A stretch of 64,000 nt of DNA from a virus, in the IMG/VR virus record IMGVR_UViG_3300038428_000280, positions 1-64,000 of that record, one strand, 5' to 3'. The notes below the pieces were generated by a model. It saw nothing but the letters and a program-made list of their open reading frames with translations. It was not told the DNA's origin and did not search any database. Position 1 is the stretch's first letter; each line of letters opens with the position of its first letter. A program made the position numbers and the translations under genes. Below are positions 1-64,000 of this stretch, piece after piece.

Positions 1-421
1 CACTAAATTCTTCCCCAACAAAAAGTTCATGGGTATTTGGAATATTCCAATCTTCGTCATTAATACTTCCTTGCTTATTTTTTGTGTCTTGTTTGCGCCA
101 TTGAATTGGTATATAAAATTCATTGGGTAATTCGGTGTAACGAGCAGACACTTCATTTAAGTTTTGCATTCGATGCCTTACATACTGACGCATGACGAAT
201 ATTGGAAGTTTAATATTCACCGTAAGTTTTACCATTTCAAACGGAGAAGTATGCTTATTTTTCCAAAGGTAGTTTATGAGCTTTTGATCTTGTTCCTTAC
301 CTTTGGATGGAGATTTGTAGGAAATTCTAGCAGCTTCGCAGATTCTTTCATCAGAACCCATGTGGTCTATGTATCTTACATAGCCGTGGTCCAAAACATT
401 GACGGTGGTTCCTTTTTCCAT
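1..421 (-). CDS. thyX: Flavin-dependent thymidylate synthase ThyX (C-terminus beyond window)
   Basis: Makes dTMP from dUMP using FAD, NADPH and methylene-tetrahydrofolate, feeding phage DNA synthesis. Reading leftward from the ATG at 421, the protein begins MEKGTTVNVLDHGYVRYIDH. It carries the ThyX signature RHRMQNLNEVSARY near residues 80-93, which binds dUMP; the family often has Ser where this copy has Asn. The reading frame is open to base 1, so the C-terminal part, including the rest of the active site, lies outside the window. A dUTPase at 54.5 kb supplies dUMP. The family call is firm; whether the full protein is intact cannot be seen. Confidence 0.93.
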   Translation of the reverse strand, partial: MEKGTTVNVLDHGYVRYIDHMGSDERICEAARISYKSPSKGKEQDQKLINYLWKNKHTSPFEMVKLTVNIKLPIFVMRQYVRHRMQNLNEVSARYTELPNEFYIPIQWRKQDTKNKQGSINDEDWNIPNTHELFVGEEFS

Positions 422-457
422 TATTGAATTGTATCATCTACAATTCGGTTCGTCAAT

Positions 458-661
458 TTATTCTAATTCTTTGGTTTCAAAGTAAACGTCTAGGAGATAC
501 ATCAAATCTTCTCCATTATCTCCGTCACCGCCACATTTAAAACAAAATGAATCACCGTTCTTGAAATCTAAATCGGCAATAAACTTGTAAAGTTCAATGG
601 ATTTTGGATGGTGTGGAATACCTTGTTCCCACCTTTTATTTATGTCTGTTTCTGCTGCCAT
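458..661 (-). CDS. Small acidic protein with a CxxC pair
   Basis: A 67-residue protein I do not recognise. It is acidic at the C-terminus and has a single FCFKCGGDGD segment that could hold half of a zinc site. It overlaps the stop of the gene upstream by 22 bases, which supports translation as part of the same leftward operon. No membrane segment or signal is visible. Confidence 0.6.
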   Translation of the reverse strand: MAAETDINKRWEQGIPHHPKSIELYKFIADLDFKNGDSFCFKCGGDGDNGEDLMYLLDVYFETKELE

Positions 662-1269
662 TTTTTAAGCCTTTTTAATTGTTTTTGAAAAGCCTTGAAT
701 TCGTTCCTCCATTTGGAATCCTCAAATTGCCATTCGGTTTGCCACACATGCTTTCGTCTTTTATCGTAATTCTCTAAATTGAATACTTCATCGGCTACTT
801 TTTTGCTGATAAATTTGCGAACAAATTCATCCAATGGTAACTTTTCTTTTTCTGCTGCAAGATATATCTCTCCAACAAGATGATGACATTCACGAAAAGA
901 CTGTGCAGGTGCTAGATAACGCCGTTTAAGGTCTGCATACTTATCTGACAAGTCATCGTTATCTTCTTCCATGTTAAGTATTTTATGCCACCTTGCTAAT
1001 TGCTTTTTAACTTGTTTTGTTCCCGGCGCTCCGACTATGTTTCTTCTTTCCATCGCCTTTTTCAAATCAAATACATCATAAACATCGGGACCAATGTATT
1101 TGTTGACAGATTGAAATTCTGCTAATGTGAGTTTATTGATTGGTTTACCAAGTTTTTCGGCCAATTCCAAACATTTTTTAGTTACATAATATGCTACCCT
1201 AAAAGATGTAGGAGGCGTATCCCTTGATATATCTCTAATTTTCCATACGGCCATAACATTTTCACTCAT
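640..1269 (-). CDS. Tandem argininosuccinate-lyase C-terminal-domain-like protein
   Basis: 209 residues. Residues about 20-95 read like the C-terminal helical domain of argininosuccinate lyase: SFRVAYYVTKKCLELAEKLG, then LTLAEFQ, DVYDVFD and ERRNIVGAPGTKQVKKQLA, in the family's order FREAHxxVGKLV, LTLEELQ, DVYEALD, ERRxxxGGTAP. A second, weaker copy begins near residue 125 (SFRECHHLVGEIYLAAEKEK) and ends in a Lys/Trp/Gln-rich tail. The catalytic core domains of the lyase are absent, so lyase activity is not expected. A structural or binding role is inference. It overlaps both neighbours by a few bases. Confidence 0.7.
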   Translation of the reverse strand: MSENVMAVWKIRDISRDTPPTSFRVAYYVTKKCLELAEKLGKPINKLTLAEFQSVNKYIGPDVYDVFDLKKAMERRNIVGAPGTKQVKKQLARWHKILNMEEDNDDLSDKYADLKRRYLAPAQSFRECHHLVGEIYLAAEKEKLPLDEFVRKFISKKVADEVFNLENYDKRRKHVWQTEWQFEDSKWRNEFKAFQKQLKRLKKWQQKQT

Positions 1270-1450
1270 ATTTTAAAAATCCTTTTCCTTTGCAGGTTGG
1301 ACATATTCTTTTAGTGATACTATTATCCTCAACATCATCATCCATTTCATCTAATAATGCAAGTGGCAACCCAACCGTTAAAAGCAAACTCATAGGGTCA
1401 AATATAACCCTTCTACCTTTACATCTAGGGCATATATAGCAATCACTCAT
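1262..1450 (-). CDS. Small DnaJ-type zinc-ribbon protein
   Basis: 62 residues with CPRCKGR near the N-terminus and CPTCKGKGF near the C-terminus. These are two CxxCxG-type knuckles as in the cysteine-rich zinc domain of DnaJ, separated by a hydrophobic stretch and an acidic linker. It overlaps both neighbours by 8 bases (coupled translation). A J-domain protein is encoded 5 kb away, but no direct link can be shown. Function unknown. Confidence 0.7.
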   Translation of the reverse strand: MSDCYICPRCKGRRVIFDPMSLLLTVGLPLALLDEMDDDVEDNSITKRICPTCKGKGFLKYE

Positions 1451-2228
1451 ATTTTGGAATTATGTTAAGTAATTGTTCTTTGCTTTCAGTAAATTTCCAA
1501 GCCGGTTTGGATACCCAATGGGTTCTTTCAAAATCCACACAAGTCGTTGGACTAACTGCTGTCTCCAAATATTTTTCTTTTACAATCAATCTACCGAATT
1601 TCAATAATGGAATGATGTTTTCCCAATCGTATGAACCCCAACCACCATATTCTTTTAACATTTGAATCATTTCAATGGTTGATTTACCTTGCAGTTCTTT
1701 ATGAGAAAACACAGATTGAGCCAACATTGATATGCTGTTACGAGCACAATCCTGATTTCTCCAAATGAAGTAATTCATAACTTCAATTCGGTCAGGAATA
1801 GTGAACACACGGGCATCAAAATAGGCCAACTTAAAATCTGCCATTGTAGGTTGTGTTTCATAGTGTCTCATTCTTCTTAGATGATTAAACTCAGCAGTTA
1901 TGATTGAAGCTGACACCGAAGCCATTTTCTGAATATTTCCGTCAAACCAAGCAGAAGTGGTGGGTAGAGCAAAGTCTGTCACCAATACCGAGATTTCATC
2001 AGACTGGGTGTAGGCGAACACTGCCCCCTGTATATGGGGTAGCATAGCAATAATTGCACTGTCTATATCAGTAGATAAGTCGGTATCAAAAGGTTTCTGT
2101 AATCTTCTTGTGTAAGTATGAAACGCTTTACCGTCAAGTCTGATGATGGTATAAGTGCGTCTAGGAACAAAGTATCTTGTCCTATCCTCATATTGACTTT
2201 TCATCCGTTCGCCGAGTTCATCCTTCAT
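1443..2228 (-). CDS. Thg1-like 3'-5' nucleotidyltransferase (tRNA-His guanylyltransferase family)
   Basis: 261 residues. Thg1 family proteins add nucleotides to tRNA 5' ends in the 3'-5' direction; bacterial and phage Thg1-like proteins repair truncated 5' ends. Visible motifs are RLDGKAFHTYTR (residues 30-41, with metal-binding Asp32), AYTQSDEISVL (metal-binding Asp77 and Glu78), YFDARVF and the YFIWRNQDCARNSI segment typical of the family. Length matches the family (about 240-300). With the RNA ligase, kinase and tRNAs at 20-25 kb it fits a tRNA-repair theme (inference). The start ATG overlaps the small upstream gene. Confidence 0.88.
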   Translation of the reverse strand: MKDELGERMKSQYEDRTRYFVPRRTYTIIRLDGKAFHTYTRRLQKPFDTDLSTDIDSAIIAMLPHIQGAVFAYTQSDEISVLVTDFALPTTSAWFDGNIQKMASVSASIITAEFNHLRRMRHYETQPTMADFKLAYFDARVFTIPDRIEVMNYFIWRNQDCARNSISMLAQSVFSHKELQGKSTIEMIQMLKEYGGWGSYDWENIIPLLKFGRLIVKEKYLETAVSPTTCVDFERTHWVSKPAWKFTESKEQLLNIIPKYE

Positions 2229-2379
2229 AAAATGATTCTCTTTCTTTCCAATATTTTTTCAATGCTTCCATACCGCCATTCCACATTATATCAGCTTCTT
2301 CTTCCGTTAAACTCGTACAAAATACACAAGGCGCATTTGTATGACAAGTGCAACCTATTTTTTTTAATTCTTCGGTCAT
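2218..2379 (-). CDS. Cysteine-rich micro-protein (53 aa)
   Basis: A short frame starting MTEELKKIG and containing CTCHTNAPCVFC, a compact four-cysteine cluster likely to bind zinc. It fits exactly between its neighbours: three bases after the upstream stop, and overlapping the Thg1-like start by 11 bases. That spacing is the main argument that it is translated. Function unknown. Confidence 0.6.
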   Translation of the reverse strand: MTEELKKIGCTCHTNAPCVFCTSLTEEEADIMWNGGMEALKKYWKERESFYEG

Positions 2380-2382
2380 ACG

Positions 2383-3360
2383 TTATTTCATCCACCACTC
2401 AAATATACTTTTCTTTCCTTTTGACAGGGTGAGCGGTTTTCCGTATTCATTTTTGAAACAATCAAATGCGTTGATAGCTCTGCTCAACAGCGGTTCTTTA
2501 AGACACAATTCATCACACAACATCATATTTTTGTAACCAATGTCATACAACCATGCTAGTTCACTGAAATCAGCACAAGAAGGAACTGCATCAGTAATTG
2601 TTGATAACAATATTCTTGACCCCACAATGGCGTTGGGGTCATGTTGAATGATTGTTTTCACTGCCTTGAGGATTTCATGTGGTTTTTCAAGTTCCACATA
2701 CAAATCACCACGAGCTGCCACAAGATTGAGCGTTGGTTTCTTTACAAATTCCTTCTCAACGTATGCCAATCCTTTTTTATTTTCAATTTTCAAATTAATG
2801 ATACAATCTTTACCAACAAGACTGATAAATTCATCAACATCTTTCCTACATTCCACATAAGAAAGATAATAGTTTTTGAAACCAGCTTTCTTTACTTTTT
2901 CAATTTTTTGTAATTCCAATTCTGTAAACTGTTCACCACCAACAATTAAGCTTTCATCCCTAATGTGGATGGATTCACCATCTTTGACGTTGTATTTTGG
3001 TCCACCAAGAAACTTCAAACGAAATCCGTCTTCCGAAACTTCGTGTAACAACGCCACATCCGCACCGGCTTTAAATAACACAGGCGTTGGCGTATCAACC
3101 GTGATTGGATGGTTAAGCCTAATATCCAAATAATTGTCGTTTGGAATGACTTCCGTAATCCGAAGTTGGCGCCCCTTAACGTCAAAGAAAAGAGGCGTCT
3201 TGATTTTCATTGAATTAATCTTCGTCAGTTCTTCTTCCAATTCAGGATTGCTCATCATCGCCGAATTGAGTCGGATGGATGCAATTCTTGGGTCCGTCGA
3301 AAACCTTTTGAAGTGAGGAAATGACGGCCACAAAGTTACTGACAAATTAATGTCGGTCAT
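2383..3360 (-). CDS. Pyruvate-kinase-like protein (shortened)
   Basis: 325 residues versus about 470 for bacterial pyruvate kinase. Family landmarks appear in order: SIRLNSAMM (vaRlNfSHg), FFDVKGRQLRI (DTKGPEIR), a short insert resembling the B domain, SYVECRKDVDEF (SyVrsaeDV), INLKIENKKGL with the catalytic Lys and metal Glu, VAARGDLYVEL with the metal Asp, then SRILLSTITDAVPSCADFSE (ATqMLeSMi.nP.PTRAEvsD). The C-terminal allosteric domain is missing. Key metal and phosphoryl-transfer residues are retained, so activity is possible, but the ADP/PEP loops are divergent. The HpcH-type aldolase barrel is a more distant alternative. Confidence 0.7.
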   Translation of the reverse strand: MTDINLSVTLWPSFPHFKRFSTDPRIASIRLNSAMMSNPELEEELTKINSMKIKTPLFFDVKGRQLRITEVIPNDNYLDIRLNHPITVDTPTPVLFKAGADVALLHEVSEDGFRLKFLGGPKYNVKDGESIHIRDESLIVGGEQFTELELQKIEKVKKAGFKNYYLSYVECRKDVDEFISLVGKDCIINLKIENKKGLAYVEKEFVKKPTLNLVAARGDLYVELEKPHEILKAVKTIIQHDPNAIVGSRILLSTITDAVPSCADFSELAWLYDIGYKNMMLCDELCLKEPLLSRAINAFDCFKNEYGKPLTLSKGKKSIFEWWMK

Positions 3361-3584
3361 AATATGTTAAGCGGAGATTTCTTTACACGGCCCACCAACT
3401 CATTTCCAATAGAATAACGGAATTCTTCGTCATCATCACATGTTATTTTAACTCCATGAATGGGTTTCAATTTTTCTTTTATCTTATTGACAGCTTTCCT
3501 AAAAGAAGCAGCTTTAATGCCGGTTGGAACAACCGCCATTGTAACAGTTCCATTGAAGTGCTGTTCCAATAAAATAAAAATCAT
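3357..3584 (-). CDS. Hypothetical protein (75 aa)
   Basis: Not recognised. It opens with a short hydrophobic run and continues with a Lys-rich middle (FRKAVNKIKEKLKPIHG) and an acidic patch (CDDDEEFRY). The last 4 bases overlap the start of the pyruvate-kinase-like gene (ATGA), and it begins one base after the vWA gene's stop, so it belongs to the operon. Confidence 0.6.
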   Translation of the reverse strand: MIFILLEQHFNGTVTMAVVPTGIKAASFRKAVNKIKEKLKPIHGVKITCDDDEEFRYSIGNELVGRVKKSPLNIL

Positions 3585-3585
3585 A

Positions 3586-4590
3586 TTATATCAAAGGTTT
3601 TACAGCAACAGATTTTGCTGATGATTTATCAGTCAGTTTTCTCATTACGGATTTACCCGTATGAGCCGACCGGGCTGCGTCGGGAATTTTATGAATGGTG
3701 CAAAGAGATTTGTAAACCATATCCACTTTATTAACACCATCCTTGTCTTTCAACTGTCTGTCTTCCAACTCCTGCTCAAAGTAAGCAATGCGTCCGGTCT
3801 CCTTGGCAAGAATACCAAAAATAACGTCAACCACACGTTCAGCCTTTGGCAGATTGGAAATATGATCTTCACCAAGAAGTTTTGCCCATGCAGCAGTGAT
3901 TCTTTTATCATCATCACTCAAAGAATTTCCGGAGGAACTTCCATAAGCTTTTCTGATAAGATATACGGAGTATTTATCCCTCAATTTTTTGAACACCGCT
4001 TCTGTGGTCAGAGTTTTTTGAATATTAATACTCAAAAGATGCTTGGCATGGTCGGGGTCAATAGTATCGTAGGGTTGTTCATCACCAATAAAAATTATTA
4101 TCGGTTTGATAGCCTTCGGAATATCAACTCGTTCATTGGCATATAGAGCAGCCAATTCATAGGTTTCGGTTGTCTGCCCACCGCCACCACCTTCTATAAC
4201 CAACTCTTTCAAGCGGTCTTTCAGTTTAAGACCTTTGGCAAAAGGACGAACCTGTAGAGGATATTTTTCATTACAATAGGCGTCACCAATGGCCATAAAA
4301 GCGATTTCAAAATCCTCACCCAAGTATTCCTTGCCTTCGTTCTCAAGGTAGGGAAGCTTTGAGAAAATGGTTGCCGGCCAATCGCCCATCGAACCTGTTT
4401 CGTCAATGACGATGATAAGGGGCGCAGAACTGTCTGTGGAAATGCGGTCAGGAATCAAATCCTTTGTTGCCTTTCCCGCCGATACGGCGTCATCATAACT
4501 TCTTCCAACATACGCATCGTATGTTCTGCGTGCGCTTGAAAAATCGTGGCCTGCCCACGGACCCGGACTATAATCACCTGATTCTGACAT
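3586..4590 (-). CDS. von Willebrand factor A domain protein
   Basis: 334 residues, probably cytoplasmic. The central Rossmann-like vWA domain starts at PLIIVIDETGSMGDW (about residues 57-71), a MIDAS metal site of the DxTxS type. Further MIDAS elements are the Gly/Thr loop GGGGGQTTET and the strand IIIFIGDEQP. The N-terminus is Ser/Gly-rich and the C-terminus Lys-rich. A clear Shine-Dalgarno (AAAGGAAAC) precedes the ATG. vWA domains bind partner proteins through a metal; here two more vWA proteins, an AAA ATPase and a protein kinase are encoded within 26 kb. The partner is unknown. Confidence 0.85.
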   Translation of the reverse strand: MSESGDYSPGPWAGHDFSSARRTYDAYVGRSYDDAVSAGKATKDLIPDRISTDSSAPLIIVIDETGSMGDWPATIFSKLPYLENEGKEYLGEDFEIAFMAIGDAYCNEKYPLQVRPFAKGLKLKDRLKELVIEGGGGGQTTETYELAALYANERVDIPKAIKPIIIFIGDEQPYDTIDPDHAKHLLSINIQKTLTTEAVFKKLRDKYSVYLIRKAYGSSSGNSLSDDDKRITAAWAKLLGEDHISNLPKAERVVDVIFGILAKETGRIAYFEQELEDRQLKDKDGVNKVDMVYKSLCTIHKIPDAARSAHTGKSVMRKLTDKSSAKSVAVKPLI

Positions 4591-4617
4591 ATGTTTCCTT
4601 TTTGTTTATTTGTTAAA

Positions 4618-5160
4618 TTAATTGTTTAAAGCTTTCTTAATGACTGCATCAGCAACTTTCTGATAAACATTGGCTAATGCGTCATAAATTGCGGTCAAAG
4701 TGTCACCAGCAATATTCCAAATGAGACTCCACGGCCAATATGCAACCCAACCAATCAAACGTGATTTGTGTTCGTTGGGTTGAAGTTTCTTTTTATAATA
4801 CGCTTGTGGAGTAAGGGGTATTTCTTTACCATCCCTGTATTCATAACGTTCATTGGCCTCTTTGTATGGGTGTGTGGCAATGTATTCACGACAATATTTA
4901 AACCATCTGAATACAGACCACGCACCGCCAATTAAAACGTAAGCAGCAGCACAAATTAACACCAACTGCCAACAAGTGGCGGCTAGAACTATGCTCTTCC
5001 AAAAGAGGATAACACCAAGAATGGTGGCAAAAATGGAGAAGCCGTAGGTGTCACATTCAGTGGCTACGGTGTAAATGATAGAGAGGGTTAAAAGGCCAAG
5101 GAAAAATCCCAAGGCCGGGAACATGAAGAATCCGAGAATTGCTGTTAGTAATGCTTCCAT
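4618..5160 (-). CDS. Predicted membrane protein (180 aa)
   Basis: Three hydrophobic segments fill the first 85 residues (about 4-30, 41-62 and 65-82). They are followed by a Tyr/Lys-rich cytoplasmic-type region and a final amphipathic segment containing WVAYWPWSLIWNIAG. No signal peptidase site is seen. Family not recognised; an inner-membrane location in the infected cell is inferred from the segments. Confidence 0.7.
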   Translation of the reverse strand: MEALLTAILGFFMFPALGFFLGLLTLSIIYTVATECDTYGFSIFATILGVILFWKSIVLAATCWQLVLICAAAYVLIGGAWSVFRWFKYCREYIATHPYKEANERYEYRDGKEIPLTPQAYYKKKLQPNEHKSRLIGWVAYWPWSLIWNIAGDTLTAIYDALANVYQKVADAVIKKALNN

Positions 5161-5191
5161 ATATGTTTAGTTTTCTGTTGTTTGTTGATTT

Positions 5192-5728
5192 TTATGATTT
5201 GACTGAATAGGTATTGTTAAAAATTTTCTTTCTTACCACCCAAACATCGGTTGGGTCGGAAGGATTTTGGCAAATAAAGTCACCAATCATACCCCATTGA
5301 GTATTCTTTCCAAACGGAGTGGTTTCACCCCAAAGACCAATAATGAAAAACTCCCATGCCTTATACATTTCATTATCAGGTGGTTTTACTGCATAACTTA
5401 CATCGTCATTTAATATTTGATTTGTAACTTCAAAACAATTTACAGCATTGTCAGGTCTTGGTTCACATATCATCCAACCGTCATTATCAATAGCAACAAC
5501 ATTATATTTTTGGAGAAGTTTCTTGGGCATTTGCTGCCAACAATCCATAGATTCTCCAATGCAAATAACTGACCCGTCTCCAAGGGGTTCTTTCCCTTCC
5601 AATGTGTCCACCAAAAATTTGCTGGTCACACTTCTATCAACCAACAAATTAATCAAAGGTTTTGCCTTGATGGATTTGGTTTTTGTGGCGACTTTCCAAT
5701 TATTGATTTTATTTGTGTCTATTCTCAT
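5192..5728 (-). CDS. Hypothetical protein, PGDYG-like C-terminus
   Basis: 178 residues from the chosen ATG at 5728, which overlaps the stop of the upstream membrane peptide as ATGA; a longer frame up to 5839 would run through that gene. The middle contains GDGSVICIGESMDCWQQMP and the end has GMIGDFICQNPSDPTDVWVV followed by FNNTY, reminiscent of phage PGDYG-type domains (GD, short strand, F...Y). That resemblance is weak, so the function is left open. Confidence 0.65.
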   Translation of the reverse strand: MRIDTNKINNWKVATKTKSIKAKPLINLLVDRSVTSKFLVDTLEGKEPLGDGSVICIGESMDCWQQMPKKLLQKYNVVAIDNDGWMICEPRPDNAVNCFEVTNQILNDDVSYAVKPPDNEMYKAWEFFIIGLWGETTPFGKNTQWGMIGDFICQNPSDPTDVWVVRKKIFNNTYSVKS

Positions 5729-5901
5729 ATTCGCCTTAATGCGATTAAAATTATTGCTCCAATAAAATAAGCAGCTACATTGTGAAATACAAAAGCTCCT
5801 ATAACCGCTATCAAAAGAAGAGCCGCCACCGACCACCAATACCTTGTCATAATATCAAGGTTATCAAAGTATTGATTAAAAGAGTGAATGAGATTTTTCA
5901 T
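5725..5901 (-). CDS. Small membrane peptide (58 aa)
   Basis: Frame starting MKNLIHSFNQYFD. A hydrophobic region from about residue 24 to 56 (WWSVAALLLIAVIGAFVF, then HNVAAYFIGAIILIAL) is long enough for two close membrane passes, ending in RRI. It is coupled to the next gene by an ATGA overlap. No family recognised. Confidence 0.6.
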   Translation of the reverse strand: MKNLIHSFNQYFDNLDIMTRYWWSVAALLLIAVIGAFVFHNVAAYFIGAIILIALRRI

Positions 5902-5912
5902 GAGCTATTTTA

Positions 5913-6149
5913 TTAAATCAATCCGTTTAAGTGTAAAATTTCACATGGGTCACAAACTGTTTTTGGTGTGCACGTATAAGATTCCGGTAATGTATCCGTA
6001 GGTTCTCCACAGAATTTACAATAGAAATACATGGGTGAACCAGCATATAATGATGCGTTGTCAATTTGTTTTTTCTTGGAATTTGCCTTTTTTCTTTTAC
6101 TGAATTGCTTCATGGCAACTTTCAAATCAATATTCATAGTATTACTCAT
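5913..6149 (-). CDS. Zinc-ribbon protein (78 aa)
   Basis: A basic N-terminus (KQFSKRKKANSKKKQ) precedes a zinc ribbon made of YCKFCGEPTD and, after TCTPK, VCDPCEILH. The fold could bind nucleic acid or protein. It begins one base after the stop of the kinase gene, so the two are co-transcribed and possibly translationally coupled. Function unknown. Confidence 0.7.
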   Translation of the reverse strand: MSNTMNIDLKVAMKQFSKRKKANSKKKQIDNASLYAGSPMYFYCKFCGEPTDTLPESYTCTPKTVCDPCEILHLNGLI

Positions 6150-6150
6150 A

Positions 6151-7173
6151 TTAAATTCCTGTTATTGGTTTTAAATTGGAACGTCTGCGTCCAAATGCTT
6201 TTTCCCTAGCAGCAACGAATATGTCAACAACATCATCCTTTGGATATTGTGGGCGGTTATCAACACTGCGAGCAATCATTTTTTTGATAAAGTCGCAAAT
6301 TTCATCGGGAACATCAGTCGGAACAACCTTTCTTTCAACATAATCTGTTCCGCCTGAAAGAGCAAACACCATCGTCATTCCGATGGAATAGTAATCAGAT
6401 TCAGGTATAAGTGGTTTTCCTGAAACGGCTTCGGGTGCTGCGAAGAAAGGTGTATAACCTTTTGCTTCCGATTTACTTGTGGGTTTTACCATTGACAAAC
6501 CATAATCCACCAATACTGCCATGTGTTTGTCGGGTTGAACAATGACGTTTTGTGGTTTAATATCGCCGTGAACAACACCATTGCGGTGAAGATACATACA
6601 AGCATTCAAAATTCTTTCAGAAATCCAAGCAACGTGTTCGGGGTCAATTCTTCCAATTTTTGTCACCAATTGCTCAAGCGTTGGACCGGGAATGTAACTC
6701 ATTATTAGCAACACTCTACCGTCATCCATCTTGATTAAATCTCTCATTGCCGGGATGGCATAATGTCTTAAATCCCAAGTGGTTTTACATTCGTCAATCA
6801 ACATTTGGGTGTCTTGAAGAGAAACGTTTGAACAATCTTTAATACAAACCAATTCCCCAAGAATTGAATGTTCAGCCTTGTAGGTTCTTCCAAATCCACC
6901 TTCAGCAATTACACTCAAAAGCTTGTACGGGCCAATCATTTTACCAAGACCAACATTTTCACGATCATGGTCATAATTTGACCTTTTGGTTGGGTCGGAT
7001 AAAACATCAAAAGCTTCGTTTACGTCACGTGCGGTTAATCCTGTCGCACTTGCGCCCATGTCAGGATGATAAACTTTCATCAAACTATGATATGCCGCAG
7101 TAATGACTTCCGGCCTTGCTCTTGGATTTACCTCAAGCACAGCGTAGAAGTCTTTAAGTTTTGGGCCTTTCAT
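6151..7173 (-). CDS. J-domain / Ser-Thr protein kinase fusion
   Basis: 340 residues. Residues 8-68 form a DnaJ-type J domain with the HPD tripeptide at 36-38, which in the family stimulates Hsp70 ATPase. Residues about 82-320 form a eukaryotic-type kinase: Gly-rich loop AEGGFGRTY (90-98), ATP-anchoring Lys in VCIKDC (112), catalytic loop HGDIKPQN (202-209), metal motif DYG in place of DFG (223-225), and APE (246-248). All catalytic residues are present, so activity is likely. Inference: the J domain delivers the kinase to the host DnaK system or its clients. The gene sits in a leftward operon with vWA, zinc-ribbon and membrane-peptide genes. Confidence 0.92.
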   Translation of the reverse strand: MKGPKLKDFYAVLEVNPRARPEVITAAYHSLMKVYHPDMGASATGLTARDVNEAFDVLSDPTKRSNYDHDRENVGLGKMIGPYKLLSVIAEGGFGRTYKAEHSILGELVCIKDCSNVSLQDTQMLIDECKTTWDLRHYAIPAMRDLIKMDDGRVLLIMSYIPGPTLEQLVTKIGRIDPEHVAWISERILNACMYLHRNGVVHGDIKPQNVIVQPDKHMAVLVDYGLSMVKPTSKSEAKGYTPFFAAPEAVSGKPLIPESDYYSIGMTMVFALSGGTDYVERKVVPTDVPDEICDFIKKMIARSVDNRPQYPKDDVVDIFVAAREKAFGRRRSNLKPITGI

Positions 7174-7175
7174 TA

Positions 7176-7316
7176 TTATTCAAGTTCAGATATAAGATTT
7201 TCGAGAACCGAACCATTCCATTCACAAAAAGCATTAAGTAACATCAGGATGAAGGGAACAACTGTTATTACCGAGAAGACTATGATGATTAGGATTCCTG
7301 CGTGTTTAGCTTTCAT
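7176..7316 (-). CDS. Single-pass membrane peptide (46 aa)
   Basis: Frame starting MKAKHAGILIIIVFSVITVV. One hydrophobic segment (about residues 6-28) is preceded by basic residues and followed by a short acidic tail. It overlaps the end of the DUF4326 gene by 11 bases and stops three bases before the kinase start. No known family. Confidence 0.55.
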   Translation of the reverse strand: MKAKHAGILIIIVFSVITVVPFILMLLNAFCEWNGSVLENLISELE

Positions 7317-7614
7317 GTTGTTCCAAATATTCGATTATCACGTTTCCATGACAGAGCAACGGTGCGCACCAGCAACCAAGTATTTGCCCTTTCAATGATA
7401 ACACTTTATCATGGAATTCAGGGTTTGTCAAGCGTTTATAAAAATCCTTTCTATATTCGCTTACACAATCTTTCCTATCGTGAACTCGATTGCAGATGTT
7501 ACAGTAACCAATTGGGTGAGGGTTTCCAAAAATTGTCCGGCGGTCAATCAAAACATCGTATTTTGGTCTTGGTTGGCCTTTCTTTTTTCGGATGTTAACC
7601 AAGGTTGTCGTCAT
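7306..7614 (-). CDS. DUF4326 family protein
   Basis: 102 residues. The pattern matches DUF4326: an N-terminal VNIRKK strand, YDVLIDRRTIFGNPHPIG (family: yDVyIGR.s.wGNPf), and the C-terminal LKGQILGCWCAPLLCHGNVI, with the invariant CWCAP...CHG cluster. The family is common in phages and its biochemical role is not established; the Cys/His cluster suggests metal binding. Confidence 0.88.
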   Translation of the reverse strand: MTTTLVNIRKKKGQPRPKYDVLIDRRTIFGNPHPIGYCNICNRVHDRKDCVSEYRKDFYKRLTNPEFHDKVLSLKGQILGCWCAPLLCHGNVIIEYLEQHES

Positions 7615-15686: not shown

Positions 15687-16051
15687 CTACCAAGATAAAT
15701 AAAAGGCTTCACAATATTATGTTCATCCATTGTGACAAATCCTTTTGCTATTGCCCATCTTATGGATGCGTCAAAGCCCCAATTACACGTTCCCCAGCGT
15801 TCACCACAATATTCGGCAGCTTCTCGCCATGCTCGGCTTTTACGAACAGGGTTGTAAGATAAACGACACACGTAATTGATAAATTTTATCGTTCTATCAG
15901 GATACGGTCTTCCTTCCCCCGGATGGGTTAACAATTCGTGTTCTTCCCACATTGTTAGGATTTTGGAAGTCTTTTGCTTGGTAGTAGTGATTGGTGTCAG
16001 CTTTCCTTCGTATTCTTCACCGTTAATGCTTGTTTTAATTTTAAGTTCCAT
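15683..16051 (-). CDS. Hypothetical protein (122 aa)
   Basis: Not recognised. Beta-rich N-terminus (ELKIKTSINGEEYEGKLTPI), then a compact Trp/Cys-containing domain (RAWREAAEYCGERWGTCNWG). First gene of a two-gene unit with its own promoter; GGAA lies at suitable spacing before the ATG. Confidence 0.65.
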   Translation of the reverse strand: MELKIKTSINGEEYEGKLTPITTTKQKTSKILTMWEEHELLTHPGEGRPYPDRTIKFINYVCRLSYNPVRKSRAWREAAEYCGERWGTCNWGFDASIRWAIAKGFVTMDEHNIVKPFIYLGR

Positions 16052-16075
16052 AAGTATATTCCATTTTTGTTAGAC

Positions 16076-16103
16076 AGGATATACCATTATTTTTAAATGT
16101 CAA
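16076..16103 (-). promoter_or_regulatory. Promoter for the 15.4-16.05 kb pair
   Basis: TTGACA (16098-16103), 16-bp spacer, TATCCT (16076-16081). The leader would be about 17 nt with a GGAA ribosome site, so this unit has a short normal leader. Confidence 0.6.
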
Positions 16104-16113
16104 GTCATAAAAA

Positions 16114-17220
16114 TCATCGGTTGACACCACTCAAAAAACGTTTTTTGGTTTCTTCAAAGGTCAGATGAGCCGCATCGTCGTAATACACCGATTTTGCAAT
16201 CAAACGATTTTCAGATTGCAGTTTTGTAAACCGTTTGATGGCTGACACCTTCCACTGTTCTATTTGTTTTTCCAAGTCTTTTAATTCCTGAATGGGTTTC
16301 AATTGGGATTCTTCTATTTTACATTGTAGAAAATCATTGCTGTTTTCATATAGGGAAACATAATGAACACCACGTTGAATTCCGTGATAAATCGTTTTAT
16401 AATCTATTCCCAAATCTTTGCAAATATTTCTCATCAACTCATCTTTATAACGATTGGGATTTACATCATCATCTTTTTTCACAGGTGCCGGATACTTAAT
16501 TTTCCAATCATTTAACACAATTTCCGGCAATTCTATGGGTACTTTCCCTGACGTTGTTCCTAAATTCTGCCAAAATTTTATACCGGTGTATTGGCAAAAA
16601 GACCCATAAAGACTTGTGGTGGTCACTCCAACAACCATGTCACCATATTTTTCCTTCCATGCGTTTCTAAAATAATCTGTTACCACAATTCTAGCCAATA
16701 ACTTGCCACCCAAACAATTATAACCGAATGGTTGAAGAGGCACAAGAACTTGTGCGTTCATCAAATTATTTATTCGTTTATTCTTGTATTTGTGGTCTTT
16801 GGACCACCCGATGAAATTATCTCTAGCCGATAAAGCACCAATGTCTCCAGCAATGGTTATCATACCAAGAAACTTACCATCATTACTATTTTCTACAAGA
16901 AATGACAATTTTCTGCCGGGGTAGTTATTTTGAAGTGCAGAAGATGTAAACAACATGAAATTTTTGTATATGCGATACAATTCTTCATCAGAATCGTTTA
17001 CAGGCAAGATTCTTATCTTTAGATTTTTTATTTCCTCTATGGTTTTTGGATTGGAAATCTTGTATTTGGAACGCAGAAAAGGCATGATTTCATTTATATG
17101 CCTCTGAATTTCATACCATTTGATTTTTAAAGTATATTCTTCCAGCGATAGGGATTTTAATTCTTGAATCGTCGCTAGTGTTTTATCTTCTTGTGGCTCT
17201 ATAAAATCAAACAAATTCAT
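16114..17220 (-). CDS. DUF4338 (DruA-like) protein
   Basis: 368 residues. The core block PGRKLSFLVENSNDGKFLGM, DNFIGWSKDHKY, LVPLQPFGYNCLGGKLLARI and YGSFCQYTGIKFWQNLGTTSG follows the DUF4338 pattern (GRkLSylve, RDxwIGWs, GxxllaR, Y.gt.W..lG.T.G) found in DruA of the Druantia defence system and in phage proteins of unknown role. The C-terminal 130 residues are helical and Lys-rich, possibly for nucleic-acid binding. A defence, anti-defence or modification role is inference. Single-gene unit with its own promoter. Confidence 0.7.
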   Translation of the reverse strand: MNLFDFIEPQEDKTLATIQELKSLSLEEYTLKIKWYEIQRHINEIMPFLRSKYKISNPKTIEEIKNLKIRILPVNDSDEELYRIYKNFMLFTSSALQNNYPGRKLSFLVENSNDGKFLGMITIAGDIGALSARDNFIGWSKDHKYKNKRINNLMNAQVLVPLQPFGYNCLGGKLLARIVVTDYFRNAWKEKYGDMVVGVTTTSLYGSFCQYTGIKFWQNLGTTSGKVPIELPEIVLNDWKIKYPAPVKKDDDVNPNRYKDELMRNICKDLGIDYKTIYHGIQRGVHYVSLYENSNDFLQCKIEESQLKPIQELKDLEKQIEQWKVSAIKRFTKLQSENRLIAKSVYYDDAAHLTFEETKKRFLSGVNR

Positions 17221-17226
17221 ACTTCC

Positions 17227-17255
17227 ACAGTATCAAATAAAATATACAGGGTCAA
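17227..17255 (-). promoter_or_regulatory. Promoter for the DUF4338 gene
   Basis: TTGACC (17250-17255), 17-bp spacer ending in TGA, TACTGT (17227-17232), 6 bases before the ATG: another near-leaderless layout. Confidence 0.55.
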
Positions 17256-17260
17256 GAAGA

Positions 17261-17833
17261 TTATATTTCTGTACCTTGAAAGTGTTTTTTGAGGGCAACC
17301 TTGAGGGCAACACGATTATAAGGATGGTCGCCAGCTAATAACATGGTTTCAATATCCTTCTCATTTTTGCCCATGTTTTTTAACATATTAACCGACCAAT
17401 CAGCCTTGCTTAATTCATGGTTATATTCACTTTTATTTTTGAAATTGGATGTGTCTGCTTTTGTAAAATCTTTTCCCCTGTGGACAAATTCGCCTTCGGG
17501 AGCATGTCCGGTTGCACGCTCCGAATAAACATCGTCAGGACCTTCGGGCGCTTCATAAGTGTTCGGAGCCACTCGTTTTATTAAACTATTGGCGTGAAGC
17601 ATGTCCAAGGCCCAAGATACATGTCCTTCCAAATCCCATCCATATTTCCCTTGGAATCTACTTCGTACCATACTGAGTAATTCCTTAAACGTAAAAGGTT
17701 CCAATGGATTTTCTGAGAGTATGTCAAGAAGATAGTCTTCGACATCCCGGCTTACTTTGTCGTCAGAGACTTTTTTATCTCTTGGAACTTCGATAGGCTT
17801 TTCAATTGGTTCGGCTAAGGCTAATGCTGGCAT
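17261..17833 (-). CDS. Hypothetical protein with winged-helix-like region (190 aa)
   Basis: A Pro/Lys-rich N-terminus leads into DVEDYLLDILSENPLEPFTF, then a region resembling a small winged helix (FKELLSMVRSRFQG, VSWALDMLHANSLIKRV). The C-terminal half (WSVNMLKNMGKNEKDIETML) is helical. DNA binding is possible but unproven. TATTTATA lies three bases before the ATG on the coding strand. Confidence 0.6.
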   Translation of the reverse strand: MPALALAEPIEKPIEVPRDKKVSDDKVSRDVEDYLLDILSENPLEPFTFKELLSMVRSRFQGKYGWDLEGHVSWALDMLHANSLIKRVAPNTYEAPEGPDDVYSERATGHAPEGEFVHRGKDFTKADTSNFKNKSEYNHELSKADWSVNMLKNMGKNEKDIETMLLAGDHPYNRVALKVALKKHFQGTEI

Positions 17834-17844
17834 GATTATAAATA

Positions 17845-18144
17845 TTATGGAAAGAAATCAAAACACCAATCTTGAACGTGGTCACACGTTTTACAAACCC
17901 AACCGTTTTCAGTGGCAATCAATTCTCGATCCAAGCAAACAATTTTTTTCCATCCATCGCCACTTCTATCATAATCAGGTGGTTCCGGAATAAAGGTTCC
18001 ATCATCTTGTTTAACAAACCAAATGCCCAATTTATCCCTACAATGTCCACAAGTATATGGATGAAATTTTCCATTGTGTTGATATTCATTAAGCTTATCA
18101 ACAATCTCTTTGGACCACGGAGCTTGTATTACTTTCATTTCCAT
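17845..18144 (-). CDS. Double zinc-knuckle protein (99 aa)
   Basis: CGHCRDKLGIWF in the first half and VCKTCDHVQDWC near the C-terminus form paired CxxC motifs, a probable zinc ribbon. Basic surface residues suggest nucleic-acid or protein binding. Lies between two other accessory genes on the same strand. Confidence 0.65.
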   Translation of the reverse strand: MEMKVIQAPWSKEIVDKLNEYQHNGKFHPYTCGHCRDKLGIWFVKQDDGTFIPEPPDYDRSGDGWKKIVCLDRELIATENGWVCKTCDHVQDWCFDFFP

Positions 18145-18149
18145 ATTTT

Positions 18150-18866
18150 TTAAACGACAGCAACCGCAATCGGTGTGGTAGGAGATATTACTTTTTTACC
18201 ATTACTGTTTATATTGAAGAATAACGTCGCATCTTTGAATTGCTCTTCCTGAAGTTCTTCTACATTAATTCGAACTTCTTCAACCAATCCGTTTTCTTTC
18301 ATCTTTTCAAATGACTTATGAAGTCTTATTTTATCTTCACCATTAGATTTTAAATGCTCTACGTCAATGCCATGAGGATAATAGAAAACCTTAATATTGA
18401 TATACGGCAATTTGTGTTTCATCCAATCTTCGGTTTCTACCCAAACCAAAGCAAATACATCTTGATTAGATTTTGCTTTTGTGGTTATATCTCTTTTAAC
18501 AGAAGTCCCCTTTACTTCAACCTTGATATTACCGTTAACCACTATATCTGCACCACCTTCTGCGCCTTTTCTATGGCCCCTTAATTCAACGGAGTTTATA
18601 TAACTAATTCGTTTTAAAATCATTCGCCTATTTATAAGATGGCAAACCAAGGATTCGGTTGCTTCATTGGAAATGTTTGGTGATTTTTGGGGTATAAAGT
18701 GACCAATGTTCTGAAATCTTAATTCATTGATTTCAGATAAAAGTTCAGCAGGAAATGCTTTTCGCTCATTTATACATGTCACAAAATCTTCCAAAAGTCT
18801 TCGTAATTTCAGATTTGAAAATATCTCTGTGAGAGACCGACATTGTTTTTTTCTTTTAGTTGCCAT
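18150..18866 (-). CDS. PD-(D/E)XK nuclease-like protein (238 aa)
   Basis: The central block GAEGGADIVVNGNIKVEVKGT (about residues 99-119) matches the restriction-endonuclease fold signature D-(x)n-ExK, with Asp in GADIVV and EVKGT on the next strand; QDVFALVWVE then fits the following core strand. The N-terminus is helical. Such proteins cut DNA or process ends. No methyltransferase lies nearby, so a restriction pair is unlikely. Confidence 0.65.
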   Translation of the reverse strand: MATKRKKQCRSLTEIFSNLKLRRLLEDFVTCINERKAFPAELLSEINELRFQNIGHFIPQKSPNISNEATESLVCHLINRRMILKRISYINSVELRGHRKGAEGGADIVVNGNIKVEVKGTSVKRDITTKAKSNQDVFALVWVETEDWMKHKLPYINIKVFYYPHGIDVEHLKSNGEDKIRLHKSFEKMKENGLVEEVRINVEELQEEQFKDATLFFNINSNGKKVISPTTPIAVAVV

Positions 18867-18869
18867 ATT

Positions 18870-19163
18870 TTATTGGTTAAATTGATGTTTTATAGAAGGG
18901 TCATTAAACATTTTAATTAAATGTTCCGCCGATTCTCTACCCATTCTGCGCCAATCATTTAAACTTCTTGGCACACCACTGATGAAGTCAGGAAATTTTT
19001 CATCTGCATGATTGTTCAGATACACGGCCCAACATTCGCATTTATTTGATAATACATCCCCTTTATTCCTATGGGGTTTTCTCACACCTTTATATTTCGG
19101 ATGGAGTTTACACGTTTTTGAATGTAAATCAATAGGCAATTTAGTTTTAGAATTTATTAACAT
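18870..19163 (-). CDS. Hypothetical protein (97 aa)
   Basis: Basic and His/Cys-containing (HSKTCKLHPKYKGVRKPHRN, SNKCECWAVYLNNHAD), with a helical C-terminus. Possible metal-binding nucleic-acid protein. No known family recognised. Same strand and tight spacing to the nuclease-like gene. Confidence 0.6.
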   Translation of the reverse strand: MLINSKTKLPIDLHSKTCKLHPKYKGVRKPHRNKGDVLSNKCECWAVYLNNHADEKFPDFISGVPRSLNDWRRMGRESAEHLIKMFNDPSIKHQFNQ

Positions 19164-19180
19164 ATATTAATCCTTATTTT

Positions 19181-19432
19181 TTACCACACATGTTTGTCAG
19201 TTATTAATTTTTTTAATAATTCATGAAGATCATAGGAACATTTAGGTTCTTCACCACCAAAAGATGCTCCCAACTGAAATTTTCCATCAATAAATATCTC
19301 CAAGCGATGGCCACCATTTAATGAGTTGACCAAATCCAAATTGTGATTGGCATTGAATTTTCTTTCTTGGGTCTCGGTTTCACGTATGCGAAATCGACCG
19401 GAAGCGTTTTTCTGAAAATTCTGTTTCATCAT
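19181..19432 (-). CDS. Hypothetical protein (83 aa)
   Basis: Two adjacent ATG codons (19432, 19429) are both possible starts; both lie directly after the leftward promoter, whereas a longer frame would run across the divergent promoters. The protein begins MMKQNFQKNASGRFRIRETE and has a beta-rich middle (HRLEIFIDGKFQLGASFGG). Function unknown. Confidence 0.6.
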   Translation of the reverse strand: MMKQNFQKNASGRFRIRETETQERKFNANHNLDLVNSLNGGHRLEIFIDGKFQLGASFGGEEPKCSYDLHELLKKLITDKHVW

Positions 19433-19436
19433 GCGC

Positions 19437-19468
19437 TTGACTATATCATAGAATACTGATATTGTCAA
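19437..19468. promoter_or_regulatory. Overlapping divergent promoters
   Basis: Rightward: TTGACT (19437-19442), 17 bp, TATTGT (19460-19465). Leftward on the other strand: TTGACA (19463-19468), 17 bp, TATAGT (19440-19445). Each -35 box overlaps the opposite -10 box, so the two promoters occupy the same 32 bp and must exclude each other. Confidence 0.7.
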
Positions 19469-19478
19469 TGGAGATTTT

Positions 19479-19928
19479 ATGAAATTGGGATTCACAGGCA
19501 CAAGAAATGGCATGACCAAACTGCAAAAGGATACGGTGAGTAGATTAATTATTTCTGCTGGACCTACCGAAGCTCACATGGGCGATTGCATTGGAGCCGA
19601 CACGGATTTTTACTATTTGATTGAAAAAATTGTACCGTCCTGTAAGAAAATCGGTCATGTGCCCGACAAGGATAAAACGCGGTCAAAATTGAAGTATGAC
19701 GAAGAAAAAATGCCAAAGCCTTATTTGACAAGGGATCATGACATAGTTGATGAATCTGACATGATAATTGCCACACCAAAAGCGTTTTATGAAGAACTTC
19801 GTTCAGGTACTTGGGCAACAGTGAGATACGCAAAGAAAACCAATAAAAGGGTGATTCTTGTGTTTCCCAATGGAAGTCTCAAGGTTCTAAAGGAAAAAAT
19901 AATTAGACAAGGCTTGCTTTTTTTCTGA
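19479..19928 (+). CDS. SLOG/DprA-like Rossmann nucleotide-binding protein
   Basis: 149 residues. KLGFTGTRNGMT at the N-terminus, HMGDCIGADTDFYYL, and SGTWATVRYAKKTNKRVILV follow the layout of the SLOG superfamily (LOG/DprA/YspA-like): a GxTGxR loop, a G-D/E-G-A-D motif and a late S-G-T helix start. SLOG domains bind nucleotides, nucleotide-derived signals or DNA. A role in sensing or cleaving host defence signals is an inference. GGAG precedes the ATG. Confidence 0.8.
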   Translation: MKLGFTGTRNGMTKLQKDTVSRLIISAGPTEAHMGDCIGADTDFYYLIEKIVPSCKKIGHVPDKDKTRSKLKYDEEKMPKPYLTRDHDIVDESDMIIATPKAFYEELRSGTWATVRYAKKTNKRVILVFPNGSLKVLKEKIIRQGLLFF

Positions 19929-19941
19929 ACTTGCGTATATT
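19914..19941 (+). promoter_or_regulatory. Promoter for the tRNA array
   Basis: TTGCTT (19914-19919), 16-bp spacer, TATATT (19936-19941). Predicted start about 7 bases before the first tRNA. The -35 box lies inside the end of the SLOG gene. Confidence 0.5.
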
Positions 19942-19954
19942 TATGGGTCAAGAC

Positions 19955-20028
19955 GCAGATGTGGTGTAGTGGCAGCCCACGACATTGCCAATGTTGAAGT
20001 GAGGGTTCGATTCCCTTCATCTGCTCCA
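19955..20028 (+). tRNA. tRNA-Gly (anticodon GCC)
   Basis: 74 nt with a 7-bp acceptor GCAGATG/CATCTGC and encoded CCA. The anticodon stem CGACA/TGTTG encloses loop TTGCCAA; the T loop is TTCGATT-type. First gene of the array. Confidence 0.92.
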
Positions 20029-20030
20029 AC

Positions 20031-20106
20031 GCGATATTGGTGTTTAACGGCAGCATGTGACCCCTCCAAGGTCGGGGTGAGAGTTCGAATCTCTCATATC
20101 GCTCCA
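20031..20106 (+). tRNA. tRNA-Gly (anticodon TCC)
   Basis: 76 nt, acceptor GCGATAT/ATATCGC, encoded CCA. Anticodon stem TGACC/GGTCG with loop CCTCCAA. Two bases after the first glycine tRNA, so processed from a shared transcript. Together they read GGC/GGU and GGA/GGG. Confidence 0.92.
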
Positions 20107-20116
20107 ATTTTAAACG

Positions 20117-20392
20117 ATGAATATTATACCTTCATGTCAATGTTTATCAGATTTCATGAAGGCTCAGATGGATGTGGTCTCTAAGCATTTAGATGAACAC
20201 AAATATCTTAGAAATATTCCCGGTAGGGAAGAGGCGTTGGCATCGTTTATAAACGATTATGGATGGTTAATAAGGGAATTGTATTGCACAAGAATTTGTG
20301 AAAAAAGGTCTGAATGTGAAATTGCACTACAATTAAGCAGTAGTGGAGACCTGTTACGAAATCATCAAAAAAATGATAAAATGCCCGGTTAG
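20117..20392 (+). CDS. Small HLxEH-family protein inside the tRNA array (91 aa)
   Basis: Begins MNIIPSCQCLSDFMKAQMD and contains SKHLDEHKYLRN and YGWLIRELYCTRICEK. The same HLxEHxxL ... LRELY ... C pattern occurs in the 66-residue gene at 20992-21192, so the two look like paralogues. The stop codon TAG lies within the next tRNA gene (10-base overlap), so the message and that tRNA cannot both be matured from one transcript. Function unknown. Confidence 0.6.
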   Translation: MNIIPSCQCLSDFMKAQMDVVSKHLDEHKYLRNIPGREEALASFINDYGWLIRELYCTRICEKRSECEIALQLSSSGDLLRNHQKNDKMPG

Positions 20393-20475
20393 CACAGCGG
20401 CAAGTGCGGTGGTCTTATACACCATAAACCCTAGATTTGGGTAAGACGGGGGTTCGAGTCCCTCATCGGGCACCA
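20383..20475 (+). tRNA. tRNA with anticodon TAT (Ile?) and an unusually long variable arm
   Basis: 93 nt. Acceptor GCCCGGT/ATCGGGC, D stem GCAC/GTGC, anticodon stem GTGGT/ACCAT with loop CTTATAC (anticodon TAT, reads AUA), T stem GGGGG/CCCTC, encoded CCA. The variable region is 22 nt and folds on itself (ACCC/GGGT), which is class II architecture, normally Leu, Ser or bacterial Tyr. The amino-acid identity is therefore uncertain. Confidence 0.65.
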
Positions 20476-20507
20476 AAAATTTTATGGATGGTGAATAAAA
20501 AATTTAT

Positions 20508-20586
20508 CGCGGGGTAGAGAAGCCCGGCCTATCTTGTCATGCTCATAACGTGAAGAACGTTGGTTCGAATCCAACTCCCGCAACCA
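20508..20586 (+). tRNA. Initiator-type tRNA-fMet (CAT) with eroded anticodon stem
   Basis: 79 nt, very like bacterial initiator tRNA: 5' CGCGGGG with an unpaired C1 opposite A72, loop CTCATAA, ending CCCGCAACCA. The three consecutive G-C pairs at the base of the anticodon stem in normal initiators are missing (here TCATG/CGTGA), and the D loop has two extra bases. Confidence 0.88.
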
Positions 20587-20598
20587 ATTTTGGGTGAA

Positions 20599-20701
20599 AC
20601 GCAAAGCGACTCACAAGGGGACGCAAAGCGACCTCGGAGTATTTTTAATAATACTTACTCTCAATCGAACACGTCATTTGGCCAATGAACTTTGATTGAG
20701 T
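20599..20701. other. Structured spacer between tRNA genes
   Basis: Contains a 12-base direct repeat ACGCAAAGCGAC (20599-20610, 20621-20632), a hairpin AGTATT/AATACT (20638-20655), and a larger fold with an outer stem CTCAATC/GATTGAG (20660-20666/20694-20700) enclosing TCATT/AATGA. No open frame is evident. It could be a processing signal or a small RNA. Confidence 0.5.
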
Positions 20702-20704
20702 TAT

Positions 20705-20789
20705 GCTACAGTGGCGGAACTGGCAGACGCGCTAGACTCAAAATCTAGTGGAGAAATCCGTGTGGGTTCGACTCCCACCTGTAGCACCA
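20705..20789 (+). tRNA. tRNA-Leu (anticodon CAA)
   Basis: 85 nt, class II. Acceptor GCTACAG/CTGTAGC, discriminator A, encoded CCA. Anticodon stem CTAGA/TCTAG with loop CTCAAAA (reads UUG). Long variable arm typical of leucine tRNAs. Confidence 0.93.
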
Positions 20790-20802
20790 ATTTTGTCGTT
20801 GA

Positions 20803-20897
20803 TATTGGACACGTCCCGTGAAACATCGGGCCCCGCTGTAGGGGAGAAAAGTTGGCCACGACTAAGTGCTGCAGCATGATAGAGCCGAGTTCCAATA
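20803..20897 (+). ncRNA. Candidate structured RNA between two leucine tRNAs
   Basis: A 95-nt stretch closed by TATTGGA (20803-20809) pairing with TCCAATA (20891-20897). Inside are hairpins CCCG/CGGG (20815-20830) and CCCC/GGGG (20831-20844) placed end to end, an A-rich strand, and a GCTGCAGC palindrome. It is GC-richer than its surroundings and has no tRNA cloverleaf. No known RNA family recognised; strand assumed from the array. Confidence 0.45.
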
Positions 20898-20902
20898 CAA
20901 AA

Positions 20903-20987
20903 GCCACCGTGGCGGAAGTGGAAGACGCGACAGACTTAAAATCTGTTTCCTTCGGGAGTGGGGGTTCGATTCCCTCCGGTGGCACCA
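20903..20987 (+). tRNA. tRNA-Leu (anticodon TAA)
   Basis: 85 nt, class II. Acceptor GCCACCG/CGGTGGC, discriminator A, encoded CCA. Anticodon stem ACAGA/TCTGT with loop CTTAAAA (reads UUA), a codon much used in this AT-rich genome. Confidence 0.93.
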
Positions 20988-20991
20988 ATTT

Positions 20992-21192
20992 ATGTTACAA
21001 TTAACTTTATTTCAAAAAATCAGAAGTTGGATTAGATATTTATTTTGTGGTCCTGATTGGGAAGGACTCCACAATCACTTGAATGAGCATAATAGATTAG
21101 GGCTTCCCACCTGTTTTACTTATTTAAGAGAATTATACGACGCATATCACTGTCCCATCCCCGAAGAATACCGTCTAAGAAAATACGCTTGA
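20992..21192 (+). CDS. Small HLxEH-family protein (66 aa)
   Basis: Starts 5 bases after the last tRNA. An in-frame upstream start at 20866 would place coding sequence across that tRNA and is rejected. It contains HNHLNEHNRLG and TYLRELYDAYHCPIPEEY, matching the paralogue at 20117-20392. Function unknown; the location suggests a tRNA-linked role but nothing shows it. Confidence 0.6.
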   Translation: MLQLTLFQKIRSWIRYLFCGPDWEGLHNHLNEHNRLGLPTCFTYLRELYDAYHCPIPEEYRLRKYA

Positions 21193-21216
21193 CATTTTCT
21201 TTTTCTGTGATATGGT
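21189..21216 (+). promoter_or_regulatory. Promoter for the Pro/Trp-rich protein gene
   Basis: TTGACA (21189-21194, overlapping the upstream stop), 16-bp spacer ending in TGA, TATGGT (21211-21216). Leader of about 62 nt with AAAAAGGAAA before the ATG. Confidence 0.65.
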
Positions 21217-21284
21217 TATGATTGTTCGGGCAATTCCGCCTGAATATAAAAGTCCTCAATTAGAGGCAATGTAAAAAGGAAAAT

Positions 21285-22181
21285 ATGAGAAAAAATGACT
21301 ACGAGCTGTCAGTCAAAGTTGACGGCAGCAAACTTCCGGAATATGGTTCCCACGGCAAAACTTACGTTCGTGGAGAAATAGGCAGGGAATTCACCCTCCA
21401 ATTCAGAAATAACACAGCCGACCGCGTTCTTGCACGCTTTAGCGTTGACGGATTGAGTGTCCTTGACGGTAAAAGTGCAGACCGAGATTCTAGTGGATAT
21501 ATTTGTGATGCTTATGCATCCATTGAAATTGCTGGTTGGCGAACATCACTTGATGAAGTCAGAAGGTTTGAATTTTCATCAAAGGGTAAGTCTTATGCTG
21601 GCAAAACCATCAGCAGTTCCAACTGCGGGGTAATTGGAGTTCAGGTTTTTTCGGAGAGACAACCCAAGATAAAAATTGTTGAGAAACACATTCATCATCA
21701 CCACGACCATTACCCTGAACCTGCGCCTTGGCCTTGGGATCCGTGGAAGCCTTGGAAAAAGCCGTATGACCCGTATCCTTGGAAACCAACTCCTATTTGG
21801 GGTAACGGTGATATTATTTGCCGGGATACTTTGAAGGATACCAGCGCAACATATTCTGCAAATGCTTCTTCCATGCTACGGTCATCAAAGGGAAGAGACA
21901 ATGGCAATGTCAGAAAAATGTCATTCGGTGGAGGTTGTTCTTGCTCATCACCTGATGAAGTAACCGATTACAATCTTGGAACCAAGTTTGGTGATGCTAA
22001 ATCCGACCATGTTAGAACTGTAAAGTTTGAAACAGGTTCATTGATTACCCAATTGGAAATCTACTACACCGACCGCGCAGGATTGGAAAATGCTGGAATA
22101 AATCTTGACAAAAGAACACCAGCGGTATCCGTTCATCCTCAAGCATTTAGTGGGTTTTGCCAACCGCCTGACGAAGATTAA
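21285..22181 (+). CDS. Conserved-type protein with His-run and Pro/Trp-rich linker
   Basis: 298 residues. Residues 1-125 form a beta-rich domain (GKTYVRGEIGREFTLQFRN, ARFSVDGLSVLDGKSA, GVIGVQVF) that resembles a phage/bacterial family of unknown role. Then comes HIHHHHDHY and a low-complexity linker of repeated PW/PWK units (about residues 145-171). The C-terminal 125 residues include GGGCSCSS and a second beta-rich section. No signal peptide. The linker suggests two domains held apart or metal binding (inference). Strong Shine-Dalgarno, own promoter and terminator, so it may be highly expressed. Confidence 0.8.
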   Translation: MRKNDYELSVKVDGSKLPEYGSHGKTYVRGEIGREFTLQFRNNTADRVLARFSVDGLSVLDGKSADRDSSGYICDAYASIEIAGWRTSLDEVRRFEFSSKGKSYAGKTISSSNCGVIGVQVFSERQPKIKIVEKHIHHHHDHYPEPAPWPWDPWKPWKKPYDPYPWKPTPIWGNGDIICRDTLKDTSATYSANASSMLRSSKGRDNGNVRKMSFGGGCSCSSPDEVTDYNLGTKFGDAKSDHVRTVKFETGSLITQLEIYYTDRAGLENAGINLDKRTPAVSVHPQAFSGFCQPPDED

Positions 22182-22199
22182 GTTCTATTATTTCAAAAG

Positions 22200-22225
22200 G
22201 CCCGGTTCGAGTGATTGAACCGGGC
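22200..22225 (+). terminator. Strong intrinsic terminator
   Basis: Perfect 9-bp stem GCCCGGTTC/GAACCGGGC with an 8-base loop, followed by TTTCTT. Ends the Pro/Trp-rich protein transcript. Confidence 0.9.
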
Positions 22226-22232
22226 TTTCTTA

Positions 22233-22260
22233 TTGACTTTTATCTTCGATATGATATAAT
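22233..22260 (+). promoter_or_regulatory. Promoter for the M23 / RNA-repair operon
   Basis: TTGACT (22233-22238), 16-bp spacer ending in TGA, perfect TATAAT (22255-22260), 8 bases before the ATG. It would drive a long operon of overlapping genes (22.3-27.0 kb) as a near-leaderless message. Confidence 0.8.
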
Positions 22261-22268
22261 ATACCCAA

Positions 22269-22859
22269 ATGAAACTCAACTGTAACAGTTTTTTTGACGG
22301 AGAATTTGAATATCTCAATCTAAATGAATTGTATCTAAAATATAGAAATCTTTTAACGGATACAAAAATTCCTTCGCAAATTCAATTTTTATTAAATCAA
22401 TTCCACAACAATACATTTGGTGGATATGCAGAAGATAGAAAGGATATTTGGAAAGGAACCTACTTGGATAAACATGGGAATTATATTCATTTGGGAGTTG
22501 ATATCAATGTCAGAGCAGGAACCAACATTCGATGCCCTTTTGATGCCAAAGTAATTGATATTTTTATTGATAGCGATACACAAATTGGTTGGGGCGGTAG
22601 AATAATTTTACAGCCAAGCGAATATTTACCATATTTGGTTTTAGCTCATATTGAACCGACATCTTTAGTCAATAAAAATTATTTTAAGAAAGGTGAAATT
22701 ATTGGTCAAGTTGGGACTTGGCCAGCCAATGGCAACACTTTTCAACATCTACATGTTCAACTTGTTAAAGATTTGGATATAAACAATTTTGACGGATATG
22801 GTTGTGTTGAAGATTTGTCAAACAATATTGACCCTTTCGAAATGGAGTTTAAAATATGA
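22269..22859 (+). CDS. M23-family metallopeptidase
   Basis: 196 residues. YIHLGVDINVRAGTNIRCPF holds the first zinc ligands (HxxxD) and QHLHVQLV the HxH pair, with the G-W-G-x-R-I strand between: the LytM/M23 fold, which cuts peptide bridges in peptidoglycan. No signal peptide, so it is either released with lysis proteins or carried on the virion. All catalytic positions are present. Confidence 0.88.
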   Translation: MKLNCNSFFDGEFEYLNLNELYLKYRNLLTDTKIPSQIQFLLNQFHNNTFGGYAEDRKDIWKGTYLDKHGNYIHLGVDINVRAGTNIRCPFDAKVIDIFIDSDTQIGWGGRIILQPSEYLPYLVLAHIEPTSLVNKNYFKKGEIIGQVGTWPANGNTFQHLHVQLVKDLDINNFDGYGCVEDLSNNIDPFEMEFKI

Positions 22860-23875
22860 CAAAATTAGCCACCCTAGAAAGAATTCATAGCATTCAACCC
22901 CACCCAAACAAGGAAGTGGAAAAACTTGAAATTGGCAAAGTAAAGGAATGGCCTGTCGTCATTCCAAAAGGCCAATTCAAGGATGGCGATCTTGTTGTTT
23001 TTATTCAAATTGATTCCATTTGCCCCAAAGAAAATCCCTACTTTGCCTTTCTTGAAAGACAAAAGTATAGAATTTGGAATGCTAAGTTTAAAGGAGCGCC
23101 TTCACAAGGTCTTGTGTGTCCTCTTTCTATTCTACCTAGAGGGGATTCATCCCTGAGAATAGAGGAAGGAGCAGATGTTACCGAACATCTTGGCATCACT
23201 AAATATGAAAAACCTCTTGATTTAAGTATTTGCGGCGATGCTAAAGGTGGATTTCCGACACACTTGATTCCTATTACCGATGAAGACAATTTACTCAATA
23301 ATCCTGAAACTCTTAATGAATTCATGGGAGAAGAATGTTATCTTACCGTAAAGGTTGACGGTTCTTCCATGACCATTATCCATGATAACGGTGAAGTTAG
23401 GGTTTGCAGTCGCAGATTGGAGCAAAAAGAAGGAACAGGATTTTGGAAGATTGCTGAACAATACGATTTGCCAAACAAACTTAAGGCTCAGATGGCGTTG
23501 AATATTGCCATTCAATCGGAAGCTTGTGGTGGAAAAATTCAGGGAAACCCATTGGGACTTTCCGAACCCTGTATGTTTGTCTTTAATGTCAAAGATATAA
23601 CTACAGGCAAGTGGTATGGTTGGGAAGAAATTAAATCCATTTGTTCATTGTTCAATATACCATCTGTGAGATTGGTTTGTGAACCTTTCATCTTTGATGA
23701 AACTTGGACCATTGCAAAACTTCAAGAAGAAGCAAATAAGGTGGTCTATGTGACTGCAAAAGGTGAAACAAAGAAAGGCGAAGGAGTGGTTCTTCGACCT
23801 ACTAAACCAAAATATTCAGCTATTCTTGGTAAACCACTGTCGGTTAAAATCTTAAATCAGGAGTATAAACAATGA
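22856..23875 (+). CDS. RNA ligase (Rnl2-related, DraRnl-like layout)
   Basis: 339 residues. An N-terminal OB-like domain (to about 120) precedes a nucleotidyltransferase core with motif I LTVKVDGSS (adenylated Lys166), motif III around EPCMFVFNVKD, motif IV GEGVVLRP, and motif V SVKILNQEY near the C-terminus. The N-terminal OB domain matches the Deinococcus-type ligase order. It would join RNA ends after ATP-dependent adenylation. It starts on the M23 stop (ATGA) and shares the operon with a cyclic-phosphate receiver and a polynucleotide kinase, making an RNA-repair set. Confidence 0.88.
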   Translation: MTKLATLERIHSIQPHPNKEVEKLEIGKVKEWPVVIPKGQFKDGDLVVFIQIDSICPKENPYFAFLERQKYRIWNAKFKGAPSQGLVCPLSILPRGDSSLRIEEGADVTEHLGITKYEKPLDLSICGDAKGGFPTHLIPITDEDNLLNNPETLNEFMGEECYLTVKVDGSSMTIIHDNGEVRVCSRRLEQKEGTGFWKIAEQYDLPNKLKAQMALNIAIQSEACGGKIQGNPLGLSEPCMFVFNVKDITTGKWYGWEEIKSICSLFNIPSVRLVCEPFIFDETWTIAKLQEEANKVVYVTAKGETKKGEGVVLRPTKPKYSAILGKPLSVKILNQEYKQ

Positions 23876-24405
23876 TTTCTCCATTCTTTTTTCATAGCAT
23901 GATTGATGAAGATTATGCTTGGGAACTTCAATTCTTTCAAAAATATAGGGATTTGAAGGATGGTCTCGACATATTCAACATTGAAATGAATTGGGATAAA
24001 TATATGGCTGACCATAATCCAAAATTCATTTTCAGTCTGAAATTGATTAACATCATTATTTTCGAGTTCATCATTTACAATATATGGCATACCGATAACT
24101 CCCGTTCACCTTACTTTGGAATGGATGATGTTGATGCACCCAATTACGAAAAAGACAATCATCCATCAACATCGGATGTTACCGTGATATTTCATTCGAG
24201 AAGAAATTTTTATCATGGGCAACCTATTTATTGGTATGAATTCAGGACTAAAATAGATGGTTTTGACTTCACGGATTTAATACCCCAACACTTTCTTAAC
24301 GTTCCATTTACAGTATTCTATGAATACGGTGGAACACACGAAGAAGCGTTAAAAGAATTGACAAGCGAAGGTTTTACGAATATAATAGAAGGCAATGAGC
24401 TATAA
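23872..24405 (+). CDS. Hypothetical protein in the RNA-repair operon (177 aa)
   Basis: Not recognised. Mixed alpha/beta, with one hydrophobic stretch (SLKLINIIIFEFIIYNIW, about residues 44-63) that could be a core strand or a membrane segment, and an acidic middle (GMDDVDAPNYEKD). It overlaps the ligase stop (ATGA) and the next start by 11 bases. Its placement between repair enzymes suggests a linked role. Confidence 0.6.
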   Translation: MISPFFFHSMIDEDYAWELQFFQKYRDLKDGLDIFNIEMNWDKYMADHNPKFIFSLKLINIIIFEFIIYNIWHTDNSRSPYFGMDDVDAPNYEKDNHPSTSDVTVIFHSRRNFYHGQPIYWYEFRTKIDGFDFTDLIPQHFLNVPFTVFYEYGGTHEEALKELTSEGFTNIIEGNEL

Positions 24406-24745
24406 TTTATTTCTTGATGACAACCGCGACCCAAACAAGTTTCTTAACGATACAAAAACTTGGGTGATTGCACGTAATTATAATCAATTTGTAGATATAA
24501 TTACGAAACAGGGTTTACCTGATTTGATTTCATTTGACCATGATTTGTGTGATGTTGACCAAGGAAAGGTGGAGGATTTCAAGGAAAAAACAGGGTATGA
24601 TTGTGCCAAGTGGTTGATTGAATATTGCATGAAAACAAATCAATCGTTACCCAAATGGCAAATTCATACATTTAATCCAGCAGGCATGATAAATATTTAC
24701 GATATTTTATCTACATATAACAATAAGGAAGAGGTTTGTGAATGA
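24395..24745 (+). CDS. Cyclic-phosphate-processing receiver-like protein
   Basis: 116 residues with a receiver-like fold: NLFLDDNRDP (acidic pocket, residues 4-13), PDLISFDHDLCDVD, and YDCAKWLIEYCM. This matches the family named cyclic-phosphate processing receiver domain, proposed from gene context to act with RNA-repair enzymes. In this operon it sits between an RNA ligase and a kinase that lacks the phosphatase half of T4 Pnkp, so it may open or remove 2',3'-cyclic phosphates (inference). Confidence 0.75.
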   Translation: MSYNLFLDDNRDPNKFLNDTKTWVIARNYNQFVDIITKQGLPDLISFDHDLCDVDQGKVEDFKEKTGYDCAKWLIEYCMKTNQSLPKWQIHTFNPAGMINIYDILSTYNNKEEVCE

Positions 24746-25220
24746 TATGGACGATTTAATAAAAAATATTGGTGATAAAAAGAAAGCTTTGATTATTCTT
24801 GTGGGTCCTCCTGCAAGTGGTAAATCAACTTGGGGTAAGAAATTTGCTTTGGATAATGGTGTGGTCTATGTTTCAACCGATGAAATCAGAAAAGAAATTG
24901 GCTCGGGAGAAGGCGACCAAACCGTGTCTGCTGTGGCTTTCGGTATTGCTCGTCGCAGAGTTTCAGCCGCTTTGAGTGCAGGTAAAAATGTAATGATTGA
25001 TGCCACCAACGTCAACAGAAAATCTCGTAAGGATTGGGTTAATTTGGGAAAAGGTCATTCATCGTATATTATTGCTGTCGCTTTTGAGGTTCCAAAAGCC
25101 GAACTTTTGAAAAGAGATGCGAAGCGTGAACGTCAAGTTGGACCGGAAGTTATTGACAGATTTATAAACAAATATGCCCGTCCAGCAGCAGACGAAGTGA
25201 ACAAGGTTATCATTAAATAA
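24738..25220 (+). CDS. Polynucleotide 5'-kinase-type P-loop kinase
   Basis: 160 residues. Walker A GPPASGKS (23-30), then STDEIRKEIG (catalytic Asp 48), MIDATNVNRKSR (87-98), and the lid region RERQVGPEVIDRF. This is the kinase domain of the T4 Pnkp group without the C-terminal HAD phosphatase domain. It would phosphorylate 5'-OH ends made by anticodon nucleases so that the ligase can seal them. Overlaps the previous gene by 8 bases. Confidence 0.85.
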   Translation: MNDMDDLIKNIGDKKKALIILVGPPASGKSTWGKKFALDNGVVYVSTDEIRKEIGSGEGDQTVSAVAFGIARRRVSAALSAGKNVMIDATNVNRKSRKDWVNLGKGHSSYIIAVAFEVPKAELLKRDAKRERQVGPEVIDRFINKYARPAADEVNKVIIK

Positions 25221-25225
25221 AAATT

Positions 25226-25558
25226 ATGACAAGCAAGAAAATTATCACTGAAATTTCAAAATTGGATGGATGGAAATGGCACAAAGGGAGTGAATTACGT
25301 TTTGGTCCACCAATTAAAGGTGAAAAAATTATAAAGCGAGGATGGCATCTAGGTAAAAGAGTAAGAGAAACTTTACCAGCCTATCTTACTGATAGAAATG
25401 CTGTTATAATGGTAATTAATAAACAAAATAAGATGGTTCAATTTGCAATTGACAATTTAATTCACGATAAACTTTATCCAAATCAGCCGACAATTTGTGC
25501 AACCGCACACCAACTTTGTGAAGCTCTTTTAAGGGTATTGGATAAATGGAAAGAATAA
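25226..25558 (+). CDS. Phage ABA-sandwich domain protein
   Basis: 110 residues. LDGWKWHK, LPAYLTDRNAVIMVI and the C-terminal CATAHQLCEALLRVLDKWKE match the phage ABA-sandwich family (DxLpxYLxdlNAm ... AtA.qRaeAfLr.l.kW). Function unknown. The next gene is a diverged second copy. Confidence 0.8.
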   Translation: MTSKKIITEISKLDGWKWHKGSELRFGPPIKGEKIIKRGWHLGKRVRETLPAYLTDRNAVIMVINKQNKMVQFAIDNLIHDKLYPNQPTICATAHQLCEALLRVLDKWKE

Positions 25559-25562
25559 AATT

Positions 25563-26006
25563 ATGAAAGAAATAGACATTCTTACTGAAATTGCAGCTTT
25601 AGATGGTGGAAAATGGCTTTATGCTCCAAAAGCCGAAACACCACACCGTTTTTGGTTGGATGATGATGCTTACGTTTCTCATGCCCAAGATTTTATTGAA
25701 TGGGATGGAGTAAAAGATATTCCCATCGGATGGGATTATTGCCATTTCAAAGATTACACAAAATCTTATGATGCAATTTTACCTGTAATTAAAAAGCTAA
25801 AGGATGAAAATCAATTTTCAAGCAATCCGGCCCATTATCCTACTTGGATGTTTTCTTCACATCTTCTTAAAATTTTAGGTCTTAAATTGTGGAACAATGG
25901 AGAACCGTTGAAGTCACCATGTAATCTTTGTCAAATAATTTTATCAGCAACTCCGCTTCAACTTTGTGAAGCTGTTTTAAGAGCGGTGAATAAGTGGAAG
26001 GAATAA
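25563..26006 (+). CDS. Phage ABA-sandwich domain protein, second copy
   Basis: 147 residues. It shares LDGGKW, YTKSYDAILPVI and LSATPLQLCEAVLRAVNKWKE with the gene just upstream, so the two arose by tandem duplication; this copy carries an insertion of about 40 residues in the middle. Four-base spacing to the upstream copy. Confidence 0.75.
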   Translation: MKEIDILTEIAALDGGKWLYAPKAETPHRFWLDDDAYVSHAQDFIEWDGVKDIPIGWDYCHFKDYTKSYDAILPVIKKLKDENQFSSNPAHYPTWMFSSHLLKILGLKLWNNGEPLKSPCNLCQIILSATPLQLCEAVLRAVNKWKE

Positions 26007-26010
26007 CTTC

Positions 26011-26307
26011 ATGCATTTGGGTCATCTATCTGTTGAAGCATTTTTGAGAAAAGGTGAATATGACCAAGGTGATGTGGCCATAATTGATTACGATGATTTA
26101 TATGATTATTTGCATTCAGTAAAATTAAAACCAAATAAATCTGTAGAAGCACCACCCTATCAAGTCGCTTATGATTTTCCCCCATTGTTTAAATGTTTTT
26201 TTGGTCATAAATTTGAATGGAAAGTAACACCAATGGGTCAGTGGAGACAAGAAATTTGTAAAAAATGTGGTATAACAAGACACACCGAAAAACTAACAAA
26301 AATATGA
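26011..26307 (+). CDS. Hypothetical protein with DUF1660-like zinc end (98 aa)
   Basis: The N-terminal 55 residues are acidic and unassigned. The C-terminus, FKCFFGHKFEW then EICKKCGITRH, matches the small zinc-binding pattern CxxxGHkW...CxxCG seen in prophage proteins (DUF1660-type). The ATGA overlap with the next gene supports translation. Confidence 0.65.
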   Translation: MHLGHLSVEAFLRKGEYDQGDVAIIDYDDLYDYLHSVKLKPNKSVEAPPYQVAYDFPPLFKCFFGHKFEWKVTPMGQWRQEICKKCGITRHTEKLTKI

Positions 26308-26813
26308 AAGATGAAATAATTGACATAGAAGCAGTAACCGTACCGGATAAAGAACCAACCGACAAAACATTAAAATTGATTGATGAACTAAACAATCAAC
26401 TTACCACCGAGAAAGGTGAATGGATTTATGTTAAAAACGTAGGGATTTGTTGGCATCCTTCTTTAGTTGAAAAACAGATGGGACATACTCCACAAATAGA
26501 AATGCCCTCCCCATCAACACCCCCTCTTCTATTAGAGGATATAGTCAAATGGGGTAACACAATAGATTTTGATAATATTCCACAAAATGCAGTGGTATTG
26601 GTTAAATTGGATATCAGTGACCCGTTTCGTGTTCAAATGATGCAACGGGTTATTGCCAAGCAGGTTCTTGAACCGAGAATCGAAAAGTTGAAAGAACGAC
26701 GCGTTTGTATTTTGTTTATGCAGGCGGGCGACGACATTTCAGTAATGCCCGAAGAAGATATGAAAAAAGCCGGTTGGGAAAAGAAGGAAAAGAGTATCAT
26801 TATTACACCTTAA
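26304..26813 (+). CDS. Hypothetical protein (169 aa)
   Basis: The start at 26304 is chosen for the ATGA overlap. Acidic N-terminus, then VVLVKLDISDPFRVQMMQRV, a helix ending in LEPRIEKLKERRVCILFM and AGDDISVMPEEDMKKAGW. This looks like a compact alpha/beta protein; no named family recognised. Confidence 0.65.
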   Translation: MKDEIIDIEAVTVPDKEPTDKTLKLIDELNNQLTTEKGEWIYVKNVGICWHPSLVEKQMGHTPQIEMPSPSTPPLLLEDIVKWGNTIDFDNIPQNAVVLVKLDISDPFRVQMMQRVIAKQVLEPRIEKLKERRVCILFMQAGDDISVMPEEDMKKAGWEKKEKSIIITP

Positions 26814-26815
26814 TT

Positions 26816-27013
26816 ATGGATGATTGTAATAAATATTTTATTTCTTGGAATGAGTTTTTGAAGGATGCTAAAGTTTGTAATGACCTTCAATTAACCCAAG
26901 AAGAGATAAATGAATTAATGGAATTCCATGAAAAATCAATTCAACAACGTGATAGAGATTGGTCATTGATATCGAATTGGGTTGTTGGAGCAGAGCCTAT
27001 TGGTGAGGCTTGA
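26816..27013 (+). CDS. Small hypothetical protein (65 aa)
   Basis: Starts MDDCNKYFISWNEFLKDAK, two bases after the previous stop, and ends WVVGAEPIGEA. Helical, acidic, unassigned. Its last codons overlap the -35 box of the next promoter. Confidence 0.6.
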   Translation: MDDCNKYFISWNEFLKDAKVCNDLQLTQEEINELMEFHEKSIQQRDRDWSLISNWVVGAEPIGEA

Positions 27014-27037
27014 CTTTTATAATTAGTGGAGTATCAT
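27010..27037 (+). promoter_or_regulatory. Promoter for the 27.0-28.3 kb unit
   Basis: TTGACT (27010-27015), 16-bp spacer, TATCAT (27032-27037), 6 bases before the ATG at 27044. Confidence 0.6.
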
Positions 27038-27043
27038 CATAAA

Positions 27044-27250
27044 ATGAATGATGACGAGCCTAAATATCGCTGTGCTTGGTGTATAAGAGACACCCATACC
27101 AATCCATGCGAATTTTGTGGAAGCGATACTGTTCATGTCAAAGGAACGGTACACAATTGCCATTGGTCCATGTACACAATTAGCACGGTCAAATGTAAAT
27201 TGTGTGACAAAATCATCAGTTACGAAGATTATCTGAACGGGAAATTTTAA
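27044..27250 (+). CDS. Zinc-ribbon protein (68 aa)
   Basis: The ATG at 27044 follows the promoter and is preferred over an in-frame GTG at 27026. It has three CxxC knuckles: RCAWCIRD, PCEFCGSD and KCKLCDKI, with a His-containing loop between, so one or two zinc sites. Function unknown. Confidence 0.65.
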   Translation: MNDDEPKYRCAWCIRDTHTNPCEFCGSDTVHVKGTVHNCHWSMYTISTVKCKLCDKIISYEDYLNGKF

Positions 27251-27252
27251 AT

Positions 27253-27630
27253 ATGAAAACAACATTGGAGAAATGGGCAGATAAAATAAGGAAATTACGG
27301 AAAAATCAACCCAAAGTGACTCTGAAAGAAGCTCAGGCACAAGCAGACCGGGTTATGAAAGTTGTTAGAGAAGCCAAAGGTATTAAACGGCTGGAACCAA
27401 GGGTTTATCATAAGACACCTTATGTTTTGGATGAAGACATAAAGAAACTGCATGGGGCCGCTTGGTTTAAAAAATTCGTCAAAGCTGCCGGCCCCGGCAA
27501 TACAATGATGATTATTCCAGCCAATGACCCGTCGCATAAAAAATCAAGGCAACAAATAGGTATGTATATGTGGGATTATGAAAGATTTGCTGATGTGGTT
27601 GATTTTAACAGACCCACATATTTCGATTAA
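27253..27630 (+). CDS. Hypothetical protein (125 aa)
   Basis: Basic helical N-terminus (KWADKIRKLRKNQPK, AQAQADRVMKVVREAKG) and a mixed C-terminus containing LHGAAWFKKFVKAAGPGNTM. Two bases after the zinc-ribbon gene. A nucleic-acid-binding role is possible from charge only. Confidence 0.6.
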   Translation: MKTTLEKWADKIRKLRKNQPKVTLKEAQAQADRVMKVVREAKGIKRLEPRVYHKTPYVLDEDIKKLHGAAWFKKFVKAAGPGNTMMIIPANDPSHKKSRQQIGMYMWDYERFADVVDFNRPTYFD

Positions 27631-27681
27631 AAAATAACAACAAGTAGTAAAACGCATATGAGATAGAAGAACAATAACGAT

Positions 27682-28341
27682 ATGAACATTATCAACAGAA
27701 CGCAAGTCTTGAAGCTAAACAGCGCTTGGCAAGCTGTAGGTCAATCAACCGTGGGTAAAGCCTTGGTTGACTTGGCCGCAGGCAAGTGCGCTTTGGCTCT
27801 TGACATTGAATACGAAAAGGATGAAAAAGGTGAATACATCCTTGACGAAAATGGTTGGCCATCCGGTCAATCATGGCCTCGTCCGGTAACTTGGGAAGAG
27901 TGGATTACGTTACCTGTTCGCCCGTTTGATGATGTCATTCATTATGGTAATGGCCTCAAAACCATGAGAGCGCCTACGGTCATTATTGCTAAAAACTTTA
28001 GCAGAATGCCTCTTAAAAAATTCAAAGGCAAACCTTCCAAGGATGCTATTTGGATTCGTGATAACGGTACCGACCAATACACGGGCAGAAAATTGAAGCG
28101 TCATGAAGCTACGGTTGACCACATTCTCCCTCAATCGAGGGGTGGTCAAAATACTTGGGAAAACCTTGCCCTCACAGCCAAGGAAATTAATGCCAAGAAA
28201 GGTAACAAGCTTAACAGTGAAGTGGGTTTGAAATTGATTCGCGAGCCAAAGGCTCCAAGACCAATTCCATTGTCTCACTTGATTAGAGAAATCAAGCATC
28301 CTGATTGGAGACCACACCTTCCGCATTTGGTTGAAGATTAG
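27682..28341 (+). CDS. HNH endonuclease
   Basis: 219 residues. The C-terminal HNH core reads RHEATVDHILPQSRGGQNTW followed by ENLALTAKEINAKKGN, containing the His pair/metal Asp-His and the Asn of the beta-beta-alpha metal finger. The zinc-knuckle cysteines of many HNH proteins are replaced (DQYTGRKL). The N-terminal 130 residues are unassigned. Possibly a free-standing homing-type or processing nuclease. A terminator follows. Confidence 0.88.
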   Translation: MNIINRTQVLKLNSAWQAVGQSTVGKALVDLAAGKCALALDIEYEKDEKGEYILDENGWPSGQSWPRPVTWEEWITLPVRPFDDVIHYGNGLKTMRAPTVIIAKNFSRMPLKKFKGKPSKDAIWIRDNGTDQYTGRKLKRHEATVDHILPQSRGGQNTWENLALTAKEINAKKGNKLNSEVGLKLIREPKAPRPIPLSHLIREIKHPDWRPHLPHLVED

Positions 28342-28822
28342 GAAAATTACTCTTTGGGGAATTAAAGTTAAAAAAGGACCCTCTGTTAACTATAATAGAG
28401 GGTTCTTTTTTTAAATATTTGATTGCAGATTCAAGAATTGATATATTATCTTTGAATAAGCCTATCCCAACATTACAACTATGACATAATAATCCTCTTA
28501 TTACATTAGTTTTATGGCAATGGTCAACGTATAATTGAGGCGAAATGGAATGTTTACTTTCTTTATTACCACATATAGCACAACATCCGTTTTGATTATT
28601 TAATAGGATGATATAATCTTCCATTGAAAGGTTGTGAACTTTTTTAAGACGACCTCTTCTTTTATGAATCTTTACTTTATCTTTATTATTGGCCTTCCAT
28701 AATTTAGACCTTAGTTTAGCACAAGATTTACAATATGGCCCTTTACCCATTTTGCCTGCACTTGGATTATTGTAAAATTCTTCCAAATTCTTTTTTATCT
28801 TACATTGTGCACACCTTTTCAT
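28292..28822 (-). CDS. Recombination endonuclease VII-like protein
   Basis: 176 residues. The endonuclease VII core CCAICG, YVDHCHKTNVIRGLLCHSCN carries the two CxxC zinc knuckles, the catalytic Asp-His and the Asn. T4 endonuclease VII resolves branched DNA before packaging; many phage relatives are mobile. An extra CAQC/YCKSC zinc ribbon precedes the core. The last ~35 residues read through the terminator hairpin and overlap the HNH gene, so the C-terminus may not be used. Confidence 0.82.
   Translation of the reverse strand: MKRCAQCKIKKNLEEFYNNPSAGKMGKGPYCKSCAKLRSKLWKANNKDKVKIHKRRGRLKKVHNLSMEDYIILLNNQNGCCAICGNKESKHSISPQLYVDHCHKTNVIRGLLCHSCNVGIGLFKDNISILESAIKYLKKEPSIIVNRGSFFNFNSPKSNFPNLQPNAEGVVSNQDA
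28378..28403. terminator. Bidirectional intrinsic terminator between convergent genes
   Basis: Stem ACCCTCT/AGAGGGT with a 12-base loop, T run on the right for the HNH gene and A run on the left (T on the minus strand). It lies inside the C-terminal coding part of the endonuclease VII-like gene. Confidence 0.8.
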
Positions 28823-28842
28823 TAATAGTAGTTATCGAAAGC

Positions 28843-28885
28843 AAAAAACAGGTCATCTTGCATTACACAAAAAGACCTGTTTTTT
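28843..28885 (-). terminator. Intrinsic terminator after the vWA gene
   Basis: A 12-bp stem AAAAAACAGGTC/GACCTGTTTTTT with a 19-base loop; the stem end supplies the T run on the minus strand. 15 bases past the vWA stop. Confidence 0.85.
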
Positions 28886-28899
28886 ATTAATTATCAAAA

Positions 28900-29589
28900 T
28901 TAAACAACTTTTGATGGAATTTTCTTTTTTGTTTTAGAAGCCGCTGTATCGGTGGTGTCCATAAACTTGAAACTTGCACCTTTCAAACTGCGATATGCGG
29001 TAGCGCTACGAGACAATGTATCGAAAGCAAGAGCTGTTCCCGCTGAATCGGCTACATAATCCAATGTGGTTCCTGCTTGATAGCCCATTGAACTGCCGAC
29101 TGCCCAAGAATCTTGGTTGGCTCCAATATAAGCAAAATCCCAACTATAAACCTTGGTTTGATGCTCAACCATTCCTTTTACCATTATGGAATCCATACGA
29201 ACCGCATCCCTGTTGTGCAGGTGGTCGTTGTCTTCGCCGTCGGTGATGGTCACAACCAAAACTTTTTCAGGTCGTTCCTCTTCCGGCATGGCTGACAAGC
29301 GAGCACCCATGTCATTGATGGTCTTGCCAAGAGAATCGTAAAGCGCTGTGCCGCCTCTTGGAATATAATTGTTTTTGTCCAATAGAGGAACCTGATACAA
29401 GTCAACGTCCTCAAACATTGTCTCATATTGCGTGTCAAATTTATAAGCAAAAACACGGCATTGACCGAGCTTTGCGTCCTGTTGTGATTTGATGAATGTA
29501 TTAAATCCACCAATCATGTCGCTGCAGATTGATTGCATTGAACCTGAACGGTCAATGACAAATATAATATATGTGAGTCCACTTTTCAT
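28900..29589 (-). CDS. von Willebrand factor A domain protein, TerY-like
   Basis: 229 residues, essentially one vWA domain: IIFVIDRSGSMQSI (MIDAS, residues 9-20), RGGTALYDSLGKTI (the metal-coordinating Thr) and VVTITDGEDN. This arrangement resembles TerY-type vWA proteins. Single-gene unit with its own promoter (perfect -10) and strong terminator. The Lys-rich tail KTKKKIPSKVV is unusual. Partner unknown. Confidence 0.87.
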   Translation of the reverse strand: MKSGLTYIIFVIDRSGSMQSICSDMIGGFNTFIKSQQDAKLGQCRVFAYKFDTQYETMFEDVDLYQVPLLDKNNYIPRGGTALYDSLGKTINDMGARLSAMPEEERPEKVLVVTITDGEDNDHLHNRDAVRMDSIMVKGMVEHQTKVYSWDFAYIGANQDSWAVGSSMGYQAGTTLDYVADSAGTALAFDTLSRSATAYRSLKGASFKFMDTTDTAASKTKKKIPSKVV

Positions 29590-29596
29590 AGATTAC

Positions 29597-29624
29597 ATTA
29601 TATGACAGGATTGTAAGAAGTCAA
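29597..29624 (-). promoter_or_regulatory. Promoter for the vWA gene
   Basis: TTGACT (29619-29624), 16-bp spacer, perfect TATAAT (29597-29602), 7 bases before the ATG. It overlaps the last codons of the upstream dehydratase gene. Confidence 0.8.
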
Positions 29625-30761
29625 GTCATTAGCAACCATTTTTTCAATCAAGCCGTTAAACGTGGTTTTTGGCTGCCAGCCCAATTCTTCTCTAATCTTA
29701 TCAGAATTGGCGCACAATACATCCACTTCGGCAGGACGATAGAATTTTGGATTTACTTTAACCAACGTAATCAATCCATTGGGCGTTATTCTTTGCATGA
29801 ACTTTTCATTCACTCCTGTATCATACCATTCGCCCTTTATTCCAACCATTTCAAAAGATTTTTCTACAAATTCACGAATTGTATGTTTTTCTCCACTACC
29901 AACAACGTAATCTTTTATATATGGAGCAACATTCTTTACATCTTTACACGTTTCTATTACTGCTGGATTAGATGGAAGCCACAGATAATTGCATTTGTCT
30001 TGATTCAACATTTTCCATACCGCATCCATCATGTCTTCAGCATTGGACCAATCTCGTTTAGCATCAAGGTTGCCCAATTCGATAGGAACAATTGGTGTGC
30101 CATTGTTGATATCGTTATAAATTTTAACTATGCCTTTTGTAATTTTTCTTGTGACAAATGCCTCACCGCGCCTTGATCCTTCATGATTGAACAACCAGCC
30201 TTGAACGGCGTAAATTCCATATGACTCCCTATAAACTTTTACTAATTGGCGAGCAGCGACTTTGGATGCTCCATAAGGACTTCTTGGCCTTAAAGGATGA
30301 TTTTCATCTTGTGGTTCATATACAACATTGCCAAACTCTTCCGAAGAGCCAGCATTGTAGAATCTGCAATCGGGTTTGAGACGTTTGATAGCTTCCAAAC
30401 AATCCAAAATTGCTGTGGAATTACATTCCCATGTTTGTCGAGCAAAATCCCAAGAAGAAGCCACAAAACTTTGAGCGGCAAAATTTATAAAATAATTCGG
30501 TTTTATACACTCCATAATTTTGTATATGGAATGAGAATCCGTCAAATCAAAATTGACTAATTGAAATCTTGACTCATTCTCAAGATGTTTGATGTTGGAA
30601 TGATTTTCTACACTTAAGCGTCTAGCGCCACCAACAACGGAGGCACTTGTTTCACTAAGGAGGTAATCAACCATCAGAGAACCGTCTTGTCCTGTAACGC
30701 CTGTAACGAATACTACTGTTCCTTCGGGACGTTTGATATCTTGAATATTATTGACTTTCAT
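29598..30761 (-). CDS. gmd: GDP-mannose 4,6-dehydratase
   Basis: 387 residues, an extended short-chain dehydrogenase. The NADP loop VFVTGVTGQDGSL is at the N-terminus, AAQSFVASSW and the catalytic AGSSEEFG / SPYGASKVAA (YxxxK) follow, then FNHEGSRRGEAFVTRKI, characteristic of Gmd. It converts GDP-mannose to GDP-4-keto-6-deoxymannose, a precursor of fucose, rhamnose or perosamine. The glycosyltransferase cluster at 52-64 kb is the likely consumer (inference). A perfect hairpin sits directly before its start codon. Confidence 0.92.
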   Translation of the reverse strand: MKVNNIQDIKRPEGTVVFVTGVTGQDGSLMVDYLLSETSASVVGGARRLSVENHSNIKHLENESRFQLVNFDLTDSHSIYKIMECIKPNYFINFAAQSFVASSWDFARQTWECNSTAILDCLEAIKRLKPDCRFYNAGSSEEFGNVVYEPQDENHPLRPRSPYGASKVAARQLVKVYRESYGIYAVQGWLFNHEGSRRGEAFVTRKITKGIVKIYNDINNGTPIVPIELGNLDAKRDWSNAEDMMDAVWKMLNQDKCNYLWLPSNPAVIETCKDVKNVAPYIKDYVVGSGEKHTIREFVEKSFEMVGIKGEWYDTGVNEKFMQRITPNGLITLVKVNPKFYRPAEVDVLCANSDKIREELGWQPKTTFNGLIEKMVANDLTSYNPVI

Positions 30762-30783
30762 AACCTATACGTATGTATAGGTT
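30762..30783 (-). promoter_or_regulatory. Hairpin masking the gmd ribosome site
   Basis: Perfect inverted repeat AACCTATAC / GTATAGGTT with a 4-base loop, ending directly at the ATG. The AGG of the probable ribosome site lies in the stem, so folding would block initiation. It could also be a protein operator. Confidence 0.6.
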
Positions 30784-30797
30784 CACGTAGAATTTAA

Positions 30798-30926
30798 TTA
30801 TAATTTGATGTATTTGTATGTGCGGTCATTAATATCATAATACCAATAACCACATACTTTACCTAATTCAGAACGAAGAGCTAAATTTTTCCACTCTTTC
30901 ATCCAATCGGAATTAATCCAACTCAT
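30798..30926 (-). CDS. Micro-protein (42 aa)
   Basis: Starts MSWINSDWMKEWKNLALRSE (an ATG three codons upstream is also possible) and ends WYYDINDRTYKYIKL. It overlaps the end of the upstream gene by 14 bases. Unassigned; support comes only from position and open frame. Confidence 0.4.
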   Translation of the reverse strand: MSWINSDWMKEWKNLALRSELGKVCGYWYYDINDRTYKYIKL

Positions 30927-31353
30927 TGTTGCCATTGATTCCGTCTCTGAATTTTGAAAATCTTCTATGGAAGTCATCAAAATCTTCCTCCGTTAATCCT
31001 AATACATTTACGATTGCATTGATGATATAACAAGAGTGATATTTTCCTATATTTTTCTCTGCCAATTTTTTAGCGATGATGGAAGCAAAATAAGTTAACT
31101 CCATCAATCTTTTTTTCTCTTCGTTCTCTTCAAAACCACCAAGTATCAATCCGGGGATTTGCTTGGATCCAATATCAGATTGGGTTTCCTTAATGACCGC
31201 GTTTCTCAATAACTCTTTAAGTTTTTCAGCATCCACCTTTGCAGTTTTTAACTTTTCACGAAGTTTTTTAACATCCCTCGCGGCAACTTTTTTAGCTATG
31301 GAGAACGTGGTTAAAATGCCCTCTTTTGCCAAGATGTGGTTTACTGTTTGCAT
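30913..31353 (-). CDS. Hypothetical helical protein (146 aa)
   Basis: A Lys-rich, probably coiled N-terminal half (ARDVKKLREKLKTAKVDAEK) and a helical C-terminal half (YHSCYIINAIVNVLGLTEED). No known family. TATTTATA on the coding strand lies 6 bases before the ATG, a candidate late-type promoter element. Confidence 0.65.
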   Translation of the reverse strand: MQTVNHILAKEGILTTFSIAKKVAARDVKKLREKLKTAKVDAEKLKELLRNAVIKETQSDIGSKQIPGLILGGFEENEEKKRLMELTYFASIIAKKLAEKNIGKYHSCYIINAIVNVLGLTEEDFDDFHRRFSKFRDGINGNNELD

Positions 31354-31374
31354 TCTGCCTATAAATAGAATGAA

Positions 31375-32100
31375 TTAAAATCGAGCTTCGATTTTTCGGG
31401 AAGAACCCTGAATTCTGTCGGGGTCTGAAAAATTAAATTCTACCTTACCCCTTCGTATGTATCCACGTCCCGTAAGAAACATGCAATTATAGCACAAAAT
31501 TTCTATGTTTTCCAACAGATGATTTTTTTCATTACCATCTTTGAAACTTATCAGCAGAGGCATTTTTTTGTCTGTCAATCTGTGCTCATTGAATCCACAG
31601 TTTTCACATTCCGCTTTTTTTGTTCCGCTTCGAATGAGAAGGTCTTTAAGCCGGTAAATGGGATAATTTGGAAATTTGCCTTCAAGTATTTGATTGAGGG
31701 GATATTTGCCTTTATCGGGAGCCCAATATCTTTTTCTGTCCCCCTTGCCCCAAGGATTTGTTTTGAATAGGCTGTATGTTTTTGCCCATTTTTTATAGCA
31801 ATTATATCCGACATTGAGGTATTTAGCGCAGGCCGTAGCATTGTTACAATGTTCTTGAGCTTCCTTTATTTCCGATTCCAGCAAAGGTCTAGCGCCTCGT
31901 CCTTTGCGAAGTCTTCGGGGGTCAATCTTGATGATGCCTATGGATTTTAAATCTTCTTCGGGAAGCTGCAACTCTTCCAATACCGTTTTATTTTCAAGGT
32001 TTGCAATCTTTTTTTTAACTTCCTGTAACTCTCGGACCACGACTTCCAACACTTTATTTTCCGTTGGTGTCGGTGATGGATTGATTTGTTGTGTTTCCAT
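31375..32100 (-). CDS. HNH-like zinc-finger protein with coiled-coil N-terminus
   Basis: 241 residues. Residues 15-45 form a coiled coil (VVVRELQEVKKKIANLENK). The C-terminal part CENCGFNEHR, MPLLISFKDGNEKNHLLENI, LCYNCMFL is a degenerate HNH/zinc fold seen in T4-like phages, in which the first catalytic His is replaced (ISFKDGN). Nuclease activity is doubtful. The gene lies beside virion-type genes. Confidence 0.7.
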   Translation of the reverse strand: METQQINPSPTPTENKVLEVVVRELQEVKKKIANLENKTVLEELQLPEEDLKSIGIIKIDPRRLRKGRGARPLLESEIKEAQEHCNNATACAKYLNVGYNCYKKWAKTYSLFKTNPWGKGDRKRYWAPDKGKYPLNQILEGKFPNYPIYRLKDLLIRSGTKKAECENCGFNEHRLTDKKMPLLISFKDGNEKNHLLENIEILCYNCMFLTGRGYIRRGKVEFNFSDPDRIQGSSRKIEARF

Positions 32101-32443
32101 TTTCTCCTCTCAAACTTTCTTTTTGAAGGTCAATACCATGCATTCTCATGAAATTTAGACGAAGTATTTCAGCTTTTTCATGCAATCCAGCATTGATTAA
32201 AACACGATAAGTATTGTAACAAAAGTGTTTTTCCGGCTTTTTAAAATCCTTTTTCTCCCAACATTCAAGAATGACTGTGACTTTAAATCCCGGTGTATCT
32301 TTTCTTTTTTCGATAGCGCGAGTGGCGGCTTCGACGTAAATATCATCAAAGCTGTCTGAATCGATGTCAAATTCATCCATCCAAAAATTTGAACATTTTA
32401 CCACAACCGTTTTAAGTGTTGAAGTTTTTGTATCTTTTTTCAT
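32054..32443 (-). CDS. Hypothetical protein (129 aa)
   Basis: The start MKKDTKTSTLKTVVVKCSNF at 32443 overlaps the upstream stop. Middle section FDDIYVEAATRAIEKRKDTP, then VTVILECWEKKDF and a helical segment with a charged, Asn-rich tail. Overlaps the next gene by 47 bases. Unassigned; the pattern suggests a small structural-region protein. Confidence 0.6.
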   Translation of the reverse strand: MKKDTKTSTLKTVVVKCSNFWMDEFDIDSDSFDDIYVEAATRAIEKRKDTPGFKVTVILECWEKKDFKKPEKHFCYNTYRVLINAGLHEKAEILRLNFMRMHGIDLQKESLRGENGNTTNQSITDTNGK

Positions 32444-32658
32444 AGTTTGTTTCCCCAACCGTCTATTCCTGCGCAATCATTACAAATCCCCTCAAAGGTT
32501 CGTTTTGGTTTGGAGCACCTACACGTTTCAGTTGTTCCGCATTTCAGGCACACCAAACGAAGGTCGTGTTTCATTCCATCCGGGTCATGTTCCCTTCGAA
32601 TTTCAAAAAACGTCTTGGGTTGTTCGTCTTCTTTTAATAGGGATTTTAGTTTGATCAT
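32440..32658 (-). CDS. Small zinc-binding protein (72 aa)
   Basis: MIKLKSLLKEDEQP start, then CLKCGTTETCRCS and ICNDCAGIDGWG: three CxxC-type knuckles. The MIKLKSLL-type start recurs on small proteins near structural genes of T4-like phages. Function unknown. Confidence 0.6.
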   Translation of the reverse strand: MIKLKSLLKEDEQPKTFFEIRREHDPDGMKHDLRLVCLKCGTTETCRCSKPKRTFEGICNDCAGIDGWGNKL

Positions 32659-32663
32659 AAATT

Positions 32664-32891
32664 TTAGGCCAAAAAACTCGTTGGATATTCCACTTCCATT
32701 CGCTGCTTCATTTTTTTCATGATGTTATGGATTCGAGGCAATCTTTTAACCCTTACATCATTGACATAAAAGGGTTCCATTATCCTTCCAAGATTTACAA
32801 TTCTATCATATTCTCTCAAAACACTATAGATTTCTTCGTACTCTTGGGCTGTCAGGCTACCTTCATCTTTTTTATTCGTCTTTTTTTTCAT
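32664..32891 (-). CDS. Hypothetical helical protein (75 aa)
   Basis: Basic N-terminus (MKKKTNKKDEG), then helices containing EEIYSVLREYDRIVNLGR and RLPRIHNIMKKMKQRME. It overlaps the helicase stop by 20 bases. Unassigned. Confidence 0.6.
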   Translation of the reverse strand: MKKKTNKKDEGSLTAQEYEEIYSVLREYDRIVNLGRIMEPFYVNDVRVKRLPRIHNIMKKMKQRMEVEYPTSFLA

Positions 32892-34515
32892 AAGTCAAAT
32901 CTCCATCATTTAAAAGGTCAAGATTTTTAAGTTTTTCCTTGACGTTATCACAAACTTGTTCTTCGATTGTTCCCGCTACAAACATTATTTTCTGAACGCT
33001 TTTACTCTTTGCATTTTCCCGCCATACTCTACCTGTGGCCTGTCTCATTAACACGGCTGAATAACTTGGTGAAATCAATGTTAAACGCGGATTAAGACCA
33101 TCTATATCATGAAGGGAAAGACCAGCACCGCCACTAGCTATGTTCACTAAAATCACCTTCTCCTTACCAGCCTGAAAGTCATCCACATTCTTCTGACGTT
33201 CTTCATCCTTGGTTTTACCGTCAAAAATACACGAGATATTCAACCTTTTAGCTATGGCTTGAAGAGTTTCAGTAAAGTTAACAAAAACTACCACAGACAT
33301 GCCATTTTCCAATCCCTCTTCAATCATGTCTATAAATAGGGGGACCTTAATCAATTCAATATGTTGTCGTGCCCGCAAAATGGCGGTCAATTCACTAGCC
33401 TTGTCGGTTTTGGTCAATTGAGCTAGTTTCTTCAATTCCTTTTGCATTTCTGCATGACATTCATTTATTTTTTTGACATCCGCATCATCCATGTTATAAC
33501 ATTCAGCAATGATTTCAGATTCAGGAAAATTGGGAATGGTATCTCGGGTGAGTCTGACACCACGATTAATGAAAATATCCTTGTGTAATTTTTTCAAAAC
33601 TTTTTGTCTAAGCTTCATGTCGTCGGTAAATTCCAAACCAAAACGCCCTTTGTGGACTCCATGTTCATAACACCACTGATAATAAGCATTTGCACCTTTG
33701 AATAGTTTTAAACAAGTGCCGACGGTTCTAAGTTCGAGGGGATTGGTTGCATTAGTGGCCGAACAAAATAGCATTTTGTAATTTTGCTTGAGAGCTTCGA
33801 TACAAGTCTTTGAATTCTTGGTCTTCCAATTCTTTAATTTTTGTGACTCATCCCAAACAATCAACGTATCTTTCGGGATTTTCCATATAAATTTTCGTTT
33901 GTGTGTTTTTCTGTTTTCAACATAAGAGGCAAAGGGGGAATCGGTTTTACCTATTCGAATTTGTTCATAGTTTATAATACCCACCAATGAACTCTTCATT
34001 TTAAAATGGTCTGTCACCACACGCTTCCACGGTTCCATCACAGCCTTGGGACAAACTACAAGCATCTTCATTTTAAGTTCTCGGGCAACTGAACAAGCTA
34101 CGTAAGTTTTACCGACACCCACATCCGAACCATCAATGGCACAACCTGTCTTATTGATAGCTGTCACCAATTTGCTTACAGACTCAACTTGCCAAGGTCT
34201 AAGACCGTCTTCATTTTCAACCTTGTAGGGGGGTATCCAAAACTCTTCAGCCTCTATTGGAGGGGAGGGCGGGTCTTTAGCACCGATATTACTAAAATTT
34301 TCCGCACAAACTTTGGTTTCATAAAGGTACCAATCGTTATCAACCTTGGCTACGGAGAAACCTTCGCCCCACATTTTATATTTGGCATGATTCCAAAAAG
34401 TAAAAAAGGGCGGACGATATTCAACAGGAATTTTCCATGCACGGCGCCATACAAATTCGCCGTCTTTGTTTTCCCACTGATAGGGGTCACTCCATTCAAT
34501 ATCCAAGTTTATCAT
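32872..34515 (-). CDS. SF2/SNF2-type DNA helicase
   Basis: 547 residues. Motif I GSDVGVGKT, motif Ia VVCPKAVMEPW, motif II DESQ (in place of DEAH), motif III CSATN, motif IV VVVFVNFTE, motif V GGAGLSLHD and motif VI QATGRVWR, ordered as in SNF2-type SF2 ATPases. T4 UvsW has an equivalent role in branch migration and origin control. The N-terminal 110 residues are Trp-rich and may bind DNA. Complete ATPase core; activity expected. Confidence 0.9.
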   Translation of the reverse strand: MINLDIEWSDPYQWENKDGEFVWRRAWKIPVEYRPPFFTFWNHAKYKMWGEGFSVAKVDNDWYLYETKVCAENFSNIGAKDPPSPPIEAEEFWIPPYKVENEDGLRPWQVESVSKLVTAINKTGCAIDGSDVGVGKTYVACSVARELKMKMLVVCPKAVMEPWKRVVTDHFKMKSSLVGIINYEQIRIGKTDSPFASYVENRKTHKRKFIWKIPKDTLIVWDESQKLKNWKTKNSKTCIEALKQNYKMLFCSATNATNPLELRTVGTCLKLFKGANAYYQWCYEHGVHKGRFGLEFTDDMKLRQKVLKKLHKDIFINRGVRLTRDTIPNFPESEIIAECYNMDDADVKKINECHAEMQKELKKLAQLTKTDKASELTAILRARQHIELIKVPLFIDMIEEGLENGMSVVVFVNFTETLQAIAKRLNISCIFDGKTKDEERQKNVDDFQAGKEKVILVNIASGGAGLSLHDIDGLNPRLTLISPSYSAVLMRQATGRVWRENAKSKSVQKIMFVAGTIEEQVCDNVKEKLKNLDLLNDGDLTYEKKDE

Positions 34516-34543
34516 TCTATAACAAATGACCTACACTTGTTGT

Positions 34544-34837
34544 TTAATCGCCGTATTCTTCTTTTTGGAAGGCGGTGGCGGTGTGAATATCAGTTTTTAC
34601 GTAGTTATTGTTTTTAATAACTCCAATGTTAAATTCTTCCGATAGAGCACGGGTTAGCATGACTCCGGCTGGGTCGTCATATCCATATCCTAAATCTATA
34701 AGATTTTGAACATATTGACTCCTTGACATTTTAAATGCCCTTGGAATCAAATAATTGAAATAATTGACAAGCTCCGGCACCGTATTAAAGGTGACATACC
34801 GACTTATCGTTGAATCTTGTATATAAAATTTACTCAT
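34544..34837 (-). CDS. Hypothetical protein (97 aa)
   Basis: Starts MSKFYIQDSTISRYVTFNTV and contains SRSQYVQNLIDLGYGYDDPAG. Typical small T4-like phage protein; no named family recognised. A perfect 6-bp hairpin lies 3 bases before the ATG. No gene is seen between this gene and 34913. Confidence 0.6.
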   Translation of the reverse strand: MSKFYIQDSTISRYVTFNTVPELVNYFNYLIPRAFKMSRSQYVQNLIDLGYGYDDPAGVMLTRALSEEFNIGVIKNNNYVKTDIHTATAFQKEEYGD

Positions 34838-34840
34838 ATC

Positions 34841-34856
34841 ACACTATATGTAGTGT
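34841..34856 (-). promoter_or_regulatory. Hairpin before a start codon
   Basis: Perfect inverted repeat ACACTA/TAGTGT with a 4-base loop, 3 bases before the ATG at 34837. A TTGACA box overlaps its far arm but no good -10 follows at normal spacing. Confidence 0.45.
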
Positions 34857-34912
34857 CAATATTAGCATTATGTCTTAAGATTGTGTAAATTACAAGTTTT
34901 TATATTAAAAAC

Positions 34913-35857
34913 TTAATGGCTGCCACTTATACTTGATGTGGGGGTGGTATTAGTAGTGATAACTACTGTTGGAGGAGCTATACTTCCTGCTGTTGGTACT
35001 GCGGCAGTAGCTACAGTTGTTGCAACAGGTGCAACAGCTGCGGCTATAATTGAATTTTTCAAAGTAGTATATTCGGTTTCCAATGCTTTATATGCATCGT
35101 TGCTTACCAATTCAAGTTCATCTATACTTTTTGGAACAATATATTCAATAAGCTGTATAGCAATAGAACCAACTCTGCTGAATATACTAAATATGGATGC
35201 TGCAACAGGATTGGTAAACGAAAGTATTCTTAATACTGTGTAAGCAATACCTAAAAATAAGCCTACCCAAAAAATATGTTTACCAAAATTTACCAATCCT
35301 TTTACTACTGCACCCAATCCCCAATATGATGTATAAGAAGATAATTGACTTGATAATGTATCAGTTTTTAATGCAGTAGCATTAGCAAGTGTCATGTAAT
35401 CAGAAATTGCTTTATCTTTATTAGCTTCTAAATCCTTTTTCTGAGCTTGAAGGTCAGATATTTCTTTATCTTTATCTTCTAATTCTTTACTACCTTTTCC
35501 ATTTATTAAATCATCAGCTAAAGATTGAATTGATTTTTGGTCATTGAGATTTGGTAAACCAGCAATATTCTGAACTCTTTCATTCAATGTTTGAGCAGTT
35601 TTAACTGCTGGGTCATCGGTTACAGATTGATTCAAAGAATAGCCGACACCAAAAGATAATCCTGATATTTCATATAATTGGTCGCTGGTATTTTGTGCAA
35701 TGTCATTTTGGGCTAATGTAATCTTTTGTGCGGATTTTTGTTCTGCGGTTGCAGATTTACCAAAAATACCCTTAACCGTTGAACATCCTACCACCAATGA
35801 TGCGATGACCAATGAAATAGCTACTTGTTTTAATATTGAGGATTTAATGCTTTTCAT
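34913..35857 (-). CDS. Predicted lipoprotein with central membrane segment
   Basis: 314 residues. The start at 35857 (MKSIKSSILKQ) has GGAAGG at ideal spacing, better than the ATG 15 bases upstream. The signal peptide ends in the lipobox LVVGC. A coiled coil of about 35 residues (DKDKEISDLQAQKKDLEANK), one or two membrane segments (HIFWVGLFLGIAYTVLRIL) and an Ala/Thr-rich C-terminus follow. An envelope-spanning or lysis/adsorption role is possible; family unknown. Confidence 0.7.
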   Translation of the reverse strand: MKSIKSSILKQVAISLVIASLVVGCSTVKGIFGKSATAEQKSAQKITLAQNDIAQNTSDQLYEISGLSFGVGYSLNQSVTDDPAVKTAQTLNERVQNIAGLPNLNDQKSIQSLADDLINGKGSKELEDKDKEISDLQAQKKDLEANKDKAISDYMTLANATALKTDTLSSQLSSYTSYWGLGAVVKGLVNFGKHIFWVGLFLGIAYTVLRILSFTNPVAASIFSIFSRVGSIAIQLIEYIVPKSIDELELVSNDAYKALETEYTTLKNSIIAAAVAPVATTVATAAVPTAGSIAPPTVVITTNTTPTSSISGSH

Positions 35858-35890
35858 AACTTTACCTTCCATAACAATCTATAAATAGGT

Positions 35891-36340
35891 TTAACCATTG
35901 AGAATCATCTTTTTCTTTGTTACATTTGTGTAAGGATAGTTTGAACTATTTATACCTATTTTTTCATAACCATAAGGTATTCTTTCTTCCAACGGACCGT
36001 CAACTATTCCCAACTTTTGTTTAAGAAATGCTAAAGCGGCTATGGGCGACATTCTTCCACAATTAAATCCGACAATGCCGTGTTTTTCACAAAAATCTTC
36101 CAATACCTTTACATCCTTTTCAGGCCATGTCTTTTTTGGGGTGGTATCTTCAATTTCACCATCATTCAATTGTTTTTTCTGAACCATTATTTTATATGGG
36201 TCAAAACCGTTATTTTGCTTAAGAGTGTCAATTTTTTTAGATATCACTTGATTAAAATCAGGAATGATACTCGTTTTTAAATCAGGATATTCTTCAAATC
36301 CTAGAGTCAATTGAGTTCCACTTTGATTGAAGTCGTTCAT
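35891..36340 (-). CDS. Hypothetical protein (149 aa)
   Basis: Starts MNDFNQSGTQLTLGFEEYPD. The C-terminal half includes LEDFCEKHGIVGFNCGRMSP and AALAFLKQKLGIVDGPLEER. Soluble, unassigned. Six bases from the upstream zincin gene, so co-transcribed. Confidence 0.6.
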   Translation of the reverse strand: MNDFNQSGTQLTLGFEEYPDLKTSIIPDFNQVISKKIDTLKQNNGFDPYKIMVQKKQLNDGEIEDTTPKKTWPEKDVKVLEDFCEKHGIVGFNCGRMSPIAALAFLKQKLGIVDGPLEERIPYGYEKIGINSSNYPYTNVTKKKMILNG

Positions 36341-36345
36341 ATAAA

Positions 36346-37515
36346 TTATCCACTATAATCCATCTTTTTTGGTGGATATTCCTTGCCAATCAAATAAGTT
36401 CTCTCGACCATTTTCTTACTACTTTTTCGGTCTTTAGCTTTCTTTTGATCTTCCCAATCACGAAACATTATATTACCAAGTAAGTAAGCTTGTTTTTCCA
36501 TTTGACGCAGCCACGGGTTGTGCTGAGCATATTGTGGGTCTTCACCCCTTTTATCTATGTTCCTGCCACTTTTACTTGTTTGAAGTTTTTCGTTTTCGTG
36601 TTGCCAATGATGGACTATTTCATGAGCAAAAGAACGAAGAATGTCTTTTTGATGGCGGTCAGTTATGTACAAGTTAACGGTTCTTGTATCAGGGTCATAA
36701 TAGGCCGTCTTGCCCAAAATCTTGTTGGCGTTCTTTTCATCTGACAATAACTTTACCTTTGGCACAGTCTTTATTTTCAATTCATTTTGCAAATAAGAAA
36801 ATAATTGTGCCAAATGCGATTTAAACGTATCCATGTCTTCAGGCATCATACCTTCTATAAATAGTTGTCGATTACCCTTATTTTCACGTAAAGCTGTAGG
36901 ATTATGCCTTATTCTATTTGATGGTATTTTACTTTTGTCTTTTACGATTTTATTGGCTGATTGGTCAATTAAAGTGACACCTGACTTATTTGCACTATCT
37001 ATCAAAATGTCCCATTGTTTATCCGTTGGTGGTAACGTATAACCTATTAGCATCAACCCTTCTTGAACCAAAATTCGGACGAATCCCATGTCTTTTAAAG
37101 CTTTGGCCGAGCCTTCATGGCTCAGAGGTATGTCGTGGGTTTTTAAATAATTTTTAGCCCACAATTCATGACTATTACTACCTATGTAAGCATCCTCAAA
37201 CTTGCATTCCGGTGTCAACCAATAACCACCACTTGCAAGAATCCTAGATTCACCTGTCTCTTCCCAAAGACCTTTAAACAAATCTTTGGCACGGGTAGGA
37301 TAATCCACGGGTTGGACAAAATCCGCATTGTCGTTCTCTTCACAGGTTGGAGTGGTTACAAAAGTAGGTTTTACTTCGTAAGGAACAGAATCATCAAAAT
37401 AATCACTAAAACTAAGACCTTCTCGTATTCCCATGTGGGAACGATAAGCACTCAGCTTTTTTTGTGATTTTTTAATGCGCACATTGAAAAAATTACGGCT
37501 TTCTTTTATGGACAC
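36346..37515 (-). CDS. Putative zinc metallopeptidase in the virion region
   Basis: 389 residues. FAHEIVHHWQHENEKL (about residues 295-310) is an HExxH zinc site; a Glu about 40 residues later (WLRQMEKQAYLLGN) is the probable third ligand. The N-terminal 220 residues are unassigned and contain LWEETGESRILASGGYW. It overlaps the large repeat protein by 23 bases. It could mature virion proteins or act on the envelope; both are inference. Confidence 0.75.
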   Translation of the reverse strand: MSIKESRNFFNVRIKKSQKKLSAYRSHMGIREGLSFSDYFDDSVPYEVKPTFVTTPTCEENDNADFVQPVDYPTRAKDLFKGLWEETGESRILASGGYWLTPECKFEDAYIGSNSHELWAKNYLKTHDIPLSHEGSAKALKDMGFVRILVQEGLMLIGYTLPPTDKQWDILIDSANKSGVTLIDQSANKIVKDKSKIPSNRIRHNPTALRENKGNRQLFIEGMMPEDMDTFKSHLAQLFSYLQNELKIKTVPKVKLLSDEKNANKILGKTAYYDPDTRTVNLYITDRHQKDILRSFAHEIVHHWQHENEKLQTSKSGRNIDKRGEDPQYAQHNPWLRQMEKQAYLLGNIMFRDWEDQKKAKDRKSSKKMVERTYLIGKEYPPKKMDYSG

Positions 37516-39319
37516 CGCTAGTAGTTTTCTTTGGTTTCTGAAATTTTAGTTTTGGATTTTTCAAAGTGGTCTTTGGTTTCATTCCCTTTTGAATGGTTTT
37601 GGCCACCTTGCTCGGCTTTTTGGAAGCTTCATCCAAATCATCCGCCCATCTTTGTTTTCCTGATTGCGGAAGGTTTCCATGAGTAATGGTTCTGTAGGAA
37701 CTATGCTGAACCGCCTGTCCACCAGCTTCGTCCATTGCAGCTTCATCTTCTTGTTCTTCACCTTCACTTACTTCGGGGTCGTATTGGTTTGTTCTAGCAA
37801 ACATGTCAGGTTCAGAAGTCTTAGCTAATGTTGGCTGAACAACCTTATATGACGGTCCCATTTTCATGTCAACCGTAGCCTCGTCCATCTCTTCTGCGCC
37901 GGGATATTTTTGTGGGTCTAAAGCTTCATCCTCTTCCTTGTGGGATTTATAGCCTTTATTCTTCATCCACCATGCTAATGCATAGGGATTGGTAATCTTT
38001 TTCTTTTCAGCTTCTTCCACGCCTACAGTTTCTTCCTCTTCCTCCTTTTTGGGATTCCATCTTTTGGCACCACCAACAGAATGTTTCTTCATAGCCTTTA
38101 CCGTTCCTTCCCATCCCGGAGGCGCTACTTCTTCTATTGATTCGTCGTTTTTACTAAATTTACCGGCTTTAGCCATTCTAGCAAATGCTTTACGATGTGG
38201 AGTGCAGGTAGGCTTAGACATTGGTGTGCAATATCCTTTATGAGCAGGATTTACAGCCTTTTTTAGAAATTTTTTCTTTTCAGAAATCCTATCAATCTTT
38301 TCACGAAGACTCTTTAATTCAGACAATTCGGTTTCAGTCAGATTGCGTTGTGCATTGGCTAACGCAACATAACGTTCATTCATCATGCATTCTTCTTCGT
38401 CATCATACATTTCACTGATTTCAGGTTCATATTGATTGGTTCTAGCAAACATGTCAGGTTCGGAAGTTTTAGCCAAAATAGGTTGAACCACTTTATACGA
38501 AGGACCCATTTTCATGTCAACTGTTGCTTCATCCATTTCTTCCTTTTTATCCTTCTTCCCAAATGACCCTTTATTTTTACAAAATGCGCATTTGCATCCA
38601 GCCTTATGTCCACCTTCATTTAATTTAACCCATTTGCCACTCTCTTTGTCAAATCGGATTTCCTTCAAGACTTCTTTGACAATTTTACGGACTTGGGCCT
38701 TATTTTCATCCAATTTTGGAGTATTAGCAATGGTGCCCTTGGTGTTCAAACCACCCTGTTTTTGACCTTCACCCGGTGCAACGGCACCACCAACCGATTT
38801 GGAAGCCACCGAACCATCAGTTTTCTTACCACCTGCGGTTATAGTTTCCTTATCACCATCTTGACTGACAAGAAGACCACCTTTATCCTTGGCCACGCCA
38901 GCTTTTTCCGTACTACTGCCGGCTGCGGTCATACCTGATAACTCACCGGTGGCTGGGCCACCGAATCCCCGGCCAATTTGTATAACTTTACCGAGGCGAA
39001 TTGGTTGGCCATGATGAGGAACATTTAAAGCGCCGCCCAAAAGAGGCAAACCACCATTGTCATCATATTCACCACTGCCTTCTTCCTCTTCTTCATCTTC
39101 GCCGCAGTAACCACAATGTTCTTGAATCTTGGAATAGTAATGTGCATCGCTTTGCAAATTTTTACTTGCGATCTTGGCGGCAACAAATTCATCTTCGGTC
39201 TGTTTAATTTCAGCAAGGATGCCTTTTTGAAATTCTTTTGCGTCAACACCTTCCGGAATAAGATTTTGAATATCTTTCGCAGTTGCCTTTTTATTTTTGA
39301 AGAAATCTCGATAGTTCAT
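37493..39319 (-). CDS. Large low-complexity protein with a duplicated module
   Basis: 608 residues, rich in Glu, Lys and Gly, mostly predicted disordered. CGYCGEDEEEEE occurs near residue 75. A block of about 40 residues beginning EMDEATVDMKMGPSYK and containing TSEPDMFARTNQY occurs twice (DNA near 38400-38540 and 37770-37900). The N-terminal SDAHYYSKIQ resembles DPHYYSRLHML in the next protein upstream. TATTTATA precedes the ATG by 7 bases. Probably virion-associated or scaffolding-like; family unknown. Confidence 0.65.
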   Translation of the reverse strand: MNYRDFFKNKKATAKDIQNLIPEGVDAKEFQKGILAEIKQTEDEFVAAKIASKNLQSDAHYYSKIQEHCGYCGEDEEEEEGSGEYDDNGGLPLLGGALNVPHHGQPIRLGKVIQIGRGFGGPATGELSGMTAAGSSTEKAGVAKDKGGLLVSQDGDKETITAGGKKTDGSVASKSVGGAVAPGEGQKQGGLNTKGTIANTPKLDENKAQVRKIVKEVLKEIRFDKESGKWVKLNEGGHKAGCKCAFCKNKGSFGKKDKKEEMDEATVDMKMGPSYKVVQPILAKTSEPDMFARTNQYEPEISEMYDDEEECMMNERYVALANAQRNLTETELSELKSLREKIDRISEKKKFLKKAVNPAHKGYCTPMSKPTCTPHRKAFARMAKAGKFSKNDESIEEVAPPGWEGTVKAMKKHSVGGAKRWNPKKEEEEETVGVEEAEKKKITNPYALAWWMKNKGYKSHKEEDEALDPQKYPGAEEMDEATVDMKMGPSYKVVQPTLAKTSEPDMFARTNQYDPEVSEGEEQEDEAAMDEAGGQAVQHSSYRTITHGNLPQSGKQRWADDLDEASKKPSKVAKTIQKGMKPKTTLKNPKLKFQKPKKTTSGVHKRKP

Positions 39320-39364
39320 AGATGTATATAAATATTCGCTTATTTTGTTAAAACCGACAAAATA

Positions 39365-40132
39365 TTAAGATAGACTTAATTTCTTGACAGCCTTTCGTTT
39401 GTCATATAGGTCTTTGAAGATTTTATCAAGTTCCGGCGTATTGGCCACCGCCACGCTCTTCTGCTTTTCAGCAATCATTTCATCAAGAACCGCTTTTGTT
39501 TTGGAAAAAGTGGTTTCATCAACTTTCATTTTTTTATCATCAATGTTTAACATATGGAGCCTACTGTAATAATGGGGGTCTTCTTTCATGTTTTTCAATA
39601 CGGTTTGTTTAGCTATGGCTTTGTCTTTTTTGACCATTTGACTTAATTCGTATTGAAGCGCTGACATTATTTCATCAGGAGAAGGCGTTTGTTTCTTTCC
39701 CTGAAATAATTGGTCAACTTGTGGGTCAAATCGGGCATCGGGATTAAGAGGTCGTTCAGATTGTGCTTTATCCGCCGCACCAGCAGGACTCATGATTTGA
39801 TTGCCCATTTTTTGTCCAGCTACTCCTTCGCCACCATCGGTTTCTTTATCCTGAACAATTTTACCATCGGGATATCCTGTTATTGTCTTACTTCCTTGAC
39901 CATCTTTGTCAGGCCTGTCAGGCATAGAAGGAACAGCAGAGCCGGAACTTGTGTTGGGTTGAAAATGGTCTTGGGTTTTGTCGGATGAAGAGAACTTGGA
40001 TGGATTTTGCGTAATATTTCCACCGCCGGGAGTACCATACCCCGTTTGGTAATTCAATGTCCCGCTACCACCACCGGGTGCTCCATCTATAGCGTTTTCT
40101 CTAATGATTCTTTTAATGACTCTTTTTGCCAT
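39365..40132 (-). CDS. Virion-region protein with helical C-terminus (255 aa)
   Basis: Gly/Ser/Gln-rich, probably disordered N-terminal 140 residues, then PDEIMSALQYELSQMVKKDK, VLKNMKEDPHYYSRLHMLNI, a pattern seen in proteins encoded near structural genes of T4-like phages (inferred from memory). CTATTTATA lies 4 bases before the ATG, and a strong terminator lies just upstream, so this gene starts a new transcription unit. Confidence 0.65.
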   Translation of the reverse strand: MAKRVIKRIIRENAIDGAPGGGSGTLNYQTGYGTPGGGNITQNPSKFSSSDKTQDHFQPNTSSGSAVPSMPDRPDKDGQGSKTITGYPDGKIVQDKETDGGEGVAGQKMGNQIMSPAGAADKAQSERPLNPDARFDPQVDQLFQGKKQTPSPDEIMSALQYELSQMVKKDKAIAKQTVLKNMKEDPHYYSRLHMLNIDDKKMKVDETTFSKTKAVLDEMIAEKQKSVAVANTPELDKIFKDLYDKRKAVKKLSLS

Positions 40133-40186
40133 ATCATATAAATAGTATGGATAATAAAGAAACTATTATATATGACCGCATAAAAA

Positions 40187-40208
40187 ACCGACATCACAAG
40201 ATGCCGGT
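40187..40208 (-). terminator. Strong intrinsic terminator ending the replication block
   Basis: Stem ACCGGCATC/GATGTCGGT on the minus strand (one G-T pair), 4-base loop, then TTTTTT. The stretch 40209-40336 contains no convincing gene. Confidence 0.85.
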
Positions 40209-40336
40209 CAAACAGAAACTTTCCTCAATTATTTGTTCGGGTCATTCTATGAAACAATCATGAACAAAATAAAGTTCAAATGTTTGAGGGTTATACTCAC
40301 AAATAATCGAGCTTATAATTTCGGTTGTATTTTAAA

Positions 40337-40474
40337 TCATTCTTCGTTTACAGGTATGGTAAATATCCACCTAAAAGGTTGATGAACTATCAAATCCACA
40401 GGCCAAGCAAAAACTGCAAAAAGCCAATTCGGAACCCATTTTCTTTTTATTGCTATCAGTTCGTAATTAGCCAT
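40337..40474 (-). CDS. Small membrane-associated peptide (45 aa)
   Basis: Frame MANYELIAIKRKWVPNWLFA continuing with VFAWPVDLIVHQPFRWIFTI: aromatic and hydrophobic, possibly lying in or on the membrane. It starts 3 bases after the upstream stop. Too short to assign. Confidence 0.5.
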   Translation of the reverse strand: MANYELIAIKRKWVPNWLFAVFAWPVDLIVHQPFRWIFTIPVNEE

Positions 40475-40477
40475 ATT

Positions 40478-40729
40478 TTAAAGGTATTGCGGTTCGTCCA
40501 CATAAATGTTTTCGGAAATCAATTCCAAATTTATTTCTTCTACACTAATTTTACCTGCTCTCAAATAAAATATCTTGTAATTACCACCACCCCTAATTTT
40601 TGAAAGTTGACATTGAACAGATCCTTCATTTGGTAAATCATAACAATTGCCTTCAACATAATTTTCACTTCTGTCCCATCTATCGTGTAGCTTTTTAGCA
40701 AAATGCTTTTTCCATTCGTGTATTCTCAT
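40478..40729 (-). CDS. Hypothetical protein (83 aa)
   Basis: Basic N-terminus MRIHEWKKHFAKKLHDRWD, then beta-rich NYKIFYLRAGKISVEEINLE. Unassigned. One base from the upstream deoxyribosyltransferase-like gene. Confidence 0.6.
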   Translation of the reverse strand: MRIHEWKKHFAKKLHDRWDRSENYVEGNCYDLPNEGSVQCQLSKIRGGGNYKIFYLRAGKISVEEINLELISENIYVDEPQYL

Positions 40730-40730
40730 A

Positions 40731-41297
40731 TTATCTAATTTCCGGTTTCAGTAACTTCCATCGGTCACTGTTTGTTTTTACAAACCCATTGTCTATGTGT
40801 TTAATCATGTCAATCACATCTTCAATGTTATCGTAAATGTATTTGTGAGGAACAACGCCCATAAGCCAAAGTGGGCATTTTGATTTGCCACCTTCCACCG
40901 ATAAAAACAACGGTTTCTTCTCACGAATGATTGTGGTTATTTCTTCAGCGCTACCCCACGAAGCTACGTCAGGAATAATGTGAGCAATGAAAAAATCACA
41001 AATGTCGCACAGTCTCAAATCATAACCACGAACATCCCACATGCGTTGTTGAACCAAATCATATTGACCTGTTTCCATCCAATGTTTCAGGTCGTCTCTA
41101 GCCGATTCATCTTCCGGTATATCGTGAACAAACGGTTTGTAATATGGGTCAAAGAATCTTATGCCACAGTATTTCAATTTTTGTTTAACGATTTCTCTCC
41201 AAGGCCGGCCATTTGCATACTGCATGTGGCCTATCAAATAACATCGTGTTCCACGAAGAATATGAACTTTTGGCGTGATCTTTTTTGCGACGGCCAT
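40731..41297 (-). CDS. Nucleoside 2-deoxyribosyltransferase-like protein
   Basis: 188 residues. CYLIGHMQYANGRPWREIV (family: YLAGPM......R), IRFFDPYY, RGYDLRLCDICDFFIAHI (the family's D-x-x-xxxxCDxxia segment) and a WGSAEEITTIIREKKPLF helix match the nucleoside 2-deoxyribosyltransferase-like fold, where the Glu of the last block is the nucleophile. It could act on deoxynucleosides or nucleotide signals. Substrate unknown. Confidence 0.75.
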   Translation of the reverse strand: MAVAKKITPKVHILRGTRCYLIGHMQYANGRPWREIVKQKLKYCGIRFFDPYYKPFVHDIPEDESARDDLKHWMETGQYDLVQQRMWDVRGYDLRLCDICDFFIAHIIPDVASWGSAEEITTIIREKKPLFLSVEGGKSKCPLWLMGVVPHKYIYDNIEDVIDMIKHIDNGFVKTNSDRWKLLKPEIR

Positions 41298-41320
41298 AAC
41301 CTCTTTTTTAATAACAATTC

Positions 41321-41605
41321 TTATCCCTGATTTGAGCGAGCAACAATTTCCAAGGCTAAATCATATTTAGCCGTAAATTGAAGTATCTCCTTCATTTCCA
41401 ATACCGGAGCATACTCACAATAAATTTCAAGTGTATTTTTCATGTGCATAGGATGTTGTTGAACAATCTCTGCACGACGAAACCATTGCTTGTTTTTGGA
41501 ATTATCGTAAAATTCACCTAGAGCTAGTCTTAACCTGTCCGGCAATTGTTTATAATGATGCGGCAGCTCTATGTGATTGACCTGTTCGGTTGGTTGATTT
41601 TCCAT
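41321..41605 (-). CDS. Tandem-duplicated small protein, copy A (94 aa)
   Basis: Shares LGEFYD, WFRRAEIVQQHPMHMKNTLE, EILQFTAKYDLALEI with its neighbour at 41614-41862. Helical, soluble. The pair lies where T4 encodes the clamp-loader small subunit after gp44, but neither resembles it. Function unknown. Confidence 0.65.
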   Translation of the reverse strand: MENQPTEQVNHIELPHHYKQLPDRLRLALGEFYDNSKNKQWFRRAEIVQQHPMHMKNTLEIYCEYAPVLEMKEILQFTAKYDLALEIVARSNQG

Positions 41606-41613
41606 AATTTTCC

Positions 41614-41862
41614 TTATTTTTTATTCGGGCGAATAATAATTTCCAATGCCAAATTATAAGTGGCTGCAAATTGAACTATTTCCTTTCTTTCCAAAGCCGG
41701 TTCAAAATCACAATAGACTTGAAGTGTAGGCTTTAAATGGTCAGGATGCATTTCCATCAACTCAGCTCTGTAAAACCACGGTCTATTTTTGTAGAGGTCG
41801 TAAAATTCACCAAGGATTCTTTTATGCTCTCTTCCTTCCGGTAACTTTCTTGGCAGTTCCAT
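41614..41862 (-). CDS. Tandem-duplicated small protein, copy B (82 aa)
   Basis: Shares LGEFYDLYKNRPWFYRAELM, HPDHLKPTLQVYC and EIVQFAATYNLALEI with copy A. Eight bases either side separate it from copy A and the clamp-loader gene, so all three are co-transcribed. Confidence 0.65.
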   Translation of the reverse strand: MELPRKLPEGREHKRILGEFYDLYKNRPWFYRAELMEMHPDHLKPTLQVYCDFEPALERKEIVQFAATYNLALEIIIRPNKK

Positions 41863-41870
41863 AATTTTTC

Positions 41871-42854
41871 TTATTTTAAATGTTTCAGTATCTTATACAT
41901 ACACGCTAAAAATGTTATATCTCTAACTTTTGGTATAACTAGCCCCGATTGATATATAGAATCAGCTAATTCATATATAATTAATGCTTCTTTTCCTTTG
42001 GCATATTCTTCCACCTTATCAAACAAATATCTATAAACCGTCTCCAATGACCCTGCATCAAATTCGGTGGTTATTTGACGAATTTCATTGAATACACCAG
42101 CTTTATTTGGTGTTTTTAGCAAATCAACTAATTTGTTCAGCATGTCCATTTCCACGGCATTTTCCTTGGAAATCTTGATTTTAAGAACTGTATTTCCCGT
42201 ATCATCCACTGTTTCGATGGTTGATTGTTGAGCAAAATTGATTACTTTTCTGATGTCAGGATAGTAAGTGTTGACAATGAAAACAATATCTTCCTGCGTA
42301 AATGACACCTTTTCATTTTGCAAAATTTCCACCAATCTAAGTGCTACTTCCTTTTTGGAGATTGGCTTGATTTCAAACGATTGCATCCTTGATGAAATCG
42401 GGTCAATCATTTTTTCCACATAATTACATGTTAGAATGAATCGTGTATGGGCTGAATAAGTCTCCAGCATGTTTCTAAGAATGCCTTGTGCATCCTGAGA
42501 CAATCTATCGGCTTCGTCAAGAATGATGACTTTAAGAGGATAAAATCCCGCTGATGAAGCATAATTCTTCATTTTGACTCTTACATCCTCGACACCATTT
42601 TGGTCTGATGCATTGATGTACATTGAATCACATTGGACATTATTTGTGAGAATTTTTGCCAAGGAAGTTTTACCCGTTCCAGCAGGGCCAAACAACAAAA
42701 TATGCTGAAAATCACCCTTTTTGATAAATTGGGAAAATTTCTCCTTTACACTGTCATTACCAATGAAAGCATCCATTGTAGTTGGTCTATATTTCTCCAC
42801 CCACAATGAATGGTCTCTCTTGGGGACTCTACTTTCTTCAACCAAAAAATCCAT
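41871..42854 (-). CDS. Clamp-loader ATPase subunit (T4 gp44-like)
   Basis: 327 residues, RFC-type AAA+ ATPase that opens the sliding clamp. WVEKYRPTTMDAFIGND lead-in, Walker A GPAGTGKTS, Walker B ILDEADRLS, sensor 1 TCNY and the SSRMQSFEIKP arginine-finger region (SRC in many RFC proteins; here SSR). C-terminal helical collar domain. The sliding-clamp gene lies 200 bases upstream with one small gene between. No gp62-type partner was recognised. Confidence 0.93.
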   Translation of the reverse strand: MDFLVEESRVPKRDHSLWVEKYRPTTMDAFIGNDSVKEKFSQFIKKGDFQHILLFGPAGTGKTSLAKILTNNVQCDSMYINASDQNGVEDVRVKMKNYASSAGFYPLKVIILDEADRLSQDAQGILRNMLETYSAHTRFILTCNYVEKMIDPISSRMQSFEIKPISKKEVALRLVEILQNEKVSFTQEDIVFIVNTYYPDIRKVINFAQQSTIETVDDTGNTVLKIKISKENAVEMDMLNKLVDLLKTPNKAGVFNEIRQITTEFDAGSLETVYRYLFDKVEEYAKGKEALIIYELADSIYQSGLVIPKVRDITFLACMYKILKHLK

Positions 42855-42856
42855 AA

Positions 42857-43033
42857 TTAGATAAATTTGACCTTGCGAGTGCTAACTTTGGATTTCAAAA
42901 TTTTTCTAGCACGGGGAAGTTCCGCTGTGATTTCTTTTTTGGTGAGAACTTCCTTGAACCACGGCCCAATCCATTCACCGTGACTCTTGTAAAATAGACC
43001 GTAATAATTTTGTTGAGTTTGATTCGTTTTCAT
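42857..43033 (-). CDS. Small basic protein between clamp and clamp loader (58 aa)
   Basis: Frame MKTNQTQQNYYGLFYKSHGE, then GPWFKEVLTKKEITAELPRA and a basic tail. It fills the space between the two replication genes, two bases before the clamp-loader ATG. Unassigned; nucleic-acid binding possible from charge. Confidence 0.55.
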   Translation of the reverse strand: MKTNQTQQNYYGLFYKSHGEWIGPWFKEVLTKKEITAELPRARKILKSKVSTRKVKFI

Positions 43034-43065
43034 GTTATTTCCTTTGTTTTAATTTATTGTTATTA

Positions 43066-43815
43066 TTAATCTTCCACTTCGGTTTTAACCAAATAATATT
43101 GACTCTTGAAACCGCTTGCATCAAAAGCTATTCCTGCCAAACCGGCTTCTGATACTCCAAGAACAGAGTCACTTACCTCACTATTTGCGGCAAAAATTTC
43201 CTTAAGATGTTTAGCATTGAAACTGATTGGATTCTTTACGGTATCCTTGCCCGCAGTCGTGGTGATTTCCAAGGCAATTCGGTCAGAGAGGTTCTTTTCC
43301 TTGTAACCCAAAATCATTTCCAATTTTTGTTTCTTCTTGTTCATAATGAGCGTGAACAACGCATCCTTGTCATCCACACCACTAAATGCTTTGTTAAAGG
43401 CGCCAACCAATTCTGCGTTACAAACGACCTCGACGGTGAACGGTGGAATCGTTTTCATGGTTGGTGCAGCTTCGACACCATCAACGCCCGCAGCAACATA
43501 TGTGACCACATATTTTCCATCATCCACAATTACCTTGCGAACCCTTGTCTTGTCGTTTTCATCCATGTCCAAGGTAAATGAAATATTATCGGAAAGAACA
43601 GGTAACATCCCTTTGAATTTGTTGGTGTCTTGAATGCCGATTTCAAGGCCTGTGAAAAACGCTCCCTTTTCCAACCGAACAGAATCAAACAACTTTCTGT
43701 CGGAACTCATCGCTCTCACCATTAAATCGTTGTTGTCGGCATACCATCTGACGCCTTCAACGATGCCACCCAAATGATATTTTTTAATAAATGTTTCAAT
43801 ATTTTTCTTTTCCAT
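43066..43815 (-). CDS. DNA polymerase sliding clamp (T4 gp45-like)
   Basis: 249 residues from the ATG at 43815, which has GGAG at proper spacing (a TTG five codons upstream is rejected). Begins MEKKNIETFIKKYHLGGI; the beta-strand pattern with VRKVIVDDGKYVVTYVAAG and KKQKLEMILGYKEKN fits the trimeric clamp fold of T4-like phages. It tethers the polymerase to DNA and, in T4, activates late transcription. Identification rests on fold pattern, size and adjacency to the clamp loader. Confidence 0.85.
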   Translation of the reverse strand: MEKKNIETFIKKYHLGGIVEGVRWYADNNDLMVRAMSSDRKLFDSVRLEKGAFFTGLEIGIQDTNKFKGMLPVLSDNISFTLDMDENDKTRVRKVIVDDGKYVVTYVAAGVDGVEAAPTMKTIPPFTVEVVCNAELVGAFNKAFSGVDDKDALFTLIMNKKKQKLEMILGYKEKNLSDRIALEITTTAGKDTVKNPISFNAKHLKEIFAANSEVSDSVLGVSEAGLAGIAFDASGFKSQYYLVKTEVED

Positions 43816-43845
43816 AGTTATATTCTCCAATGATTCTTCATCTTA

Positions 43846-44244
43846 TCACAGCTGTTGTATTTTGTCTATTTTTTTTAAAAGATTGGGCGTTTCAAAAATA
43901 TTTCCGATGATTTCAACGGTTCCTTCAATCATTCTTTGTGTAAACGACATACTTAATAATGCAGACCCACAATCAGCAATATACGCACCACGACAAAATT
44001 TTACTTCGGCTATTTTAGGAATAAATTCTGATTTGGCATGATTTGTTATTATATCACCTTCATAAATCTCTTTACCATTTTGGTCTTTGAAACCGGTATA
44101 TTGCATTACTTCACAATCTTCTGTCCATTCATCACCACACTCATATTGAATAGCATCCAATATGATGTCTTCATTACCAAACCAATTATAAATTTTCTTT
44201 TCTGATTTAACCCAAATTCTAAATCTTATTTCTCTATTATTCAT
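43846..44244 (-). CDS. YopX family protein, second copy
   Basis: 132 residues. NNREIRFRIWVKSEKKIYNW at the start and MQYTGFKDQNGKEIYEGDII in the centre, ending VEIIGNIFET. Paralogue of the gene at 8.5 kb. Overlaps the macro-domain stop as ATGA. Confidence 0.9.
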   Translation of the reverse strand: MNNREIRFRIWVKSEKKIYNWFGNEDIILDAIQYECGDEWTEDCEVMQYTGFKDQNGKEIYEGDIITNHAKSEFIPKIAEVKFCRGAYIADCGSALLSMSFTQRMIEGTVEIIGNIFETPNLLKKIDKIQQL

Positions 44245-44786
44245 ATGAATGTATCCAAGGTTATCTTGGGTTTTACAGGTGCTTCGTCAGGAATGCACAA
44301 TTGAATAGCTACACCAAACTTTTCAGCAAAAGGTTTTAATTCAGCTTCAATAAGACATTTTAGTTCTGTTCTTTCAGGTGGTGGAGTAAAACCGATGACT
44401 TTTCCATACGGCCCCCGCCTTCCATTTTTTCCCCCAAGAAGAGGCATGTTCACAGATTTTATGTCATTTTCCAAAATGGCAAGTTTCAATGATTTGATTG
44501 ACGCATCAATCCATTCAAGGGTGCTCCAATACTTCCAATCATCCTTCACCGCCAAGCCAAGAAGATAGACATGATGTTCCAAATCAAAATATGTGTAACA
44601 ATCGCCGGGACGAATTCCATGTTTGGAACATTTCTCCTTGTAATCTTCAAACATCTTTGGATAACGTTTTTTGAACTCCAAAGCAATACCGGCACCCATA
44701 ACTCCCACACAGTTAATGGTATTTACGTAGGCATCAGCAGGAGTGTCAAAGATGGATTTGTAACTGATGATAAATCTTTCACCCAT
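44241..44786 (-). CDS. Macro-domain protein (ADP-ribose-binding/hydrolase type)
   Basis: 181 residues. AYVNTINCVGVMGAGIALEF (residues about 19-38) is the ADP-ribose-binding loop of macro domains, closest in style to DarG/ALC1-type proteins; MPLLGGKNGRRGPYGKVIG is the second ligand loop. DarG-type domains remove ADP-ribose placed on DNA by DarT toxins, so an anti-defence role is possible. Could also act on protein ADP-ribose. Confidence 0.87.
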   Translation of the reverse strand: MGERFIISYKSIFDTPADAYVNTINCVGVMGAGIALEFKKRYPKMFEDYKEKCSKHGIRPGDCYTYFDLEHHVYLLGLAVKDDWKYWSTLEWIDASIKSLKLAILENDIKSVNMPLLGGKNGRRGPYGKVIGFTPPPERTELKCLIEAELKPFAEKFGVAIQLCIPDEAPVKPKITLDTFI

Positions 44787-44797
44787 ATTATAAAATA

Positions 44798-45013
44798 TTA
44801 TTGAACTTCTCCTTCTTTGTACAGTTTATTTACAATGCGTTCTATTATTTTCTTTGACTCTTCCAATAATTCTTTTCTGTCAGGTGTTGAAGAGTCGTTA
44901 TTAATCAACAATGACAACGCATTAATATAGTTACCACCATACGGCGTAGGAACTAGCATAATACAACTTGGTTTTTGGTAATATTCAAAACCGAATATTT
45001 TTTCCTTATTCAT
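44798..45013 (-). CDS. Hypothetical protein (71 aa)
   Basis: Begins MNKEKIFGFEYYQKPSCIML and ends in a helical Lys/Glu-rich segment (RKELLEESKKIIERIVNKLY). Soluble, unassigned. Same strand and close spacing to the macro-domain gene. Confidence 0.6.
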   Translation of the reverse strand: MNKEKIFGFEYYQKPSCIMLVPTPYGGNYINALSLLINNDSSTPDRKELLEESKKIIERIVNKLYKEGEVQ

Positions 45014-45026
45014 AATTTATATATTT

Positions 45027-45824
45027 CTATCCGAAAAACGGATTTTCTTTTCTTTTATAAGAATCAACATTTTTTTTATTAATGTTGACTACACCCAAAT
45101 TAATTTTTGGAAATTCTTTAATGGTTTCATAACCGCCATCAACTTGTTTTTTCCATTCCAAATCTTTTTCTTTTGGATAGTCTATTGTCCATTTAACCGT
45201 TGATTTGTCAAGCATTTTCCTAGCCACCTTCGACAACGGCATAATGTACCTGAATTGTTTTCCCCTTATTCTAACGATGCCTTTCGTTTTCATAAAATCA
45301 CGGGTCAACCAAAATATTTTTTCCTTATTACAAAACTTAGCGTTTTCAACACAAAGGTTGTGTGCGGTTCTTGGATGAATCTTTTCACCATCAGGGCCAA
45401 TATAAATGTCTGTCCATATAAAGCCACCATATAAAAAATTGGCAGACTGATAAACATAACCACATTTTCCCACAATGCCATCTGCCCAAGTATATAAAAA
45501 CAATCTTTCCGGCAAATTTATTTTCATCCATTTGACTACTGCTGATAGCATTTGTGACTCGGAATTTTTTGGCATTTCAGGAAGCATACACATTTTGCCA
45601 ATTTCATAATAGTCCTTGGTGGTAAGTGCAGGAAAAAGTTTTCGAATGGTCGCAAGGGGTTGTGTTCCCCAACCAAGAGTCAGAACGCCAACCATTTTAT
45701 CTCCAATGAATACACCAAGATAATGTTTGGTAAGTCGGGGCATTACTTTTGAGTAATGATGTTCTTGAACTAATTCGGCTGCGGTGTATTTGTTTACTTT
45801 CTTGATTTTGAAATCAAATTTCAT
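45027..45824 (-). CDS. Mom-like N-acetyltransferase-fold protein
   Basis: 265 residues. EHHYSKVMPRLTKHYLGVFI, VGVLTLGWGTQ, YYEIGKMCMLPE, LYTWADGIVGKCGYVYQSAN follow the pattern of phage Mu Mom-type proteins (GNAT fold) that modify adenine in DNA to resist restriction. Mom-family function is established for Mu; here it is inferred. The C-terminal 80 residues are Lys-rich and unassigned. Confidence 0.72.
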   Translation of the reverse strand: MKFDFKIKKVNKYTAAELVQEHHYSKVMPRLTKHYLGVFIGDKMVGVLTLGWGTQPLATIRKLFPALTTKDYYEIGKMCMLPEMPKNSESQMLSAVVKWMKINLPERLFLYTWADGIVGKCGYVYQSANFLYGGFIWTDIYIGPDGEKIHPRTAHNLCVENAKFCNKEKIFWLTRDFMKTKGIVRIRGKQFRYIMPLSKVARKMLDKSTVKWTIDYPKEKDLEWKKQVDGGYETIKEFPKINLGVVNINKKNVDSYKRKENPFFG

Positions 45825-45829
45825 GAAAA

Positions 45830-46072
45830 TTATTCGGCATCATAAAATCTATCACCATTAACATCTGTTATTGGTTTAACATCAGTTGGTAAAGATTCGT
45901 CCCACTCAAACTTTGGATGAAAGTCGCCATCACCATCTGCATATATTGTCACTTTGCGGGATGCTCCAATTCTGCCAAGATATGCCATGTATTTTAACAT
46001 AGCTAAAAAATGAGGAACCCACCTATCTTTCATGGTACATTTAATTGTAAAGGTTTTATCGGTGTCTTTCAT
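45830..46072 (-). CDS. Hypothetical protein (80 aa)
   Basis: FTIKCTMKDRWVPHFLAMLK, YLGRIGASRKVTIYADGDGD, HPKFEWDES. Small alpha/beta protein of a kind seen in several phages; no role known. It overlaps the upstream gene by 4 bases (ATGA). Confidence 0.65.
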   Translation of the reverse strand: MKDTDKTFTIKCTMKDRWVPHFLAMLKYMAYLGRIGASRKVTIYADGDGDFHPKFEWDESLPTDVKPITDVNGDRFYDAE

Positions 46073-46359
46073 AATTTTTCTATCTTTTCAATAAATCGTT
46101 TATCACAAGACTCCCAAGATAAGTCACAATTTTGAATATCTTGTTTAAGAATAGTTAATACTCTTGATTTACAAAGTTGGAAAGCTATGGTATATCCGTT
46201 TTTAAGACCTAAAGAATAACCACTACTAAAAGCATTACTAACATTTTTCTCTTTTTTTAGATTGTCTTCATATTCACGCATTTCTGCTTCCGTGCATTTG
46301 CATACATCATAATGGTCCCAACAACGGGGACAGTGGCTATATGGTGTTCCTATAGACAT
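46069..46359 (-). CDS. Hypothetical zinc-knuckle protein (96 aa)
   Basis: N-terminal CPRCWDHYDVCKC suggests a compact metal site; then GYSLGLKNGYTIAF and a C-terminal CDLSWESCDKRFIEK. Two bases after the neighbouring zinc-ribbon gene. Unassigned. Confidence 0.6.
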   Translation of the reverse strand: MSIGTPYSHCPRCWDHYDVCKCTEAEMREYEDNLKKEKNVSNAFSSGYSLGLKNGYTIAFQLCKSRVLTILKQDIQNCDLSWESCDKRFIEKIEKL

Positions 46360-46361
46360 AC

Positions 46362-46550
46362 TTACAATTTTTCAATTTTCGTGCTTTCACATTTTATATG
46401 GTTATAATAAAAATCGTTACCACAATAAAAGCATTGTATATTTTTAAAACTACTTACATTAGTAACAATATTTTCAATTTGTGTTGCGCCACACCAAGGG
46501 CATTCAACTTTTATCTTTTCCCATTTATTTTTAAATACAGCAACACTCAT
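46362..46550 (-). CDS. Zinc-ribbon protein (62 aa)
   Basis: VECPWCGATQIEN and IQCFYCGNDFYYNHIKC form a classic two-knuckle zinc ribbon (CxxC, about 25 residues, CxxC). ATGA overlap with the upstream gene. Function unknown. Confidence 0.65.
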   Translation of the reverse strand: MSVAVFKNKWEKIKVECPWCGATQIENIVTNVSSFKNIQCFYCGNDFYYNHIKCESTKIEKL

Positions 46551-46735
46551 TTTAATGTTTTTCCAATACTTGGATGGCTCTGAACTTCACTTGTAACAAG
46601 ATTGCGAACTTTTGAATTGATTCGTTCAAAAAATTCCTTACCCACACGGGTAAAACGTCCTGCTCGGTTGGCTTTAGCATAGTCCAAAGCAAGTTTTTTA
46701 ATAGCGGCTCGGTTGATGTACGGGGTTGTATTCAT
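46547..46735 (-). CDS. Small basic protein (62 aa)
   Basis: Starts MNTTPYINRAAIKKLALDYA, then RAGRFTRVGKEFFERINSKV. Helical and basic, resembling small DNA-binding proteins, but no family recognised. First gene of a unit with its own promoter. Confidence 0.6.
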   Translation of the reverse strand: MNTTPYINRAAIKKLALDYAKANRAGRFTRVGKEFFERINSKVRNLVTSEVQSHPSIGKTLK

Positions 46736-46743
46736 AATCGGTC

Positions 46744-46772
46744 ATTCTATCATAACCACCTATTTTAGTCAA
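46744..46772 (-). promoter_or_regulatory. Promoter for the 41-46.7 kb unit
   Basis: TTGACT (46767-46772), 17-bp spacer ending in TGA, TAGAAT (46744-46749), 8 bases before the ATG. Confidence 0.6.
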
Positions 46773-46791
46773 ATATTATTCGGTATTCATT

Positions 46792-46992
46792 TTAATTCTT
46801 GTTTATAAAAACTACACGGCATTCATCATTATGAATGACATACGTTCCCACTATCTTACCATCAGCGGGAAGTTCTTTCAGAGGAGTTTCTATATGTAAA
46901 ATAAACCATCCCTTAACTGAATTGTTGTCAGAGAATCTCTCTAATAAACAATAGGTATTATCTTCTTGTTCGGATTTTAAATATTCTTTCAT
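46792..46992 (-). CDS. Small hypothetical protein (66 aa)
   Basis: Starts MKEYLKSEQEDNTYCLLERF, beta-rich middle GWFILHIETPLKELPADGK. It overlaps the polymerase stop by 4 bases (ATGA) and is therefore translated with it. Unassigned. Confidence 0.6.
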   Translation of the reverse strand: MKEYLKSEQEDNTYCLLERFSDNNSVKGWFILHIETPLKELPADGKIVGTYVIHNDECRVVFINKN

Positions 46993-49681
46993 GCTCCAAA
47001 ATCAAAAAACTGACTTGCTGTTTTCATCGCTGGATTTGGAAATGTCCACTTGAACACATCATAAATTCCATCGTTTTTGCCGTTTGCAAATTTTGATTTT
47101 AATTCTTGCTCGAACATCTTTTTTCTGTCCACCAACTGATTTACAAGGTCTATTATTTCATCAGGGTCGTTTCCATCACCTTTTAATGCCAAAGCATCAA
47201 GACCGTATTGGTTGGTTTGTAAATATACCCATTTGATTTTTTGGCCGTGATGAATGGGTTCAAAATCTCTTTCCAATCCCAATTTAATCAACAAATCATT
47301 ATACGCTAACGCGGCTTTGGCTTGAGCGGGAGTGGCCAATTCAAAATGAAATGGCAACCGACTGTCGGGGTTATAATTTTTGGTTCCGTCCTGACTTATA
47401 AATTTTACGGAAGTGTTCTTTGCTATATCAAGAACATCAAAAGTCTTCATATCTTCCCTAAATTTGAGAATCATGTCATCCAATTCTTTTTTGGGAACAT
47501 CGGTCAATAATTTTCTCAAAAAAGAATCCATAAACTTGCGAAATGAAGCTGGAAATGATGAACGCACCACGTCAATGCCCTTTACTTCCAACCTTGGTTG
47601 TTTCAATAAGGCACCTTCTTCATGAATAATCCACTGTGCATATCGTTTCTTAGCCAGCCAAAACGACGATTTACTGATAACTTCCTGTTTAGCATCAAAC
47701 GTGTGTTTATTCAAATTGAAAAAACGTTTAGCCATGACGTTATAGAACTGATTCACATAGCTCTGAACTTCGGTGGTGACGCTCATGATGGCTTTTGTCA
47801 TGTCATCCTCATTATTCAAATCTATGTTTGGAAATCTCTTCTTGATAATGGGAATTGAATCAACAAAACACGAATCGGTATCACTATAAATCACCCAATC
47901 ACCATCTTCAGCGGTGTCCAAAGCTTGTTTGTAATAAACATTTATTGCTTTTGCGGTAGTCTTGATGATATCCACACCGGTTGTAGTGACCGCTTCAGCA
48001 TTATCCACATCATAGAAACGAAACACAGGCAATCCCAAAACTCCATAAAATGAATTAAGCAAGATTTTCCAAACCGCTTGTCGTTGATTGTAGAAATTAT
48101 ATTGCTCCATGTCACCTGCCTTTTTGAATTCGGCAGCCTTCTTTCTCATGTCTTTGCGTTGTTTAAACCACAAATCCAACAATATTGGTATCACACCCCT
48201 TTTATCCTGCCTATAAAGCACCCCATTGGAAGATAACGAATAATTACATTTTTCAATCCATTCTCCAAATTCTTGTGGTGTATAATCAGCCTGACCCACC
48301 CGATAATTTGTCAATTCACCCTTTACGTGGGATTCAACCGAATAATTTTCCAGCTTACCCACCTTTGTTTCAGGTGATATATTCAAAGAAATGATGATAT
48401 TGGGATACATGGAAGTTAAATCAAGGTCAAAGACCCAATTATACCTTCCCGGCACGGGTTCTTTTACAAAAGCACCCGAAAAGCCTTCTTCTCCTTCTTC
48501 CAATCTGTCTTCATAATCCTGTCTTCCCTGTGAAGGTTTGTTTGGCGCAATCAAACCACCATTGCGTTTCAAATAAATCAGTGTGGCGCCATCGAGATAT
48601 CTTGATGACATATGAAAGTTATCGTAAGGAACATGGCCGACATGGCAAATGTTTCTAGCCAAATCAATAAATTTAAGTTTTCTGTCCAACGCTACAACAA
48701 TTTTAACGTCGGTCATGTTATATTCCAAAAACTTATTGATGTCTGCTTTATACAGGTCATTTAAATTACCGTGATACTGAATTTTACCTATACCTACCGT
48801 CTTTTGACCTATCGGACCAAGAGCATAAGTGGGTTCCATTTTTCCTGAGAATTTTTTGTATAACAAAATGTAATCAAGAACGGATATGCCACCCACGGTT
48901 AATTTTTTACTAAAACCGTTTACGTAGGCTGCACCGATGGGTGACAAGCACTTGGCCGCTTTTGCACCAAGACAATTTTTCAAACGAAGATAAAGATAAG
49001 GCATGTCAAAATAATCAACATTCCAACCTGTAACGATTGTGAACGCACACTCTTGCCATTTATCCATGAAACTTATCAAAAGATTGTCTTCATCGTCAAA
49101 CGACCTTGTAACAATTTTTACCTTCTGTCTTTCTTCATCAGTGGTAATCTTCCAATCCTTTGGCAACCAAGGTTCAACTTCCTCTTCCTTGGAATCTATT
49201 TTATGGTCTTTATCAAGAATAAACACATAACAGGTCTTGGTCAAATAATCAAATAATGAAATGCCTGTAATTTCCTTGTTGGCCGTTTCCATGTTGGGAA
49301 ACCCACCTTCGGTGGACACTTCAATATCAATAACTCCGACCTTATGTCCTTTGGATGGTTCGTCCGAATCCACATAGGTATCCATAAGAACTCTCGTTTC
49401 GGCTGGAACATCGGATTCAAACAATTCGGGGTCATTATCATTATAGTTGAATACTTTTACAAGTTCGTCGCCGTAAAGTGAACGTTCCGGTCCACCTACC
49501 TTTTTCTTGTATGCATATTTTGGATAATCAAATGAGGTATAACCTTTTTCGTCATCCCAAAGATGAACAACCCAATCCTTTTTATTTATGTATATATTCT
49601 GGTAAATAAAATCCCATCCTTCTTTCTTTTCTTGTGTTTCTTGTTTTTCTTTTTATCAACCACCAATATTCTTTTTTTCAT
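46989..49681 (-). CDS. Family B DNA polymerase (T4 gp43-like), frameshift near the 5' end
   Basis: Exonuclease motifs IDIEVS, WNVDYFDMPYL and YNMTDVKIV; polymerase motifs LDLTSMYPNII (A), KILLNSFYGVLG (B), YSDTDSCFV (C) and KKRYAQW: a complete replicative enzyme. The main frame is open from 49652 but has no ATG until well inside the conserved N-terminal region (EGWDFIYQNIYI, VHLWDDEKGY, SLYGDEL). The only good start, ATG 49681, overlaps the upstream stop as ATGA and encodes MKKRILVVDKK in another frame. A -1 shift in the A5-G-A5 tract at 49644-49654 joins them into about 897 residues, the size of T4 gp43 (898). Confidence 0.9.
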
Positions 49682-49992
49682 AATTCATTCAAATATTTTA
49701 CAACTTCTTCGCCCAATTCTGCTAAATCTTTTCCTTCGTGAAAATATTCATCAAACAAAATAACAAAACCCTGTTCATTGAATTGTTTATATGATGGTAA
49801 ATCAACATGTGCTGAATTGTCATGAAAATCATCTTCATCACCTAATTCAAAATATACACTTCCGTTTTTTCTGAATTGACAGATAAATTGCCACTGTCCC
49901 AATTCTTGTTTTTTTGGAAATTTCCAAACAAATTCAATATATTCAGAATGAAAACTCTGATTGGATAAAAATTGGTTTTGAGGTATGTTCAT
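49678..49992 (-). CDS. Hypothetical protein (104 aa)
   Basis: Starts MNIPQNQFLSNQSFHSEYIE. Contains FVWKFPKKQELGQWQFICQF and an acidic C-terminal half (VILFDEYFHEGKDLAELGEE). Its stop overlaps the polymerase start codon (ATGA), so polymerase translation is coupled to it. Unassigned. Confidence 0.62.
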   Translation of the reverse strand: MNIPQNQFLSNQSFHSEYIEFVWKFPKKQELGQWQFICQFRKNGSVYFELGDEDDFHDNSAHVDLPSYKQFNEQGFVILFDEYFHEGKDLAELGEEVVKYLNEL

Positions 49993-50243
49993 AATCTTTT
50001 GCCTCTTCGGTTGCGGTTTTATTTAATTTGGTCATCAAATTTTTGAATACAACTTGTCCTTCGGGCGTCAATTTTGATTCATGTTTGGAAAGTTTCTGTA
50101 AAAGAACCTCATGCTTGAACCACAAAAGTTCTTTGAAACCTATATCTGTTTTTGGATTGGTCAATGGTTCCATTACATTGACCACATAAAGAAGAAGTTG
50201 AAGCTCTTCCTGCGTTAATGATTGAAGTTGACTAATTCTCATC
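49943..50243 (-). CDS. Hypothetical helical protein (99 aa)
   Basis: ATG at 50243 chosen because the promoter ends 8 bases upstream; an in-frame TTG at 50248 is less likely. MRISQLQSLTQEELQLLLYV, then LLWFKHEVLLQKLSKHESKL: an all-helical protein. It overlaps the next gene by 50 bases. First gene of the polymerase operon. Confidence 0.62.
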
Positions 50244-50251
50244 GTCAATGA

Positions 50252-50279
50252 TTATACTCCGCCGCAAAAAGAAGTCAAT
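50252..50279 (-). promoter_or_regulatory. Promoter for the polymerase operon
   Basis: TTGACT (50274-50279), 16-bp spacer, perfect TATAAT (50252-50257), 8 bases before the ATG. Back-to-back with the rightward promoter at 50319-50347. Confidence 0.78.
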
Positions 50280-50318
50280 TTATAATATTCGTGTCATTTT
50301 CTTTGGTTCTATAAATAT

Positions 50319-50347
50319 TTGACAGATTATGCAAACACTGATAAAGT
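50319..50347 (+). promoter_or_regulatory. Promoter for the Cas4/RecB-like nuclease gene
   Basis: TTGACA (50319-50324), 17-bp spacer ending in TGA, TAAAGT (50342-50347), 6 bases before the ATG. CTATAAATA lies just upstream (from 50309). Confidence 0.6.
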
Positions 50348-50353
50348 AAATTA

Positions 50354-51262
50354 ATGGAAAAAAATTTAACACCAACCAATGGCAAAAAACGGGTCAGTTT
50401 TTCCCAATTCTCCAATTGGTTTAATTGCCGACATAGATGGTATCTTGACCATGTAAAAGGACTACGCGAATTTGAGGATAATGTCAATACATGTTTTGGT
50501 ACAGCCATGCACGAAGCCGTTCAACTTTATATTGAGACTTTGTATAAAAAATCTGCAAAAGAAGCTGACACGCATAACCTTTATGAAGTATTCAAAACTG
50601 CTTTTGATAGAGAATTAAAAAACACAAAGGTTGTGGTTGAACCAAAAGACTACAAGGACTATTGTGACGATGGTGACAACATTATTGTTGCATTCACCAA
50701 TGTAACCAATCGTATCAAGCATTTTCCATCAGGCAAATATGAATTCATTTCCATTGAAGATGAAATCATCATGCCCATCAAAAACGATGTGGAATTTGTT
50801 TGTTACCTTGATGTGGTATTGAGAGAAAAGGCAACAGGCAGATACAAAATCATTGATATCAAAACGTCCACCAGCGGCTGGAATCACTATCAAAGGGATG
50901 ATGAAGCTAAAATCTCTCAAATTCTTCTCTATAAAGCATTTTTTAGTAGAAAATACAATGTTGATATTGACATGATTGACGTTGAATTTTTCATTTTAAG
51001 AAGAAAACTTTGGGAAAATTATGCTTATCCTCAAAGTCGAATTCAGACCTTCGTTCCAAAGAATAATCAGCGAGCGGTAGCGGGAGCCCTGAATAACTTC
51101 TCCGAATTTGTTACGGAATGTTTCACACCCAATGGCAAGTTTGTAGAAGATGCCAAAATTTATCTTAAAAATCCCGGTAAAGGAAAGAAAAATTGTCGTT
51201 ATTGCCCACACAAAGGCAAAAATTGTGATGCGGTTTCAGATATTCCAAAAGATGAGTTATGA
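50354..51262 (+). CDS. PD-(D/E)XK nuclease of the Cas4/RecB type
   Basis: 302 residues. SFSQFSNWFNCRHRWYLDHV, FGTAMHEAVQ (motif I helix), VCYLDVVL (catalytic Asp), YKIIDIKTSTSGW (D-x-K) and AKISQILLYKAFF (motif with Gln/Tyr) define the RecB/Cas4 nuclease fold. One Cys at residue 25 and NCRYCPHKGKNC near the C-terminus match the four-cysteine pattern that holds a 4Fe-4S cluster in Cas4/AddB. Probably an exonuclease in recombination or DNA turnover. Confidence 0.87.
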   Translation: MEKNLTPTNGKKRVSFSQFSNWFNCRHRWYLDHVKGLREFEDNVNTCFGTAMHEAVQLYIETLYKKSAKEADTHNLYEVFKTAFDRELKNTKVVVEPKDYKDYCDDGDNIIVAFTNVTNRIKHFPSGKYEFISIEDEIIMPIKNDVEFVCYLDVVLREKATGRYKIIDIKTSTSGWNHYQRDDEAKISQILLYKAFFSRKYNVDIDMIDVEFFILRRKLWENYAYPQSRIQTFVPKNNQRAVAGALNNFSEFVTECFTPNGKFVEDAKIYLKNPGKGKKNCRYCPHKGKNCDAVSDIPKDEL

Positions 51263-51498
51263 AATTTGAAACAAAATATGATGTAAATGAAATCCTTTGG
51301 CATATGCGTGATGGTAAAATCATACCAATGAAAATTACTGACATACAAATTCATTTTGACCCCGATTCAAAATACGAAAAACTGTCTATTCTTTATGGAA
51401 CAGACGATTATTGCGCTATTTATGAATCACAAGAAGGAAAAACGTGGTGGAAAACCCGCGAACAACTTGTAAATTATATTTTGAATCCACCATCTTAA
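51259..51498 (+). CDS. Hypothetical protein (79 aa)
   Basis: Starts MKFETKYDVNEILWHMRDGK on the nuclease stop (ATGA). Beta-rich (IPMKITDIQIHFDPDSKYEK), with an aromatic C-terminus (KTWWKTREQLVNYI), like small SH3-type phage proteins. Function unknown. Confidence 0.65.
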   Translation: MKFETKYDVNEILWHMRDGKIIPMKITDIQIHFDPDSKYEKLSILYGTDDYCAIYESQEGKTWWKTREQLVNYILNPPS

Positions 51499-51557
51499 TA
51501 TAAATAACATTTTTCTCAATCTACTTCATATATAAACATGTAAACACTTTTACATGT
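51499..51557 (+). promoter_or_regulatory. TATAAATA box and palindrome before the RHH-like gene
   Basis: TATAAATA at 51499-51506 is identical to the T4 late promoter -10 box. At 51536-51557 a perfect palindrome ACATGTAAA/TTTACATGT with a 4-base loop ends 4 bases before the ATG. It could be an operator for the encoded protein or a hairpin in the leader. Confidence 0.5.
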
Positions 51558-51561
51558 ATAT

Positions 51562-51777
51562 ATGAAAACAAAAACAGCTACTACGGTAAAGATTGAAAAA
51601 AGCCTTTATGATAATTTTAAGATATTAGGCATTCAAAACAATCTTACTCTTCAAACATTCGTTGAAAAGTGCGTCAACCTTTATGTTGGTGACACTTCTT
51701 CTAGTTCCTCATTCAGAACTCTTGTGAACAATTTCGTTGTCCCTGTTCTAAGCGAAACCGGTTCATTCGGTTCTTAA
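51562..51777 (+). CDS. Small ribbon-helix-helix-like protein (71 aa)
   Basis: KTATTVKIEKSLYDNFKILG followed by LTLQTFVEKCVNLYV matches the beta-strand/helix/helix pattern of Arc/CopG-type DNA-binding proteins; the Ser-rich tail is disordered. The adjacent palindrome makes autoregulation plausible. A non-DNA-binding small virion protein is an alternative. Confidence 0.6.
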   Translation: MKTKTATTVKIEKSLYDNFKILGIQNNLTLQTFVEKCVNLYVGDTSSSSSFRTLVNNFVVPVLSETGSFGS

Positions 51778-51790
51778 CTTCTGTTGTTCT

Positions 51791-52309
51791 ATGAAAAGCA
51801 AGAAACATAAAACCACACCTGAATCTCATATTAAAAGACAGTACCACTATAAAGTGGGTACAAAAAGAAAAACTATTAATATGACCGTCTCTAAAAAAGA
51901 TAAATTTACAGCATATGAACCCAAAACAGAAAATCGATTTATCGCTTCTATCAAAAATAAAAAAGGTGAAATCGTAATTCCTTCTTATGTTATCAATGCA
52001 ATAGATAGACCAAAACTTAGTATAAATTCTATTGGGGAAGTTGAATACGGTGCCCTTAGTATAATGTGTTATGACCCAATTGACCCAAGTACGACACATG
52101 CTATAATGAAGGCTATCACAACAAAAAACACTACATGGGATATAACTCTGAAAATTCTTGGACCAGTTGGAAATGTCGTAGAAGAATGGGAAATATCTGA
52201 TGCATCATTGGATGACGTTGATTGTAGTAATTTTGATTGGCAAAACACCGGAGACCCAGCCTATGTTCACTTGATAGTCAAACCGAAGAAAATTGTTTTA
52301 AAAAATTAA
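51791..52309 (+). CDS. Tail-tube-like virion protein (tentative)
   Basis: 172 residues. After a basic N-terminus comes NRFIASIKNKKGEIVIPSYV, GEVEYGALSIMCYDPIDPST, a helix, then GPVGNVVEEWEISDASLDDV and a C-terminal beta strand. The order N-terminal strand, 'D-P' turn, helix, then W-x-I-x-x-A-x-I-x-x-V resembles T4 gp19-type tail-tube proteins. The match is by pattern only. Confidence 0.5.
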   Translation: MKSKKHKTTPESHIKRQYHYKVGTKRKTINMTVSKKDKFTAYEPKTENRFIASIKNKKGEIVIPSYVINAIDRPKLSINSIGEVEYGALSIMCYDPIDPSTTHAIMKAITTKNTTWDITLKILGPVGNVVEEWEISDASLDDVDCSNFDWQNTGDPAYVHLIVKPKKIVLKN

Positions 52310-52312
52310 GTT

Positions 52313-53815
52313 ATGGATACTACAGCAATTAACAAAAAACCAAAAGGTTTATTACTATCAGACGACTTAAGAATGCATTCAGGAGTCGCTACAATGAGTA
52401 GAGAACTCGTTTTGGGAACAGTCAAGGCTTATGATTGGGTTCAGATTGCCGGTGCAATTCAACATCCTGAAAAAGGCAAAGTAATCAACATGGATGCGGC
52501 TACTGCGCAAATGACAGGCGTTAAAGACGCACACGTTACAATTTATCCTGTTGATGGTTATGGGAATGAGGAACTTTTGTTTGCTATTATGGATAGAGAA
52601 AAACCCGATTTCATTATGCATTTCACAGATCCAAGATTTTGGGGGTGGTTATATTCCCTAGAAAGGCAAATCAGGTCCAAAATACCACTCACATATTACA
52701 ACATTTGGGACGATGTACCATATCCGATGTATAACAGGCCATATTATGAATCCTGTGATTTATTGATGTCAATCAGCAAACAAACCTATAATATAAACAA
52801 ATGGGTATTGGGTCCTGATAAAATTTCCACCATAGATTCTCCAAATACCGATGGAAGAGCCGTATTGCATTACGTTCCGCATGGAATTAATAAGACCATT
52901 TTTTATCCCATTCCCGACGACGATGCCAATTTAAAGAAAAGAAAAAAAGAAATTTTCAACAACAAGAATTATGATTTTGTAATCTTTTACAATTCACGCA
53001 ATGTTCAGAGAAAAAGAACCAGCAATATTATGTTGGCCTACAAAGCCCTTTGTGACAATCTCACACCTGAGGAAGCGGCAAAATGTGTATTGGTATTACA
53101 CACCGAAGTCCGTCAGGATGCTGGAACAGATTTGATTGCAGTCAAGGAAGCGTTTTGTCCAAATTATGACGTTATCTTTTCCACATCAAAATATTCACCA
53201 CAAGATATGAACCTGTTGTATAACATGGCTGACGTTACCATTAACATATCATCCAATGAAGGATTTGGTCTTTCAACGGCTGAATCACTCATGAGTGGGA
53301 CGCCCATTATCGTAGCGGTGACGGGTGGCTTGCAGGATCAAATTGGGCAAACAAAGGACGATGGTTCGCCCATTGAATTTGATTTAAACTTCGGGTCAAA
53401 TAATGTAGGAAAGTATAAGAAGCATGGTGTTTGGGCGTATCCTGTTTATCCGCCAGTACAATGTATCCAAGGTTCCATACCAACGCCATATATTTTTGAT
53501 GATATGACACGTTGGGAAGATGCAGCCGAAGGCTTGATGTATTGGTATCTAGCCGGTCCTAAAAAAAGAGAATGGTGTGGTCAGCAAGGAAGAGAATGGG
53601 CATTGAAGGAAGGAGGTATCAATGCTGAAAACATGTGCGACCAATTTATCAAATGTATGAACTATACATTGGATAATTTTAAACCAGTAAAACCTTTCAG
53701 TATTTTCACCGAAAAGGATTATGTGGGCAACTTGATGCCGGGTGGTATGGGGTTTGAAATTCCAAAATTTGATAAAGATAAAATCAAACAAGAAATAGAA
53801 AAGATAAATATATGA
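52313..53815 (+). CDS. Glycosyltransferase, GT-B fold (family 4-like)
   Basis: 500 residues. The C-terminal donor domain has SSNEGFGLSTAESLMSGTP, the E-x7-E motif of GT4-type retaining enzymes, preceded by VIFYNSRN and KYSPQDMNLLYNMADV. The N-terminal domain (GLLLSDDLRMHSGVATMSRE) is the acceptor side. First gene of the sugar cluster. Donor and acceptor are unknown. Confidence 0.87.
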   Translation: MDTTAINKKPKGLLLSDDLRMHSGVATMSRELVLGTVKAYDWVQIAGAIQHPEKGKVINMDAATAQMTGVKDAHVTIYPVDGYGNEELLFAIMDREKPDFIMHFTDPRFWGWLYSLERQIRSKIPLTYYNIWDDVPYPMYNRPYYESCDLLMSISKQTYNINKWVLGPDKISTIDSPNTDGRAVLHYVPHGINKTIFYPIPDDDANLKKRKKEIFNNKNYDFVIFYNSRNVQRKRTSNIMLAYKALCDNLTPEEAAKCVLVLHTEVRQDAGTDLIAVKEAFCPNYDVIFSTSKYSPQDMNLLYNMADVTINISSNEGFGLSTAESLMSGTPIIVAVTGGLQDQIGQTKDDGSPIEFDLNFGSNNVGKYKKHGVWAYPVYPPVQCIQGSIPTPYIFDDMTRWEDAAEGLMYWYLAGPKKREWCGQQGREWALKEGGINAENMCDQFIKCMNYTLDNFKPVKPFSIFTEKDYVGNLMPGGMGFEIPKFDKDKIKQEIEKINI

Positions 53816-54012
53816 AAAAATCAAAATCAAAATCTATTTTGTTTATAGGTCTTGACAGCACTCGCTTCAAAAAAGAAGAAGATTATAAAAAATATGCTGA
53901 TAAGATTAATGAACAGTTTAGAGAAGGTACGGGAATTATCGACGAAAAATTACCTATTGTAGTTTATGATAAGTCATCCACAAGTATAGACCTTTTAGAA
54001 ATAAAATTATGA
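53812..54012 (+). CDS. Small hypothetical protein (66 aa)
   Basis: KKSKSKSILFIGLDSTRFKK start, then a charged helix and PIVVYDKSSTSIDLLEI. ATGA overlaps with both neighbours place it in the operon. Unassigned. Confidence 0.6.
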   Translation: MKKSKSKSILFIGLDSTRFKKEEDYKKYADKINEQFREGTGIIDEKLPIVVYDKSSTSIDLLEIKL

Positions 54013-54494
54013 ACGAAAAAGAGCGAAAAGTAATGGCAGCTTGCATAACCGAAGCAAAAAATCAAAGAACCGAAGCATTAAAAAATGCTAAAGCAGCATT
54101 AGAAGAAGCATTTCCTGAACACAGTGCAACAATAAGTCAAAAGATAGAGGAAGATGGCGTCACCAAGAAAGACTTGGATGAAATGATTGATGAATTGGAA
54201 TCAGGTATTGCCACCACTACATCTACTACATCCACTGATGAAGAAGCAGAAACTAAAAAGCCATCGTTCTTTCAAAATTTATCTAGTTCTCTTCATCGAG
54301 GAAAAATTAATGAAAGAAACAACTTTAAAAATCGATTTAGACTATTGGCAGGAATAAATACCAGCCCGGCAGTAGCAAGATTGACGATAAAAGAAGGAGT
54401 GGTTGTTGATTTAACTGAAATACCAAAGTGGTATGATATTATTAGATATAAATTATGTGGATTTAAATATGAAGTGTTGGTAGAACAACTATAA
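54009..54494 (+). CDS. Hypothetical protein with Thr/Ser-rich linker (161 aa)
   Basis: A helical, Ala/Glu-rich N-terminal half (TEALKNAKAALEEAFPEH), a linker of Thr/Ser repeats (about residues 69-77), and a C-terminal half (FRLLAGINTSPAVARLTIKE). Cytoplasmic, unassigned. A promoter for the next gene begins 5 bases after it. Confidence 0.6.
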   Translation: MNEKERKVMAACITEAKNQRTEALKNAKAALEEAFPEHSATISQKIEEDGVTKKDLDEMIDELESGIATTTSTTSTDEEAETKKPSFFQNLSSSLHRGKINERNNFKNRFRLLAGINTSPAVARLTIKEGVVVDLTEIPKWYDIIRYKLCGFKYEVLVEQL

Positions 54495-54498
54495 TAAG

Positions 54499-54526
54499 TT
54501 GAATAATCTAATGGTTACGATATAAT
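54499..54526 (+). promoter_or_regulatory. Promoter for dUTPase
   Basis: TTGAAT (54499-54504), 16-bp spacer, perfect TATAAT (54521-54526), 7 bases before the ATG. Confidence 0.72.
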
Positions 54527-54533
54527 AGGTTAC

Positions 54534-55235
54534 ATGAAAATACACGTCAAAGATTCAAAAGATTTAATTATACCTCAAGCCGCCACTCCACAATCCTCAG
54601 GCTATGATGTTATAGCCTTGGAAGACCCCAAAATTATAGGAGAACAGGATGGGGCAAATATTTGGAAATCAATAGATTACATAGAATACAAAACAGGATT
54701 GTTTATTGCTCCACAGCAGGAAATGGCAGCAGTATTTATAAGTTCCCACATTCAAAATTACCACACACTTATTTTTCCCCGTTCAAGTGTAAGAAAATAT
54801 AATTTGGTTTTGGCAAATAGCATTGGATTGATTGATAATGATTACAGAGGCGAATTGATTTTGTGTTTTAAATACATATGGCAACCGGATGATATGTTTC
54901 CATGCGTCGTTCCACTTGATGATGTCACGGGAAGAAAAACCTTGAGAGGACAAATCAATATAGATAAAATCTACAAGAAAGGGGACAAAATCGGTCAAGT
55001 TGTAGCCGAAGTCACCAATCCCATTGATTGGATGGTGGTGGCAGATTTAACAACTACCACAAGAGGAACGGGTGGGTTTGGTAGCACGACATCAACCATT
55101 ACAGAAAAAAAAATTGAATCGCCGAAAGAAGCTAGTAATTTAATTGACAAATGGAAGAAAACAGGAGCGTCGGAAATTCCCACTCCACAAAAATACGAAT
55201 CAATAATTAAGGAAAGAGAGAAAAAAATCGTATAA
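54534..55235 (+). CDS. dut: dUTP diphosphatase (trimeric type) with extended C-terminus
   Basis: 233 residues versus about 150 in bacteria. Motif 1 SSGYDVIA, motif 2 PRSSVRKY, motif 3 GLIDNDYRGE, motif 4 YKKGDKIGQV and the C-terminal arm RGTGGFGST are all present. It converts dUTP to dUMP, protecting DNA from uracil and feeding ThyX. An insertion between motifs 1 and 2 and a 45-residue Lys/Glu-rich tail after motif 5 make it longer than usual. Confidence 0.93.
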   Translation: MKIHVKDSKDLIIPQAATPQSSGYDVIALEDPKIIGEQDGANIWKSIDYIEYKTGLFIAPQQEMAAVFISSHIQNYHTLIFPRSSVRKYNLVLANSIGLIDNDYRGELILCFKYIWQPDDMFPCVVPLDDVTGRKTLRGQINIDKIYKKGDKIGQVVAEVTNPIDWMVVADLTTTTRGTGGFGSTTSTITEKKIESPKEASNLIDKWKKTGASEIPTPQKYESIIKEREKKIV

Positions 55236-55454
55236 ATGAAAAAAATTATTGTACCCAAAGTTAACGAAGAATCAAAATTTTTCTGTGACCATCATCCTGA
55301 CAGAGAATGCTTCGGCCAATTAAAAATGAATTTTTGGTATGGAAGCCAACATGATATGACAGAAATTGAAATTCATTTATGTGATGAATGCGCAGATGAA
55401 TTGATTAACGAATTTAAAAATAAATTTGGAGCAAAAATAATAGATTCATTTTAA
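55236..55454 (+). CDS. Small zinc-binding-like protein (72 aa)
   Basis: FFCDHHPDREC and HLCDECADELINEF supply two metal-binding knuckles. It follows dUTPase with no gap, so the two are expressed together. Function unknown. Confidence 0.65.
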   Translation: MKKIIVPKVNEESKFFCDHHPDRECFGQLKMNFWYGSQHDMTEIEIHLCDECADELINEFKNKFGAKIIDSF

Positions 55455-55474
55455 AAGAATCAAGAATAAATGAT

Positions 55475-56890
55475 ATGAGTAAACCATTGTGTATATTTCA
55501 GAGTCCGATGTGGACTCGTAGCGGATATGGCGATTTGGGAATGGCATTAGCCAAAAGTTTGTTGCGATATGACAAATATGACCTGATGATTGTTCCTACT
55601 CGTTGGGGTGGATGTAGTCGAAAATATTTGGAATCCGATATGACCGACCCCATAGAACAGGAATTATACAAAAGAATTGTCCGACAGCCCGTAAACAGGC
55701 AACCGGAATTGTTTATTCAATGTTCGATTCCCAACGAATTTCAACCACCCGCAAAATACAACATCGGCATCACTGCAGGTATAGAAACAACCGTGGCTAG
55801 ACCGGATTGGATTGAAGGCTTGAATCGAATGAACTTGAATCTTGTCACTTCAAATCATGCCAAAAAAGTGTTTGTGGAAGCCTCTTACCACAAGCAACCT
55901 GAACCCAATCAACCACCCCCACCTGAATTAAAATCTCTAAAACCTATGGAAGTGTTGTTTTGGGGCGCCGACCTGTCAATTTATGGCAACGACAAATCGT
56001 TTGAGCCAAGGGTTGAAGAAGAATTATATGCGGTCAAGGAAGACTTTTGTTTTCTTTTTGTTGGTCAGTGGACAAGCGGGGGATTGTTCAATGACAGAAA
56101 AGACATAGGAAATCTAATCAAATGCTTTTTGACGACCTTTTCCAATATGGGACTTAAAAAGAAACCAGCCTTGATTATCAAAACAAGTGGTGCAGCCATA
56201 TGCAACATGGACAAGCATGAAATGATTAATCGGCTAAAAGCAGTCAAAGGCATGGTGGCACAGGAAAGAAAAACCAACGACCTTCCCAATGTTTATATTT
56301 TGTATGGAGAACTGACTGAACCAGAAATGAATGCCCTTTATAATCATCCAAAGATTAAAGCACACATTTCCTTCACTCATGGTGAAGGTTTTGGTCATCC
56401 ATTATTACTTTCAACGTTAAGTGGTAAACCGCTGTTGGTTTCCAATTGGAGTGGTCATTTGGATTTTCTTGACCCAAAACTTTGTAAATTGTTACATGGT
56501 GATGTGAAACCACTTCCGTCTGATTGTGTCAATGAATGGTTGATTAAGGAGTCTTCATGGTTCACCGTGGATTACAATAAGGCAATGGAATCGATGAAAA
56601 ATTGTTTTCATTTTTACAGGCCACATCTTGAATTGGCAGAAGTTTTACGTAAAAGAAATGTCGAACAATTTTCCCTTCAAGCTATGGACAAAAGGTTTCA
56701 CGGTCTTTTGGATCAATATGTTCCCAAATTTGCTACCGAAACCAAATTGGTTCTACCCAAATTAAAAAGAGTAGTAAAAGATGCAGTCACAGGTGAATTG
56801 AGACCACCTACATGTAGTTATGCATCAACCTCTTCAGCGGAAACAAGTTCTAATAGCAGCAGTAGTAGTAATGTAACAAGTTCGGCATGA
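55475..56890 (+). CDS. Glycosyltransferase, GT-B fold
   Basis: 471 residues. SFTHGEGFGHPLLLSTLSGKPL carries the donor-binding E-x-x-x-x-x-L/P pattern of GT4-like enzymes; FCFLFVGQWTSGGLFNDRKD begins the C-terminal domain. The N-terminus FQSPMWTRSGYGDLGMALAK is the usual Gly-rich acceptor-domain start. Ends in a Ser/Thr run (STSSAETSSNSSSSS), probably disordered. Next gene starts on its stop. Confidence 0.83.
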   Translation: MSKPLCIFQSPMWTRSGYGDLGMALAKSLLRYDKYDLMIVPTRWGGCSRKYLESDMTDPIEQELYKRIVRQPVNRQPELFIQCSIPNEFQPPAKYNIGITAGIETTVARPDWIEGLNRMNLNLVTSNHAKKVFVEASYHKQPEPNQPPPPELKSLKPMEVLFWGADLSIYGNDKSFEPRVEEELYAVKEDFCFLFVGQWTSGGLFNDRKDIGNLIKCFLTTFSNMGLKKKPALIIKTSGAAICNMDKHEMINRLKAVKGMVAQERKTNDLPNVYILYGELTEPEMNALYNHPKIKAHISFTHGEGFGHPLLLSTLSGKPLLVSNWSGHLDFLDPKLCKLLHGDVKPLPSDCVNEWLIKESSWFTVDYNKAMESMKNCFHFYRPHLELAEVLRKRNVEQFSLQAMDKRFHGLLDQYVPKFATETKLVLPKLKRVVKDAVTGELRPPTCSYASTSSAETSSNSSSSSNVTSSA

Positions 56891-57843
56891 AAATTTCCTA
56901 TTTAATCACCGTTCACAATGAAACCGATACCTTAATCAAGCTTTTAGAACGATTGATAAACAACAAGTTTGATGAAGATGAAATGGTTGTGCTGGATGAT
57001 TTTTCAGACAATGCAGAAACGAAAAAAATTCTAACCCAAGCATCTGAAAAAATATCTATTTTCCAACACGCACTAAACAATGATTACGGTTCACATAAAA
57101 ATTTTGGTAATTCCAAATGTTTAGGCGATTGGATCTTTCAAATCGACGCGGATGAATTACCGTCTGAAACTTTGATTTTTAATATCAGAGATATTATATC
57201 GACGAATTTGAATGTTGAATTAATATACGTTTCAAGGATAAATGACTTTAAAGGTGTCACGGATGCTCATGCTAAACAATGGGGATGGAAACTTACTCCA
57301 TCACCATCTTGTAGTAACAGACCTATAGTAAATTGGCCGGATTATCAAAGCCGAATTTATAAGAGGATTCCAGACAGAATAAAATGGGATAGAAGATTGC
57401 ATGAAACCATTACTGGTCATAATGAATATGCGTTTCTACCTAAAGAAGAAGATTTAGCATTATACCATGATAAAACTATAGAAAAACAGATAGAAACCAA
57501 TTTAAAATATAACAAATTATTCACTTATGAAGAAAATATAGGCCATACAATTGGCGACTCTAAACCTAGAATATTGACGTTCTATTGGAATGTCAATGAC
57601 TTAAAAGAATATGGCACTTTACCAAAAATAGGTGATATATTAAATAATCATTCATCGTGGAAAAGATTATGGGAAATGTATTTTAAACAAGATTTTATGA
57701 AAGAAAATGATGTATTCAAAGTAGTTGAAATTATAGACTTGAGAACTATATCAGAGGAACAAATAAAAAATATACAAATGAAATACAATATCAATATAAA
57801 TAAAAACATGACGCATCTTCTAAGAGTGACACAAAACAAATAA
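56887..57843 (+). CDS. Glycosyltransferase family 2
   Basis: 318 residues. ISYLITVHNETDTLIKLLER opening, VVLDDFSDN, FGNSKCLGDWIFQIDADELP (DxD metal site as DAD), and PDYQSRIYKRIP later: the inverting GT-A pattern found in SPBc2-type and LgtF-type GT2 proteins. ATGA overlap with the upstream enzyme. Confidence 0.85.
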   Translation: MKISYLITVHNETDTLIKLLERLINNKFDEDEMVVLDDFSDNAETKKILTQASEKISIFQHALNNDYGSHKNFGNSKCLGDWIFQIDADELPSETLIFNIRDIISTNLNVELIYVSRINDFKGVTDAHAKQWGWKLTPSPSCSNRPIVNWPDYQSRIYKRIPDRIKWDRRLHETITGHNEYAFLPKEEDLALYHDKTIEKQIETNLKYNKLFTYEENIGHTIGDSKPRILTFYWNVNDLKEYGTLPKIGDILNNHSSWKRLWEMYFKQDFMKENDVFKVVEIIDLRTISEEQIKNIQMKYNININKNMTHLLRVTQNK

Positions 57844-57844
57844 T

Positions 57845-58444
57845 ATGAGTGAATGGAAAATTAAAAGGCAAGCCTACAGACCTTCGGTAAAACCGATTCA
57901 AAACAAGGAAAAAACGCTTAAGGAAATTTATGACGAGGTTTTGTTGTTGGGTTTTAACACTGACAAGGGTACGACTCATAGTTATATAGACACTTATTCA
58001 ACCTTGTTTGAACCTTATCGAAATGAACCAATCAATTTTTTGGAAATCGGAGCCGATTTTGGATATAGTCTTGCTTTATGGCGAGCCTATTTTGAAAAGG
58101 CAAACATTTATGGCATAGATAATAGGGATGTATTGCAATACGATGAGGATGTAAAAGTGACATTTTATGATGCCAATGACGCATCCATCATAAACAAATT
58201 TTATTCTGACATAGAATTTGATATAGTCGTGGATGATGCAAGCCACGAAGTTAATTATCAAGCCATGCGATTTCCAATTTATTTTCCAAAAATAAAAAAG
58301 GGTGGCATCTATGTCATAGAGGATGTTCAAGCCTTGGATACGGAAGGTCAACTATTAAAAAATCTTGACCCTAGTGCAGAAATAATAGACCTTAGAAAAG
58401 TAAAAGACAGATATGATGATGTATTGGTGATATACAGGAAATAA
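57845..58444 (+). CDS. Class I SAM-dependent methyltransferase
   Basis: 199 residues. NFLEIGADFGYSLALWRAYF is motif I, IYGIDNRD motif II, FDIVVDDASHEVNYQ motif IV, and KKGGIYVIEDVQ the strand after. The layout (DDASH) matches sugar methyltransferases and cephalosporin-hydroxylase-like proteins that sit in glycan clusters. Target position unknown. Confidence 0.85.
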   Translation: MSEWKIKRQAYRPSVKPIQNKEKTLKEIYDEVLLLGFNTDKGTTHSYIDTYSTLFEPYRNEPINFLEIGADFGYSLALWRAYFEKANIYGIDNRDVLQYDEDVKVTFYDANDASIINKFYSDIEFDIVVDDASHEVNYQAMRFPIYFPKIKKGGIYVIEDVQALDTEGQLLKNLDPSAEIIDLRKVKDRYDDVLVIYRK

Positions 58445-58448
58445 ATTA

Positions 58449-59681
58449 ATGAAAGATTACAAACAATTAGATAAATGCCCAATAAGTCATTCCAAAAAAA
58501 GTATCACTTACTTTGATTTTGGAATGATTCCCTTGGTGAATAATCTAAACGACACCCAATCAGAGTCATTATCATGTCCAACTTATCCCTTAATTCTCAA
58601 TTACTATCCCCAAAGTAAATTATCAATGTTGTCTGTAGCTATTGACCCAAAATTATTATTTGACCATTATGTTTACAAATCAGGCACAAACAAACCATAC
58701 ATCGAACATTGTAAAAACATGTATGATTATCTGTCAAAATTTGTCACTATCAGACATGACGATACAGTTGTAGATATAGGTGGAAATGACGGAACACTTT
58801 TAAAAACATTTGTTGAAAAATCCAAGGTAAAAATCTCGCCCATTAACATTGACCCAAGTGAAAATTTAAGTGAGATAAGCAAAAATAATGGTATTTCTAC
58901 CTTAACCAAAAGATGGACTTATGGTTTGGCAAGTTCACCCTCTTTTGCAAGACAATGCAAAGTAATCACATCCACCAATGTATTTCAACACGTTGAAGAC
59001 ATAGGCGATTTTGCTTCGGGTGTTCATAACGCATTGACCAATGACGGTGTATGGTGTTTGGAATTTCCATATTGGAAAAAAGATTTGGAAACCATTCAAT
59101 ATGACCAAGTATATCACGAACACATATACTATTATTTGTTGACGCCCCTTAATGACCTCTTTTCACAAAAAGGATTGGAAATTATAGATGTGTCCGAACA
59201 AACCATTCACTGTGGAAGTCTTAGAATCATCAGTAGAATCGGAAGAAACAGAATGCCCAATCCTGCCGTGTCAAAATTCATAAAGGAAGAATTGATATTT
59301 GATGAGAATTTTTACACCAATTGGAGAGAAAAAGTCAAAACCCACATATTCGACAGCCGAACAATGTTACTTGACCTTAAAAAATCAGGTAAGAAAATAG
59401 CCGCATTTGGTGCAGCCGCCAAAGGATGTCTTTTTTTAAACGCGACCAATATAAACCACAAAACCATAGATTACATTGTTGATGATACGGACACCAAACA
59501 AAATAAATTTATGCCGGGTGTGGGAATACAAATAGTTGATAGAAACCGACTAATCAAAGACCCTCCTGATTACATCGTAATTCTTGCCCATAATTTTGCT
59601 GATTACATCACCGAATCTTTGCGGCCCATTTACAAGGGCAAGTTTATCAATATGTTTCCACAACCGACAATTTATGAATAA
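58449..59681 (+). CDS. Sugar C-methyltransferase-like protein, three domains
   Basis: 410 residues. N-terminal zinc-type domain in reduced form (KCPISHSKKS, FDFGMIPLVNNLNDT), central SAM domain VVDIGGNDGTLLKTF, ITSTNVFQHVEDIGDFASGV and VYHEHIYYY, and a C-terminal Rossmann domain KIAAFGAAAKGCLFLN. This is the architecture of NovU/TylC3-type dTDP-sugar C-methyltransferases. It probably methylates a keto-sugar nucleotide. Confidence 0.87.
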   Translation: MKDYKQLDKCPISHSKKSITYFDFGMIPLVNNLNDTQSESLSCPTYPLILNYYPQSKLSMLSVAIDPKLLFDHYVYKSGTNKPYIEHCKNMYDYLSKFVTIRHDDTVVDIGGNDGTLLKTFVEKSKVKISPINIDPSENLSEISKNNGISTLTKRWTYGLASSPSFARQCKVITSTNVFQHVEDIGDFASGVHNALTNDGVWCLEFPYWKKDLETIQYDQVYHEHIYYYLLTPLNDLFSQKGLEIIDVSEQTIHCGSLRIISRIGRNRMPNPAVSKFIKEELIFDENFYTNWREKVKTHIFDSRTMLLDLKKSGKKIAAFGAAAKGCLFLNATNINHKTIDYIVDDTDTKQNKFMPGVGIQIVDRNRLIKDPPDYIVILAHNFADYITESLRPIYKGKFINMFPQPTIYE

Positions 59682-60411
59682 AAGTTTGGTAGCCATTCTA
59701 CATTACAATACCATAAGTTATACCGATGCGTTGTATGAAATGTTAAAACCATATGAACATAATGATTATGATTTGGTTGTCATAAATAACGGTAGTGATG
59801 CAGGTAAAATAAGTAAATACACCACTTATAGTTCGGATATTAACACAGGTTACGGTGGTGGGCTGGATATGTCCCTGAAATTGTTTATTGACAGCCCGGA
59901 ATATGATTCGTTCACTCTTTTAAATTCAGATTTGATTATTCACGGATACAATTTCATTAGCACGTTAAGAAAATTACTTTTCTCAAACGAAACTTTGATG
60001 CTTGTATCTCCATGTGTAATACAACCGATACCCAATCAATGTTTTTGGAAACAAATGCACTGTTGGAATGCCACCGAATTGAGATATGTTCCATTTGTTG
60101 ATTTTCAGTGTGCATTGATGAAAAGAAAATTGGCGGAAAAAATTGGCGAATTTGGAAGTCATTATGGGTGGGTTCAGGATTTGATGACCGGCATTATTTG
60201 TGAGGATAACCAATGGAAAATCGCCGTTTGTGATTGGACACCAATTGTTCACATAGGAAATGCTACCGTTAAGGAAAATCCCCATCTGTCAAATTACAAT
60301 ATATTAGCGCAACAAGAAATGGACCAATATTTTATTGACAGAAATCTTGTAGAACGGGCTAATCAACTAAAATTAAAATCCATAAATTACAATTATGCAA
60401 CTCACACATAA
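59674..60411 (+). CDS. Glycosyltransferase family 2-like
   Basis: 245 residues from the ATG at 59674, which overlaps the previous stop. VAILHYNTISYTDALYEMLK, VVINNGSDAG, SDINTGYGGGLDMSL, TLLNSDLIIHG (DxD-like position as NSD) and an acceptor-side FQCALMKRK pattern indicate a rhamnosyltransferase-like GT-A enzyme. Confidence 0.78.
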   Translation: MNKSLVAILHYNTISYTDALYEMLKPYEHNDYDLVVINNGSDAGKISKYTTYSSDINTGYGGGLDMSLKLFIDSPEYDSFTLLNSDLIIHGYNFISTLRKLLFSNETLMLVSPCVIQPIPNQCFWKQMHCWNATELRYVPFVDFQCALMKRKLAEKIGEFGSHYGWVQDLMTGIICEDNQWKIAVCDWTPIVHIGNATVKENPHLSNYNILAQQEMDQYFIDRNLVERANQLKLKSINYNYATHT

Positions 60412-61222
60412 AATAGTTCTATATTGTAAATCATTTAGTGGAGATGTCCACCGATGTAAAATTCTTCTTGATTCTGTACTCAAGCACAACAAGGATAACA
60501 TACCATTTTACATTTCGGTACCTTTGGAAGACATGCATTTGTTCAGTTCCATGTTCCCCAATGAAGTGCCTATCATATGCGATAATGATATAATCAAAAA
60601 TAATTTAGCTCAAAGTTGGAAAAATCAACAGATTGTCAAGATGATGTTTTGGAAAACGGGTCTTGCAGAAAATTATGTGGTGTTGGATTCTGATTCCTAT
60701 TTCATTAAAGATTTCCACATGAAAGATTTTTTGGTTAATTACGAAACACCACTCGATGATGCTATTCCATATACAGTAATGCACGAACAAAAAGACCTGT
60801 TTCAATGGACAGCAAAATACAAGGGCATTCTTGGCTTTGACCCACAACAATCATTTGCTGAATGTAGGCAACCAATCATGGATTTGTTTGACAGAAAGGG
60901 CAGACTCTATGATTTTGGGCCTGTACCTGTCATTTGGTCTTCAAAAGTTTGGCAAAGTTTGGAAGAAGAATATATTAAACCAAATAACTTGACTTTTGAG
61001 GGGATAATTAATACAATATCCAGCGAATTTACTTGGTATGGAGAATGGTTACTAATAAAAAAACCAATAGAACTATGGCCCATCGAACCCATGTTCAAAG
61101 TATTTCACTATAAATTGGAATACGAACAATTAAAAGCAATGGGATACACCGAAGAGCATTGGGCACAAAATTATTTGGGTGTAGTAATGCAATCTTCATC
61201 GGGATTACCAATTAAGTATTAA
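60395..61222 (+). CDS. DUF6492-type putative glycosyltransferase
   Basis: 275 residues. HKIVLYCKSFSGDVHRCKIL, NQQIVKMMFWKTGLAENYVV, LDSDSYFIKDF (DxD as DSD) and FTWYGEWLLIKK match the DUF6492 glycosyltransferase-like family. Overlaps the previous gene by 17 bases. Confidence 0.72.
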   Translation: MQLTHKIVLYCKSFSGDVHRCKILLDSVLKHNKDNIPFYISVPLEDMHLFSSMFPNEVPIICDNDIIKNNLAQSWKNQQIVKMMFWKTGLAENYVVLDSDSYFIKDFHMKDFLVNYETPLDDAIPYTVMHEQKDLFQWTAKYKGILGFDPQQSFAECRQPIMDLFDRKGRLYDFGPVPVIWSSKVWQSLEEEYIKPNNLTFEGIINTISSEFTWYGEWLLIKKPIELWPIEPMFKVFHYKLEYEQLKAMGYTEEHWAQNYLGVVMQSSSGLPIKY

Positions 61223-61227
61223 ATATT

Positions 61228-61401
61228 ATGGAAACAATTACAAGAAGTCGAACTTTAAAATGCAAAAAATGTAAAGCAGAAAACGAATATTATGTTGTTG
61301 TTCGACCCGATGATTTTGTTCCTCTAAAAGTTTTTATATGTTGGTATTGTAAAGCAAAAAATACAATCAATGCAGAAACAGGAGAATATTATACATCTTA
61401 A
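61228..61401 (+). CDS. Zinc-ribbon micro-protein inside the sugar cluster (57 aa)
   Basis: Frame METITRSRTLKCKKCKAENE with a second knuckle VFICWYCKAKN and a short tail: a minimal CxxC/CxxC zinc ribbon. It lies 5 bases after one glycosyltransferase gene and one base before the next. Function unknown. Confidence 0.6.
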   Translation: METITRSRTLKCKKCKAENEYYVVVRPDDFVPLKVFICWYCKAKNTINAETGEYYTS

Positions 61402-61402
61402 T

Positions 61403-62272
61403 ATGGAAAATCCAATTACATTTTGTATATCAACATTCAACAATTTGAATTATCTCAAATTGGCGGTTAAGTCTGTAAGGAAATACTCTTATTTCAAGAA
61501 TGCTCCGTTTATTGTTTATTCAGAAAATTCCACGGATGGAACAAATGAATGGATTATAAATGAAGGAAAAAACATTCATCACATTGAACCGTATATTGAA
61601 AACAACATAATTACCAAAGGTATCGGCGGCGGCATGAATTTTTGCGCCAATAAGGTGAAGACCCCGTGGATTATGTTTCTTCATGCTGATTTCTTTGTAT
61701 CAAAAGATTGGGATATAAATGCTTTAAGAATTGCTGACAAAAACGGCGACATTCCTATTTGGGTATCCAGCTATAGAATTCAACCAAACATCTTTCATGA
61801 AGAAAGCAGGCCGGGCACCCTCGTCGTTCCCCCGGAAGAATTTGGCGAATACTATCACAACTTTGATGAAGAACATTTCATCAACTATGCAGAACAATTC
61901 TCAGCACTCAATGACACGGAAATAAGAAAGGGTGAAGGAGTGTCAGGATTGATAAGAAAAAGAGATTGGGATGCGGTGGGAGGAAATGATGATTTGTTTG
62001 CTCCTGCTTATTATGAAGATTATGACCTGTTTGTTCGTATGCAGTTAGCAGGGTATAAATTCGTGTTAACTGCTAGGTCGGTGGTCTATCATTTTGGTTC
62101 AAGGGCTAGCAGATTTCCGGATGACAATTTAACTCAAAGAAAACCGGAACTAGCCAACCATGAAAGAAACGGATTTCAAAAATGGATGAAAAAATGGGGC
62201 CAACCACCACAATTCGATAATGAAGGATTTATCATTCCAATTCAAGGAACAAACAATCCTATAAAAGTATAA
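61403..62272 (+). CDS. Glycosyltransferase family 2
   Basis: 289 residues from the ATG at 61403; a longer in-frame start would run into the zinc-ribbon gene. TFCISTFNNLNYLKLAVKSV, VYSENSTDGTNEWI, WIMFLHADFFVSKDWD (HAD metal site) and YYEDYDLFVRMQLAGYKF (the ED catalytic region) are standard GT2 landmarks. Confidence 0.88.
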   Translation: MENPITFCISTFNNLNYLKLAVKSVRKYSYFKNAPFIVYSENSTDGTNEWIINEGKNIHHIEPYIENNIITKGIGGGMNFCANKVKTPWIMFLHADFFVSKDWDINALRIADKNGDIPIWVSSYRIQPNIFHEESRPGTLVVPPEEFGEYYHNFDEEHFINYAEQFSALNDTEIRKGEGVSGLIRKRDWDAVGGNDDLFAPAYYEDYDLFVRMQLAGYKFVLTARSVVYHFGSRASRFPDDNLTQRKPELANHERNGFQKWMKKWGQPPQFDNEGFIIPIQGTNNPIKV

Positions 62273-62277
62273 AATAC

Positions 62278-63621
62278 ATGCCGATTGTAAATTTCATAAG
62301 ATTAAACGAACCTTGGCGTGCCGACCCTTATTCGGACCCCAACTTGGGTATGCTTTATGTCATTGCTACCATGAGAAATCTTAAAATAAACGGTGAGCCT
62401 GTTCACGTTACTTTTACCGATATGGCGCATGAAAAGGAAATTTCATCTGCTGATGTGTTTGCACTATCTTCCTGTACTTTGGATTATCCTGAAACTGTCA
62501 GGATTGCTCAACGGATAAAAGACACATACAATAAACCCATTATTGTTGGTGGTCCACATTTTGATGCGATTTCTGAAATTGATTGGAAACAGGAATTGCC
62601 GAATATTCCAATCAATTACATTTGCCGGGGTGAAGGAGAAACCACCATTGAAGAAGCATTACAAAAGTCCCTGTCCAACCCCACGGAAAAGGCTATCATT
62701 ACACAAAAAGTTCCGTTACTTGATTTGGACACCGTTCCATTACCGGCAATAGATGTCTTGGATAAGGAAAAATATTTTAAGGAAGGTAGAGCCTTTGCCG
62801 GTAATATATTTAAAAAAGGAAATTCTGCCACAATGATGACAAGTCGGGGATGCCCATTTTTATGCAGTTTTTGCGCTTCTCCAGCACTGCACCATAAACG
62901 AGTCAGATTTAGAACCATAGAAAATATCAGAATGGAATTGGAGCTTCTTCAAAGAGATTACAATGTAACAGAAATCAGGTTTCAAGATGATTGTTTTACC
63001 ATCAATGACAGACGCTTTGAAGAGTTGACAGATTTATTGGAACACTCTCAAATTAATTACCGCTGCTCGATGAGAGTGGACCAAGTGGAGGACAAAACCC
63101 TTAAAAATTTATGGCGTGGTGGTTGCAGGGAAGTGGGATTTGGCATAGAATCAGCCGAAGACCATGTATTAAAACTCTTGAACAAAAAAACCACGGTGGA
63201 TTTAAACCGCAAAGGAATTTTTAAAACCAAAGAAGCAGGATTTCGAACAAGAGCTTTTATGATGACAGGACTTCCGGGCGAAACAAAAGATTCAGCCAAA
63301 GCAATGATCGATTTTCTTGAAGAAACCCAACCGGACGTGGTAACACTCACGTCATTCATGCCCTTGCCGGGTTCAGACATATACAACCATCCTGAAAAAT
63401 ATGGTGTTACCATTTTGGATAGAGATTGGAAAAACTATGATATTTCCATAAAATGGCAATCTCAGGTTCCTTTTGTTCATAGAATTTCCACTGCAACCAT
63501 TGAAGAAATGGAAGTCAACCGCGAATTGTTAAAGGAATATCTTTTCAATAAAAAGAAATCCAACATTTCCACCTACAACAAAGAATACACATCTGATGTA
63601 TTACACAAACATACCTTATGA
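62278..63621 (+). CDS. B12-binding-type radical SAM enzyme
   Basis: 447 residues. The N-terminal Rossmann domain (DVFALSSCTLDYPETVRIAQ, IIVGGPHFDAI) corresponds to the cobalamin-binding domain of this class, without an obvious DxHxxG cobalamin loop. The radical SAM core has SRGCPFLCSFCASPA (CxxxCxxC), the barrel strand EIRFQDDCFTI, and GLPGETKDS near the end. Related enzymes methylate or rearrange sugars and lipids. In this cluster a sugar-modifying role is likely. Confidence 0.87.
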   Translation: MPIVNFIRLNEPWRADPYSDPNLGMLYVIATMRNLKINGEPVHVTFTDMAHEKEISSADVFALSSCTLDYPETVRIAQRIKDTYNKPIIVGGPHFDAISEIDWKQELPNIPINYICRGEGETTIEEALQKSLSNPTEKAIITQKVPLLDLDTVPLPAIDVLDKEKYFKEGRAFAGNIFKKGNSATMMTSRGCPFLCSFCASPALHHKRVRFRTIENIRMELELLQRDYNVTEIRFQDDCFTINDRRFEELTDLLEHSQINYRCSMRVDQVEDKTLKNLWRGGCREVGFGIESAEDHVLKLLNKKTTVDLNRKGIFKTKEAGFRTRAFMMTGLPGETKDSAKAMIDFLEETQPDVVTLTSFMPLPGSDIYNHPEKYGVTILDRDWKNYDISIKWQSQVPFVHRISTATIEEMEVNRELLKEYLFNKKKSNISTYNKEYTSDVLHKHTL

Positions 63622-64000
63622 AAGCCGTCATACTTGAAAAAATCAATGCACCTCTTATAGTTGATGAAGTCGAATTAACTCCTCTTGAAGTGGGACAAGT
63701 TTTGGTTAAAGTCCTTACAAGCGGATTATGTGGTTCTCAATTGCTTGAAATTGGTGGACACAAAGGCAATGCCAAATTCGTTCCTCATTTAATGGGACAT
63801 GAAGGTTGTGGTGAAGTGGTGGAAATTGGTGCAGGTGTGACTAGAATGAAACCGGGTGATAGGGTAGTCATGCATTGGATGAAAACAGAGGGAATAGAAT
63901 CCAATTTTCCACATTACAAATATAAAGATAAATTAATCTCAAGTGGTAAAGTAACCACCTTGAATGAATATTCAATAGTATCAGAAAATCGATTGACTGT
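63618..64000 (+). CDS. Zinc-type alcohol dehydrogenase/reductase (MDR), N-terminal part
   Basis: Runs off the window end; about 127 residues visible. MKAVILEKINAPLIVDEVEL start, VLTSGLCGSQLLEIGG (zinc Cys; the usual following Asp is Gln here), MGHEGCGEVVEIGAGVTRMK with the catalytic His-Glu, and PGDRVVMHW. Medium-chain dehydrogenase, probably acting on a sugar nucleotide or polyol. ATGA overlap with the radical SAM gene. Confidence 0.87.
   Translation, partial: MKAVILEKINAPLIVDEVELTPLEVGQVLVKVLTSGLCGSQLLEIGGHKGNAKFVPHLMGHEGCGEVVEIGAGVTRMKPGDRVVMHWMKTEGIESNFPHYKYKDKLISSGKVTTLNEYSIVSENRLT

Follow-up and report, generated by a model that had tools for sequence, protein, structure and literature searches.

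Phage T4 and several bacteria heal and seal broken RNA with a polynucleotide kinase-phosphatase (Pnkp) and an RNA ligase. The phosphatase of the Clostridium-type bacterial Pnkp is a metallophosphoesterase, and the Rnl5-type ligases of Deinococcus and Naegleria are nick-sealing enzymes that prefer nicked duplexes. In the Capnocytophaga system, Pnkp1-Rnl-Hen1 repairs ribotoxin-cut tRNA in vitro, and the phosphatases found in the two bacterial repair complexes known so far come from different superfamilies (PMC4411300). The cyclic-phosphate-processing receiver-like domain (cREC) was named by Iyer and colleagues in 2021, who proposed that it processes cyclic phosphates and reported that it is linked, in phages as in cells, to RNA ligases of different families (PMC7824862). 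A 2022 survey described V5-type neighbourhoods in which a ligase, cREC and a nucleotide kinase are sometimes joined by a calcineurin-like phosphoesterase, and termed cREC 'experimentally uncharacterized' (PMC9503650). The role of cREC and its linkage to RNA ligases are already a published prediction of 2021-2022, and it is against these systems that we compare a viral cassette encoding an RNA ligase, cREC and a kinase.

A four-gene cassette downstream of a tRNA array

The window, the whole stretch of 64,000 nucleotides that was analysed, comes from a viral record of 85,160 bp that is apparently a fragment; GC content is 36.7%. It carries DNA polymerase and clamp loader genes. The cassette consists of four open reading frames, all on the plus strand, with successive overlaps of 4, 11 and 8 bases, in the following setting:

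19955..20987, + strand: array of six tRNAs, Gly(gcc), Gly(tcc), Ile(tat), Met(cat), Leu(caa) and Leu(taa) (ARAGORN, Rfam RF00005)
22269..22859, + strand: M23 peptidase gene (PF01551, 6e-9), overlapping the ligase start by 4 bases
22856..23875, + strand: ATP-dependent, Rnl5-like RNA ligase, 339 aa (PF09414, PF21189, TIGR02306)
23872..24405, + strand: 177-aa protein of two modules, without a match in family searches
24395..24745, + strand: cREC protein, 116 aa (PF20274)
24738..25220, + strand: stand-alone 5'-polynucleotide kinase, 160 aa (AAA_33, phrog_505)
26814..27681, no strand assigned: interval flanked by the conserved d182 and HNH genes, which in relatives holds a metallophosphoesterase and/or a ClpP-like gene, neither of them present here (gene order in L088, L092, L095 and L098)

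A sequence-only reading of this DNA had proposed four overlapping genes, and ORF calls and conservation bear out both their existence and their positions: all four proteins are kept in relatives at 42-77% identity, indicating that the ORFs are true genes and not chance ORFs. Since the start of the ligase gene is likewise overlapped by the M23 gene, overlap by itself does not delimit a four-gene unit. This peptidase, whose gene lies after the kinase in L022 and L023 and upstream of the ligase in L103 and L104, is a syntenic neighbour and probably not part of the repair machinery. The tRNA array lies ~2 kb upstream of the cassette, and a similar array in the same order is also found upstream of the ligase in L095, L098, L103 and L092; near the array, an Rfam search at gathering score returned nothing besides tRNAs. 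No match to the cassette was found when named phages were searched at the nucleotide level.

Profile searches with the four proteins assigned the ligase, cREC and the kinase to families and left the 177-aa protein without one. The ligase matches PF09414 (5e-22) and, as had been read from the sequence, carries an N-terminal OB domain (PF21189, 5e-15). Its match to TIGR02306 (RNA_lig_DRB0094; 8e-44) reaches 149.9 bits, just below the curated cut-off of 151.15, and the motifs K166-x-DG, EG at 309-310 and K331 are conserved. The ligase thus shows the hallmark of the Rnl5 / DRB0094 type, an N-terminal OB domain together with nucleotidyltransferase motifs. Among solved relatives, the best match is to NgrRnl, the Rnl5-type enzyme of Naegleria gruberi (profile E 8e-50). 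A scan of cellular genomes with this ligase gave no match at the sensitivity used. A group I intron suspected in the L022 ligase gene was dropped for want of Rfam support.

The kinase (AAA_33, 1e-26; phrog_505 polynucleotide kinase, 3e-25) has a P-loop (GPPASGKST), D48 within STDEIR, and R126/R130. Searches of Pfam and PHROGs found no phosphatase domain in its 160 residues, in agreement with the earlier description of a kinase lacking the HAD phosphatase. Of the solved structures, the closest is 4gp6, the kinase domain of Clostridium thermocellum Pnkp (4e-17; T4, 1e-10), and the match to TIGR04075 (4e-24) is restricted to residues 15-148. On these two matches it is a kinase domain of the bacterial Pnkp type, and it is not fused to a HAD 3'-phosphatase as T4-type Pnkp is; a T4-type identity was rejected on its nearest relative and its size. 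The T4 frame (Pnkp plus Rnl1) in which the cassette had been placed needed correction, the kinase being nearer to C. thermocellum Pnkp and the ligase Rnl5-like, not Rnl1.

The cREC protein matches PF20274 (1.3e-23) with 83.9 bits against a curated cut-off of 27, and phrog_1479 at 6e-28; the score far above cut-off upholds the earlier assignment to the receiver-like cyclic-phosphate-processing family. An AlphaFold2 model (pLDDT 88) is a four-stranded receiver-like domain that lacks the fifth strand bearing the conserved Lys of signalling receivers. Foldseek placed PDB receiver domains closest to it (probability 1.00), but at E ~1e-3 and TM ~0.55. Across 47 sequences the conserved residues are D8, D9 and D48, equivalents of the receiver acidic triad, S/T92 at the receiver Thr/Ser position, and H49 (45 of 47) and H91 (47 of 47), whose positions are atypical of signalling receivers. 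By the logic of the fold, the two histidines would be on adjacent strands along an edge of the sheet. Scanning with a single cREC sequence returned no matches, and an alignment was needed as query. In several named phages cREC falls under a feature with a nudix hydrolase annotation, and in DLP_6 and P19 cREC is present while this ligase and kinase are absent from the stretch examined.

Relatives of the cassette and the 177-aa protein

The 177-aa protein, without a match in Pfam, PHROGs or NCBIfam and without a relative in named phages, comprises an N-module (~residues 1-85) and a C-module (~101-177). Its AlphaFold2 model has a mean pLDDT of 71, with low confidence in the N-module, and Foldseek found no significant match to it; the best hit, E. 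coli YciH (E 0.44), is a lead at most. Scanning viral contigs with single proteins and alignments, and counting near-identical contigs once, yielded 10 further lineages:

L004 (= L008, L009): ligase, C-module, cREC, kinase, metallophosphoesterase
L005: all four cassette genes and metallophosphoesterase
L006: all four; a metallophosphoesterase ~7.5 kb upstream, none adjacent; a 2H protein elsewhere
L002: all, the 177-aa protein being divided into two genes with putative homing endonuclease genes between them; metallophosphoesterase
L007: ligase, C-module, kinase, metallophosphoesterase; cREC replaced in position by a putative endonuclease gene
L092: ligase, cREC, kinase, metallophosphoesterase
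L094: cREC and kinase, no Rnl5 ligase near; HAD_SAK phosphatase elsewhere
L022 and L023 (= L025, L063): ligase, cREC, kinase, M23, metallophosphoesterase
L039: cREC, metallophosphoesterase, ligase, kinase

The left 29.6 kb of the window's record runs collinear with the record of L004 (G002), at ~42-88% protein identity. Ligase, cREC and kinase occur in this order and on the same strand in eight lineages (the window, L005, L004, L006, L002, L092, L022 and L023), so that co-conservation holds for these three genes. The earlier proposal of the 177-aa protein as a fourth component is weak: no copy turned up in L092, L022 or L023, and the protein is divided between two genes in L002, and is represented by the C-module alone in L004 and L007. 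The modules are free-standing in L002, L007 and L130, and one of them is joined to cysteine-rich repeats in L105. As judged from these arrangements, the protein appears to be a dispensable two-module accessory.

The locus has the published neighbourhood of cREC adjoining an RNA ligase, often with a kinase and a phosphoesterase, and the association reaches beyond it. A PF09414 ligase is present in 18 of 50 cREC-carrying records (most of the 32 without one are fragments), and in 8 of these 18 cREC lies within 2.5 kb of it, compared to 1.7 expected from a random-placement simulation, a figure that serves as a guide and overstates independence, as the sample was chosen with the cassette's cREC sequences and its members are partly related. 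In bacterial loci, mostly of Chryseobacterium, cREC is followed on the same strand by an Rnl2 ligase within at most 834 bp in 60 of 80 cases, and in L133 a second ligase (RLIG1-like) and a metallophosphoesterase also follow the pair. This bacterial neighbourhood is independent support for the association of cREC with RNA ligases.

The 3' phosphatase and the role of cREC

Once opened, a 2',3'-cyclic phosphate is still a phosphomonoester, and ATP-dependent ligases of the Rnl5 kind require a 3'-OH, so that a phosphatase is still required before ligation. A metallophosphoesterase gene with a complete set of metal-site motifs (DxH, GDxxD, GNHD and GHT) lies nearby in eight of the ten relatives. In seven of these eight it shares the locus with cREC (the exception is L007), indicating that cREC usually works beside a phosphatase, and cREC is most likely an extra step added to the usual phosphatase, not a substitute for it. 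The window's kinase and the relatives' metallophosphoesterase match consecutive parts (2-141 and 173-310) of phrog_8238, a 737-aa RNA-ligase family that reads as kinase-phosphoesterase-ligase; the metallophosphoesterase match is weak (3e-5), and generic phosphatase families match it too. The arrangement suggests a Pnkp-like pathway dismantled into separate genes. In the window's syntenic slot and in the 85-kb record, tblastn and PF00149 searches found no metallophosphoesterase, and the record gave no HAD_SAK, PNK3P, 2H or KptA match and nothing convincing by motif or family search. G002 encodes a 312-aa kinase-HAD fusion, adjoining a gene read as nicotinate phosphoribosyltransferase, at a site that corresponds to ~29 kb past the left end of the window's record and hence outside it. 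The metallophosphoesterase of this phage has either been lost, or been replaced by something unrecognised or located outside the sequenced fragment.

We consider it highly probable that these genes form a phage RNA end-healing and sealing cassette; it probably mends cut RNA during infection, with tRNA as the most likely substrate. RNA cut by a metal-independent host ribonuclease, probably an anticodon nuclease, would end in a 2',3'-cyclic phosphate on one side of the break and a 5'-OH on the other. Phosphorylation of the 5' end would fall to the stand-alone Pnkp-type kinase, cREC would open the cyclic phosphate to a monoester, and a separately encoded phosphatase, in most relatives the nearby metallophosphoesterase and in G002 possibly also the kinase-HAD protein, would remove the phosphate before the Rnl5-type ligase joins the 3'-OH to the 5'-phosphate. 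The opening of cyclic phosphates on RNA by cREC is a predicted activity to which we give an even chance, and the scheme as a whole is somewhat favoured. It builds on the gene identities, the conserved gene order and catalytic motifs of ligase and kinase, the receiver-like model and the frequent pairing of cREC with a phosphatase; which enzyme acts as 3' phosphatase in this phage, like the chemistry of cREC and the tRNA substrate, is a part that we infer. Counting against the scheme are the many cREC genes with no PF09414 ligase close by, the missing phosphatase matches in the window's record and the nicked-duplex preference of Rnl5 ligases.

The sequence-only reading had put cREC in place of the Pnkp phosphatase. 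If cREC both opened the cyclic phosphate and removed the phosphomonoester, it alone would make the 3' end ligatable, and D8, D9, D48, H49 and H91 form a plausible hydrolase site in a record whose 85 kb and local synteny slot contain no recognisable phosphatase. Against this stand the monoester chemistry, the relatives that pair cREC with a metallophosphoesterase or, in one case, keep the latter without cREC, the other candidates in the records of L006 (metallophosphoesterases and 2H) and L094 (HAD_SAK), and the G002 kinase-HAD protein, whose position the window's record does not cover. Such a substitution is therefore improbable, and that this phage in particular relies on cREC as its complete 3'-end healer after losing the metallophosphoesterase is very improbable; if true, it would represent a receiver fold turned RNA repair enzyme.

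Other readings detach cREC or the whole cassette from tRNA repair. The tight overlap of cREC with the ligase and kinase genes, the independent Chryseobacterium cREC-Rnl2 neighbourhood, and the lack of a Nudix, sirtuin or KptA gene in the cassette (KptA matches in 0 of 18 records) make it unlikely that cREC acts on a small molecule (a cyclic phosphate of ADP-ribose or a cyclic nucleotide signal) in place of RNA ends and shares the operon because both counter a common host response, despite its published linkage to Nudix, sirtuin and WYL contexts (PMC7824862, PMC9503650), its nudix hydrolase annotation in named phages and the cREC records without a PF09414 match. That cREC serves the ligase or kinase as a receiver-like regulator or scaffold, without catalysis of its own, would agree with the fold and with the missing Lys-bearing strand, but the locus has no histidine kinase, and the conservation of H49 and H91 along with D8 and D48 suggests acid-base chemistry, so we give this reading little credence. 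General RNA or DNA nick repair unrelated to tRNA damage draws on the nick-sealing habit of Rnl5-type ligases, whose preference for nicked duplexes makes them a poorer fit to a cut anticodon loop; it is distinctly unlikely given the conserved tRNA array beside the cassette and the combination of a kinase with 3'-end processing, which implies 5'-OH breaks with blocked 3' ends.

Comparison with known repair systems

The cassette offers a compact and testable context for cREC, predicted since 2021 to process cyclic phosphates. The phages constitute a natural experiment, with metallophosphoesterase present with or without cREC and cREC with or without metallophosphoesterase, and this, like the short chromosomal cREC-Rnl2 arrangement in culturable Chryseobacterium, can define substrates and partners. 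This analysis adds the metallophosphoesterase as a frequent partner, corrects the T4 frame, brings out the modularity of the 177-aa protein and the tRNA array linked to the cassette, and gives a count of bacterial cREC-Rnl2 loci.

Like T4 Pnkp and Rnl1, the cassette would heal both ends and then seal them, but in T4 the HAD phosphatase is fused to the kinase, whereas the present kinase is a separate protein and its partner ligase comes from a different family. Bacterial Pnkp/Hen1 of C. thermocellum provides the closest solved kinase domain, and its metallophosphoesterase-type phosphatase has a counterpart in the relatives; however, bacterial Pnkp fuses kinase, metallophosphoesterase and ligase, while here the genes are separate, the ligase is Rnl5-like, and Pfam and NCBIfam searches found no Hen1 methyltransferase among the four cassette proteins. 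The Capnocytophaga complex (PMC4411300) also encodes its ligase apart from the kinase-phosphatase, but its T4 Pnkp-type phosphatase is fused to the kinase, and it has Hen1 and no cREC. The ligase shares domain order and motifs with the Rnl5 enzymes Deinococcus DRB0094 and Naegleria NgrRnl, and differs in being phage-borne and linked to cREC and a kinase. In the V5-type neighbourhood (Escherichia phage V5), too, cREC lies next to genes for an RNA ligase and for a nucleotide kinase, in some cases accompanied by a calcineurin-like phosphoesterase, and the same clearing of 2',3'-cyclic ends is proposed for it. There the ligase is T4-like and here Rnl5-like, no sirtuin or MazG gene was seen in this cassette, and the phosphoesterase, a frequent neighbour in relatives, is missing from the window. 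The cassette is thus a variant of the published cREC-ligase type, with an Rnl5-type ligase and a stand-alone Pnkp-type kinase.

Genes around the RNA-repair cassette

Among the tRNA genes upstream of the ligase, one with anticodon UAU is class II-like, its variable region spanning roughly 22 nt; the UAU-anticodon tRNAs of three loci on related viral contigs, L095, L098 and L103, likewise measure 94-95 nt. This gene and other features of the window are:

20383-20475, +, tRNA, anticodon UAU
9427-10260, -, R2K-clade ATP-grasp protein
13484-15100, -, DUF2828 and DUF7788 protein of 538 aa (match to phrog_850, 'RNA-binding protein', 8e-142)
16114-17220, -, DruA-matching protein (PF14236, 2e-26)
25226-26006, adjacent paralogous proteins of 110 and 147 aa, after the kinase

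The DUF2828/DUF7788 protein is possibly a further RNA-handling protein close to the cassette, and the DruA-matching protein is a phage-encoded match to a Druantia defence protein family. The two paralogues share a similar LCEA(L/V)LR motif at their C-terminal ends, and neither had a match in Pfam.

Cassettes and kinase in related viruses

Cassette genes are interrupted or separated in relatives, and the syntenic relative G002 carries a kinase-HAD protein:

L022 550-2720, Rnl5 ligase gene broken by an insert of ~1.1 kb coding a GIY-YIG-like protein
L002 3212-8111 and L007 7007-9385, putative homing endonuclease genes between cassette genes
L215 (G002 47793-49891), kinase-HAD protein adjoining a probable nicotinate phosphoribosyltransferase

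The interruption in L022, for which Rfam returned no match, is either an intron or an insertion, and in L007 a putative homing endonuclease gene occupies the cREC position.

A chromosomal cREC locus

The cREC gene of L133 lies on a Chryseobacterium chromosome:

L133 7980-11834, cREC, then Rnl2-type and RLIG1-like ligases, then MBL-fold protein and metallophosphoesterase

An R2K protein is encoded near this cREC; the window, too, encodes an R2K-clade ATP-grasp protein, at 9427-10260.
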